From: Streptococcus oralis
GTDB taxonomy: Bacteria; Bacillota; Bacilli; Lactobacillales; Streptococcaceae
DNA: 39,229 nucleotides
Direction of reading: 5' to 3'
Assembly: GCF_001578945.1 (NCBI RefSeq)
Contig: NZ_KQ969550.1
Coordinates: 53,773 to 93,001 of the forward strand
Shown: in pieces, positions 1-39,229 of the stretch
Layout of the letters: every line of letters starts with the position of its first letter
Position numbering within the stretch: the stretch's first letter is position 1
Translations under genes and position numbers: made by a program
The notes under the pieces: generated by a model
What the model saw: the letters and a program-made list of their open reading frames with translations, nothing else
The model's database searches: none
What the model was told of the DNA's origin: nothing

Positions 1-714
1 GTCAACACGAAAGAGATTTTGACTCAACTCATTGAGGCTAGAATCTCCAGTGAGATTGATAATATTGTAGCGTTCGGTCAGTTCTTGCTTATGATCTGTT
101 ACCAATTTATTAAATACACGAGCTCCTGCAGAACCACCGACAAACAATACCGTTGGCAATTTAGGATTAAAGTGGGTTTGGATATCCACCAATTCATCTG
201 GTTCAGGAGTTTTTTGGTCTGAAACCTTGGTCACTGCTCCCACATGCTCAACTTTTACGAGACCAGCAGCCTGCTCAAATGTTGAATACATCTTGGTCGC
301 AAATTTATAGGCAATTTTATTGGCCAAGCCCATAGACAGGTCCGATTCGTGAATAAAGACTGGCACTCCTGACACTCGCGCTGCAATAACCGGCGGTACA
401 GAGACAAATCCTCCCTTTGAAAAAAGAGCCTGTGGACGCAACCGTAACATGATAAAGAGGGATTGGACAATTCCCCAACTAACTTTGAAGACGTCCAGCA
501 TATTTTGCCATGAAAAATAACGACGCAACTTCCCAGTCGCAATGGAGTGGAAGGTCACATTCAAGCCTGACTTGAGGATTTCTTGGTGTTCGATTCCGTG
601 TTTATCCCCGATATAATGAACTTCCCAGCCGTCTTCAATGAACTTAGGCATTAACAAAAGGTTGAGGGTGACATGTCCAACCGTCCCCCCGCCTGTAAAG
701 ACAATTTTTTTCAT
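1..714 (-). CDS. murG: MurG, undecaprenyl-PP-MurNAc-pentapeptide GlcNAc transferase (partial)
   Basis: The minus-strand reading frame begins with ATG at 714 and is open to the window edge, so only about the first 237 of the usual ~350 residues are present. The start [15 protein letters not shown] carries the glycine-rich N-terminal loop of MurG (the streptococcal form of GGTGGH), and further in are GDKHGIEH and [14 protein letters not shown], typical of streptococcal MurG. The enzyme adds GlcNAc to lipid I to make lipid II on the inner face of the membrane. The start lies 1 base after the murD stop, so the two are almost certainly co-transcribed and translationally coupled. The C-terminal UDP-GlcNAc-binding half lies outside the window. 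Confidence 0.93.
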
Positions 715-715
715 A

Positions 716-2068
716 TTATTCCTTTAACTCCGCTACTGTGTCGATAAAGAGGTCGCCACGTACTTCAAAGTTAGCATACATATCCCAGCTAGCATTGGCA
801 GGGCTGAGAAGAACCACGTCTCCTTGAGTCGCGAGCTCATAAGCCTTGCGGGTCGCATCTGCAATATCAATCGCATCCACATAAGCCACACCAGCCTTAT
901 CCGCTGCCCCTTTGACACGCTCAGCAGACTGACCGAGGATGACCATCTTCTTGAGCCCTGTAATATCTGGCACCAATTCGTCAAACTCATTGCCCCGGTC
1001 CAAACCACCTGCAATCAAGATGACCTTACTATTGTCAAATCCTGACAAGGCTTTTTGAGTAGCCAAGATATTGGTTGACTTGCTATCATTATAGAATTTG
1101 ACACCCTGAATTTCATCCACAAATTGGAGACGGTGTTTGACACCACCAAAGGCTGAAAGAGTTTCCTTGATGGTTTGGTTATCCACACCACGGAGCTTGG
1201 CTACTGCAATGGTCGCAAGGGCATTTTCCACATTGTGGCTACCTGGAACTCCAATTTCATCAGCTGCCATGATCACTTCCCCACGGAAGTAGAGTTGACC
1301 GTCTTCCAGATAAGCTCCATCAACCTTTTCAAGTGTTGAAAATGGAACAACAGTGGCTTGTGTTTTGCTAGCCAATTCTTTTGCCAAGTCTTGGTTAAAG
1401 TTCAAGATAAGAAAATCATCCGCTGTCATCTTGTTTTGGATATTCCACTTAGCTGCCACATACTCCTCAAAAGAACCATGGTAGTCGATATGAGTTGGCA
1501 TGAGGTTGGTAATGACTGCAATCTCAGGATGGAATTCTTGAACGCCCATCAGTTGGAAAGAAGAAAGTTCCATGACGAGCGTGTCCTTAGCTGTCGCAGT
1601 TTGAGCCACTTGACTAGCAGGATAGCCGATGTTCCCTGACAAGAGACCGCGTTGACCAGCAGCAGTCAAAACTTCCCCAATCATAGTCGTTGTAGTTGTT
1701 TTCCCATTTGAACCAGTGATACCGATAATCGGTGCTTCCGAAATCAAATAAGCCAATTCCACCTCAGTCAAGACTGGAATCCCCTTTGCCAATGCCTTTT
1801 CAATCATGGGATTGCTATAAGGGATACCTGGATTTTTCACCATAAGGGCAAAATCTTCATCCAAGAGCTCCAAAGGATGCCCACCAGTGACAACCTTGAT
1901 TCCCTCTTCTAGCAAGCTTTGAGCAGCAGGATTTTCCTCAAAAGGCTTGCCGTCATTTACTGTCACAATGGCACCCAGCTTGTCCAGCAAACGGGCCGCA
2001 GACTCACCAGACTTGGCCAAACCTAAAACAAGTACTTTCTTATTTTTAAATTGATCGATTACTTTCAT
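716..2068 (-). CDS. murD: MurD, UDP-MurNAc-L-alanine:D-glutamate ligase
   Basis: This 450-residue protein has the normal MurD length. Residues 116-125 ([10 protein letters not shown]) form the Mur-ligase ATP-binding P-loop, MELSSFQL and [14 protein letters not shown] follow in the central domain, and HNVENALA and FYNDSKSTN mark the end of the central and start of the C-terminal domain. It adds D-glutamate to UDP-MurNAc-L-Ala in the cytoplasm. The gene is followed directly by murG. A GGAG Shine-Dalgarno lies 8 bases before the ATG, and a TAAAAT -10-like hexamer (minus strand, 2096-2101) sits between the upstream bacteriocin-cassette terminator and the gene, so murD probably has its own promoter rather than depending on the cassette. 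Confidence 0.96.
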
Positions 2069-2114
2069 GTCTCAAACTCCATTTCTACTCCTACTATTTT
2101 ACCATTTTTATGGA

Positions 2115-2147
2115 AATAAAAAAGCCACAAAGTACATTTGTGACTCT
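2115..2147 (-). terminator. Intrinsic terminator of the lactococcin-972 cassette
   Basis: On the minus strand AGTCACAAA (2137-2145) pairs with TTTGTGGCT (2123-2131) around a 5-base loop, followed by a T-rich run (2114-2123). This is a 9-bp stem with one G-U pair plus a U-tract, a standard rho-independent terminator. It follows the ATPase stop codon and separates the bacteriocin cassette from murD. Confidence 0.85.
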
Positions 2148-2168
2148 TTCTTCTAGTTTAACCTTGCC

Positions 2169-2813
2169 TTACCCTCCATGAGATAAATCAGTAACTTGAA
2201 TCACTTGATCTACTTGTTTCCAGATAAGTGGGTTGTGGGTCGCAATAATAATGGTTCTATTGGGATTTTTCAAGGACTCCAGAATAGAAAGTAGCTCTTC
2301 TGAATTTTTAGGGTCTAGTGAAGCGGTTGGCTCATCTGCAAGAATCAAAGGAGGATCTTTTAAAATAATTTTCGCTAGTGCAACACGTTGTGCTTCCCCT
2401 CCTGATAACTCAAAAATAGGTTGCTTTAAATCTAAATAAGAGAGGTTAACACGCTCTAAAGCTTGTTTCATCAAAGAGATTCTCTCTTTGTCTTTCAGCT
2501 TTTTACCAACTAATCCAAGATTGAGATTTTCCCTGACTGTCTGGCTTTCAATCAAGCCAAAATCCTGAAATAGATACCCCAGATAATCTCTAAAGAAAAC
2601 AGAGGGCTTGATATCCTTGAGAGAAACACCATCATAAATGATCTCTCCCTTATCATAAGGCTCTAGTCGTCCAATCATATTCAAGAGTGTTGTCTTGCCA
2701 CAGCCACTTGTGCCAATCAAGGCATAGATTTTCCCACCTTCAAACTGAAGATTGGTATCCGAAAATAGTTGACGGCTTCCAAATTTTTTAGATATATTCT
2801 TTAGTTCAATCAT
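2169..2813 (-). CDS. ABC transporter ATPase of lactococcin-972-type bacteriocin cassette
   Basis: This is a 214-residue ABC ATPase of the short MacB/LolD type. Walker A is GTSGCGKTT at residues 34-42, the signature is LSGGEAQRVALAK, Walker B is LILADEPTASLD, and the H-loop is ATHNP. It should power the neighbouring integral membrane protein. The gene starts 1 base after the stop of the membrane protein, whose last codons supply the Shine-Dalgarno (AAAGGAAAA), so translation is coupled. In lactococcin-972 cassettes such an ATPase and a DUF1430-type membrane protein accompany the bacteriocin gene and are thought to serve export and/or producer immunity; the sequence cannot separate these roles. 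Confidence 0.92.
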   Translation of the reverse strand: MIELKNISKKFGSRQLFSDTNLQFEGGKIYALIGTSGCGKTTLLNMIGRLEPYDKGEIIYDGVSLKDIKPSVFFRDYLGYLFQDFGLIESQTVRENLNLGLVGKKLKDKERISLMKQALERVNLSYLDLKQPIFELSGGEAQRVALAKIILKDPPLILADEPTASLDPKNSEELLSILESLKNPNRTIIIATHNPLIWKQVDQVIQVTDLSHGG

Positions 2814-2814
2814 C

Positions 2815-4836
2815 CTATTTTCCTTTCATAATGGTCATCGAAACACGAGATTCCTTCTGTGCTTGACGGTAGAGAGTCAGTATAGCACTAACGAGAAAAA
2901 CTGATAAGGTTACAAGCCCAATCACCACATCCCGACTACGCCAGATAAAGAGGCTTGCACCGAGGATAAAACTAGCAAATTGACTAATCATATACTGAGC
3001 GTGTGTTTCAAAAAAGCGCAAGCCTGAGATGCGTTTAATCAAAATCTCGCGACGGAATTGTTCAAAATAAAGAAGATTCACAGAATAAAAGAGAAGTAAA
3101 GAACTCGCGATTCCAATAATAGCTCCTAAAATAAGGGTTAGAGTTTCTGTTTGAACTTCATAGTAACGTGCGAGGTAAACACTTCGTCCCTCCTTGAGAT
3201 AGGATACTTGATCATAAATTCCTGCATTTTTCAATAGTTTAATCCCGTCTTCATATCCTTTGACAAAGATATTCTTACCAGCATTGATAGACCAACTAGA
3301 TAAGGATGTAAAACTATCACCTGTAGAAGTTGGCGTGAATACCACTAAAATCGGATCCGTCAAATATTGAGTGGATACGGGGTTCTCACCGTTATTATAA
3401 ACAAACCGCTTTTCTCCCATTGACAGATAGCTAACGTGCGCTTTCATCTCATAATCCAAAGGAGCACTTGCCTCCTCACCAGATTTTCCATAATAACTCA
3501 ATCTTTCTTCAAAGAGTTTTTTTAGTTCTGCTTCTTGAGAGCGTAAATGTTCTGGGAGCAAGAGGACAAACTCACCTTTTTGGAGATGGGCTAACTTCTG
3601 TTTGGTCTCAGCATCTACCACGACCTTTTCCTTCTCCAAATAACTGGGGCTAACATAGAGCGTATTAGCATCTGGACTATAGGTATCCAGTGTCTCTCCC
3701 TGTTCATTTTTTCCTTGTGGATTGGCAAATTGGAGCAGATTATCCTTTACATAAAGAGCTTGTTCTTCTTCGATTGCTTCCTTGGCAAAGGCATACCACT
3801 TGCTCTGATTTTCTGCATCTTTTCCTCTATCACCGAGCCCAAAGGAAATCTGATAATAATCTGCTCGGTCTTCCCATGCTTGCTTGGACAGTTGGAGTTC
3901 CTGTAAACGCTGGTAAGAAGTTAAGCCAGTCTTGACTGCATAACCTACTGTAAAGACAGCAACCAACTGACACAGCAAGGTCAAGGTCATCAAACGTTTG
4001 AGAGGCAAACGTCCTTTGAGTACAGGAACCAAGACCTTGTAGCTCAAGCTCATCAAGTAGAGCAGGCTCAGTAGGAGCGAAATTCCCAATAAAAAGAGAA
4101 GATAAAGCCCCACTCCGATACTAAAGGTTGCTAAAAGAACAGGATAAAAGAGCCCTTGGCTGATGAGGACAGCACCTCCCACTATAAGGGATAAAACCCC
4201 AGCTAAGCAAAGCCACTTGACATCATCGTATAGGGCACTTCTCATAATGGACAAGAGGGTCTGTCCTGAAAAGAGCTGAATCCCTGCAGCCCGCATCTCC
4301 TTCACCCGAGTGATGATCACCATGGCAAAGAAAGCTAATCCAAATATAGCTAGACTAATCAACAACAACGGATTTAAAGCAATCCAAAAAGCTAGAAGAT
4401 ATGGGGGAGTTTTGCGATCTACAATCGCTTTATAACCTAAATCATCTAATTTTGCAGCTAATTTCTCCTTGGTCAATGAACCCGATAAGAGGAGGTAGCT
4501 ATTGAGAGGATCACTCCGTTCTCGGCTCTCTTGACTGGCTACTTGAAACTCTTTGGGTAAGTTTCCTTGTCCATAAGTTGCATAGGTGAAGTTGGTCCTT
4601 CCATCCTTACTCGGCTCTACTATCCGTCTAGCTATCAAACTCTGCTCCGAGCTTGCAAACTTCTCCAACTCTCGCTCAAACTCCTCACGAGTCGGCTCTT
4701 GTGCCCCTTTTTTAACACGTAATAAAGATACGGAGTCGTAACTAGTATAGAGATACTGAGGGGCACGTAAGATAATGATCCAAATGAAGAAGCAACTGAG
4801 AAAAATAGTAGACAAACAAATAAATAGTTTCTTCAT
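2815..4836 (-). CDS. Bacteriocin-associated integral membrane protein (DUF1430 / FtsX-like)
   Basis: This 673-residue protein has a hydrophobic N-terminal helix (about residues 4-24), an extracellular stretch, a group of membrane helices at about 148-315, a second large polar domain (about 320-560), and a final set of helices (about 560-660). That is the layout of MacB/FtsX-like permeases. The family usually appears beside lactococcin-972 genes under the name bacteriocin-associated integral membrane protein. Its ATPase partner follows immediately, and the bacteriocin gene precedes it by 71 bases containing a perfect hairpin. A GAGGAG site lies just before the ATG. Family assignment is from recalled gene order and topology; no transported substrate is visible in the sequence. 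Confidence 0.85.
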   Translation of the reverse strand: MKKLFICLSTIFLSCFFIWIIILRAPQYLYTSYDSVSLLRVKKGAQEPTREEFERELEKFASSEQSLIARRIVEPSKDGRTNFTYATYGQGNLPKEFQVASQESRERSDPLNSYLLLSGSLTKEKLAAKLDDLGYKAIVDRKTPPYLLAFWIALNPLLLISLAIFGLAFFAMVIITRVKEMRAAGIQLFSGQTLLSIMRSALYDDVKWLCLAGVLSLIVGGAVLISQGLFYPVLLATFSIGVGLYLLFLLGISLLLSLLYLMSLSYKVLVPVLKGRLPLKRLMTLTLLCQLVAVFTVGYAVKTGLTSYQRLQELQLSKQAWEDRADYYQISFGLGDRGKDAENQSKWYAFAKEAIEEEQALYVKDNLLQFANPQGKNEQGETLDTYSPDANTLYVSPSYLEKEKVVVDAETKQKLAHLQKGEFVLLLPEHLRSQEAELKKLFEERLSYYGKSGEEASAPLDYEMKAHVSYLSMGEKRFVYNNGENPVSTQYLTDPILVVFTPTSTGDSFTSLSSWSINAGKNIFVKGYEDGIKLLKNAGIYDQVSYLKEGRSVYLARYYEVQTETLTLILGAIIGIASSLLLFYSVNLLYFEQFRREILIKRISGLRFFETHAQYMISQFASFILGASLFIWRSRDVVIGLVTLSVFLVSAILTLYRQAQKESRVSMTIMKGK

Positions 4837-4860
4837 AGTAGACTCCTCATAAAAGAATGA

Positions 4861-4887
4861 TTCCCCTTGTACGAGCTACAAGGGGAA
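4861..4887 (-). promoter_or_regulatory. Perfect 11-bp hairpin between bacteriocin and transporter genes
   Basis: TTCCCCTTGTA (4861-4871) and TACAAGGGGAA (4877-4887) form a perfect 11-bp stem with a 5-base loop. On the minus strand it is followed by TCATTCTTTTA, only a weak U-tract. It fits a partial terminator or a 3' stabilising hairpin that would make bacteriocin mRNA exceed transporter mRNA; this role is inferred. Confidence 0.7.
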
Positions 4888-4907
4888 CGATTTAAATCAA
4901 TGAACGA

Positions 4908-5207
4908 TTAGTCATAATCATAGTAAAATCCTACTTGTTCTCCCCATTTGGTCCAGATCCATGCGTAGGAGGTTTTTCCAGCAGGAGCTTCTCCTTTATC
5001 AGAATGACTATCCCATCTGCTCACAATGGATGAATAATGGTATTTTTTACCATGGTAGTAATTTGAAAAAGCCCATCCTCCTCCAGAACCCTCACCATAG
5101 GTCCAAACACCACCATCAGGATACCGCACTGCGGCCGATACAGCCCCCATCAGTACAAAACTTGAAACAAGAATGAGAGTAAGTAATTTGTGTTTTTTCG
5201 TTTTCAT
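4908..5207 (-). CDS. Lactococcin-972 family bacteriocin precursor
   Basis: This 99-residue precursor has a Sec-type signal peptide: a lysine-rich start (MKTKKHK), a hydrophobic core (LLTLILVSSFVLMG) and an AVSA-like cleavage site near residue 25. The predicted mature part is about 74 residues, has no cysteine, and is rich in Gly, Trp and Tyr (GGVWTYGEGSGGGWAFSNYY, then WDSHSDKGEAPAGKTSYAW), which is the lactococcin-972 pattern. Lactococcin 972 is known to bind lipid II and block septum formation. The gene heads a minus-strand cassette with the membrane protein and ATPase, behind a promoter with a cre site. The ATG used has only a weak Shine-Dalgarno (GAAAAGAA), while a much stronger one lies farther upstream (5256-5264). 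Confidence 0.9.
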   Translation of the reverse strand: MKTKKHKLLTLILVSSFVLMGAVSAAVRYPDGGVWTYGEGSGGGWAFSNYYHGKKYHYSSIVSRWDSHSDKGEAPAGKTSYAWIWTKWGEQVGFYYDYD

Positions 5208-5275
5208 TTCTTTTCAATTCAAGCACACCCAGAGTGACAAGAGGATAAATTAAAACCTCCTCCCAATTTAATTTT

Positions 5276-5289
5276 TGAAAACGCTTTCC
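5276..5289 (-). promoter_or_regulatory. CcpA-binding (cre) site in bacteriocin promoter
   Basis: The minus-strand sequence GGAAAGCGTTTTCA matches the cre consensus TGWNANCGNTNWCA at all but the first base. It begins about 9 bases after the -10 hexamer, so it covers or follows the expected transcription start, a position where CcpA normally represses. Confidence 0.7.
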
Positions 5290-5298
5290 TTTATGTTT

Positions 5299-5327
5299 AT
5301 GGTATCACTTTTATCATAGTTTGTCAA
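5299..5327 (-). promoter_or_regulatory. Sigma-A promoter of the lactococcin-972 cassette
   Basis: On the minus strand TTGACA (5322-5327), a 17-base spacer and TACCAT (5299-5304) form a promoter with a perfect -35 and a 4/6 -10. It lies about 92 bases before the bacteriocin ATG. Confidence 0.75.
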
Positions 5328-5428
5328 TAAATTTTACAAAAATATTTTAACAATTTTATCTGTCTAAATTTTAAAAAAATTCCATTAAAAAGAAAAGGAT
5401 ATTTTCCAAAATGTCAACAAATCAATTT

Positions 5429-5483
5429 GACCTGCACCCAAAGAATTAGGCTTCTTCTATCTAACTTTGGAGCAGAACAGGTC
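5429..5483. other. Interrupted inverted repeat after the thioesterase gene
   Basis: GACCTG (5429-5434) pairs with CAGGTC (5478-5483), CCAAAG (5438-5443) with CTTTGG (5465-5470), and TTAG (5446-5449) with CTAA (5461-5464). It follows the thioesterase stop on the minus strand but lacks a U-tract, so it may be a poor terminator or a small repeat remnant. Confidence 0.5.
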
Positions 5484-5495
5484 AGTTCTTTTGTT

Positions 5496-5900
5496 CTATA
5501 TTCTTACCTGTCTCTCTGCTGTTCTCTGTCCTGTGACAAACATAGTAAAGGTGGCCTTACAGACATTTCTGCCTTCTTGATTGGTGATATCGACATCGAC
5601 GACACAAGTGGTACGTCCTTGGTGGACGCATTCTCCTTTAATGGTCAGTACATCGTCTAGTTTTCCTGCTTTGAGGTAGTTGATAGAGGACTGGAGCGTC
5701 ACTCCATCAAGCCCCAGCGAGATGACCACCAAACCACTAATCTGGTCACAAAGGGTAAAGAGATAGCCACCATGGGCATTGCCATAGTAGTTGAGCGACG
5801 AGTCCACCACTTTCGTCGTCACCACAACATGACCGTCTCTCATTTTCTCTATTTCGTAATTTTCAAAGGCAGATATAGCGTCAAAATGAAAATCTTTCAT
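5496..5900 (-). CDS. PaaI-family hotdog-fold thioesterase
   Basis: With the start at 5900 the protein has 134 residues. An AGGAGG Shine-Dalgarno (5906-5911, complement) lies 5 bases before this ATG, which decides against an in-frame ATG at 5921. The hotdog signature is NYYGNAHGGYLFTLCDQISG, where the NAHGG segment and the Asp after it form the acyl-thioester site of PaaI-like enzymes. The later stretch GECVHQGRTTCVVDVDITNQ is the second hotdog half. It should hydrolyse acyl-CoA thioesters in the cytoplasm; the acyl group cannot be read from sequence. It lies 69 bases after galT on the same strand, so read-through from the gal operon is possible although the function is unrelated. Confidence 0.85.
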   Translation of the reverse strand: MKDFHFDAISAFENYEIEKMRDGHVVVTTKVVDSSLNYYGNAHGGYLFTLCDQISGLVVISLGLDGVTLQSSINYLKAGKLDDVLTIKGECVHQGRTTCVVDVDITNQEGRNVCKATFTMFVTGQRTAERQVRI

Positions 5901-5969
5901 CGTTTCCTCCTGAGTTTTCAAACGACCCCATCATACTACTTTTTATAGGACTGTGCAAGGAGAAAGCTC

Positions 5970-7451
5970 CTAGTCTGGCAAAATTCCGACCTGTTCTACA
6001 AAGCGCATAAAGGCTACCTGTCCTTGTTCCGTTTGCTTGTAAACTCCTGCGTCCTCCAGAACACGCGCAAAGATAGTACCCACAGAGTCTTTGACGATTT
6101 CAAGGGCTTTTTCTTTATCTGTTAATCCTGAATGGTGGGTTTTGAGTTGGTCTGCCCATTCCTGATGATAAGTGGCAACGGTATCACCATCTCCCACGAG
6201 GTAGCTAGCAACTTGCTCCACTTCTGCTTTCAGACGTGGCGGTAGGATAGCCAAGCCCATGACCTCAATCAAGCCGATATTTTCCTTCTTGATATGTTGG
6301 ACATCCTTGTGGGGATGATAGATGCCATCAGGATGCTCTGGCGATGTCTGATTGTCCCGCAAGACCAAGTCCAACTCAAACTGTCCATCGCGTTTACGGG
6401 CAATAGGTGTGATAGTGTGATGCGGTGTCCCGTCTGTTTCTGCTAAAATCTGTACTTCAGAGTCTGAATACTGACGCCATTCCTGCAAAATCTTATCAGC
6501 CAAGTTGATCAATTTCTCTTTGGAATCCGAGGTCAAACGTAGCACCGACATAGGCCACTTGACAATCCCAGCCTTGACCTGCTCAAATCCATCAAAACAG
6601 AAAGTCTTTTGCAGAGGAGCCAATTCCATAGGAAACACGTGACGGCCTCCCTGATAGTGGTCATGAGTTAGAATAGACCCTCCCACAATCGGCAGGTCGG
6701 CATTAGAGCCCGCAAAATAGCCTGGAAACTGCTCTACGATCGCCAGCAGACGCTCAAAACTCTGACGACTAATGGCCATGGGACGGTGCTGGCCGTCTAA
6801 GAAGATACAGTGCTCATTAAAATAAGCATAGGGCGAATACTGGAAGCCCCACTTCTGACCCGCCATTTCAAAACGGATAATACGGTGGTTGCTACGAGCA
6901 GGGTGGTTAACCCGACCATGGTAGCCCTCGTTCTCTAAACAAAGCTGACACTGGGGATAATTGCTAGCTTGCACCGACTTGGCCGCCGCTATTTCTTTTG
7001 GATCCTTTTCAGGCTTAGAGAGGTTGATGGTAATCTCAAGTTCTCCGTAGTCAGATGGGACACGATAAGCGATATTTTTAGCAATGGCCTTGAGTTTGAT
7101 GTAGTCGTTTTTCTGACTGAGTTGGTAAAAATCTGCTATTGCCTGTTCGGGAGATTGGGCATAAGTTGCCCAGAAATCACGATTGACCTGACTTGGACAA
7201 GGGGTTAGCAAATCCATGAGTTCAGCACCCAGGATTTCACGCGCAGTCTGACTATCCTCAATCGTCTCTAATCGAACCGCCTCCTCGACCAACTGGTCCT
7301 TGAGGTCAATCAAGTCATCCAACTCAGTCTCAACTTCTAAAACACCTTCACCAACCAATGCCAAGACACGATTGGTCAGGTAGATTCGATCCATTTCCTC
7401 AAAGCTACTTTCAGCAATGACGTGTGTTACAAATTGTTCTACTAAGGTCAC
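5970..7451 (-). CDS. galT: GalT, UDP-glucose:hexose-1-phosphate uridylyltransferase (class II)
   Basis: This 493-residue protein has the length of the Firmicutes class II GalT, longer than the ~350-residue E. coli type. A class II landmark is [20 protein letters not shown], containing the clustered histidines of the nucleotidyl-transfer site. [20 protein letters not shown] supplies a metal-site-like cysteine pair. It swaps UMP between UDP-glucose and galactose-1-phosphate in the Leloir pathway. The start codon is GTG at 7451 with AGGAGG upstream. It lies 18 bases after galK and is surely co-transcribed with it, under the galK promoter, cre site and GalR operator. Confidence 0.96.
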
Positions 7452-7469
7452 TATAAAGCCTCCTTTTGA

Positions 7470-8648
7470 CTAGTCAAGGACGCGAGTGCCACCTGCAACT
7501 TCAGCGATATAGAAGCTTGGAGCGTATCCAACGACTTCCTCGTAGTGCTTGCCTACAGCTTCCTTAAAGGCCTCAACGGCATCTTTTTGAACCAAGGCAA
7601 TAGCACAGCCACCAAATCCTGCCCCTGTCATACGAGCACCAAGAACACCTTCCTGAGCCCAAGCAGTGTGAACAAGGGTATCCAATTCCAAACCAGTTAC
7701 TTCATAGTCATGTTCAAGAGAAACGTGTGACGCATTCATCAAGCGACCAAATGTTTCCAAATCTCCTGCTTGAAGGGCTGCTTGTGCTTTGAGGGTACGT
7801 TGATTTTCAAGCACAGCATGACGAGCACGTTTCAAACGATTTTCATCTTTAATCAGATAGCTATATTGGTCAAAGGCCCACTCATCCAACTCACCCAAGG
7901 TCTGAATATCCAAGGCAGCTTGCAATTCTTCCACTGCTTTTTCACACTCAGCACGACGTTCATTGTACTTAGAATCTGCCAGTTCACGGCGTTTGTTGGT
8001 GTTCATGATGACAACAACATTGTCCTTCAAATCAAGCGGCACCAAGTCGTACTCCAAGGTATTGGTATCTAGGTAAATAGCACGTTGGTCTGCCCCCATA
8101 CCGATAGCAAACTGGTCCATGATACCAGAATTCACTCCGATAAAGTTGTTTTCTGTTTGTTTTCCGATTTTGACCAAATCCAAACGGTCTAGTTTTAAAT
8201 CAAAGAGATGCTCTGCCACGACCCCTGTCAAAAGTTCCAAGGATGCTGAAGAGGACAAGCCAGCTCCATTTGGGATATTCCCATAAACATAAAAATCAAA
8301 CCCTGTATCAATCACGTGCCCAGATTCTTGCAAGAAATGAAGAACCCCTTTTGGATAGTTGGTCCAGCTGTGCTCTTTTTCAAACTTGAGGTCAGCTAGA
8401 GGCACTTCGATAATGCCCTTGTCCTCAAAGTTAGCTGAGTAGAAACGCAAGACTTGGTCGTCACGCTTGCGAGCTGCACCGTATGTCCCCAAAGAAATAG
8501 CCGCTGGAAACACGTGTCCCCCGTTGTAGTCTGTGTGTTCACCAATCAGATTGATACGCCCTGGTGAAAAGAAAGTTTGGTCTGCTTCTTGACCAAAAAC
8601 AGCAAGAAAGTCCTTGCGAAGAGCTTCAGTAGTAAGATGTTGTGTCAT
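7470..8648 (-). CDS. galK: GalK, galactokinase
   Basis: This is a 392-residue GHMP kinase of normal galactokinase length. The galactokinase signature [15 protein letters not shown] is at residues 30-44, the ATP-binding glycine/serine loop is [15 protein letters not shown], and the C-terminal GHMP motif is MTGAGFGGC. It phosphorylates galactose at C1 to feed GalT. AAAGGAG precedes the ATG. It is the first gene of galK-galT and is transcribed away from galR. Confidence 0.97.
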
Positions 8649-8687
8649 ATGAATTCTCCTTTGACTGTCCGTTAAGCCACCTTAACG

Positions 8688-8701
8688 TGTAATCGTTTTC
8701 T
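8688..8701 (+). promoter_or_regulatory. cre site at galK transcription start
   Basis: TGTAATCGTTTTCT matches the cre consensus TGWNANCGNTNWCA except for the last base. It overlaps the expected +1 region of the galK promoter, a position suited to CcpA repression. Confidence 0.65.
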
Positions 8702-8704
8702 TCT

Positions 8705-8733
8705 ATTGTATCCAAGGCTTTTGCCAAGGTCAA
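8705..8733 (-). promoter_or_regulatory. galK promoter
   Basis: On the minus strand TTGACC (8728-8733), a 17-base spacer and TACAAT (8705-8710) form a sigma-A promoter about 57 bases before the galK ATG. Confidence 0.75.
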
Positions 8734-8735
8734 TC

Positions 8736-8772
8736 CTTTTTACTGAATTTTTACTAAACTATCAGTAAAAAG
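8736..8772. promoter_or_regulatory. Putative GalR operator (11-bp perfect inverted repeat)
   Basis: CTTTTTACTGA (8736-8746) and TCAGTAAAAAG (8762-8772) are perfect inverted repeats. A further TTTTTACTAAA lies between them (8748-8758), so the TTTTTACT half-site occurs three times. The site sits between divergent galR and galK, directly upstream of the galK -35 box. Assignment to GalR is by position. Confidence 0.65.
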
Positions 8773-8785
8773 TAGAAAAATATGA

Positions 8786-9817
<1,032 letters not shown>

Positions 9818-9820
9818 GAA

Positions 9821-9977
9821 GAGCTTGGGACAAAAGTCTCACCTTAAATATAAAAAGCGAACAAAGATAGTTTTCTGACAATCAGAATTTTTTCTTGTTC
9901 GCTTTTTTAATTTCATTTACCAAGTCTAAGAATTTATCGTATAGAATTCCTAAAGTCAAATTTTTTTTCCCAGCCTC
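9821..9977. repeat. Intergenic repeat copy 1, with two-way terminator hairpin
   Basis: The element begins at GAGCTTGGGACAAAAGTCT and ends at TTCCCAGCCTC, a degenerate terminal inverted repeat. Inside, AAAAAGCGAACAA (9852-9864) pairs with TTGTTCGCTTTTT (9895-9907), with a nested TTCTGA/TCAGAA pair. The A-run before and T-run after the stem make it an intrinsic terminator in both directions. It fills the gap between convergent galR and adhC. A second copy in opposite orientation lies at 20321-20480. Confidence 0.85.
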
Positions 9978-9981
9978 TTTG

Positions 9982-11025
9982 CTACTCCACTACCAACATA
10001 GACTTGATGGACTTGCGGTTGTCCATGTCTTTGTAGGCTTGGTTGATGTCTGAGAGCTTGTAGGTATTGGTAAAGACCCGTCCTGGGTTGATAGCACCGT
10101 CAAGGACAGCTTTAAGGAGCTCATCTTTGACATAAGTGGTAACAGAGGCTGGTCCTCCACCCACGATGGTATTTTGGGCGAAGGTTGAACCTAGCGGTGT
10201 TTTTTCGTAATGAGGCACACCGACAAAGCCGACTCGGCCTCCATTGTGGAGTACACCCAGAGCTTGGTCGATGGCCGCTTCGGTACCGACACATTCCAGA
10301 GCGACGTCTGCACCGTTGCCACCCACGATTTCACGAACCTTGGCAATCCCTTCTTCGCCACGTTCTGCCACTACTGCTGTCGCACCAGATTCCAAAGCCA
10401 TCTCTTGGCGGTCCTTGTGACGGCTCATCAAGACAATCTGAGAAGCCCCTCGCATCTTGGCAGCAATAACAGCACATTGGCCAACGGCTCCGTCACCGAT
10501 AACGACCACCCGGTCACCCGATTTGACATCGGCCACACGCGCAGCATGGTAACCTGTCGGCATAACATCTGCCAAGGTCAAGAGGGATTTAAGCATGCCT
10601 TCAGTGTAGTCAGACGGTTGGCCAGGAATTTTAATCAATGACCACTCCGCATGTTGGAAGCGAATATACTCGGCTTGGACCCCACCTGAGAAGTTATCTC
10701 TGCCCAGATGGCGGTCACAAGAGCCGTCAAATCCGGCACGGCAGGCATCACATTGGCCACAACCATGCGTGAAAGGTGCAACGACAAAGTCCCCAGGTTT
10801 TACAGTCGTTATGGCATCGCCGACTTCTTCGACAATCCCAATAGCTTCGTGACCACTGTTACCATGGCCTTCTTCGATGTCAGGATTGCGGTAGCTCCAT
10901 AGGTCAGAGCCACAGACACAGGTGCGTACAATCCGGATAATGGCATCATCTGCCGCCTGCAGTTGAGGGCGGTCAATATCTGTCAGACCGACTTGGCCTG
11001 CTTTGGTGTAAATAGCTGATTTCAT
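9982..11025 (-). CDS. adhC: Zinc-dependent alcohol dehydrogenase, AdhC type
   Basis: This is a 347-residue medium-chain dehydrogenase. The catalytic zinc site is C38 and H59-E60, and the structural zinc site is C89, C92, C95 and C103 (CGQCDACRAGFDGSC). The Rossmann loop is VVIGDGAVGQCAV. It should oxidise or reduce alcohol/aldehyde substrates with NAD(P); in pneumococcus the NmlR-controlled AdhC is tied to aldehyde and nitrosative stress. The ATG overlaps the nmlR stop by 4 bases (ATGA), so it is the second gene of an nmlR-adhC operon. Base composition is noticeably G+C-richer than in flanking galR. Confidence 0.92.
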   Translation of the reverse strand: MKSAIYTKAGQVGLTDIDRPQLQAADDAIIRIVRTCVCGSDLWSYRNPDIEEGHGNSGHEAIGIVEEVGDAITTVKPGDFVVAPFTHGCGQCDACRAGFDGSCDRHLGRDNFSGGVQAEYIRFQHAEWSLIKIPGQPSDYTEGMLKSLLTLADVMPTGYHAARVADVKSGDRVVVIGDGAVGQCAVIAAKMRGASQIVLMSRHKDRQEMALESGATAVVAERGEEGIAKVREIVGGNGADVALECVGTEAAIDQALGVLHNGGRVGFVGVPHYEKTPLGSTFAQNTIVGGGPASVTTYVKDELLKAVLDGAINPGRVFTNTYKLSDINQAYKDMDNRKSIKSMLVVE

Positions 11026-11378
11026 TTAGCTGTCTCCTTTTGATAGTATGTAATTTTATGGTCCAGTCGACCAAGGGTAGTCTCTAATTCGCTGATGCGC
11101 TGGGCGAGCTTGTCTCGTTCATCCAGCAAGATGTCTAGGCGAGCAGATTTTGTGGCATCTCCCTCTTGATAGAGAGCCATGTAGGCTACCAAACTCTCTA
11201 CTGAAACACCCGCTGACCGAAAGCACTTGACGAATTCGAGCACTTCCATGTCGGACTCCTGAAAGTCACGGATGCCCGCAGCCGACCGCGTGATGGGCGG
11301 TACCAGCCCAATGCGTTCATAGTAGCGAATGGTATCGGCAGATAGTCCCAGTTCTTGACTGGCGGATTTGATGTTCAT
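11022..11378 (-). CDS. nmlR: NmlR, MerR-family thiol-stress regulator
   Basis: This 118-residue protein has a MerR winged helix at residues 1-70 (SADTIRYYERIGLVPP, then DMEVLEFVKCFRSAG) and a dimerising coiled coil to the end. Its only cysteine near the DNA-binding domain is C52 in FVKCFRSAG, matching the conserved cysteine of pneumococcal NmlR; the multi-cysteine metal site of classic metal-sensing MerR proteins is absent. It should activate nmlR-adhC in response to aldehyde, quinone or nitrosative stress. The promoter upstream has the over-long 19-base spacer typical of MerR-controlled genes, with an inverted repeat inside it. Confidence 0.92.
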   Translation of the reverse strand: MNIKSASQELGLSADTIRYYERIGLVPPITRSAAGIRDFQESDMEVLEFVKCFRSAGVSVESLVAYMALYQEGDATKSARLDILLDERDKLAQRISELETTLGRLDHKITYYQKETAK

Positions 11379-11429
11379 ATCTAGCTCCTTTCCAGTATCG
11401 GACGACGGTTTTCATCACTTGACTCTTCT

Positions 11430-11460
11430 ATTATAACTCTTAGAGTTGACTCCAAGTCAA
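11430..11460 (-). promoter_or_regulatory. nmlR-adhC promoter with 19-bp spacer and NmlR operator
   Basis: On the minus strand TTGACT (11455-11460) and TATAAT (11430-11435) are separated by 19 bases, the MerR-family hallmark. CTTAGAGT (11439-11446) and ACTCCAAG (11449-11456) form an inverted repeat with one mismatch within the spacer and the edge of the -35, the expected NmlR site. Confidence 0.88.
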
Positions 11461-11486
11461 GTATTTGCCTTCAGAAAATGAAAACT

Positions 11487-12641
11487 TTATGAAAAATCGC
11501 GCTCATTTGCAGTAACGTCTGGATGAGGTATCTTGTTTTGCTCCCGAACACGCCTACGGTAATACATCCCTGTCCGAGTCAAAGCCCGAGAAAGTCCTGC
11601 TAGGATCAGACCAAGAATGGCTATCTGTTGCCCAAACAGATAGAAGAGACCGGTCGCTAGTAGTAATAACAGACCGTATTGGGCAACCACACGACGATCC
11701 AGACGGTAGAGTTCGATATTATAGTGGGAAGTAGACAGTGTCCCAACGAAGAAAGCCAGAATGGATAGCACAAAGAAATGCAGACCTAGATCATGATGGT
11801 GGCTGTCTTTTAAGAATTCCAAACCAACCGTAAAGAAAAGGAGGCTCGCCACAATGACATAATGGGCGTAAGAGAGAGCTTTAACGGATACTCGTTGGTG
11901 GTGATTGATATTGACAAAGGTCTGAATGATATAAAAGACAAACATGAAGCCCAAGCCCATAAAGAGGGTCAAGCCTTCCCAAAAGTTTTGGGACAGGGGA
12001 TAGGTTTTAAGCACAGCAATGACACTCTCCCCAAAAGTGATAATGGTCAAGAGCTGACAACGTTCCAAATAATGAGGGAAATTCATACAAATGGGGCGCT
12101 TTTTCGAGTTTAAAAACAAAGGCACCACTAGTGGTAGGTAGTAAAGAGGCAGAGCATAAACCGAAAAAGGCAGAAGATCTAAAGCCCTAGGGAGAACTGC
12201 TAGCGCATACACAGCCAGTAAGACAATGGATAAATACATGTCCTTGTTAAAGCCTAGCTTTCTCCCTTTTAGAATATACTGCAGGGCAATGGTCCCATAA
12301 CTCAAGATCAGAAGGCTATTAAAATTGAGCGGGTTTTCCCAAAAAGGCTTGAGACTTGTCGGATCAAAGGTGATGGATAAAGCCAGATTTCCCACAAAGA
12401 GCATAAGGGCAATGACCGTGTAGATGTCAATCTGCCTCGAATCGCCGTATTTATTGTAGTAAAAGGCTTCTTGATTCCAGACATTGAGCATAACGATAAT
12501 GGTAGTCAAAAAGTAAAAAATATGTTCCAACTGAACCTGAGGCACATGAATGGCACTGGTTAGCTGACTAATGGTCAAGACAAAGGCCAAGTCAAAAAAG
12601 AGTTCATAGTTGGAAACACGTTTGGAGCGAATGGGTGTCAT
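11487..12641 (-). CDS. LtrA-family (low temperature requirement A) membrane protein
   Basis: This 384-residue polytopic membrane protein starts with the LtrA signature SNYELFFDLAFVLTISQLTS, in which the Glu-Leu-Phe-Phe-Asp-Leu stretch is diagnostic. About ten hydrophobic segments follow (for example IVMLNVW, VIALMLFVGNLALSI, LLILSYGTIALQYIL, FFVLSILAFFVGTL). LtrA was named from a cold-sensitive Listeria mutant, and its biochemical role is not settled. It lies upstream of nmlR on the same strand, with nmlR's own promoter between. No terminator is evident after its stop, so read-through into nmlR is possible. I recall no such gene next to nmlR in S. pneumoniae, so this may be the left edge of an accessory block. 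Confidence 0.88.
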   Translation of the reverse strand: MTPIRSKRVSNYELFFDLAFVLTISQLTSAIHVPQVQLEHIFYFLTTIIVMLNVWNQEAFYYNKYGDSRQIDIYTVIALMLFVGNLALSITFDPTSLKPFWENPLNFNSLLILSYGTIALQYILKGRKLGFNKDMYLSIVLLAVYALAVLPRALDLLPFSVYALPLYYLPLVVPLFLNSKKRPICMNFPHYLERCQLLTIITFGESVIAVLKTYPLSQNFWEGLTLFMGLGFMFVFYIIQTFVNINHHQRVSVKALSYAHYVIVASLLFFTVGLEFLKDSHHHDLGLHFFVLSILAFFVGTLSTSHYNIELYRLDRRVVAQYGLLLLLATGLFYLFGQQIAILGLILAGLSRALTRTGMYYRRRVREQNKIPHPDVTANERDFS

Positions 12642-12753
12642 GAGGATTCCTTTCTTTTTTCTTTTATTGTAACACGTCAGGGATCAAATGGCTATCAGAA
12701 CTCCTGCAACTACCGTCCAAGATTTCAAATAATCATTTATTTTTCAAAAAAAC

Positions 12754-12782
12754 TTGTCCCAAGAACGAAAAAATGCTATACT
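12754..12782 (+). promoter_or_regulatory. Promoter of the ROK operon
   Basis: TTGTCC (12754-12759), a 17-base spacer and TATACT (12777-12782) form a good sigma-A promoter about 30 bases before the ROK gene start. Confidence 0.75.
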
Positions 12783-12812
12783 AGTTTCATCAAGTTGTGA
12801 CGAAAGTGAAAA

Positions 12813-13781
12813 ATGGCAAAAATTAGAGATTTAAAAGAAGACAACATTCAGCGAGTCAGGACCTGCTTTTATCAAGGTGGCAACTGGACCAAGACTGATT
12901 TAGCCCAGCAAACTGGGATTTCTCTGGCTGGGACCACCAATATTTTACAAACCTTAGAAGCTAGTGGGGAAATTTGCTTTATCGGCAATGCCAGCTCAAC
13001 AGGTGGTAGAAAGTCCAAACTCTATCAGTTAAGTACGGATTTTGCCCATATCGGAACGATCCTCCTCAGTCACCCCTTTGACCAGTATCAGATAGCAACG
13101 CATGCCTTTAATCTTGCTGGGGAAACCGTGTTTGAAGATCTTGTCACCAGTAAAACAGGGAGTCTAGCAGAAATCTACCAAGCGGTTAAAAGATTGTTGG
13201 AAAGCGACCCCTTGATGCAAGTCTTGGTACTCAGCTTTCCGGGTATCATTGGCACTCATGGGGAAATCCTATCTTCGGATTTTACGCATTTAGAGAAAAG
13301 CCAACTGCTGACAAGCCTGTCAGCCTTGACAGACCTTCCGATTTTGATTGAAAATGATGTGAACTGTGCGGTACTCGCTTATCAAAAAGAGCATCCAGAC
13401 GATGACAACCTAGCCCTTTTCTACCAGCCAGATAGCGACTTTGCTGGGGCTGGGCTAGTTGTTGACGGGCGCTTGCACCGAGGCAAACAGGGCTTCGCTG
13501 GGGAGGTTGGCTACCTCAACAAAAAAGGAAAAGCGACAAAAGAAGAACTTCTTCTACAAATCACAGCCCTTACAGTTGTCTTGGCACCAGATGCCATTGC
13601 CTACTACTGCCCCTCACTTGAAAAAGATATCCAGATGGCAGACACAGGCATTCCACAAGCTTTTCACCCCAGACTGGAACGCTTGACCCAACTAGACACT
13701 CTGGTCTTGCAAGGCGGACAGGAATTGGGTCGCCTGCATCTCTTGAATAGTCAAAGACAGACATCAGCTAACCTCTGTTAA
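12813..13781 (+). CDS. ROK-family transcriptional regulator, shortened
   Basis: This 322-residue protein has an N-terminal winged helix (KTDLAQQTGISLAGTTNILQ, about residues 27-46) and then a ROK sugar-kinase-like fold: LVLSFPGIIG, LPILIENDVNCAVLA and GAGLVVDGRLHRGKQGFAGE. After GFAGEVGYLN, where ROK proteins normally have the zinc motif CxCGxxGCxE, this sequence has KKGKATKEELLL instead, with no cysteines. It is also shorter than the usual 380-400 residues. It is therefore probably a regulator without kinase activity, with altered or no zinc binding. It heads an operon with an RbsD-like protein, acetyltransferase, HAD phosphatase and VOC protein and probably controls it. The inducer is unknown. 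Confidence 0.85.
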   Translation: MAKIRDLKEDNIQRVRTCFYQGGNWTKTDLAQQTGISLAGTTNILQTLEASGEICFIGNASSTGGRKSKLYQLSTDFAHIGTILLSHPFDQYQIATHAFNLAGETVFEDLVTSKTGSLAEIYQAVKRLLESDPLMQVLVLSFPGIIGTHGEILSSDFTHLEKSQLLTSLSALTDLPILIENDVNCAVLAYQKEHPDDDNLALFYQPDSDFAGAGLVVDGRLHRGKQGFAGEVGYLNKKGKATKEELLLQITALTVVLAPDAIAYYCPSLEKDIQMADTGIPQAFHPRLERLTQLDTLVLQGGQELGRLHLLNSQRQTSANLC

Positions 13782-13798
13782 CATCAAGGAGAACCGTT

Positions 13799-14299
13799 AT
13801 GAAAAAACGCATTTTAAATAAGGACTTAGCAGCCCTAGTGGCTGAACTTCGCCATGGCGAGATGATTTTTATCGCTGATGCAGGCAGTGGCACCTCAGCC
13901 AAGGCCCTGCATCCCCTAGGCCCCTCTGTCCAATACATCGACCTAGAGGCCGTTACGGGCTGTCCTTCCATGCAAGCCATCGTGGATGTTCTCATCGAGG
14001 TGGGGGATTTCGAAGGCGTCCTGGTGACCGAGGAGATGTTGACACTCAACCAAGCAGATTATCAGTTTTTAGTGGCAAAGCTAGGACAAGAAAACATCCA
14101 TACCATGCCTTATATCCCAGATTACTATGAGATGCGAGACCGCTGTAAAGCCGTCGTGCAAACTGGCGATTATGGGGTGCATGCCCAATGCATCTTGATT
14201 GCAGGCTACCCTAGCGCAGACATTCCCCTAGACTGGCTAAAGTATGGGATTACACGACAAGGCCTCAAAGAAGCGCAAAAGGAGAAGAATCATGACTGA
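13799..14299 (+). CDS. RbsD/FucU-like sugar mutarotase
   Basis: This 166-residue protein resembles the RbsD/FucU family of pyranase/mutarotases: LVAELRHGEMIFIADAGSG carries the His-Gly-(Asp/Glu) loop with the active-site histidine, and LEAVTGCPSMQAIVDVLIE is the family's dimer region. The C-terminal CKAVVQTGDYGVHAQCILIAG corresponds to the conserved TG(E/D)xxPYANIIL segment, though the tyrosine-proline part is changed. Members interconvert ring forms of ribose or fucose so the sugar can be used. It lies 17 bases after the ROK gene with AAGGAG before the ATG. No ribose transporter or ribokinase lies nearby, so the sugar is unknown. It is a little longer than the usual ~140 residues. Confidence 0.72.
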   Translation: MKKRILNKDLAALVAELRHGEMIFIADAGSGTSAKALHPLGPSVQYIDLEAVTGCPSMQAIVDVLIEVGDFEGVLVTEEMLTLNQADYQFLVAKLGQENIHTMPYIPDYYEMRDRCKAVVQTGDYGVHAQCILIAGYPSADIPLDWLKYGITRQGLKEAQKEKNHD

Positions 14300-14879
14300 A
14301 AAAGAAAAAATGCTGGCTCAGCAACTTTACGATGCCAATTATGACAAAGAAATCCTAGAAGAGCGAACAAGAGCCAAGGACCTCTGCTACGACTACAATC
14401 ACTTGCGTCCTTCAGATGAGGTAGGGCAACACAAACTCATCCAGCGATTACTAGGCAAAACCAAGGAAAATTGTTGCATAGTCGCTCCCTTTTGGTGTGA
14501 CTATGGTTACAATATCGAGATTGGGGAGAATTTCTTTGCCAATCACAATACCGTCATTTTAGACGGAGCCAAGGTGACCTTTGGTGACAATGTCTTTATC
14601 GCCCCCAACTGTGGATTTCATACCGCAGGTCACCCGATTGATGCCGACAGGCGAAATCAGGGCTTAGAATACGCCTATCCCATCAGCGTAGGAGACAATG
14701 TTTGGATTGGAGCTGGGGTGCAGGTCATGCCAGGCGTCACTATCGGAAACAATGTGGTTATCGGTGGTGGTAGCGTGGTCGTCAAAGACATCCCAGACAA
14801 CAGCGTCGCCGTCGGTAACCCCTGCAAGGTTATCCGTGCCATCACAGACGACGATAAAAAAACGTCTTGGGATAGATAG
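14292..14879 (+). CDS. Sugar O-acetyltransferase, maltose/galactoside acetyltransferase type
   Basis: The start is the ATG at 14292, 195 residues, with AAAGGAGAAG just upstream; an in-frame ATG at 14244 lacks a good site and would add a basic tail read inside the previous gene. The N-terminal part (EKMLAQQLYDANYDKEILEERTRAKDLCYDYN) is the Mac domain of maltose acetyltransferases. The rest is a left-handed beta helix of hexapeptide repeats with the catalytic histidine in NCGFHTAGHPID. It transfers acetyl from acetyl-CoA to a sugar hydroxyl. It overlaps the RbsD-like gene by 8 bases, so the two are translationally coupled. Confidence 0.92.
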   Translation: MTEKEKMLAQQLYDANYDKEILEERTRAKDLCYDYNHLRPSDEVGQHKLIQRLLGKTKENCCIVAPFWCDYGYNIEIGENFFANHNTVILDGAKVTFGDNVFIAPNCGFHTAGHPIDADRRNQGLEYAYPISVGDNVWIGAGVQVMPGVTIGNNVVIGGGSVVVKDIPDNSVAVGNPCKVIRAITDDDKKTSWDR

Positions 14880-14933
14880 AGTTCCGGTTGCTAAGCAGTA
14901 CTGAAAAATCTCAATCTTTAAAGGAGACAACGG

Positions 14934-15737
14934 ATGGATATCAAAGTTATCGCCACCGACATGGACGGCACCTTCCTCAACAACCAGATGGACTACGACA
15001 GAGCCCAATTCGCCCAATTGTTTGACAAAATGCAGGCAAAGGGCATTCGTTTTATCGCCATCAGTGGCAACCAATATTACCAAATCGAGAGTTTTTTCGA
15101 AGATTACAAAAAGGACATCACCATCGTGGGAGAAAACGGTGCCTACTTCGTCGAGAAGGGCCACTTTCTCAAAAGCTATACCTTGCCTAAGGAAGTGGTC
15201 AGAAGCGTTTTAGACTATTTGGAGGAACACCACTTGGATCACGAATTCGTTTTGAGCGGTGAAAAAACGGCTTATATGCATGCCAAATCAGCGCCCGAGG
15301 CCATTGCCTTTTTCAAAAAATACTATACCAAACTCCAACTGGTCGATTCTTTCGCTGTTCTGCCTGATGACCAATTTTTGAAGTTTTCCTTCAACACCCC
15401 AGAAGAGGTCACCTATCAGATTATCGATGACCTCAAGGCACTCTTGGGGGATGTGATTGATGCGACCACCAGCGGTCACGGCAACATTGACATCATCGGA
15501 AAAGGCAAAAATAAGGGGGCAGCCCTGCAAGAACTCTTGGACAGGTGGCAGCTATCTAGCGACAATCTTTTGGCCTTCGGGGATGGGGGTAATGACCATG
15601 AGATGTTGGCGCTTGCTGGCTACTCCTACGCCATGGGCAATGCTCCCCAAGCTACCAAACAAGTCGCCAAATTCCTTGCCCCTAGCAATGATGAAAACGG
15701 TGTCTTAAGCGTCATCGCCCACTACCTCAACCAATAA
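14934..15737 (+). CDS. Cof-type HAD-IIB family sugar phosphatase
   Basis: This 267-residue protein carries all four HAD motifs: ATDMDGTFL (motif I with the nucleophile and acid/base aspartates, residues 7-15), IAISGN (motif II), the lysine in GKGKNKGAALQ (motif III) and FGDGGNDHEML (motif IV). The Cof-type cap domain lies between motifs II and III. These enzymes remove phosphate from sugar phosphates or related metabolites. It is the fourth gene of the ROK operon, 54 bases after the acetyltransferase, with AAAGGAG before the ATG. Together with the acetyltransferase it suggests dephosphorylation and acetylation of an unwanted sugar. Confidence 0.93.
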   Translation: MDIKVIATDMDGTFLNNQMDYDRAQFAQLFDKMQAKGIRFIAISGNQYYQIESFFEDYKKDITIVGENGAYFVEKGHFLKSYTLPKEVVRSVLDYLEEHHLDHEFVLSGEKTAYMHAKSAPEAIAFFKKYYTKLQLVDSFAVLPDDQFLKFSFNTPEEVTYQIIDDLKALLGDVIDATTSGHGNIDIIGKGKNKGAALQELLDRWQLSSDNLLAFGDGGNDHEMLALAGYSYAMGNAPQATKQVAKFLAPSNDENGVLSVIAHYLNQ

Positions 15738-15776
15738 AAAAGAGTGACAAGCCGTCACACCAGAAAGGAAATTATT

Positions 15777-16172
15777 ATGACAATTGCAATCGAACACGTC
15801 GGCGTCTGGGTCAAAGACCTGGAAAAAATGAAAACCTTCTACCAAACCTACTTCAAGGCGACAGCCGGCGAAAAATACCACAACCCAAGAACTGGTTTTT
15901 CTTCTTATTTTCTCAGTTTTGCGGATGGTGCCCGCTTGGAACTCTGCCACCGCCCGGATATTGTTGCAGGGGACAAAGACACCTTTGGATTCACCCACTT
16001 GGCCATCGCAGTTGGCAATGAGGCCGACGTTGATGCCTTTGCTCAGCGTTTTGAAATCGACGGCTACCCCATCCAATCCGGCCCACGTACCACAGGGGAC
16101 GGCTATTACGAAGCGGTGGTTTTTGACCCTGAAGGCAACCAACTCGAACTCACAACCCAGTTGAAGAAATAG
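15777..16172 (+). CDS. VOC-family (glyoxalase/bleomycin-resistance type) protein
   Basis: The start is the ATG at 15777, 131 residues, chosen because GAAAGGAAA lies just upstream; a longer in-frame start at 15744 has no such site. Two beta-alpha-beta-beta-beta units are visible. The four expected metal ligands can be placed at H7 (IEHVGVWV), the Glu in ARLELCHRP, the His in GFTHLAIAV and the Glu in NQLELTTQ, as in glyoxalase I-like enzymes. It may detoxify methylglyoxal-like aldehydes or another small molecule; the exact reaction is open. It is the last gene of the ROK operon, followed by a strong terminator. Confidence 0.87.
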   Translation: MTIAIEHVGVWVKDLEKMKTFYQTYFKATAGEKYHNPRTGFSSYFLSFADGARLELCHRPDIVAGDKDTFGFTHLAIAVGNEADVDAFAQRFEIDGYPIQSGPRTTGDGYYEAVVFDPEGNQLELTTQLKK

Positions 16173-16204
16173 CAGCAATTAAAATGCTCTCTAGCAAAAC
16201 AAAG

Positions 16205-16239
16205 AGTCCCCCATCATCCGATATCTGATGATGGGGACT
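16205..16239 (+). terminator. Strong intrinsic terminator after the ROK operon
   Basis: AGTCCCCCATCATC (16205-16218) pairs with GATGATGGGGACT (16227-16239) with one bulged C and an 8-base loop, followed by TTTTTT. It ends the plus-strand ROK operon and lies before the 3' end of the convergent operon. Confidence 0.92.
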
Positions 16240-16302
16240 TTTTTTAACGGGCTTCGTGGAAAACAAAGCTAACACAAATTGCCATACAATTTGTCTCACT
16301 TC

Positions 16303-17067
16303 CTACTCCTGTGCTTTCAGGTAATCTTCCTCGGACACCGGCTCCTGCCAAGTCGTTGCAGTCGCTTCACCAGGAATTTCAAAGGCTAGATGAGAAAACC
16401 ACTGGTCTTTGCTGGCCCCATGCCAATGTTTGGTATTAGCAGGAACAGTAACGGTATCCCCAGGGAGCAGTTTAAGGGCTGGCTTACCCCATTCTTGATA
16501 ATACCCTTCGCCACCGACACAGATGAGCAACTGCCCTCCACCTGATTTAGCCTTATGCGTATGCCAATGATTGCGACACCCAGGCTCAAAGGTCACATTA
16601 AAAACAGGGAAAGCCTCCTCTGCAATTGGCTCCAAGTAAGACTGGCCACTAAAGTAATCTGCAAAAGCTGTATTTTTTTCACCGATGGGAAAGAAAAGTG
16701 TCGCTTGATAAGCCTCTTTATCGCTGGCTTTGTCTTCTGCTTCTTCGACATGCCAAATCTTTTTGGCCAGATTGAAAACCGCCCATGCTTTAGGCCACCC
16801 CGCATAAAAGGCCGTATGGGTAATGATCGCTGCTATTTCCTTTTGGCTAACCCCCTCTTTTTTGGCATTTTCCAAATGGTGCACCATGGCACTATCCGTT
16901 ATCCCCTGAGCCATCAGAGCGACAACTGTGATGATCGCCCGTGTCTTTAAAGGAATCGTCGTATCATTCCAATTTTCACCAAAGAGAACATCGTCATTGA
17001 AATGAGCAAAATTCGGAGCAAAATCTCCCAAGAAATCTCGTCCTGCCGTTTGTTTTATACTTGTCAT
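16303..17067 (-). CDS. Carboxymuconolactone decarboxylase-like / cupin fusion protein
   Basis: This 254-residue protein has two domains. Residues about 20-115 are a carboxymuconolactone-decarboxylase/AhpD-like helical domain (PLKTRAIITVVALMAQGITD, then EIAAIITHTAFYAGWPKAW), without the CxxC that gives AhpD its redox activity. Residues about 145-235 are a cupin barrel with metal ligands in HWHTHKAKSGGGQ and in KHWHGA. The family is common in sugar- and aldehyde-linked operons, but its reaction is not established. It is the last gene of the aldo/keto reductase-MFS operon, 26 bases after the MFS gene, with GAAAGGAAA before the ATG. Confidence 0.88.
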   Translation of the reverse strand: MTSIKQTAGRDFLGDFAPNFAHFNDDVLFGENWNDTTIPLKTRAIITVVALMAQGITDSAMVHHLENAKKEGVSQKEIAAIITHTAFYAGWPKAWAVFNLAKKIWHVEEAEDKASDKEAYQATLFFPIGEKNTAFADYFSGQSYLEPIAEEAFPVFNVTFEPGCRNHWHTHKAKSGGGQLLICVGGEGYYQEWGKPALKLLPGDTVTVPANTKHWHGASKDQWFSHLAFEIPGEATATTWQEPVSEEDYLKAQE

Positions 17068-17093
17068 ATCTTATTTCCTTTCATTATTTGCAA

Positions 17094-18305
17094 TCAAATC
17101 GACTTAGCTTGACCAAAGCAGACACTTTTTGGGGTCTGTGGAACATTTTTGGCTACCAAGGTCGTCAAGAAGGCGAGGGCAACAGAGACCAAGATGATGG
17201 TCACCATAGCGCCAGGGTGGCCGTTCGTCGCTGCAAAACTTGCCAAAAGTGCTGACGAGAGAATTCCACTCCCGTATTGGAGGGAACCGAGTAAGGCCGA
17301 AGCGGAGCCTGTCATCTCATCAGAGACAAAGGCCAGAGCCGCCGCATTGCTACAGGCAGCGATGATCCCATTCATGCTAAAGACGAAAAAGACAGGGATG
17401 GCCAAGGTCCAGATACTCGAACCATTGCCCAGATTGAGGCCCCACAAGGCCAGACTAGCTAAGAGAGCGATGACGCTAGCGCAACGCAACAAGAACCTCA
17501 GTGAAAAACGCTCCACCAAACGTCTGTTAAAGAGATTGAGCCCAACAATTCCTAAGACATTGACCCCGAACAAAAAGCCGTAATCCTGTTCAGGCACATG
17601 GAAATAGGTGATGTAAACCGTGGAAGAACCTGTGATAAAGGCATAGGCGCCCACATAGTAAAAGGTTACACAGAGCGTGTAGAGCATAAAAGAGCGATTG
17701 GTCAAGAGTTGCCCGTAGTTGCTAAATGACCTTAGCAGACTCATGTGTCCTCTTTTTTCTTTTGGCAAGGTCTCAGGCAAGCGGTAAACCCCATAGAGCA
17801 TGAGGAGCCCAGCCAGCGCCATAAAGTAAAAAATCACATGCCAACTCGTAAAACTAACGATAAAGCCACCGATAAAGGGGCCTAGGATAGGGGCCACTGC
17901 TGCGATAATCATGAGGGTCGATAGCACTTGGGCAGCTTCGCGACTGTCAAACAGGTCGCGACTCATGGCCCGACTCAACATTGGCCCCACGCAGGCTCCA
18001 AAAGCTTGAAAGACCCGCCAGATGATAACTTGAGTCATATCCGTCGACAGGGCACCCCAAAAAGACCCAAGAATAAAGACCACAAGCCCTACATACAAAG
18101 GGATTTTCCGCCCGATCCAGTCACTGATAGGCCCCCAGACCAACTGGGCTAGGGCAAAGCCTACCAAAAAACTGGTCACCGTCAACTCCACTTGTCCACC
18201 CAGTTCTTTTTCCATAGTGGGCATAGCGGGCAAATAAACATCCGTCGACAGTGAGGTAAAGGCCATGAGTAGGCCAGAAATGATAAGAAAGGATTTGTTT
18301 TTCAT
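17094..18305 (-). CDS. MFS multidrug exporter, Bcr/CflA family
   Basis: This 403-residue protein has twelve predicted membrane helices. The MFS motif A is in the helix 2-3 loop (GPISDWIGRKIPLYVG), and the drug:H+ antiporter motif C region is PILGPFIGGFIVSFTSWH. The start FLIISGLLMAFTSLSTDVYLPAMP, with its conserved aspartate and tyrosine, is typical of Bcr/CflA proteins, which expel chloramphenicol- or bicyclomycin-like drugs and some metabolites. The gene lies 18 bases after the aldo/keto reductase and before the cupin fusion, so it may export the substrate or product of these enzymes. AAAGGAG precedes the ATG. Confidence 0.92.
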   Translation of the reverse strand: MKNKSFLIISGLLMAFTSLSTDVYLPAMPTMEKELGGQVELTVTSFLVGFALAQLVWGPISDWIGRKIPLYVGLVVFILGSFWGALSTDMTQVIIWRVFQAFGACVGPMLSRAMSRDLFDSREAAQVLSTLMIIAAVAPILGPFIGGFIVSFTSWHVIFYFMALAGLLMLYGVYRLPETLPKEKRGHMSLLRSFSNYGQLLTNRSFMLYTLCVTFYYVGAYAFITGSSTVYITYFHVPEQDYGFLFGVNVLGIVGLNLFNRRLVERFSLRFLLRCASVIALLASLALWGLNLGNGSSIWTLAIPVFFVFSMNGIIAACSNAAALAFVSDEMTGSASALLGSLQYGSGILSSALLASFAATNGHPGAMVTIILVSVALAFLTTLVAKNVPQTPKSVCFGQAKSI

Positions 18306-18323
18306 GGTTCTCCTTTTACCTGT

Positions 18324-19169
18324 TTACTTATCGGCTAGCGTCATAAAGAACTCCGCCGTCTCAGGGTCTTGATGGTCAAAGAAAAGCGATTTTTCCTGAT
18401 CCAGAGCCGCAATAGCCTGCATGTCCTCCTCGGTTAATGCAAAATCAAAGATATCAAAGTTTTCCTGCATGCGTTCTTTGCGGACTGACTTGGGAATCAG
18501 GACCACGTCACTTTGCAACAAAAAACGCAGAGCGACTTGGGCGACTGACTTGCCGTATTTGTCACCAATCACTTTCAAGACAGGGGTGTTAAAGAAGTCA
18601 TTGCGCCCTTCGGCAAAAGGCCCCCAAGACTCGATCTGGCAATGGTACTTATCCAAATAGCTTTTGGCTAACTTTTGCTGTTGAAAGACATGGGTTTCGA
18701 TTTGGTTGACGGCAGGCTTGATGTCTACAAAGTGCTGCAGATCAATGAAACGGTCTGGAGAAAAGTTAGAAACCCCGATAGCTCTTACTTTCCCAGCCTT
18801 GTAGGCTTCCTCCATGGCTCTGTAACTGCCATAGTAATCGCCAAAGGGTTGGTGGATGAGCAAGAGGTCGATATAGTCGGTTTGCAATTTGCGTAAGGAT
18901 TCTGCGATAGAGGCCTTGGCTTTCTCATAACCCGCGTTGGTGATCCAGATCTTGGTCGTGATGAAGAATTCTTCGCGTGGCAAACCAGAGGCCTGAATGG
19001 CCTGACCGACACCTGCTTCATTGCCATAGGCTTGGGCCGTATCAAAGGAGCGATAACCGACCTCAATAGCTTCAAGAACAGCCTGTTTTGTTTCATCCAC
19101 TGGGGTTTGGTAAACACCAAAACCAAGTTGGGGCATTTTGACATGGTTATTTAAAGTTTTGTAGAACAT
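18324..19169 (-). CDS. Aldo/keto reductase
   Basis: This 281-residue protein has the full catalytic tetrad D43, Y48, K73 and H106 (in FDTAQAYGNE, TTKIW and LLLIHQP). The C-terminal cofactor motif is IPKSVRKERMQENFDIFDF, which grips NADPH. It should reduce aldehydes or ketones, for example methylglyoxal or sugar-derived carbonyls; the natural substrate is not evident. It is the first gene of a three-gene minus-strand operon with the MFS exporter and cupin fusion, divergent from the LysR regulator. AGGAG precedes the ATG. Confidence 0.95.
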   Translation of the reverse strand: MFYKTLNNHVKMPQLGFGVYQTPVDETKQAVLEAIEVGYRSFDTAQAYGNEAGVGQAIQASGLPREEFFITTKIWITNAGYEKAKASIAESLRKLQTDYIDLLLIHQPFGDYYGSYRAMEEAYKAGKVRAIGVSNFSPDRFIDLQHFVDIKPAVNQIETHVFQQQKLAKSYLDKYHCQIESWGPFAEGRNDFFNTPVLKVIGDKYGKSVAQVALRFLLQSDVVLIPKSVRKERMQENFDIFDFALTEEDMQAIAALDQEKSLFFDHQDPETAEFFMTLADK

Positions 19170-19204
19170 ATTTGTGAACTCCTGTATTCTTTTGATGTTT
19201 CTAG

Positions 19205-19233
19205 TTTACAACGAGACTCTCATATTGTACACT
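19205..19233 (+). promoter_or_regulatory. Likely LysR-gene promoter in the divergent gap
   Basis: TTTACA (19205-19210), a 17-base spacer and TACACT (19228-19233) form a moderate promoter for the LysR gene. CTAGTTT is repeated on both sides (19201-19207 and 19248-19254), a possible LysR half-site pair. The promoter of the aldo/keto reductase operon must lie in the same gap, but no clear one was seen. Confidence 0.5.
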
Positions 19234-19284
19234 AGTAATACAGGAAACTAGTTTTCAAAAAATGAAAACTAAAAGGAGGACGAC

Positions 19285-20133
19285 ATGCTAAACTTAGAAG
19301 AACTGGAGCAACTGGTTGCCTTTAAAGAATTAGGTACCCTATCCAAAGTTGCAGAGAAATTTCACATTTCAACCCCCTCCCTTTCTCGTGCCATGCAACA
19401 TGTAGAAGAAGATTTTGGCGTGACTCTTTTTGACCGTACTGCCAACCGCATTGCACTAAATGAAACAGGGGAAGTTGCAGTCAGCGTCGCTCGTCGAATC
19501 TTGCAAACCAGCCAGCAGGGCATTAAGGAAGTGCACCAATTTGACCAGAGCCTCAAGACCATCCGTGTCGCTTCTGTCGCTCCAGCCCCACTCTGGGAAT
19601 TGCTTCCTCAGCTGAGTGCTTCTTTTCCCCACAAGCACCTCCACCAACAGATTGGAAAGGAAGGAGAGGTCTTGGCTAGCCTGGAAAATAAAACGGTTGA
19701 TTTGGCCATTCTCCCCTATCCCTATGAGAAAGAGGGAACTCACTGCTTGCCCTACCTGAAAGAAAATCTTTTTATCGCCGTCACAAAAGACCATGCCCTA
19801 GCTGATTATGACCAGATGACCTTTCATGACCTCAATGGCTACAATTTCCTCCTCATGAATCAGATTGGTTTTTGGAACGATTTGGTGCATGAACAGATGC
19901 CAGCTTCCAAGTTTCTGGTTCAAACCAACCGCTTTGAATTCGAAGAATTGGTTCAGCATTCCAACCTCCCACGCTTTACCACCGATTACAGCAAAAAGAT
20001 GCATCCGATTAGAGACGACCGCATAGTGATTCCCATCAGTGACCCGCAAGCCCAGGTCACCTATTACCTCGTTTCTACAAATCCAGCTATCAATCTTATA
20101 CTCAATGAAAATCATCAACAAACTAAGGAGTGA
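19285..20133 (+). CDS. LysR-family transcriptional regulator
   Basis: This 282-residue protein has the LysR winged helix at residues 3-60 (LEELEQLVAFKELGTLSKVAEKF and STPSLSRAMQHVEEDFGVTLFDRT), followed by an effector-binding domain of periplasmic-binding-protein type. It is transcribed divergently from the aldo/keto reductase-MFS-cupin operon with a 115-base gap, the classic layout of a LysR protein with its target. AAAGGAGG precedes the ATG. The stop codon directly abuts a BOX-element remnant, and a terminator-bearing repeat follows. Confidence 0.93.
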   Translation: MLNLEELEQLVAFKELGTLSKVAEKFHISTPSLSRAMQHVEEDFGVTLFDRTANRIALNETGEVAVSVARRILQTSQQGIKEVHQFDQSLKTIRVASVAPAPLWELLPQLSASFPHKHLHQQIGKEGEVLASLENKTVDLAILPYPYEKEGTHCLPYLKENLFIAVTKDHALADYDQMTFHDLNGYNFLLMNQIGFWNDLVHEQMPASKFLVQTNRFEFEELVQHSNLPRFTTDYSKKMHPIRDDRIVIPISDPQAQVTYYLVSTNPAINLILNENHQQTKE

Positions 20134-20201
20134 GCTGCAGGCTGTACTTGGGCGCGACAAGACGACGCTGACGTAGTTTGAAGAAATTTTTGAAGAGTAT
20201 A
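20134..20201 (-). repeat. BOX element remnant (boxA plus a short tail)
   Basis: Read on the minus strand, the segment starts TATACTCTTCAAAAATTTCT, continues with CAAACTACGTCAGCGTCGTC and TTGTCGC, and ends CCTGCAGCTC. This matches pneumococcal boxA as I recall it, with a trace of boxC; boxB copies are missing. BOX elements are small non-coding repeats scattered through mitis-group genomes. Confidence 0.75.
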
Positions 20202-20320
20202 AGCTGTTTTTTATTTTCACTATTTGGGTAAAGATAGGGGGATAGAGCAGCAGTTCTATCTACCATAGATTTCAGTGAGTATCCATATCTCATATGAATA
20301 ATTCCGGCTCCATACAAAAA

Positions 20321-20480
20321 TGAGCCTGGGATAAAAAGATTTTGATTTTAGGAATTCTTTATTCTAAATTTTTAAAATCGATAGATTAGACAAAAAAGCG
20401 AACAAGACCGAATTCTGAATGTCAGATAACTCGTTTTGTTCGCTTTTTATATTTAAGGTTAGACTTTTGTCCCAGCCTCA
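20321..20480. repeat. Intergenic repeat copy 2, inverted relative to copy 1
   Basis: The terminal inverted repeat is TGAGCCTGGGATAAAA (left) and TTTTGTCCCAGCCTCA (right). Internally AAAAAGCGAACAA (20393-20405) pairs with TTGTTCGCTTTTT (20436-20448), flanked by A- and T-runs, so it should terminate in both directions. Read on the minus strand it aligns along its length with copy 1 at 9821-9977 (shared blocks include TAAATATAAAAAGCGAACAA and GAATTCCTAAA). It lies between convergent LysR and Gfo/Idh genes. Confidence 0.87.
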
Positions 20481-20484
20481 TTTT

Positions 20485-20900
20485 TGTCAATCAATCCTAC
20501 TTCTTCTAGAATCTACTCTGTATCCTCCTCAGGTACAGCCAGCTTACCAAAACTCTTTCAATAGTGGACATACACCCCCATTCAGGTCTTTTCAATTGTT
20601 CGTAAGAAGAGTTTTAAGCAAAGGAGAATCCTTATCGGTCATTGACGACCCACGTATAGACGACAGCCAGCACCTCACAAAGCTCCCTACCTTCTAAGAA
20701 GAACCTCAAGATGCTCACTGATAAAAACTATAAGCAGGACAATATAATGATCTGAACGTCCGGTTTTATACCGATGATGCTCCAGCACGTTAGGCTTTAT
20801 CCAAGGAAGGCCAGTGGCACTTTTACTCTGCCACATATTGGTGTATTGATTTTCTGTCAAGCCTAAAATTGCTACAATCAATCAGCTATTGTCATAGTAT
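20485..20900 (-). pseudogene. Decayed coding remnants of unknown family
   Basis: No intact gene is present between the repeat and the Gfo/Idh gene. On the minus strand short protein-like pieces appear in shifting frames with stops between them: GLTENQYTNMWQSKSATG and HHRYKTGRSDHY (about 20740-20870), then FGKLAVPEEDTE, a stop, and ILEEVGLID (about 20490-20560). They read as true protein sequence but are broken several times. I could not name the family; the SDHY-type ending loosely resembles endonuclease/exonuclease/phosphatase proteins. The remaining 20900-21057 shows nothing clear. Confidence 0.45.
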
Positions 20901-21057
20901 GATCGATATACGGAGTTCTTATCTTTCCATTCAATTCTAACTCTCACTATTGTTTATACAAGATAGAAAGAGATCCTTTCTCATGTCAATCGATATCAGT
21001 AGTCAAATACTTTTGAAAGTTATCTCTTTCGTTGCCTTCTATATGAATAATATGGCT

Positions 21058-22041
21058 TTATTCTTCCTCTGGATAAATCAAGCCCCAGTCTTTTCGTAAC
21101 TGCGTCATGAGTGCCATCACATCTCGGCTATAGTTCAGGTAGAGCTGATCTTCTTGCCCAGAAATGGCCGCTTCCATATCTAAAACTTCATATTGAAGTG
21201 CTTTTGCAGTTTCTCCAACCTCGATGATCTCCTGTGACCCATCTTCTGCATAGGTAATCATGGCTTTCTGACCACGAGGATACTCATAAATCTCGATATA
21301 GCCCTTGTCAAAAGCAATCATGCCTCGCTTTGGCTGTTTGGCATGTAAGCTGAGAGTGACGGTCGCCATTTCTCCCTCTTCATTTGTCAAGAGAATACCT
21401 GCCTGCTCATCTACTCCTGTTGGAGCCAGCTTAACTTGTGACAGTATTTGAGTGGGCTGGGAAGTCATAAACCAGCGGACAAAGGAAAGTGCATATACAC
21501 CGATATCCAGCAAGGCACCTCCAGCCAAGCTTCGATTGAAGAAACGATTGCTCATGTCATAGTCCTTATAGGAACCAAAATTCATCTGAATAACCTTTAG
21601 AGATCCCAGTTTGCCACTTGTCACTATCTCATTGAGCTTACGATAGAGAGGCATATGAAAAATGGTCATAGCTTCTGCCAATAGAACCTGATGCTCCTCC
21701 GCCAGTTTAACAGCCTCCTCTAACTCTTCACTATTGAGGGTAATGGACTTCTCACAAAGCACATGTTTACCCGCAGTCAGTGCTTGGCGTAGGTACTGAA
21801 TGTGAGTATTGTGCGGAGTCGAAATGTAGATAATGTCTACTTCGGGATCCTCAAAAACATCATCGATTCTCTCATAGACCTTTTCAATTCCGTATTTTTC
21901 AGCAAATGCCACTCCCTTATCATAGGTTCGATTAGCAACCGAATAGAGTTTTCCTCCTAAGGCTTCCAAAGCCTGCGCCAGTTCATTGGCAATCACGCCA
22001 GTTCCGAGACTCGCCCATTTATACTTGATTGTTGTTGCCAT
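21058..22041 (-). CDS. Gfo/Idh/MocA-family oxidoreductase
   Basis: This 327-residue protein has an N-terminal Rossmann fold with the dinucleotide loop LGTGVIANELAQAL (about residues 12-25), then the family motifs DIIYISTPHNTHI and GKHVLCEKSITLN; the EKS lysine is the usual catalytic-site lysine. The C-terminal alpha/beta domain includes GGALLDIGVYALSF. Members oxidise sugars, inositols or dihydrodiols with NAD(P). No sugar genes adjoin it. It lies downstream of the decayed TetR and NAD(P)-binding genes on the same strand. AAGGAG precedes the ATG, so it is probably still expressed. Confidence 0.92.
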   Translation of the reverse strand: MATTIKYKWASLGTGVIANELAQALEALGGKLYSVANRTYDKGVAFAEKYGIEKVYERIDDVFEDPEVDIIYISTPHNTHIQYLRQALTAGKHVLCEKSITLNSEELEEAVKLAEEHQVLLAEAMTIFHMPLYRKLNEIVTSGKLGSLKVIQMNFGSYKDYDMSNRFFNRSLAGGALLDIGVYALSFVRWFMTSQPTQILSQVKLAPTGVDEQAGILLTNEEGEMATVTLSLHAKQPKRGMIAFDKGYIEIYEYPRGQKAMITYAEDGSQEIIEVGETAKALQYEVLDMEAAISGQEDQLYLNYSRDVMALMTQLRKDWGLIYPEEE

Positions 22042-22104
22042 TTTTTACTCCTTTTTCCTAGTCTCTCCAGTATAACACAAGTTTTCTGTATGTCTTTCAT
22101 TTTT

Positions 22105-22266
22105 CTATACTTGTCCTAAATCTAACTCAGCCGCCTTTGGTTGCTCTTTTTCTTGAATCTTGTCAAGTCTTTAGTTCCTGTTAGACTTTATATCCATCTG
22201 CTAAGAGATTCTCTATTAAAAATAGTGACTCACACAACCGATTGCTCCTGCTACAAATATCTTCAT
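22105..22266 (-). pseudogene. Remnant of NAD(P)H-binding (atypical SDR/NmrA-like) protein
   Basis: On the minus strand an ATG at 22266, with AGGGAAAATCAG before it, begins MKIFVAGAIGCVSHYF, close to the start of NmrA/YwnB-like proteins (an A-loop of GATGxVG type). A stop follows, then LIENLLADGYKV continues in another frame, and LDKIQEKEQPKAAELDLGQV in a third. The pieces line up as one N-terminal region of about 55 residues with at least two frameshifts and a changed glycine loop. The remaining two-thirds of such a protein are absent. It follows the TetR gene by about 30 bases, which suggests a former two-gene operon. Confidence 0.65.
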
Positions 22267-22296
22267 CTGATTTTCCCTTTCTAAACGATTTCCAGA

Positions 22297-22844
22297 CTAT
22301 TTTTCCTTAAACCATTCCATCCCCGGTGAATCAAGAATAATCTTCGTCAACTGTTGTGGAGTTTCCTGTGCACCATTGACAATCCAGTCCACGATAAGCC
22401 CTGTCAAGCCAGATACATACATAGTGACAGCATAACGTTCAGGCATATGATAGGCATCCACAATTATAGTACGCGACCGAGGCGTTGACTCAATCATACC
22501 TAAAAGAAAGGTACGGATATTGTCCGAAAAATGAAACATCGGATTCTGGGCAATCTCAGAAAAAAAGAAATATTTTCCCTGAAGTAGAGTAAAACCTCTT
22601 CAAGTCTTTCCTGTTGGTTGAAGGTCTCTTTTCTCAAAATCGTGCGAACAATTCTTAAGGTTTCTTCCCTTAATTGCTCTAAAAAATCTTGTTTGTCTAA
22701 ATAATGAAGATAGAAAGTCGAACGATTCACTCCCGCCTTTTTTGTTAATTGGCTGATAGAAATATCCTCTACACTTTTGGTTGCTAGGAGCTGAATAAAA
22801 GCTTCTTTTATATCTACTTTGGTTGTGGTTTGTCTTTGTTGCAT
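22297..22844 (-). pseudogene. TetR-family regulator, frameshifted
   Basis: The first frame, from ATG 22844, gives a TetR helix-turn-helix (ISISQLTKKAGVNRSTFYLHY) and continues to VLLYFRENISFF, then goes out of frame. The second frame gives MFHFSDNIRTFLLG through MIESTPRSRTIIVDAYHMPE to SPGMEWFKEK, a normal TetR C-terminal domain. The break falls in a run of seven A (plus strand 22560-22566); an eighth base would restore a continuous protein of about 182 residues reading ISFFSEIAQNPMFHF. The gene diverges from an ABC transporter, and three CAACAnnnTGTTG-like palindromes lie in the gap. It is probably the repressor of that transporter, now inactive unless the tract slips or the base is a sequencing error. 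Confidence 0.85.
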
Positions 22845-22859
22845 AGCTACTCCTTATTT

Positions 22860-22872
22860 CAACATCTTGTTG
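22860..22872. promoter_or_regulatory. TetR operator 1 (tetR side)
   Basis: CAACATCTTGTTG is a CAACA-N3-TGTTG palindrome. It lies just downstream of the tetR promoter (TTGACA 22904-22909, 16-base spacer, TATAAT 22882-22887, minus strand), as expected for autorepression. Confidence 0.75.
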
Positions 22873-22881
22873 TCGTTTTTT

Positions 22882-22909
22882 ATTATAAGCCATTCTCTAA
22901 ATATGTCAA
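22882..22909 (-). promoter_or_regulatory. tetR promoter
   Basis: On the minus strand TTGACA (22904-22909) and TATAAT (22882-22887) are both perfect consensus hexamers, with a 16-base spacer. Confidence 0.8.
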
Positions 22910-22973
22910 TAGGCTCCTGACTTGATTCAACAAAAAGGAAAAAATGGCGTTTTTTGAATTTCTTCCATTATTT

Positions 22974-23058
22974 CAACAGATTGTTGTTTTTTGTTGTAGT
23001 ATCCACTTAACAATTTGTCTATAATAGACTCCGTTATCAAAAAAACAACAGGTTGTCG
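22974..23058. promoter_or_regulatory. TetR operators 2 and 3 flanking the ABC transporter -10 box
   Basis: CAACAGATTGTTG (22974-22986) and CAACAGGTTGTCG (23046-23058) share the CAACA-N3-TGTTG form with operator 1; the third has one mismatch. A perfect TATAAT -10 (23020-23025) for the transporter lies between them, without a clear -35. A repressor bound to both sites would bracket the promoter. Confidence 0.75.
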
Positions 23059-23087
23059 ATTAAGAACAATCATAAGGAGAAAAAATC

Positions 23088-23789
23088 ATGGCTTATATCG
23101 AAATGAAAAATTCATATAAACGCTACAAAACAGGAGATGTCGAAATCGTCGCCAATAACAATATCAACTTTGAAATTGAAAAAGGCGAACTGGTCATTAT
23201 ACTTGGTTCCTCTGGGGCAGGGAAATCAACTGTCCTGAACATCCTAGGTGGGATGGATACCAATGACGAAGGACAGGTCATCATTGATGGAAAAGACATC
23301 TCTAACTATAATAGCAAGGAATTAACAACTTACCGTCGTGATGATGTTGGTTTCGTCTTTCAATTCTATAATTTGGTTTCTAACCTCACTGCCAAGGAAA
23401 ACGTGGAATTGGCTTCTGAAATCGTCAAAGATGCCAAGGATGCCGAACAAACCTTGGTCGATGTCGGTCTTAGAGAACGGATTAACAACTTCCCAGCTCA
23501 GCTATCTGGAGGGGAGCAACAACGGGTTGCCATAGCGCGTGCTGTTGCTAAAAATCCTAAAATCCTTCTCTGTGATGAGCCTACTGGAGCCTTGGACTAC
23601 AATACAGGAAAACAAGTCCTTAAAATTCTCCAAGATATGGCACGTGAACAAGGAGCAACGGTTATCATTGTTACCCACAACGGCGCACTAGCTCCAATTG
23701 CTGACCGTGTCATCCGTATGCACGACGCCCAAGTCAAAAGTATTGATCTCAACCCAACTCCTCAGAGAATCGAAGATTTGGAATACTAG
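23088..23789 (+). CDS. ABC transporter ATPase (MacB/LolD type)
   Basis: This 233-residue ATPase has Walker [10 protein letters not shown] at residues 40-48, Q-loop FVFQFYNLV, signature [14 protein letters not shown], Walker [13 protein letters not shown] and H-loop VTHN. The DEPTGALD form is typical of the MacB/LolD/FtsE group, which work with FtsX-type permeases. The permease follows 14 bases later. AAGGAG precedes the ATG. Control is by the TetR operators upstream. Such pairs export peptides, antibiotics or lipoproteins, or sense envelope stress; the substrate is not visible. Confidence 0.95.
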
Positions 23790-23803
23790 AAAGAGGATAT
23801 TGA

Positions 23804-26800
23804 ATGAGTGAAAAAACCTATTGGAAAGATGTTAAAAAAGCCTTCTCCGAATCCAAAGGACGAGCCGTTTCCATCGCCTCTCTTATGGCGCTAGGCTCCT
23901 TTGCCCTAGTCGGTCTCAAAGTCACCACCCCAAACATGCAGGAGACTGGTCAGCACTTTTTCGCCGAACATAAAACTGCTGATCTGGCTATCATCAGTAA
24001 CTACGGACTTGATTCATCGGATCAAGACCTACTCGCAAGTCTCCAAGATAAAGCGACTGTTGAGTATGGATACTTTAAAGATGTGGTTATCAAAGACAGC
24101 TCCACTGCTTTCCGACTTTTCTCAAAACCAAAAAAATTGTCCACATATGATATTGCAGAAGGTCGACTTCCTGAGAAAAGTGATGAAATCGCCATCTCTG
24201 CTGCATATCAAGGACGGTACAAGATAGGGGATACCATTAACTTCACCGAAAAGGAAAGTGCCAACGGCCAAACAGTCCTCAAGCGCAACCAATTTACCAT
24301 CACAGGATTTGTCAACTCCTCCGAGATTCTCTCTCGTGTCAATATGGGACGTTCAACAGCTGGTTCCGGTGAATTGCACGGCTATGCTGTCGTGACTGAG
24401 GACACATTTGACTCCGATGTCTATATGATTGCACGGATTGCTTACAAAAACTTGCGTGACCTCAATCCTTACAGCCAGACTTACACAGACAAGCTCTACG
24501 CAGCAAAAGAAGATGTCAAAAAACTCATAGTAAACGAGCCTGAAAAACGCTTGGCAGAGATCAAACGAACTGCTCAGGACAAGATTGATGATGGAAATAA
24601 ACAACTCCAAGATGCTGTCCAAGTGCTGACAGATGGGCAAAATCAGCTCCAAGAAGCTCAGAAAAAAATCACCGAGGGACAACAACAGCTGCAAGACGGA
24701 CAAGAGCAACTGGCTGATGGCCAAGCTCAACTTGATCGTGCTCAAAGTCAACTAACCGATGGACAAGCCAGACTAGAAGATAGCCAATCACGATTGTCAA
24801 TAGCACAAGGGCAACTGCAAGACGGACAAGCTCAGATTTTAGAAAAAGAAGCTCAACTCCAAGAAACAGCTAAACAACTGCAAACTGCCAAAGACCAACT
24901 AGAACAAGGGCAAACTCAATTCCAACAAGCCGGTGCAGAGATTGCTAGCAAAGAAACTGAACTTCAGGCAAGTAAAACACAATTAGATACTATTGCTAGC
25001 GAACTAGATAGTACAAAAGATAAACTAGATAGCACGGCTACAACATTAGAAACACAAGCAAGCGAACTAGCTACTCTTCGTGCCCTTCCTTCTACTATTC
25101 AAGACGAAGAGCAACGAAAATCACAAGAAAAGGAACTCTCACAAAAAGAGACAGATCTTAGTCAAGCCCAATCACAATACCAAGAAAAACTCCATCAATA
25201 TACCGTTGGGAAAACAAGCTATCAGCAAAAATTAGAAGAATACAATCAAGCTAGCCAACAACTGGAAGTCGCTAAGGCAACTCTAGCTCAGAAGCAAGCT
25301 GAGCTCCGTGAAAAATCGGCCCAATACCAAGCTGGACTTTCACAATATGAAAATGGAACTACAGCACTAGATACTGCCAAAGAAAACTTGGCTGAAAAAG
25401 AAGAACTTTATCAAAATGGTACAGCTAACTATCAAGAAGGTCTCGCTACATACCAGGAAAAATTAGCTGACTTCCAGGCTGGCCAAGTCCGTCTAACAGA
25501 CGCTCGTACAACCTTAGCTCAAAAGGAAACTGAGTTAGCTGAAGCCCAAAAAATCTTTGCTCAAAAGGAAAAAGAGTACCAAGAAGCCAAGGAAAAAGCA
25601 GATCCAGAAATCGAAAGCAAACGCAACGAACTGAAAGATGCCCAAGAGCGTGTGGATCTCCTCTCAACACCCACTTATCAAGTATTTACCCGTCGAGAAG
25701 TCCCAGGATCTGAAGGATACATTTCATACGAAAACAATGCATCCGTTATCCAAAACGTCAGCAATATCTTTCCTGTTGTTCTCTACTTCATCGCTGCCTT
25801 GGTGACCTTTGTAACCATGGGGCGCTTCGTTGAAGAAGAACGTATCAAAGCAGGAACCTTCAAAGCACTGGGCTACCAAGACAAAGACATCATCCGTAAA
25901 TTTGTCATCTATGGACTCGTGACGAGTATGGTAGGTACGCTAATCGGAATCATCGCAGGGCACACCCTCCTGCCAAGTATCATCTACAATACCTACAAGT
26001 CAAAAATTGTACTAGCACTGATGGAATTGCACTTCTACCCTGTCAAATCCTTCCTTGCTATCCTGCTTGGTCTCCTTTCTGCTGTATTGCCTGCTTACCT
26101 CGTGGCTAAGAAAGAGTTGGGAGAAAAACCTGCCCAACTCCTCCTTCCAAAACCACCGACTGCTGGCTCTAAAATCTTCCTTGAGCGCATAAAGCCTCTT
26201 TGGAAACGCATGAGTTTTACGCAGAAAGTCACTGCACGAAATATCTTCCGTTACAAACAACGAATGTTGATGACTATCTTTGGAGTCTGTGGCTCTATCG
26301 CTCTCCTCTTTGCAGGACTTGGTATTCGAAGCTCGATTGCAGACCTGAACAATCGTCAGTTCACAGACATTATCCGCTATGATATGATTGTCGCCCACAA
26401 TACCAATACAACTCCAAAAGAGAGCGAAGAACTCGATAAACTTCTCAAGGATTCAAATGTCAGAGAGCGCCTCCAAGTACACTACGAAACGCTCCACAAA
26501 ACAGCTGGTCGCAACAAGGATAATCAAGAAATCACAGCCCTAGTTATCCAAAATAAAGACCAAGCCAACTTTAGTGACTACATTCAACTAAAAGACCGCA
26601 AGACTGGTCAGGAACTGTCACTTGATCAAGACGGTATCATCCTCTCAGAAAAAATTGCTAATCTTACTGGTGTCAAGGTCGGTGATACCCTTACTGTTCA
26701 AGACAAGGATGGCAAGGACATGCAGTTGACCGTTTCAGGAATTGCTGAAATGTATATGAGCCATTTCATCTTTATGAATGAAGAAACTTATGAAAAAGCT

Positions 26801-27364
26801 TTTGGAAAAGTTGCCACTGACAATGCTCATCTAATCACATTGACCGACCACTCTAATCAGCTTGTTGCGGATATGGCAACTGAGTTTATGGATCTTGAAA
26901 GTGTTCAAGGGGTTGTTCAAAACACGACCCTTAAATCTCAAGTTGAAACCATTGTTAATTCCCTTAATCGGGTTATGGGAATCTTGATTGCTGTATCTGT
27001 TTTACTGGCCATTGTCGTTCTCTTTAACTTGACCAATATCAACGTTGCCGAACGTATCCGTGAACTCTCTACTATTAAGGTTCTTGGCTTTTACAATAAA
27101 GAGGTCACTCTTTACATCTATCGTGAAACCATCTACCTCTCCATTGTCGGTATTCTTGTCGGATTTGGTCTCGGATTTGCTTTCCATCATTACATGGCAA
27201 GTATAATCCCTCCAGATACTGTAATGTTCAACCCAGCAGTCAGCTGGAGCATCTATGCTGTTCCAGCAGCGATTGTGGTTGCAATCCTCACTACTCTAGG
27301 CTTTATTGTGAACCGTTGGCTCAAGAAGGTCAACATGCTCGAAGCCTTAAAATCTGTTGAATAA
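23804..27364 (+). CDS. FtsX-type ABC permease with giant extracellular coiled coil
   Basis: This 1186-residue permease has one N-terminal helix (about 20-38), a large extracellular region, then an FtsX core of three helices (about 650-775; FPVVLYFIAALVTFVTMG first), a fifth helix near residue 820 (MTIFGVCGSIALLFAGLGI), a second extracellular domain (about 845-1040), and three final helices (IAVSVLLAIVVLFNLTNINV onward). Residues about 245-615 are a long coiled coil built from repeats like QLQDGQ, QLADGQ, QLTDGQ and later AQKEAEL/YQEKL types. Most MacB-like permeases lack such an insert; coils of this type occur in YhgE/Pip-like and some streptococcal ABC permeases. It is paired with the preceding ATPase. 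Confidence 0.93.
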   Translation: MSEKTYWKDVKKAFSESKGRAVSIASLMALGSFALVGLKVTTPNMQETGQHFFAEHKTADLAIISNYGLDSSDQDLLASLQDKATVEYGYFKDVVIKDSSTAFRLFSKPKKLSTYDIAEGRLPEKSDEIAISAAYQGRYKIGDTINFTEKESANGQTVLKRNQFTITGFVNSSEILSRVNMGRSTAGSGELHGYAVVTEDTFDSDVYMIARIAYKNLRDLNPYSQTYTDKLYAAKEDVKKLIVNEPEKRLAEIKRTAQDKIDDGNKQLQDAVQVLTDGQNQLQEAQKKITEGQQQLQDGQEQLADGQAQLDRAQSQLTDGQARLEDSQSRLSIAQGQLQDGQAQILEKEAQLQETAKQLQTAKDQLEQGQTQFQQAGAEIASKETELQASKTQLDTIASELDSTKDKLDSTATTLETQASELATLRALPSTIQDEEQRKSQEKELSQKETDLSQAQSQYQEKLHQYTVGKTSYQQKLEEYNQASQQLEVAKATLAQKQAELREKSAQYQAGLSQYENGTTALDTAKENLAEKEELYQNGTANYQEGLATYQEKLADFQAGQVRLTDARTTLAQKETELAEAQKIFAQKEKEYQEAKEKADPEIESKRNELKDAQERVDLLSTPTYQVFTRREVPGSEGYISYENNASVIQNVSNIFPVVLYFIAALVTFVTMGRFVEEERIKAGTFKALGYQDKDIIRKFVIYGLVTSMVGTLIGIIAGHTLLPSIIYNTYKSKIVLALMELHFYPVKSFLAILLGLLSAVLPAYLVAKKELGEKPAQLLLPKPPTAGSKIFLERIKPLWKRMSFTQKVTARNIFRYKQRMLMTIFGVCGSIALLFAGLGIRSSIADLNNRQFTDIIRYDMIVAHNTNTTPKESEELDKLLKDSNVRERLQVHYETLHKTAGRNKDNQEITALVIQNKDQANFSDYIQLKDRKTGQELSLDQDGIILSEKIANLTGVKVGDTLTVQDKDGKDMQLTVSGIAEMYMSHFIFMNEETYEKAFGKVATDNAHLITLTDHSNQLVADMATEFMDLESVQGVVQNTTLKSQVETIVNSLNRVMGILIAVSVLLAIVVLFNLTNINVAERIRELSTIKVLGFYNKEVTLYIYRETIYLSIVGILVGFGLGFAFHHYMASIIPPDTVMFNPAVSWSIYAVPAAIVVAILTTLGFIVNRWLKKVNMLEALKSVE

Positions 27365-27406
27365 GAATCAAAGAACCGATCTCATCAGAGGTCGGTTCTT
27401 TGATTC
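27365..27406. terminator. Two-way terminator exactly between two stop codons
   Basis: GAATCAAAGAACCGA (27365-27379) and TCGGTTCTTTGATTC (27392-27406) form a perfect 15-bp stem with a 12-base loop. It starts at the first base after the permease stop and ends at the base before the czcD stop, so the whole gap is hairpin. Confidence 0.85.
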
Positions 27407-28297
27407 TCAATGATGATGTCCAGACAGGAATTTGATATTTTTGAGATTTCGCTTATGTTGCGCATGATTGCTTTGACTGCTATCCACTTCAATAGTGATA
27501 TTCTGCACGCCTCTTTCTTCTAAACATTGACGTACCACTTTTTTGGTCTCCATCATCTGTTCCCAGTCCTTGATACAAATGTGAACAATAGCATTGTTCT
27601 CTAGACCATCCATGGACCAGATACTGAGTTGATTGACACTTTTGACATTGGGTAGAGCCTCTAAATCCTTCTCCAAATCACTTGTCTCGACCCCTTCTGG
27701 CACAGCATCTAAGAAAATCTTCAGTGCGCTCCAAAAGCGAGGAATAGCTTTTGTTAGAATAAAGATGGAAATGACCAGAGATAAAAGCGGATCGAGGATA
27801 TACCAATCTGTAAATTGAAGGATAATCGCCATTAGAATGACAGCCAGCCAACCAAGAGTATCTTCCAAAAAATGCAAGCTAAGAATAGACTCATTCTTTG
27901 TCTTTCCTTTACGAACTACCAGACTAGCTAGCACATTAATGGCTACTGCAATGATTCCCAGCCAGAGGATACCTTTCTCATTGACGGGTTGCGGGTGAAC
28001 AATCTTTGTGACATTTTCCAAAATCACTAGGACAGACCCTATCATAAGAATCACAGCCGTTAGCAGGGCTCCTAAAAGACTAAAACGTTTGTAACCCAAG
28101 GTGTACTGCCTATCTTCTTCACGGTTTGAGATTGTTTCTAAAAGGGCTGATATACCAATGGCTAGTGCATCTCCCAAGTCATGAACAGAATCAGCAAGAA
28201 CTGCACTCGAACCAAAGATTCCTCCTGCGATAAGCTCGACTATCGCATAGCTTAAATTTAAGAAAAAAGCTAACCAGATAGATGTTTTAGAACTCAT
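27407..28297 (-). CDS. czcD: CzcD, zinc cation-diffusion-facilitator exporter
   Basis: This 296-residue protein has six membrane helices and the CDF zinc-site pairs in helices 2 and 5 (HxxxD in DSVHDLGDALA and HFLEDTLGW). The cytoplasmic C-terminal domain (about 205-280) ends in a histidine-rich tail (LSGHHH). It exports Zn2+ (and perhaps Co2+) in exchange for protons. It is divergent from sczA, matching the pneumococcal czcD-sczA pair where SczA activates czcD under zinc. AAAGGAGG precedes the ATG. The gene ends against a shared terminator. Confidence 0.94.
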   Translation of the reverse strand: MSSKTSIWLAFFLNLSYAIVELIAGGIFGSSAVLADSVHDLGDALAIGISALLETISNREEDRQYTLGYKRFSLLGALLTAVILMIGSVLVILENVTKIVHPQPVNEKGILWLGIIAVAINVLASLVVRKGKTKNESILSLHFLEDTLGWLAVILMAIILQFTDWYILDPLLSLVISIFILTKAIPRFWSALKIFLDAVPEGVETSDLEKDLEALPNVKSVNQLSIWSMDGLENNAIVHICIKDWEQMMETKKVVRQCLEERGVQNITIEVDSSQSNHAQHKRNLKNIKFLSGHHH

Positions 28298-28310
28298 TTC
28301 TCTCCCTCCT

Positions 28311-28339
28311 TTGGTATAATGGGTATATATTTGTATTAT
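28311..28339 (+). promoter_or_regulatory. sczA promoter
   Basis: TTGGTA (28311-28316), a 17-base spacer and TATTAT (28334-28339) form a plausible sigma-A promoter for the plus-strand sczA gene. The czcD promoter on the other strand must overlap this A+T-rich stretch but is not well defined. Confidence 0.6.
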
Positions 28340-28381
28340 CTAATAAAATCCAAAGAAAGGACAGAAGCAAACTGTCAGCCA

Positions 28382-28397
28382 TGTTCAGTTCTGAACA
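28382..28397. promoter_or_regulatory. Putative SczA operator, perfect 16-bp palindrome
   Basis: TGTTCAGTTCTGAACA consists of TGTTCAG and CTGAACA around TT, a perfect palindrome. It recalls the TGTTCA-type motif reported for SczA upstream of czcD. It overlaps the first ATG of the long sczA frame (28381), which argues that translation really begins farther on. Confidence 0.65.
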
Positions 28398-28416
28398 GTT
28401 TGTCTCAAATGTCTAT

Positions 28417-28971
28417 ATGCCAAAAAGAGACCGTCGAGTCAGTAAGACTAAAAAAGCCATCTATCAAGCTTTTTTACAACTTTTGAACGACAAGGGCTAT
28501 GATGCCACTACTGTTCAGGATATCATTGACCTAGCAGATGTTGGACGTTCTACTTTTTATTGTCACTATGAAAGCAAAGAACTTCTTTTAGATGAGCTCT
28601 GTCGCTACCTCTTTCATCATCTCTTTGAAAGGGAAGGACACTTTACTACCGAGGACTACCTCGCACATATCTTTTTACATTTTCAGAAAAACCAGGACCA
28701 TGTCACCAGTCTCCTTTTTTCCAAAAACGACTACTTCCTCCGCCAACTACACAAGGAACTCGAACACCACGTTTATCCCATGGTGGCAGATAGCTTGCAA
28801 GAGGCCTATCCAAACATTCCGACCTCCTACCTCCAGCATTTTGTTGTGACGAACTTTATCGAGACCCTAACTTGGTGGCTAAAAAAAGGAAAATCCTATA
28901 CCGAAGACCAAGTGGTGAGATTTTACCTTGATGTAATGGAGATGACCTCTACAACTCCACTTGATAACTAA
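28417..28971 (+). CDS. sczA: SczA, TetR-family zinc-responsive activator of czcD
   Basis: I place the start at 28417 (MPKRDRRVSKTKKAIY, 184 residues). The frame extends back to an ATG at 28381, but that one lies inside a perfect operator-like palindrome, and neither has a good Shine-Dalgarno, so the start is uncertain. The TetR helix-turn-helix is ATTVQDIIDLADVGRSTFYCHY, and a helical ligand domain rich in histidine, aspartate and glutamate follows (HHLFEREGHF, LEHHVYP). SczA is known in pneumococcus as a TetR protein that represses czcD without zinc and activates it with zinc. It is divergent from czcD. Confidence 0.88.
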   Translation: MPKRDRRVSKTKKAIYQAFLQLLNDKGYDATTVQDIIDLADVGRSTFYCHYESKELLLDELCRYLFHHLFEREGHFTTEDYLAHIFLHFQKNQDHVTSLLFSKNDYFLRQLHKELEHHVYPMVADSLQEAYPNIPTSYLQHFVVTNFIETLTWWLKKGKSYTEDQVVRFYLDVMEMTSTTPLDN

Positions 28972-28997
28972 GCCTGTAACTCAGAAAGGGACCAACT

Positions 28998-29330
28998 ATG
29001 TTAACTTCGATGATCTTAGGAATATTAACAATCGTATTAGCTCTCGCCTTCTCACTGCTTCACCTTGCTGCTGCTTTTTCAGCCATAAAACAAAAGAACT
29101 ACAGTCTAGGAAATAAATGCATTTTGGTCGGCAGTTGCCTCACCTCTCTGGCTCTAGCTATCTTTTACTTCGTTCCACTTACAACTATTGCCCTATGGGT
29201 CATCGGTTCAGGTCTCGTCTGTTTTGGCGCGTACTGGAATAGTCGACAAAAAGGTTCGCTCAATAAGTCACATCATATTGTAAGAGGGGCGTTAGCAATT
29301 TTAATTACGTTTTTGCTTATCCTACTCTAA
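28998..29330 (+). CDS. Small hypothetical membrane protein
   Basis: This 110-residue protein has four predicted membrane helices: MILGILTIVLALAFSLLHLA, CILVGSCLTSLALAIFYFV, TIALWVIGSGLVCFGAYW and GALAILITFLLILL. I do not recognise the family. GAAAGGG precedes the ATG and the gene lies 26 bases after sczA on the same strand, so it is probably co-transcribed with it and might be tied to zinc handling, although the protein shows no clear metal motif. A decayed IS element begins about 20 bases after the stop. Confidence 0.7.
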   Translation: MLTSMILGILTIVLALAFSLLHLAAAFSAIKQKNYSLGNKCILVGSCLTSLALAIFYFVPLTTIALWVIGSGLVCFGAYWNSRQKGSLNKSHHIVRGALAILITFLLILL

Positions 29331-29388
29331 CATTAAAAATCCCATCTTGAACTGCCCTCTGTCAAGTGGACAATGAAATAATAAAAGA

Positions 29389-30270
29389 TTAAGCAACGGC
29401 CTTGTTCCTCATTTCAAGAGGGGCAAAGCCGTTGTTGCGCTCTTGAAACCGTTCGTTATTGTAAAAATGAATGTAGTCGTCGATATCCGTGGTCAGCTCC
29501 TTAAAAGTCTTGTAGTAACACTCTGTTTTAAAATGTCCGAAAAAGCTATTAATTAGCGTATTATCAATACATTTACCCACTCGTAACATGGGACTGATAC
29601 TGGGTGGTTACCATACGGTATTCTCGTGAAGCATACTGTGATCCACGATCACTATGAATGAGTGGAGTTGTATCCGGATTAGCTTTCTCAGATTCTCCAT
29701 CACCAAGGGGTTATCGTTTACTAATAATCGAGCCGTTATAAAAGTCCTTTATGGCGCTCAAATAGACCTTGCACTCTACACCGTACTACATGAAAGTCAC
29801 ATTCGTACACCATTTCTGATTAAGGACGTCAGCTGTGAAATCGCGATCAAGGATATTCTCTTCGATATTCATAAAACGATGCTTGGTACAGTAACCTCGA
29901 GAACGACAAACAATAGAAGAAATGCTTAAAATGCGCATGAGACGGCGAATTTGTTTCTTGTTATAGTACCTAGTAGCCGATTCTCAAAACGTGTCTGTCA
30001 TACGACGATATCCTAGAATACCCTTGTATTTGATATGCAATCCTTGAATTGTCTCCATCAGTTTCTGATTGATGATTTCAGACTCGTCTCCTTATGACGG
30101 AGCCGCTTGTAATAACCAGAACGAGAGACCTTGAGCAAGCGACACAATTGGCCGATAGGGGTTCCCTGATATTCTTGAACATACTCATGAATTGCTTGAA
30201 ATTTGGGAAGGTATTTACCTAATCTCACCACAGGTTTCGCGGTCCTAGCTCATTAAACTTTTTAGGAGAC
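29389..30270 (-). pseudogene. IS3-family transposase orfB remnant
   Basis: The C-terminal part of the DDE transposase is readable (GKCIDNTLINSFFGHFKTE, then DDYIHFYNNERFQERNNG), containing the end of the integrase core with its glutamate in FGHFKTE. Upstream pieces are scattered in several frames with stops, so the gene has multiple frameshifts and is not functional. Confidence 0.78.
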
Positions 30271-30676
30271 CAGCCTCCATTTCTAGGGAACGATTCCGTT
30301 CTTCTAGTTGCTTGATTTTAAACTGAAGTTCTTCCTCTGTAGTTAAATGAGGTTCGCTTTCAAGTCCTTTTCCTCGACGATTTTCAAGCCCTTGAGAGAC
30401 TTCTTTCTCAAACTTTCTGAAGCAGTCAAACTACTACGACCATCAAGATAATCTCTGACAGCCTGTCCCTTTAACTCTGGACTGTATCTCTTCCAAGTTC
30501 TGCTTTCTTTAAAACCATCCAATTCTTCTTGCTTGTATTTCCGCACCCAGTCTCGAATAGTTGTTTTATTAACACTAAACTGCCTTGTGAGACGATTAAT
30601 AGATTGACCCTGTTTCTAGATAAAGTTGAACAATCTCTAACTTCTCTTCAATTGATTTTGGACTTCTTTTAGACAT
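30270..30676 (-). pseudogene. IS3-family orfA remnant
   Basis: The ATG at 30676 begins MSKRSPKSIEEKLEIVQLYL, then a stop appears after LETGSIY. A second frame continues INRLTRQFSVNKTTIRDWVR and KYKQEELDGFKESRTWKRYS, the helix-turn-helix part of IS150/IS861-type orfA. A further break follows near SSLTASESLRKK. It is the broken DNA-binding subunit of the element. Confidence 0.75.
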
Positions 30677-30769
30677 ACGAAAACTCTCCTTATAGTTTCT
30701 AGTGATTTTTGTTTTTTCACTATCCACTATAAGGGGAGTATATCAAACAGGAGTTTTTAGGTATCTTTC

Positions 30770-31900
30770 TTAATAAACTGTTTTTTCAGTCTCTACGTCA
30801 AAGAAGTGTGCTTTGTTCAAGTCAAATCCAAGTTCAACTGTTGCACCTGTTTGCAAGTAGTCACGAGCATCAACTTTTGCAACAAATTCGTCTTGACCAA
30901 CTTGGCAGTAAAGGTGAGATTCTGAACCAAGCAATTCTGATACAGAGATCGTAGCTTTGACAACTGATTCTGGGAATGTTTCAAGGAATGCTTCTTCTGC
31001 GTTCACGTCTTCTGGACGGATACCGAAGATCAAGTCTTTTCCTTCGTATCCTTTTTCACGAAGAACTTTCAAAGCACCTTCTGGAACTTTCAAGCGGAAA
31101 CCATCAGAAACAATTTCATCACCAACCAATTTTACGTTGATGAAGTTCATAGCTGGGCTTCCGATGAATCCTGCAACGAATTTGTTAACTGGGTTTTTGT
31201 AAACCTCTTGAGGTGTACCGATTTGTTCTACACGTCCGATAGTACCTGTACCAGCTGGATTCTTAGTCGCTGACATGATAACAATGCGGTCAGCAAGTGT
31301 CATCGCTTCTGTTTGGTCGTGGGTTACATAGATAGTTGTAGCCCCGATACGACGGTGGATTTTCGCAATTTCGGCACGCATGGAAACACGGAGTTTGGCA
31401 TCCAAGTTTGACAATGGTTCGTCCATCAAGAATACTTTCGCGTCACGGACAATGGCACGTCCCATAGCAACACGTTGACGTTGACCACCAGAAAGGTCAG
31501 CTGGTTTACGATCCAAGAATTCTTTCAAACCAAGAATTCCAGCAGCTTCTTGAACACGTTTGTCAATATCTTCCTTGCTGTACTTACGCAATTTCAAACC
31601 GAAAGCCATGTTGTCATAAACAGTCATGTGTGGGTAAAGAGCGTAGTTTTGGAATACCATGGCGATGTCACGGTCTTTTGGAGCCACGTCGTTGACAACC
31701 ACGCCATCGATAGATGCAGTACCTTCTGTGATGTCTTCAAGACCAGCAATCATACGAAGAGTTGTTGATTTACCACATCCTGAAGGACCTACGAAAACGA
31801 TAAATTCTTTATCTTTGATGTCCAAGTTGAAGTCTTCAACTGAGTAGTGTTCGCTGTTTGGATATTTTTTGTAAATGTTTTTAAGATTTAATTCTACCAT
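30770..31900 (-). CDS. msmK: MsmK, sugar ABC transporter ATPase
   Basis: This 376-residue MalK/UgpC-type ATPase has Walker [10 protein letters not shown] at residues 38-46, Q-loop [13 protein letters not shown], signature [14 protein letters not shown], Walker [13 protein letters not shown] and H-loop VTHDQ. The C-terminal TOBE/regulatory domain (about residue 240 on) includes FIGSPAMNF and FGIRPEDV. In streptococci MsmK is the shared ATPase for several carbohydrate importers (raffinose, maltodextrin, sialic acid), so it is coded apart from its permeases, as here. AAAGGAG precedes the ATG, and a TATAAT -10 and a cre-like site lie upstream. Confidence 0.95.
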
Positions 31901-31933
31901 CGAGGTAAACTCCTTTTGTATTTTGATAGCTTT

Positions 31934-31955
31934 ATTATAAATGAAAACGCTTTAT
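31934..31955 (-). promoter_or_regulatory. msmK -10 box and imperfect cre site
   Basis: On the minus strand TATAAT (31934-31939) is a perfect -10. Just upstream, TGAAAACGCTTTAT (plus, 31942-31955) matches the cre core except its last two bases. A cre between -35 and -10 would suit carbon-catabolite control; no clear -35 was found. Confidence 0.5.
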
Positions 31956-32013
31956 ATTTCTATGGCAAGGTGACCAAAAAAATAAAAAAGTTCTGTGCAA
32001 CTTGCACAAAACT

Positions 32014-32882
32014 TTAAAGAATATCTGGTAAAATCAATTGATAACACAAGGTGAGATCCGTCAACTCCTTCAACTGAAGTCCTGTTAACTCTTCCCATTT
32101 ATCAATCTTGTATTGAAGAGAATTGCGGTGCAGATAGAGTTGCTGAGCTGTTTTGGTTAGGACTGCACTATTTTCCCAAAGAGAGAGAATGATTTCCTGA
32201 ATCTGGTCTTGATCCGAGATCATCTGGTGCAGGCATCCTTTAATGACTCTCAGGTCCACTAGTCTTTCTCCCATACTCCAAAGATAGAGTTGTGAAAAGG
32301 TATGAACACCTTGGTGACCCTGACGCCACCAAGCCTTAAACAAATCCCGCTCCGCTTTGATTAAGTCTGACAGGGCTTGATGGCCTGTCAGAGACCAAAC
32401 CTGGCCTAACATGATAGACAGACGAAGGCCAAAGTCATACTCAACCGCTTCAATCGTATCAGATAAGATCGAGCGGACAGAGCTGTACTTATCTTGTTGA
32501 AGAACAAATACATAATCCTGAGCACCGACCTGTAGCACTGTCTGGCAATTGGGAAAGAGGGTCCGCATCATATCTAGCCAAGAGGCTAGATTTTCCTGTT
32601 GGAAATAGGAAAGATGGCAATAAACCAGCTGAATCTTTTGAAAGCTTGCGGTGCCTGCCCCCTCCCCTCAATCAGGTAGGGATACCAAGGATTGAGCGAA
32701 CGAGCCTGCTCCTGCTGGGTCAAAAGGGCAACCAGCTGCTTTTCACGCTCGCTGAGCCCAGTTTCCTCCAGTAATATCCACTGCTGAGAAGCTAGAGGGA
32801 GAGTAAGATAGCCCGGTTTCTCTACTGGCTGATCTGAAATCTGAGCTTCAGGAAACCAGTCTTGTAATTCCTTTGCAATCAT
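32014..32882 (-). pseudogene. PucR/CdaR-type helix-turn-helix regulator, frameshifted
   Basis: The first frame, from ATG 32882, runs MIAKELQDWFPEAQ to GRGQAPQAFKRF and then leaves frame. The second gives IQLVYCHLSYFQQENLAS, then MMRTLFPNCQTVLQ to the end, including the PucR-type C-terminal helix-turn-helix (LTKTAQQLYLHRNSLQYKID). One extra base in the short T-run at 32636-32639 would join them into one protein of about 289 residues (QAFKKIQLVYCH). The rest is undamaged, so the break is recent or an error. It lies between mrnC (3-base gap) and msmK. By position it might regulate sugar or nitrogen genes, but no target is evident. Confidence 0.8.
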
Positions 32883-32885
32883 ATC

Positions 32886-33272
32886 CTAGCCCTCCACTTT
32901 TTGGATGCACCAAGCAATTATGGTCTCAAGACGTTCCAGATTTTCTGTCATATGGAGATAGCCCATAACCGCTTCAAAACCTGTGGACATGCGGTAAGTC
33001 ACGACATCAGCATTTTTAGCCTTTGTGTGGCTATTGGTATTGCGACCTCGTTTGTAGATTTCTTCTTCCTTTTCCGTCAAGACCTGCTCCTCCAACATGA
33101 AGGCAATCAGGCGCGCCTGAGCCTTGGCTGACACATACTTGGTCGCCTCTTGGTGGAGTTTATTGGGCTTGGTCATGCCTTTGAGAATGAGATGACGGCG
33201 AATATACATGGAGTAAACTGCATCTCCCTCAAAAGCTAGCGCAATCCCGTTAATGAGATTGACATCAATCAC
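32886..33272 (-). CDS. mrnC: MrnC, Mini-ribonuclease III
   Basis: This 128-residue protein is a lone RNase III catalytic domain without the double-stranded RNA-binding domain. The catalytic-site segment is NGIALAFEGDAVYSMYIR, corresponding to the RNase III signature, and a second acidic helix holds GFEAVMGYLHM. It processes 23S rRNA precursor ends in Firmicutes. The start codon is GTG (33272), overlapping the end of cysS by 8 bases, with AGGTGG upstream. The cysS-mrnC pairing is conserved in Firmicutes. Confidence 0.93.
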   Translation of the reverse strand: MIDVNLINGIALAFEGDAVYSMYIRRHLILKGMTKPNKLHQEATKYVSAKAQARLIAFMLEEQVLTEKEEEIYKRGRNTNSHTKAKNADVVTYRMSTGFEAVMGYLHMTENLERLETIIAWCIQKVEG

Positions 33273-34608
33273 GAGTCCACCTCACTCCATCCTTAGTGTC
33301 TAAGAGCTTGATGCCCTGAGCGGCTAATTCATCCCGAATACGGTCTGCTGTCGCGAAGTCACGATTAGCACGCGCTTCTTGACGTTTTTGGATTAGGGCT
33401 TCAATGTCTACATCCAAAACTTCCTCAACAAAGACGATCCCAAAAACTTCTAAGATGGCTGCCAGAGTTTCTTTGACAGTTGCATCATAGTTGCCAGAGT
33501 TGATCCACTTAGCCATTTCAAAGACAACTGTGATACCGTTGGCAGAGTTGAAATCCTCATCCATAGTAGCTACAAACTTATCTTTAAAGTCCTGTAACTC
33601 TTGAGCATCTACAGTCCCAGAAAATGGTTGCTCGTAAGTATTTTTTAGATACTTGAGATTGGTCTCGGCATCACGCACTGCCTTTTCCGTAAAGTTAATA
33701 GGTTTACGGTAATGTTGAGTCGCAAAGAAGAAACGAAGCACTTGACCATCAATGGTTTTGAGAGCATCATGAACCGTGATAAAGTTACCAAGAGATTTGG
33801 ACATTTTGACATTATCAATATTCACAAAGCCATTGTGCATCCAGTAGTTGGCAAAGGTCTGGCCTGTTTTGGCTTCTGACTGGGCAATTTCATTGGTGTG
33901 GTGGGGGAACTCAAGGTCGGCACCACCACCATGAATATCAATGGTGTCGCCTAAAATCCCCGTCGACATGACTGAACACTCAATATGCCAACCAGGACGA
34001 CCTGCCCCCCAAGGACTGTCCCAAGAAATCTCGCCTGGTTTTGCAGCCTTCCATAGCGCAAAATCTACAGGATTTTCCTTGCGAGCTGTTTCTTCATCAG
34101 TACGACCTGAAGCACCTAACTCCAAGTCTTCCAGTGTTTTGTTAGCCAACTTAGCATAGTTGTGGGATTTTTCCACCCGGAAATAAACATCGCCTTGACT
34201 CTCATAGGCATAGCCTTTTGCGATCAAGTCAGCGACAAAACGGATGATGTCATCCATAAACTCCACCACACGCGGATGGCGAGTAGCAGGTTTGACGCCT
34301 AAGGCCGTCACGTCTTCACGAAAGGCCGCAATATACTTGTCTGCCACTTCCTGAGGAGTGATGCCTTCTTCTTTGGCACGGTTGATAATCTTATCATCCA
34401 CATCTGTAAAATTGGAAATGTAGTTAACCTCGTAGCCACGGTACTCAAAGTAACGACGAATGGTATCAAAAGCTACGGTTGAACGAGCATTTCCGACATG
34501 GATATAGTTGTAGACTGTCGGTCCACAGACATACATTTTAACTTTGCCGTCCTCGATAGGGACAAATTCTCGCAAACCACGCGACATGGTATCATAGATT
34601 TTAATCAT
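33265..34608 (-). CDS. cysS: CysS, cysteinyl-tRNA synthetase
   Basis: The start is the ATG at 34608 ([11 protein letters not shown], 447 residues). An upstream in-frame GTG at 34617 overlaps the GAAGGGAG Shine-Dalgarno itself, so it is rejected. The HIGH motif appears as YIHVGNARS, after the zinc-binding cysteine in VCGPTVYNY. The zinc site continues with HIECSVM and H-rich [12 protein letters not shown], and KMSKSLGN is the KMSKS loop. It charges tRNA-Cys. It follows the RibD-like reductase and precedes mrnC with an 8-base overlap. Confidence 0.97.
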
Positions 34609-34625
34609 GCGGTCCACTCCCTTCT

Positions 34626-35147
34626 CTATTTCTGAATTTTTCGGCTGAAAACCAGCTCTGCAAAAGGACCAAATTGTCTGAGGCTATCCAGTTGGTAAAA
34701 GCGCTGCCCTTCCTCTTGGGTAAAGAGGGGAACCCCCTTTCCTAGGATAAGGGGCGCTATCTGAATAATGAGGTGGTCGAAAAGATCCGCATCCAAAAGC
34801 GGTCCTACCAAGGAATTCCCACCAATCACAAAGACATTTTTGCCTTTGTCAATCTGGTGAACAAAGTCCACCACATCCCCAGCTACTGGCTGGTAATTGC
34901 TGACAGGCAGATGCCTATCATGCGTAAAGACATAGTTTTCCGTAGCTTGATAAAAACTTTCTACATCTTGCAAATCTTGGATTTCCTCAAAGGTCCGCTT
35001 GCCCATGATGGTGATATCCATTTGCCTGTAAAAGTCATCATAGCCTGTATCCTCTACAGAACCAAGCTGATGCAGCCAGTCTATCCTGTACTGGCTGTCT
35101 GCCAAGTAGCCATCCATGGTGATACAGCCGTAAAAATATACTGCCAT
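34626..35147 (-). CDS. RibD C-terminal / dihydrofolate reductase-like protein
   Basis: This 173-residue protein has the dihydrofolate-reductase fold of the RibD C-terminal family: it starts MAVYFYGCITMDGYLA (the substrate-side loop) and has DITIMGKRTFEEI, the NADPH-binding VFVIGGNSLVGPLL and QIAPLILGKGVPLF. It is likely an NADPH-dependent reductase of unknown substrate, not the housekeeping folA enzyme. It sits inside the cysE-to-cysS run, 17 bases before cysS, with AAAGGAA before its ATG. Confidence 0.88.
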   Translation of the reverse strand: MAVYFYGCITMDGYLADSQYRIDWLHQLGSVEDTGYDDFYRQMDITIMGKRTFEEIQDLQDVESFYQATENYVFTHDRHLPVSNYQPVAGDVVDFVHQIDKGKNVFVIGGNSLVGPLLDADLFDHLIIQIAPLILGKGVPLFTQEEGQRFYQLDSLRQFGPFAELVFSRKIQK

Positions 35148-35179
35148 TCTTGTGTTTCCTTTCTAGTTCTGCTTCGCCT

Positions 35180-35665
35180 TCACTTAGCGGGATAGACCCA
35201 GATGATTAGACCTAAGCTAATCAAAGTATTCAGCAAATATGGAGTCCGATCACGTCCTAGCCAGATTTCCGTCTCTGCCTCCTCGACCAATCCCCAGTTA
35301 CTGATAAAATCAGGATGATGCTCTAGAAAAACACGTTCTGTCTGAACAGTCACTGACCGAATGGGAAAAGACGCCGTTTCCTTCTCAAAACGAGACCATA
35401 ACGCACGCGCAATTCCCTGACGACGATGATCAGGATCAACCAAAATGGTCACTTCCACATCTTGGTCGTCTGCATAAACCGTCAGTAATCCAAGCAAGAT
35501 AGCTCCCCGATAACAGAGGAAAAAAGCTGGCATGTTTGGATCAAAATTAAGTCTATTGGAGAGATAAGGATCCCGAAAAGTTCCATCAAGGTCTTGACAG
35601 CGTGCAATCAGCTTTTTGGCTGCTGCTGACTCTTCTGTTTCCAGTTTCCGTCTCACGCGAATCAT
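35180..35665 (-). CDS. GNAT-family N-acetyltransferase
   Basis: This 161-residue protein shows the GNAT acetyl-CoA site VTILVDPDHRRQGIARALWS (the Arg/Gln-x-x-Gly-x-Gly/Ala loop) at about residues 72-91. The N-terminal substrate part is not informative. The C-terminal end (LISLGLIIWVYPAK) is hydrophobic. The acceptor is unknown. GGAGGAAGCGCT precedes the ATG; it lies 11 bases after cysE and 32 before the RibD-like gene, in the same operon. Confidence 0.85.
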   Translation of the reverse strand: MIRVRRKLETEESAAAKKLIARCQDLDGTFRDPYLSNRLNFDPNMPAFFLCYRGAILLGLLTVYADDQDVEVTILVDPDHRRQGIARALWSRFEKETASFPIRSVTVQTERVFLEHHPDFISNWGLVEEAETEIWLGRDRTPYLLNTLISLGLIIWVYPAK

Positions 35666-35676
35666 AGCGCTTCCTC

Positions 35677-36294
35677 CTAGAGCCCTGACGAATGATGGCT
35701 CTGTTCTTTAGCATGCTCTAGCTTGTCTAGGTAGTATTCTCGCTTGCCTTCCACTTCATGAATGGTTGGCTCATCTTTCTCTCCATGCACCCGCACAATC
35801 TTAGCTGGAATGCCGACCACCGTCACATCTGCCGGAACATCCGCAACGACAACAGCTCCTGCTCCCACCTTGGCCTTTTCTCCAATCTCAATCGGTCCAA
35901 TAACCTGAGCATGGGCGGAGATCAAGGCACCTTTACGAACGGTTGGATGACGTTTCCCTGTATCCTTCCCTGTTCCTCCTAGGGTCACCCCATGGTAGAG
36001 CAGGGCACCTTTTTCAATGATGGCTGTCTCGCCAATCACGAGGCCTGCGCCATGGTCGATAAAGACACCTGGCTCAATCTGAGCACCGGGATGGATCTCA
36101 ATCTGGGTCCAAAAACGCCAAAACTGACTATGCATTCGTGCTAATAACTTAAAACCATGCGTCCACATCAAATGAGACAAGCGATGGGCTGCCAGTGCCT
36201 TGACACCCGGATAGGTCAGGAGCACCTCTAGAGAAGTACGGGCCGCTGGGTCATTTTCTTTTACAATTTCAATGGTTTCACGCCACCATCCCAT
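35677..36294 (-). CDS. cysE: CysE, serine O-acetyltransferase
   Basis: This 205-residue protein has the N-terminal helical SAT domain (KENDPAARTSLEVLLTYPG and AHRLSH), then a left-handed beta helix of hexapeptide repeats with the catalytic histidine pair in FIDHGAGLVIGE and YHGVTLGGTGKD. It makes O-acetylserine from serine and acetyl-CoA, the first step of cysteine synthesis. Two genes later comes cysS, which uses cysteine, so the operon brings cysteine supply and charging together. It starts 12 bases after pnp with AAAAGGAG upstream. Confidence 0.96.
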   Translation of the reverse strand: MGWWRETIEIVKENDPAARTSLEVLLTYPGVKALAAHRLSHLMWTHGFKLLARMHSQFWRFWTQIEIHPGAQIEPGVFIDHGAGLVIGETAIIEKGALLYHGVTLGGTGKDTGKRHPTVRKGALISAHAQVIGPIEIGEKAKVGAGAVVVADVPADVTVVGIPAKIVRVHGEKDEPTIHEVEGKREYYLDKLEHAKEQSHHSSGL

Positions 36295-36306
36295 ACGCTT
36301 CTCCTT

Positions 36307-38520
36307 TTATTCTGAATCTTTTTGAGTAATAGTAAATTCTTTCTTAGGTTTGTGATCCTTGTGATGACGAGGACGGTGTGGTTTGTCAGATTTTTCACCC
36401 TTTTCGTCCTGCTCTGATTTTGGTGGGCGAGGAAGGAGAGCCTTCATAGAGGCATCGATACGGCCTTTTTCATCAATCTTGATAACCTTAACATCAACTT
36501 CATCACCGATAGCTACCAAGTCCTCGACACGGTTGATACGAGTCCAAGCCATTTCAGAAATGTGCACAAGTGCATCTGTCTTATCAAAGAGATTTACAAA
36601 AGCACCAAATTTCTCGATACGAACAACCTTAGCATGGTAAACTTCATCCACTTTGGCTTCGCGAACCAAGCCAGCGATGATTTCTTTGGTACGGTTAATG
36701 GCATCTTGGTCGCTAGAGTAGATAGAAACATTACCTTCTTCGTCGATATCAATCTTAACGCCTGTTTCAGCGATAATCTTGTCAATGGTTTCTCCACCTT
36801 TACCGATGACAATCTTAATTTTGTCCACATCAATCTTGATAGTATCAATTTTCGGTGCAGTTGGAGCCAATTCTGGACGAACTTCTGGAATGGTTGCTTC
36901 AATCACATCAAGAATTTCAAAACGTGCTTTCTTGGCTTGAGCAAGGGCTTCTGTCAAGATTTCTGCTGTAATCCCTTGAATCTTGATATCCATTTGAAGA
37001 GCTGTAATCCCGTCACGAGTACCGGCAACCTTGAAGTCCATATCTCCAAAGTGGTCTTCCAAACCTTGGATATCTGTCAAAACAGTGTAGTTACTTCCAT
37101 CTGAGATAAGACCCATAGCAATACCAGCTACTGGTGCCTTGATTGGCACACCACCAGCCATAAGGGCAAGAGTTCCCGCACAGATAGAAGCTTGAGAAGA
37201 TGAACCGTTTGATTCTAAGACTTCAGCTACCAAGCGGATCGCGTATGGGAATTCTTCCAAACTTGGCAAGACTTGCGCAAGAGCACGCTCACCAAGAGCA
37301 CCGTGACCAATTTCACGACGACCAGGCGCACCGTAACGACCAGTCTCCCCTACAGAGTATTGAGGGAAGTTATAGTGGTGCATAAAGCGTTTCTTGTACT
37401 CTGGGTCCAAACCATCGATGATTTGAGTTTCTCCCATCGGAGCCAAAGTCAAAACTGAAAGAGCTTGAGTTTGTCCACGAGTAAAGAGACCGGAACCATG
37501 TACACGAGGAAGATAGTCAACTGCTGCATCAAGCGGACGGATTTCATCGACCTTACGCCCGTCAGGACGCACCTTGTCTTCTGTGATCAAACGGCGCACT
37601 TCAGCGTGTTCCATTTGTTCCAAGATTTCAGCCACATCGCGCATGATACGGTCAAATTCTTCGTGGTCTGCATATTTTTCTTCGTAAACAGCCGTTACTT
37701 GATCTTTCACTGCTTGAGTTGCAGCTTCACGAGCCAATTTTTCTTCTACTTGAACCGCTTTTTGGAGGTCGCTGTTGTAGGCTGCGATGATTTCAGCTTG
37801 CAATTCAGCATCTACATGAAGCAATTCCACTTCTGCTTTTTCTTTACCAACTGCAGCAACGATTTCTTCTTGGAAGGCAATCAGTTCTTTAACGGCTTCG
37901 TGTCCTTTAAGAAGAGCTTCCAACATGATCTCTTCTGACAATTCTTTGGCACCAGACTCAACCATGTTGATAGCATGTTTGGTACCAGCTACGGTCAATT
38001 CAAGAAGTGAACGTTCTGCTTGCTCTTGAGTCGGGTTGATGATGAGTTCGCCATCCACATACCCCACTTGTACTCCAGCGATTGGTCCGTCAAACGGAAT
38101 ATCTGAGATAGAAAGCGCTAAAGATGAACCAAACATAGCCGCCATTGGAGCAGAGGCATTTTCATCGTAAGAAAGAACCGTATTGATGACTTGCACTTCG
38201 TTACGGAAACCTTCCGCAAACATGGGACGGATAGGACGGTCAATCAAACGCGCCGTCAAGGTCGCATCCGTTGAAGGACGACCTTCTCGCTTCATAAAGC
38301 CACCAGGGAACTTCCCAGCCGCATACATTTTTTCTTCGTAGTTGACTTGGAGGGGGAAGAAATCTCCCGTTGCCATCTTTTTCGACATAACGGCAGCAGT
38401 TAAGACAGTTGACTCACCGTAACGAACCACCACAGAGCCATTAGCCTGCTTAGCAACCTGACCAGTCTCTACGATCAACTCACGACCCGCAAAAGTCGTT
38501 TGAAACACTTGTTTTGTCAT
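36307..38520 (-). CDS. pnp: PNPase, polynucleotide phosphorylase
   Basis: The start is the ATG at 38520 ([20 protein letters not shown], 737 residues), preceded by AAAGGGG; the frame continues 38 codons upstream without a better start and those are judged non-coding. The domains are RNase PH 1, an all-helical linker, RNase PH 2 ([21 protein letters not shown] region), KH ([19 protein letters not shown]) and S1 ([20 protein letters not shown]), then a basic tail rich in K, H and P. It degrades RNA 3' to 5' using phosphate. It heads the minus-strand operon to mrnC, with a TATAAT -10 at 38545-38550. Confidence 0.97.
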
Positions 38521-38544
38521 TTTAATCCCCTTTGGATTTAATAA

Positions 38545-38550
38545 ATTATA
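38545..38550 (-). promoter_or_regulatory. pnp -10 box
   Basis: TATAAT on the minus strand, 24 bases before the pnp start codon, is a perfect -10 hexamer. A clear -35 is not present (TCTTGA with 17-base spacing is the best). The resulting leader would be very short. Confidence 0.5.
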
Positions 38551-38677
38551 CGCCTTGCCTACAAAAATCAAGATACCAAGGACGTCAAAAGCAAAGTAAA
38601 AATAGGAAACTGACCAAGTCTTCGATGAAGGCAAGACAGTTTATCTTTTTTACACAGCTTTTCGACCGGGTTCAAAT

Positions 38678-38934
38678 CATTAGAAAGACTTGATGCTAAA
38701 GCATCTAAGGCTTTCACGCTAATCGCTATTAGGCGATTCGCTAAATGCTTTACTAACTCGCTCGTCAAATAACATCGATTTGACTCCCTCGGGTCGCTCA
38801 AACCTTCGGTTTGTCATTAGAAAGACTTGATGCTAAAGCATCTAAGGCTTTCACGCTAATCGCTATCAGGCAATTAGCTAAATGCTTTACTAACTCGCTC
38901 GTCAAATAACATCGATTTGACTCTCTCGGGTCGC
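38678..38934. repeat. Tandem pair of ~120-bp non-coding repeats upstream of pnp
   Basis: A unit starting CATTAGAAAGACTTGATGCT at about 38679 recurs at about 38815, period about 136 bases. Each unit runs through the palindrome GATGCTAAAGCATC, CTTTCACGCTAATCGCTAT and TACTAACTCGCTCGTC to CTCTCGGGTCGC-like ends. The copies differ at only a few bases. The spacer holds a small AAACC-TTC-GGTTT hairpin. No credible open frame covers it. The short reading frame across it on the minus strand starts with TTG and lacks coding features. Confidence 0.8.
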
Positions 38935-39091
38935 CACTATCCAATGATTAAAAGAGTAGTTTACGAAAAATCTTCGTCATCAAAATGAAGCATTTGAAAA
39001 TCGTTAACCCTTAAATATCCTCATCTTTGTATCAAGCACGTACAGAGTCTATTTTATCATATTTTTCTGAAAAAGTGCGGTCTTTTCTATT

Positions 39092-39136
39092 AAAAAGGAA
39101 CCATTCCTCCCCAAAGAGAAGAATGGTTTGCTTTTT
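39092..39136. terminator. Two-way hairpin terminator near the right edge
   Basis: AACCATTC (39099-39106) pairs with GAATGGTT (39121-39128), flanked by AAAAAGG on the left and TGCTTTTT on the right, so a U-tract follows in both directions. It probably ends a gene lying outside the window to the right. Apart from this and the tandem repeat, 38521-39229 holds nothing I can call a gene. Confidence 0.65.
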
Positions 39137-39229
39137 ATCGAGAATTTCTATAAACACTTGATTTTCAGTGAGTTTCCTGTGCTTGGTGGTGAAACAAGGG
39201 GCGGGTTGCTTCATGAATGTACTGAGCCG

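Follow-up and report, generated by a model that had tools for sequence, protein, structure and literature searches.

The 39,229-nucleotide stretch of Streptococcus oralis DNA analyzed here (the window, from a genome of 2.05 Mb) encodes a two-halved FtsX/MacB-type ABC permease of 1,186 aa (23804..27364, + strand) whose first extracellular domain, and no other part of the protein, carries a long coiled coil. By structure prediction this coil appears to be a helical hairpin about 27 nm tall, with both of its ends joining that one domain. The permease is part of a type VII (MacB/LolC/FtsX-superfamily) ABC system, and no paper on such a permease was among the titles listed by our searches of the open-access literature. 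Type VII systems act on partners outside the membrane, and while in MacAB and FtsEX-EnvC the hairpin is a separate protein, here it belongs to the permease itself. The reading that we prefer, with a probability of roughly one half, is that a zipped antiparallel hairpin of ~27 nm stands on the first extracytoplasmic domain and would serve as a lever while the system extracts or exports a compound.

The permease, its ATPase and the coiled coil

The features by which a type VII (MacB/FtsX) system is recognized are present in the window, namely an FtsX-type transmembrane domain, an extracytoplasmic domain of the MacB/LolC fold, and an adjacent ATPase gene (23088..23789, + strand). In a domain profile search, two stretches of the permease matched FtsX (1.6e-29, 102.8 bits against a cut-off of 25.5) and residues 822-1000, in the second half, matched MacB_PCD (1.6e-9, 38.8 bits against a cut-off of 27). 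The hydropathy plot and the predicted structure agree on eight membrane helices, four per half; the permease is a fused pair of halves. Since both halves reside in one polypeptide with eight hydrophobic segments, a single hairpin is expected per transporter, instead of the dimer to which the initial annotation refers. Extracytoplasmic domain 1, ahead of the coil (residues 56-241; 23969..24526, + strand), is predicted by AlphaFold as strands and helices with a block pLDDT of 82-95, and domain 2, which is without a coil (residues 847-1039; 26342..26920, + strand), combines the MacB_PCD match with AlphaFold strands; the bounds of both domains were set by us. The ATPase, a protein of 233 aa of the MacB/LolD/FtsE type (ABC_tran, 5.4e-37), has the DevA, LolD, MacB and FtsE models among its best matches, none of the 25 listed passing its cut-off. 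The MacB equivalog model was far under its cut-off for ATPase and permease alike, and the YbbP equivalog model reached 23.3 bits on the permease against a cut-off of 999. When the whole model was compared with the PDB, YbbAP came first (Z 22.4 and 19.8; 667 residues, rmsd 8.8), followed by BceAB, MacB, the S. pneumoniae transporter 5xu1 and LolCDE; both permease halves match MacB, LolC/E and HrtB structurally, and a PDB sequence search of the protein returned YtrF and one coil match. The MacB-like nature originally proposed for the system is thus borne out by FtsX, by MacB_PCD and by the structural matches to YbbAP, BceAB, MacB and LolCDE.

The coiled coil covers residues 249-622 (374 residues; 24548-25669 of the DNA) and is rich in Q, E, A, L and K. 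The initial annotation had placed it at 24541-25650, coordinates that are right to within about ten residues, and had described it as a run of short repeats. The coil is indeed repetitive, but the unit is a heptad and not a hexapeptide, a large hydrophobic residue occupying one core position in 24 of 25 heptads of the outward arm (residues 245-427; 24536..25084, + strand) and in 23 of 27 heptads of the return arm (residues 435-618; 25106..25657, + strand). In the outward arm 24 such heptads, with 19 Leu, form an unbroken series (261-422), and Gly or Ala fills the second core position in 15 of 26 cases. In the return arm 22 heptads are consecutive (445-592), the large position being filled by 11 Leu, 10 Tyr and 2 Phe, and the other by Ala, Gly or Lys in 22 of 26. 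Antiparallel coils that pack closely typically have a small residue at one of the core positions ('Alacoil'). Each arm has a hydrophobic period of 3.50, the observed power of which was reached by 0 of 1,000 shuffles in either case. The fact that the two arms are in differing registers means that a turn necessarily lies between them; the tip turn (residues 428-434; 25085..25105, + strand) is non-helical in both of the models described below and contains Pro429, where S. cristatus DD08 has Leu, a mid-coil proline being enriched in the family. Toward its base the return arm changes register, near Pro601, for its last three heptads, and 24 of 67 related coils have a proline 24 or 28 residues ahead of the conserved Y625; by sequence, a kink at the base of the hairpin may be common among relatives.

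Slippage-prone repeat DNA in the coil, which according to the initial annotation would permit length change, was considered and set aside. Tandem Repeats Finder listed no tandem array in the coil DNA, its sole row being 38677-38934, and what the coil DNA does contain is weak direct repeats of 2-5 copies with 65-88% identity.

Two AlphaFold models bear on the shape of the coil. In the full-length AlphaFold2 model (60 sequences; mean pLDDT 81.0, pTM 0.67) the coil forms helices at 245-312, 324-427, 435-543 and 557-618, interrupted, apart from the tip, by two zones under pLDDT 50 that lie opposite each other: residues 307-329 of the outward arm (24722..24790, + strand), a possible hinge, and residues 540-559 of the return arm (25421..25480, + strand). 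Both are near glycines (residues 292-320 and 539-560). It could be envisioned from these zones that the coil is hinged and folds back into a four-helix mast only about half as tall, as SMC-type arms have such elbows, and the elbows of MukB and of folded cohesin are among the structural matches. However, the zones are absent from the coil-only model (421 residues, 19 sequences; mean pLDDT 82.9, pTM 0.47), which consists of two unbroken helices, 245-426 (182 residues) and 435-618 (184 residues), with an 8-residue joint and nothing under pLDDT 50, and the heptad register continues straight through the zone in both arms. A folded mast therefore seems quite unlikely. The initial annotation had named folding into a short bundle as the outcome that would speak against it; the unbroken helices of the coil-only model show no such bundle, and the full-length model touches on it only through the two facing zones of lost confidence. 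For the extended hairpin that we prefer, the reach of ~27 nm was computed from helix length (182 residues x 0.1485 nm), shape and oligomer state both coming from prediction. The rod of ~50 nm that had been estimated for a fully helical coil has to be halved, as both ends sit at the membrane-proximal domain. By this model, spanning of the wall by the hairpin is geometrically possible.

Coil and arm lengths among relatives

Relatives were taken from a scan of named genomes, in which the best 80 of 556 loci were used and 65 of the 80 were kept after removal of near-identical ones; the genome collections hold one genome per species. Together with the window protein and the short paralogue of its own genome they give 67 coils, whose length, measured between the anchors R249 and Y625, is 69-509 residues. 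The nearest named protein among the best 80 of 556 loci is that of S. cristatus DD08, 97% identical to the window protein, and the coil is 376 residues long in the window protein, in the DD08 protein and in a relative of 66% identity, G198. A constant coil length, also named at the outset as a contrary outcome, is thus found in the three nearest proteins but does not hold for the genus as a whole. At E <= 1e-100, relatives, short- or long-coiled, were found in 221 of 247 searched genomes belonging to the window's genus, and among the matches listed long-coiled ones are also seen in Listeria, Enterococcus, Clostridia, lactobacilli and Bifidobacterium. In a tree of 88 rows built without the coil, by a quick method that gave long-branch warnings, the short or long character changes at least six times. 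The clade of the window protein, whose 13 rows include some near-copies from two collections, combines coils of 376 (three rows), 77 (five), 69 (two), 113 (two) and 119 residues (one), and the computed reach of its 69-119 residue coils is roughly 5-9 nm. In S. parasanguinis the order TetR-ATPase-permease is kept with a coil of 77 residues, and another relative, L067, has the same order with one of 113. Thus the wall-spanning length suggested earlier stands as geometry for the window protein at ~27 nm, but spanning is not required family-wide. In G067, over the 11 kb examined, a piece of the TetR gene overlaps the second half of the permease, the ATPase gene and the coil being absent between the two, an arrangement that is a deletion unless the sequence is misassembled. 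The short-coiled relatives and G067 imply that neither the cell nor the core activity of the family probably depends on the long hairpin.

The lengths of the two arms carry a further signal. A proline stands at 0.44-0.56 of the coil in 55 of 67 coils, and a search blind to proline put a single register switch at 0.40-0.60 of the coil in 55 of 67, compared with 33% of shuffled sequences, the best switch lying off the middle in 12 of 67. Over all 67 coils the correlation of arm lengths is 0.29, weak because the switch finder fails on imperfect heptads. It is 0.09 in a subset (n=51) made by a gain threshold that mainly dropped short coils, and r = 0.97 in the 41 of 67 coils with clean heptads, a subset defined by a length-normalised threshold that was chosen after the first results. 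Arm counts anchored on a motif are independent of this threshold, and they were obtained for two groups of coils. The first consists of seven coils, from Blautia, Clostridium, Breznakia, Lacticaseibacillus and three Schleiferilactobacillus, in which a 58-residue tip, excised at a constant distance from a Y-[TND]-P motif, aligns gap-free; arm lengths are 129/118 (twice), 168/157, 199/188 and 231/220 (three times), and the difference is always 11. The second consists of nine different streptococcal and Abiotrophia coils, eight of them profile seeds and one found at 12 bits, with arms of 159/158 (coil 317), 173/172 (345) and 180/179 (359) and a difference that is always 1. This amounts to at least five length changes that are equal in both arms, from three further lengths in the first group and two in the second. 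A zipped hairpin requires its two arms to change by equal amounts, and such change argues for the hairpin at the level of sequence, much as compensatory change does for the stem of an RNA.

Scores of 16-28 bits against the first tip were obtained for 13 further coils, among which the constant does not simply hold, with L041 departing from it by 3; the matches of Bifidobacterium and of L092 are split, gapped or carry an insertion, and the 317-residue coils of S. suis gave no match to the second tip profile at >=5 bits. Between genera, identity in the first tip is 33%, compared with 29% in the adjoining arms (the best of five heptad shifts allowed), 40-42% at the base and 58% in the core, and the conservation of this tip seems modest. 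In one alignment (A4) all 321 of 321 pairwise gaps within arms are multiples of 7, which is no proof, because heptad alignment partly forces them.

These data also bear on the simplest alternative, a passive stalk or spacer that would keep the domains clear of the wall, or anchored in it, exerting no force while its length drifts. It stays strong because short-coiled relatives exist: the range of 69-509 residues and the lability within the window clade both fit it, as do the faster evolution of the coil than of the core (45% against 71-78% identity between the window protein and G198), the bare turn that forms the tip of the window protein, and the fact that the shared tip of the first group is hardly above its adjoining arms. 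Set against this are the equal changes of both arms in two groups, which would place zipping under selection, and the match of the clostridial and lactobacillar tip profile to the middle of Bifidobacterium coils. A purely passive stalk is possible, but on balance we think it somewhat unlikely. The more ambitious form of the lever reading, a rigid, ATP-powered zipped arm that is swung or pulled through the Gram-positive wall and acts at the cell surface or close to it, its reach tuned by species through equal segments and its tip shared at differing heights by some lineages, appears doubtful. The natural variants, with a computed reach from ~5 to ~38 nm, turn the question of whether reach matters into a testable one.

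Comparison with known systems

YbbAP-TesA of E. coli (PDB 9GE6/9GE7) has, like the system described here, one permease with two MacB-like extracytoplasmic domains and a separate ATPase. In the passages available to us YbbP has 10 membrane helices, in contrast to the 8 predicted for the window permease, and the word 'coiled' is absent from the available text of the YbbAP paper (PMC12646458), whereas the window permease carries a coil; no TesA-like protein was found among the neighbours scanned. The same passages propose YbbAP as an extractor of hydrophobic compounds from the inner membrane, with a stoichiometry of 2:1:1, and describe BceB as being without the first extracytoplasmic domain (PMC12646458). 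BceAB differs in its 10-helix permease with a single large extracellular domain, as opposed to 8 helices and two extracytoplasmic domains here. MacB partners with a hairpin-bearing adaptor, MacA. The window permease has the superfamily fold in common with MacAB-TolC and LolCDE, from which it differs in having the hairpin inside the permease, the ATPase in a separate gene, and the halves fused; in MacB proper the ATPase is fused to a four-helix permease that works with MacA, whereas here the ATPase is separate and the permease duplicated. Among the seven proteins of the region scanned there was no MacA-like adaptor. In the case of FtsEX-EnvC, also of type VII, the available text describes a system that works, like the one proposed here, via an antiparallel coiled-coil hairpin with heptads, and this hairpin was proposed as the route for propagating a conformational change (PMC7668044). 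EnvC, however, is described there as a protein of its own that has a LytM domain and whose two long helices contain 12 and 9 heptads, while the window hairpin has 24 and 22 consecutive heptads, no extra domain, and is covalently part of the permease.

The clearest structural match of the coil model is the stalk of PrgA (418 of 421 residues, Z 20.3, rmsd 12.9, TMq 0.65), followed by Smc5/6 at 16.7; the arm of B. subtilis Smc superposes over 252 residues at 2.8 A with Z 12.8, and by the note of the structure-search tool a Z of ~13 carries little weight for long helices. PrgA, although the best match over the whole length, is a cell-wall-anchored protein with a protease domain and not a transporter. 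The arms of SMC, Rad50 and MukB are, as in our reading of the window system, ATP-driven and very long antiparallel coiled coils. They work on DNA in the cytoplasm, and their tips carry a hinge or hook domain. In the passages at hand, the enterococcal PrgA stalk (PDB 6Z9L) is quoted as about 40 nm (PMC10588982), and Smc arm length is reported to follow a periodic pattern (PMC5344682). A transporter with its own extracytoplasmic coiled coil, as here, is described for the mycobacterial RND pump MmpL5, where in the excerpted text the coil is proposed to be an export tube (PMC12501195); MmpL5 is trimeric and of the RND family, whereas a lone window hairpin could form no tube by itself.

Regulation, gene neighbourhoods and a possible mechanism

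A divergent gene for a TetR-family regulator (22297..22844, - strand; TetR_N 2.5e-6) is frameshifted in the window: its open frame ends at 22500, and in an alignment with S. cristatus DD08, from which the gene end was counted, the T run of the window is one base shorter. Between this gene and the ATPase gene lie three palindromes of the pattern CAAC-N(0-8)-GTTG, CAACATCTTGTTGT (22860..22873), CAACAGATTGTTGT (22974..22987) and ACAACAGGTTGT (23045..23056), which are candidate TetR operators 1, 2 and 3. Three such sites in 243 bp compare with a mean of 0.013 in mono-nucleotide shuffles, of which 0 of 2,000 reach 3; the three relatives examined have 3 (S. cristatus DD08), 2 (S. parasanguinis) and 2 (S. 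massiliensis). With a profile grown from the window's own TetR, a TetR-like gene was found within four ORFs in 27 of 65 relatives; in 26 cases it lies upstream in divergent orientation. The remaining 38 of the 65, including all 5 Listeria loci, showed none within that range. The ATPase gene together with the divergent TetR gene and its palindromes suggests, from sequence, an inducible extraction or export system, and control by a TetR-type repressor would point to an inducible compound rather than to cell division.

For type VII systems, the passages available describe the ATPase cycle as being passed to the extracytoplasmic domains (PMC12646458, PMC7668044). In the pathway that we envision, the cytoplasmic ATPases would make both extracytoplasmic domains rock, in the manner of YbbAP, LolCDE and MacB, and because the hairpin is rooted only in domain 1, the rocking would swing or pull it as a lever in the peptidoglycan. 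On the strength of the model, the hairpin is a candidate mechanical arm reaching into the cell wall; it would take the role that separate coiled-coil partners, MacA and EnvC, have elsewhere, and its length would fix the distance at which a partner, the wall mesh or cargo is held or moved. By its motion the hairpin could transport a partner, push against the wall, or guide cargo. The complex would most likely lift a hydrophobic or amphiphilic compound, an antimicrobial or a lipid, out of the outer leaflet, in parallel with the proposals for YbbAP and LolCDE of extraction of lipid-like or amphiphilic compounds at the membrane, and the presence of this compound would relieve the TetR repression.

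A different use could be imagined in which the hairpin is mainly displayed at the surface, where phages or other cells use it in the manner of YueB or Pip, and transport is secondary. Its Leu-x-x-Gly heptads resemble those of YhgE/Pip, and elsewhere the window's own genome has a YhgE/Pip frame with both membrane domains and many TIGR03057 repeats. The window protein itself matches the TIGR03057 Leu-x-x-Gly repeat weakly (best single stretch 16.8 bits against a cut-off of 18.6; one stretch passes, at 20.7 bits, when counted with its neighbours), which may be no more than a heptad likeness, and the N- and C-terminal membrane domains of YhgE/Pip are not among the 16 NCBIfam families listed for it. 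Receptor use by phages would, moreover, give no reason for the ATPase and the TetR gene, and we consider surface display as the main function highly improbable.

Several characterized candidates were set aside. A defence function was dropped because the only PADLOC match of the permease is the coiled-coil stretch of JetC, at 22 bits, taken as coiled-coil likeness, and the FtsX-like permeases in the available parts of papers on pneumococcus, S. mitis and Bifidobacterium are entries in expression lists or other genes. TimABR of Listeria, a TetR-controlled tartrolon exporter, was tried as a characterized homologue and is kept as a loose analogy only; in the passages available on TimABR, timA and timB are lmo1964 and lmo1963, and an L. 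monocytogenes record searched whole contains one full-length relative and only four short matches at E <= 0.001. The biofilm-linked permease lm.G_1771 is a different gene, since its published qPCR primers have no match at the locus of this relative in two records with up to 3 mismatches allowed and fit elsewhere in one record. The L. monocytogenes relative is preceded, in a second record, by pheS, pheT and an ATPase gene and followed by MarR and MMPL genes; judged by eye, three further Listeria loci (L083, L094 and L102) have a similar neighbourhood, and that of L095 differs. The window's own genome holds, besides the permease described here, a second, short paralogue with a 105-residue coil and a distant paralogue without a coil.

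Tip and arms of the predicted coil hairpin

A mid-coil tip of 58 residues, with an identity of 33%, is common to seven of the loci examined (L038, L039, L042, L069, L071, L080 and L101), most of which carry the motif NPxL ... YxPGM there, while the arms around this common tip range from 118 to 231 residues in length. The coils of Bifidobacterium gave weaker matches to the tip, located at the middle of the coil. The tip of the hairpin is a possible binding site. Family-wide, tyrosine is enriched in the return arm, reaching up to 6.6% per decile as compared to 0.8-1.7% in the outward arm, and the return-arm tyrosines of the window protein sit at core positions.

The operon and its neighbors

The frame of the divergent TetR gene (22297-22844, minus strand) is broken at a run of T, with 7 T in the window compared to 8 in S. 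cristatus DD08. This frameshift might be a natural slip, possibly derepressing the operon, or else an assembly error. In the relative G067 (locus L124, 2369-3827), the latter half of the permease and a TetR gene fragment overlap, with the flanking genes retained; the operon has apparently been lost here. In Listeria monocytogenes (L126, 4038-11928), MarR and MMPL genes come after the one for the long-coil permease. A second L. monocytogenes record (L132) has a frame of 1,071 residues, which also weakly matches the window coil, ~2.6 kb downstream of the permease; this is probably the same MMPL.

Other features of the genome and window

The same genome encodes a YhgE/Pip-family protein with many Leu-x-x-Gly heptads (L006, 895-3444, minus strand), a candidate for a further wall-spanning coil. 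Within the window, the minus-strand gene for polyribonucleotide nucleotidyltransferase (36307-38634) has a tandem repeat immediately upstream of it (38677-38934; 137-base unit, 1.9 copies, 96% matches), and 2815-4836 (minus strand) encodes a bacteriocin-associated integral membrane protein of 673 residues (TIGR01654, 674.5 bits).
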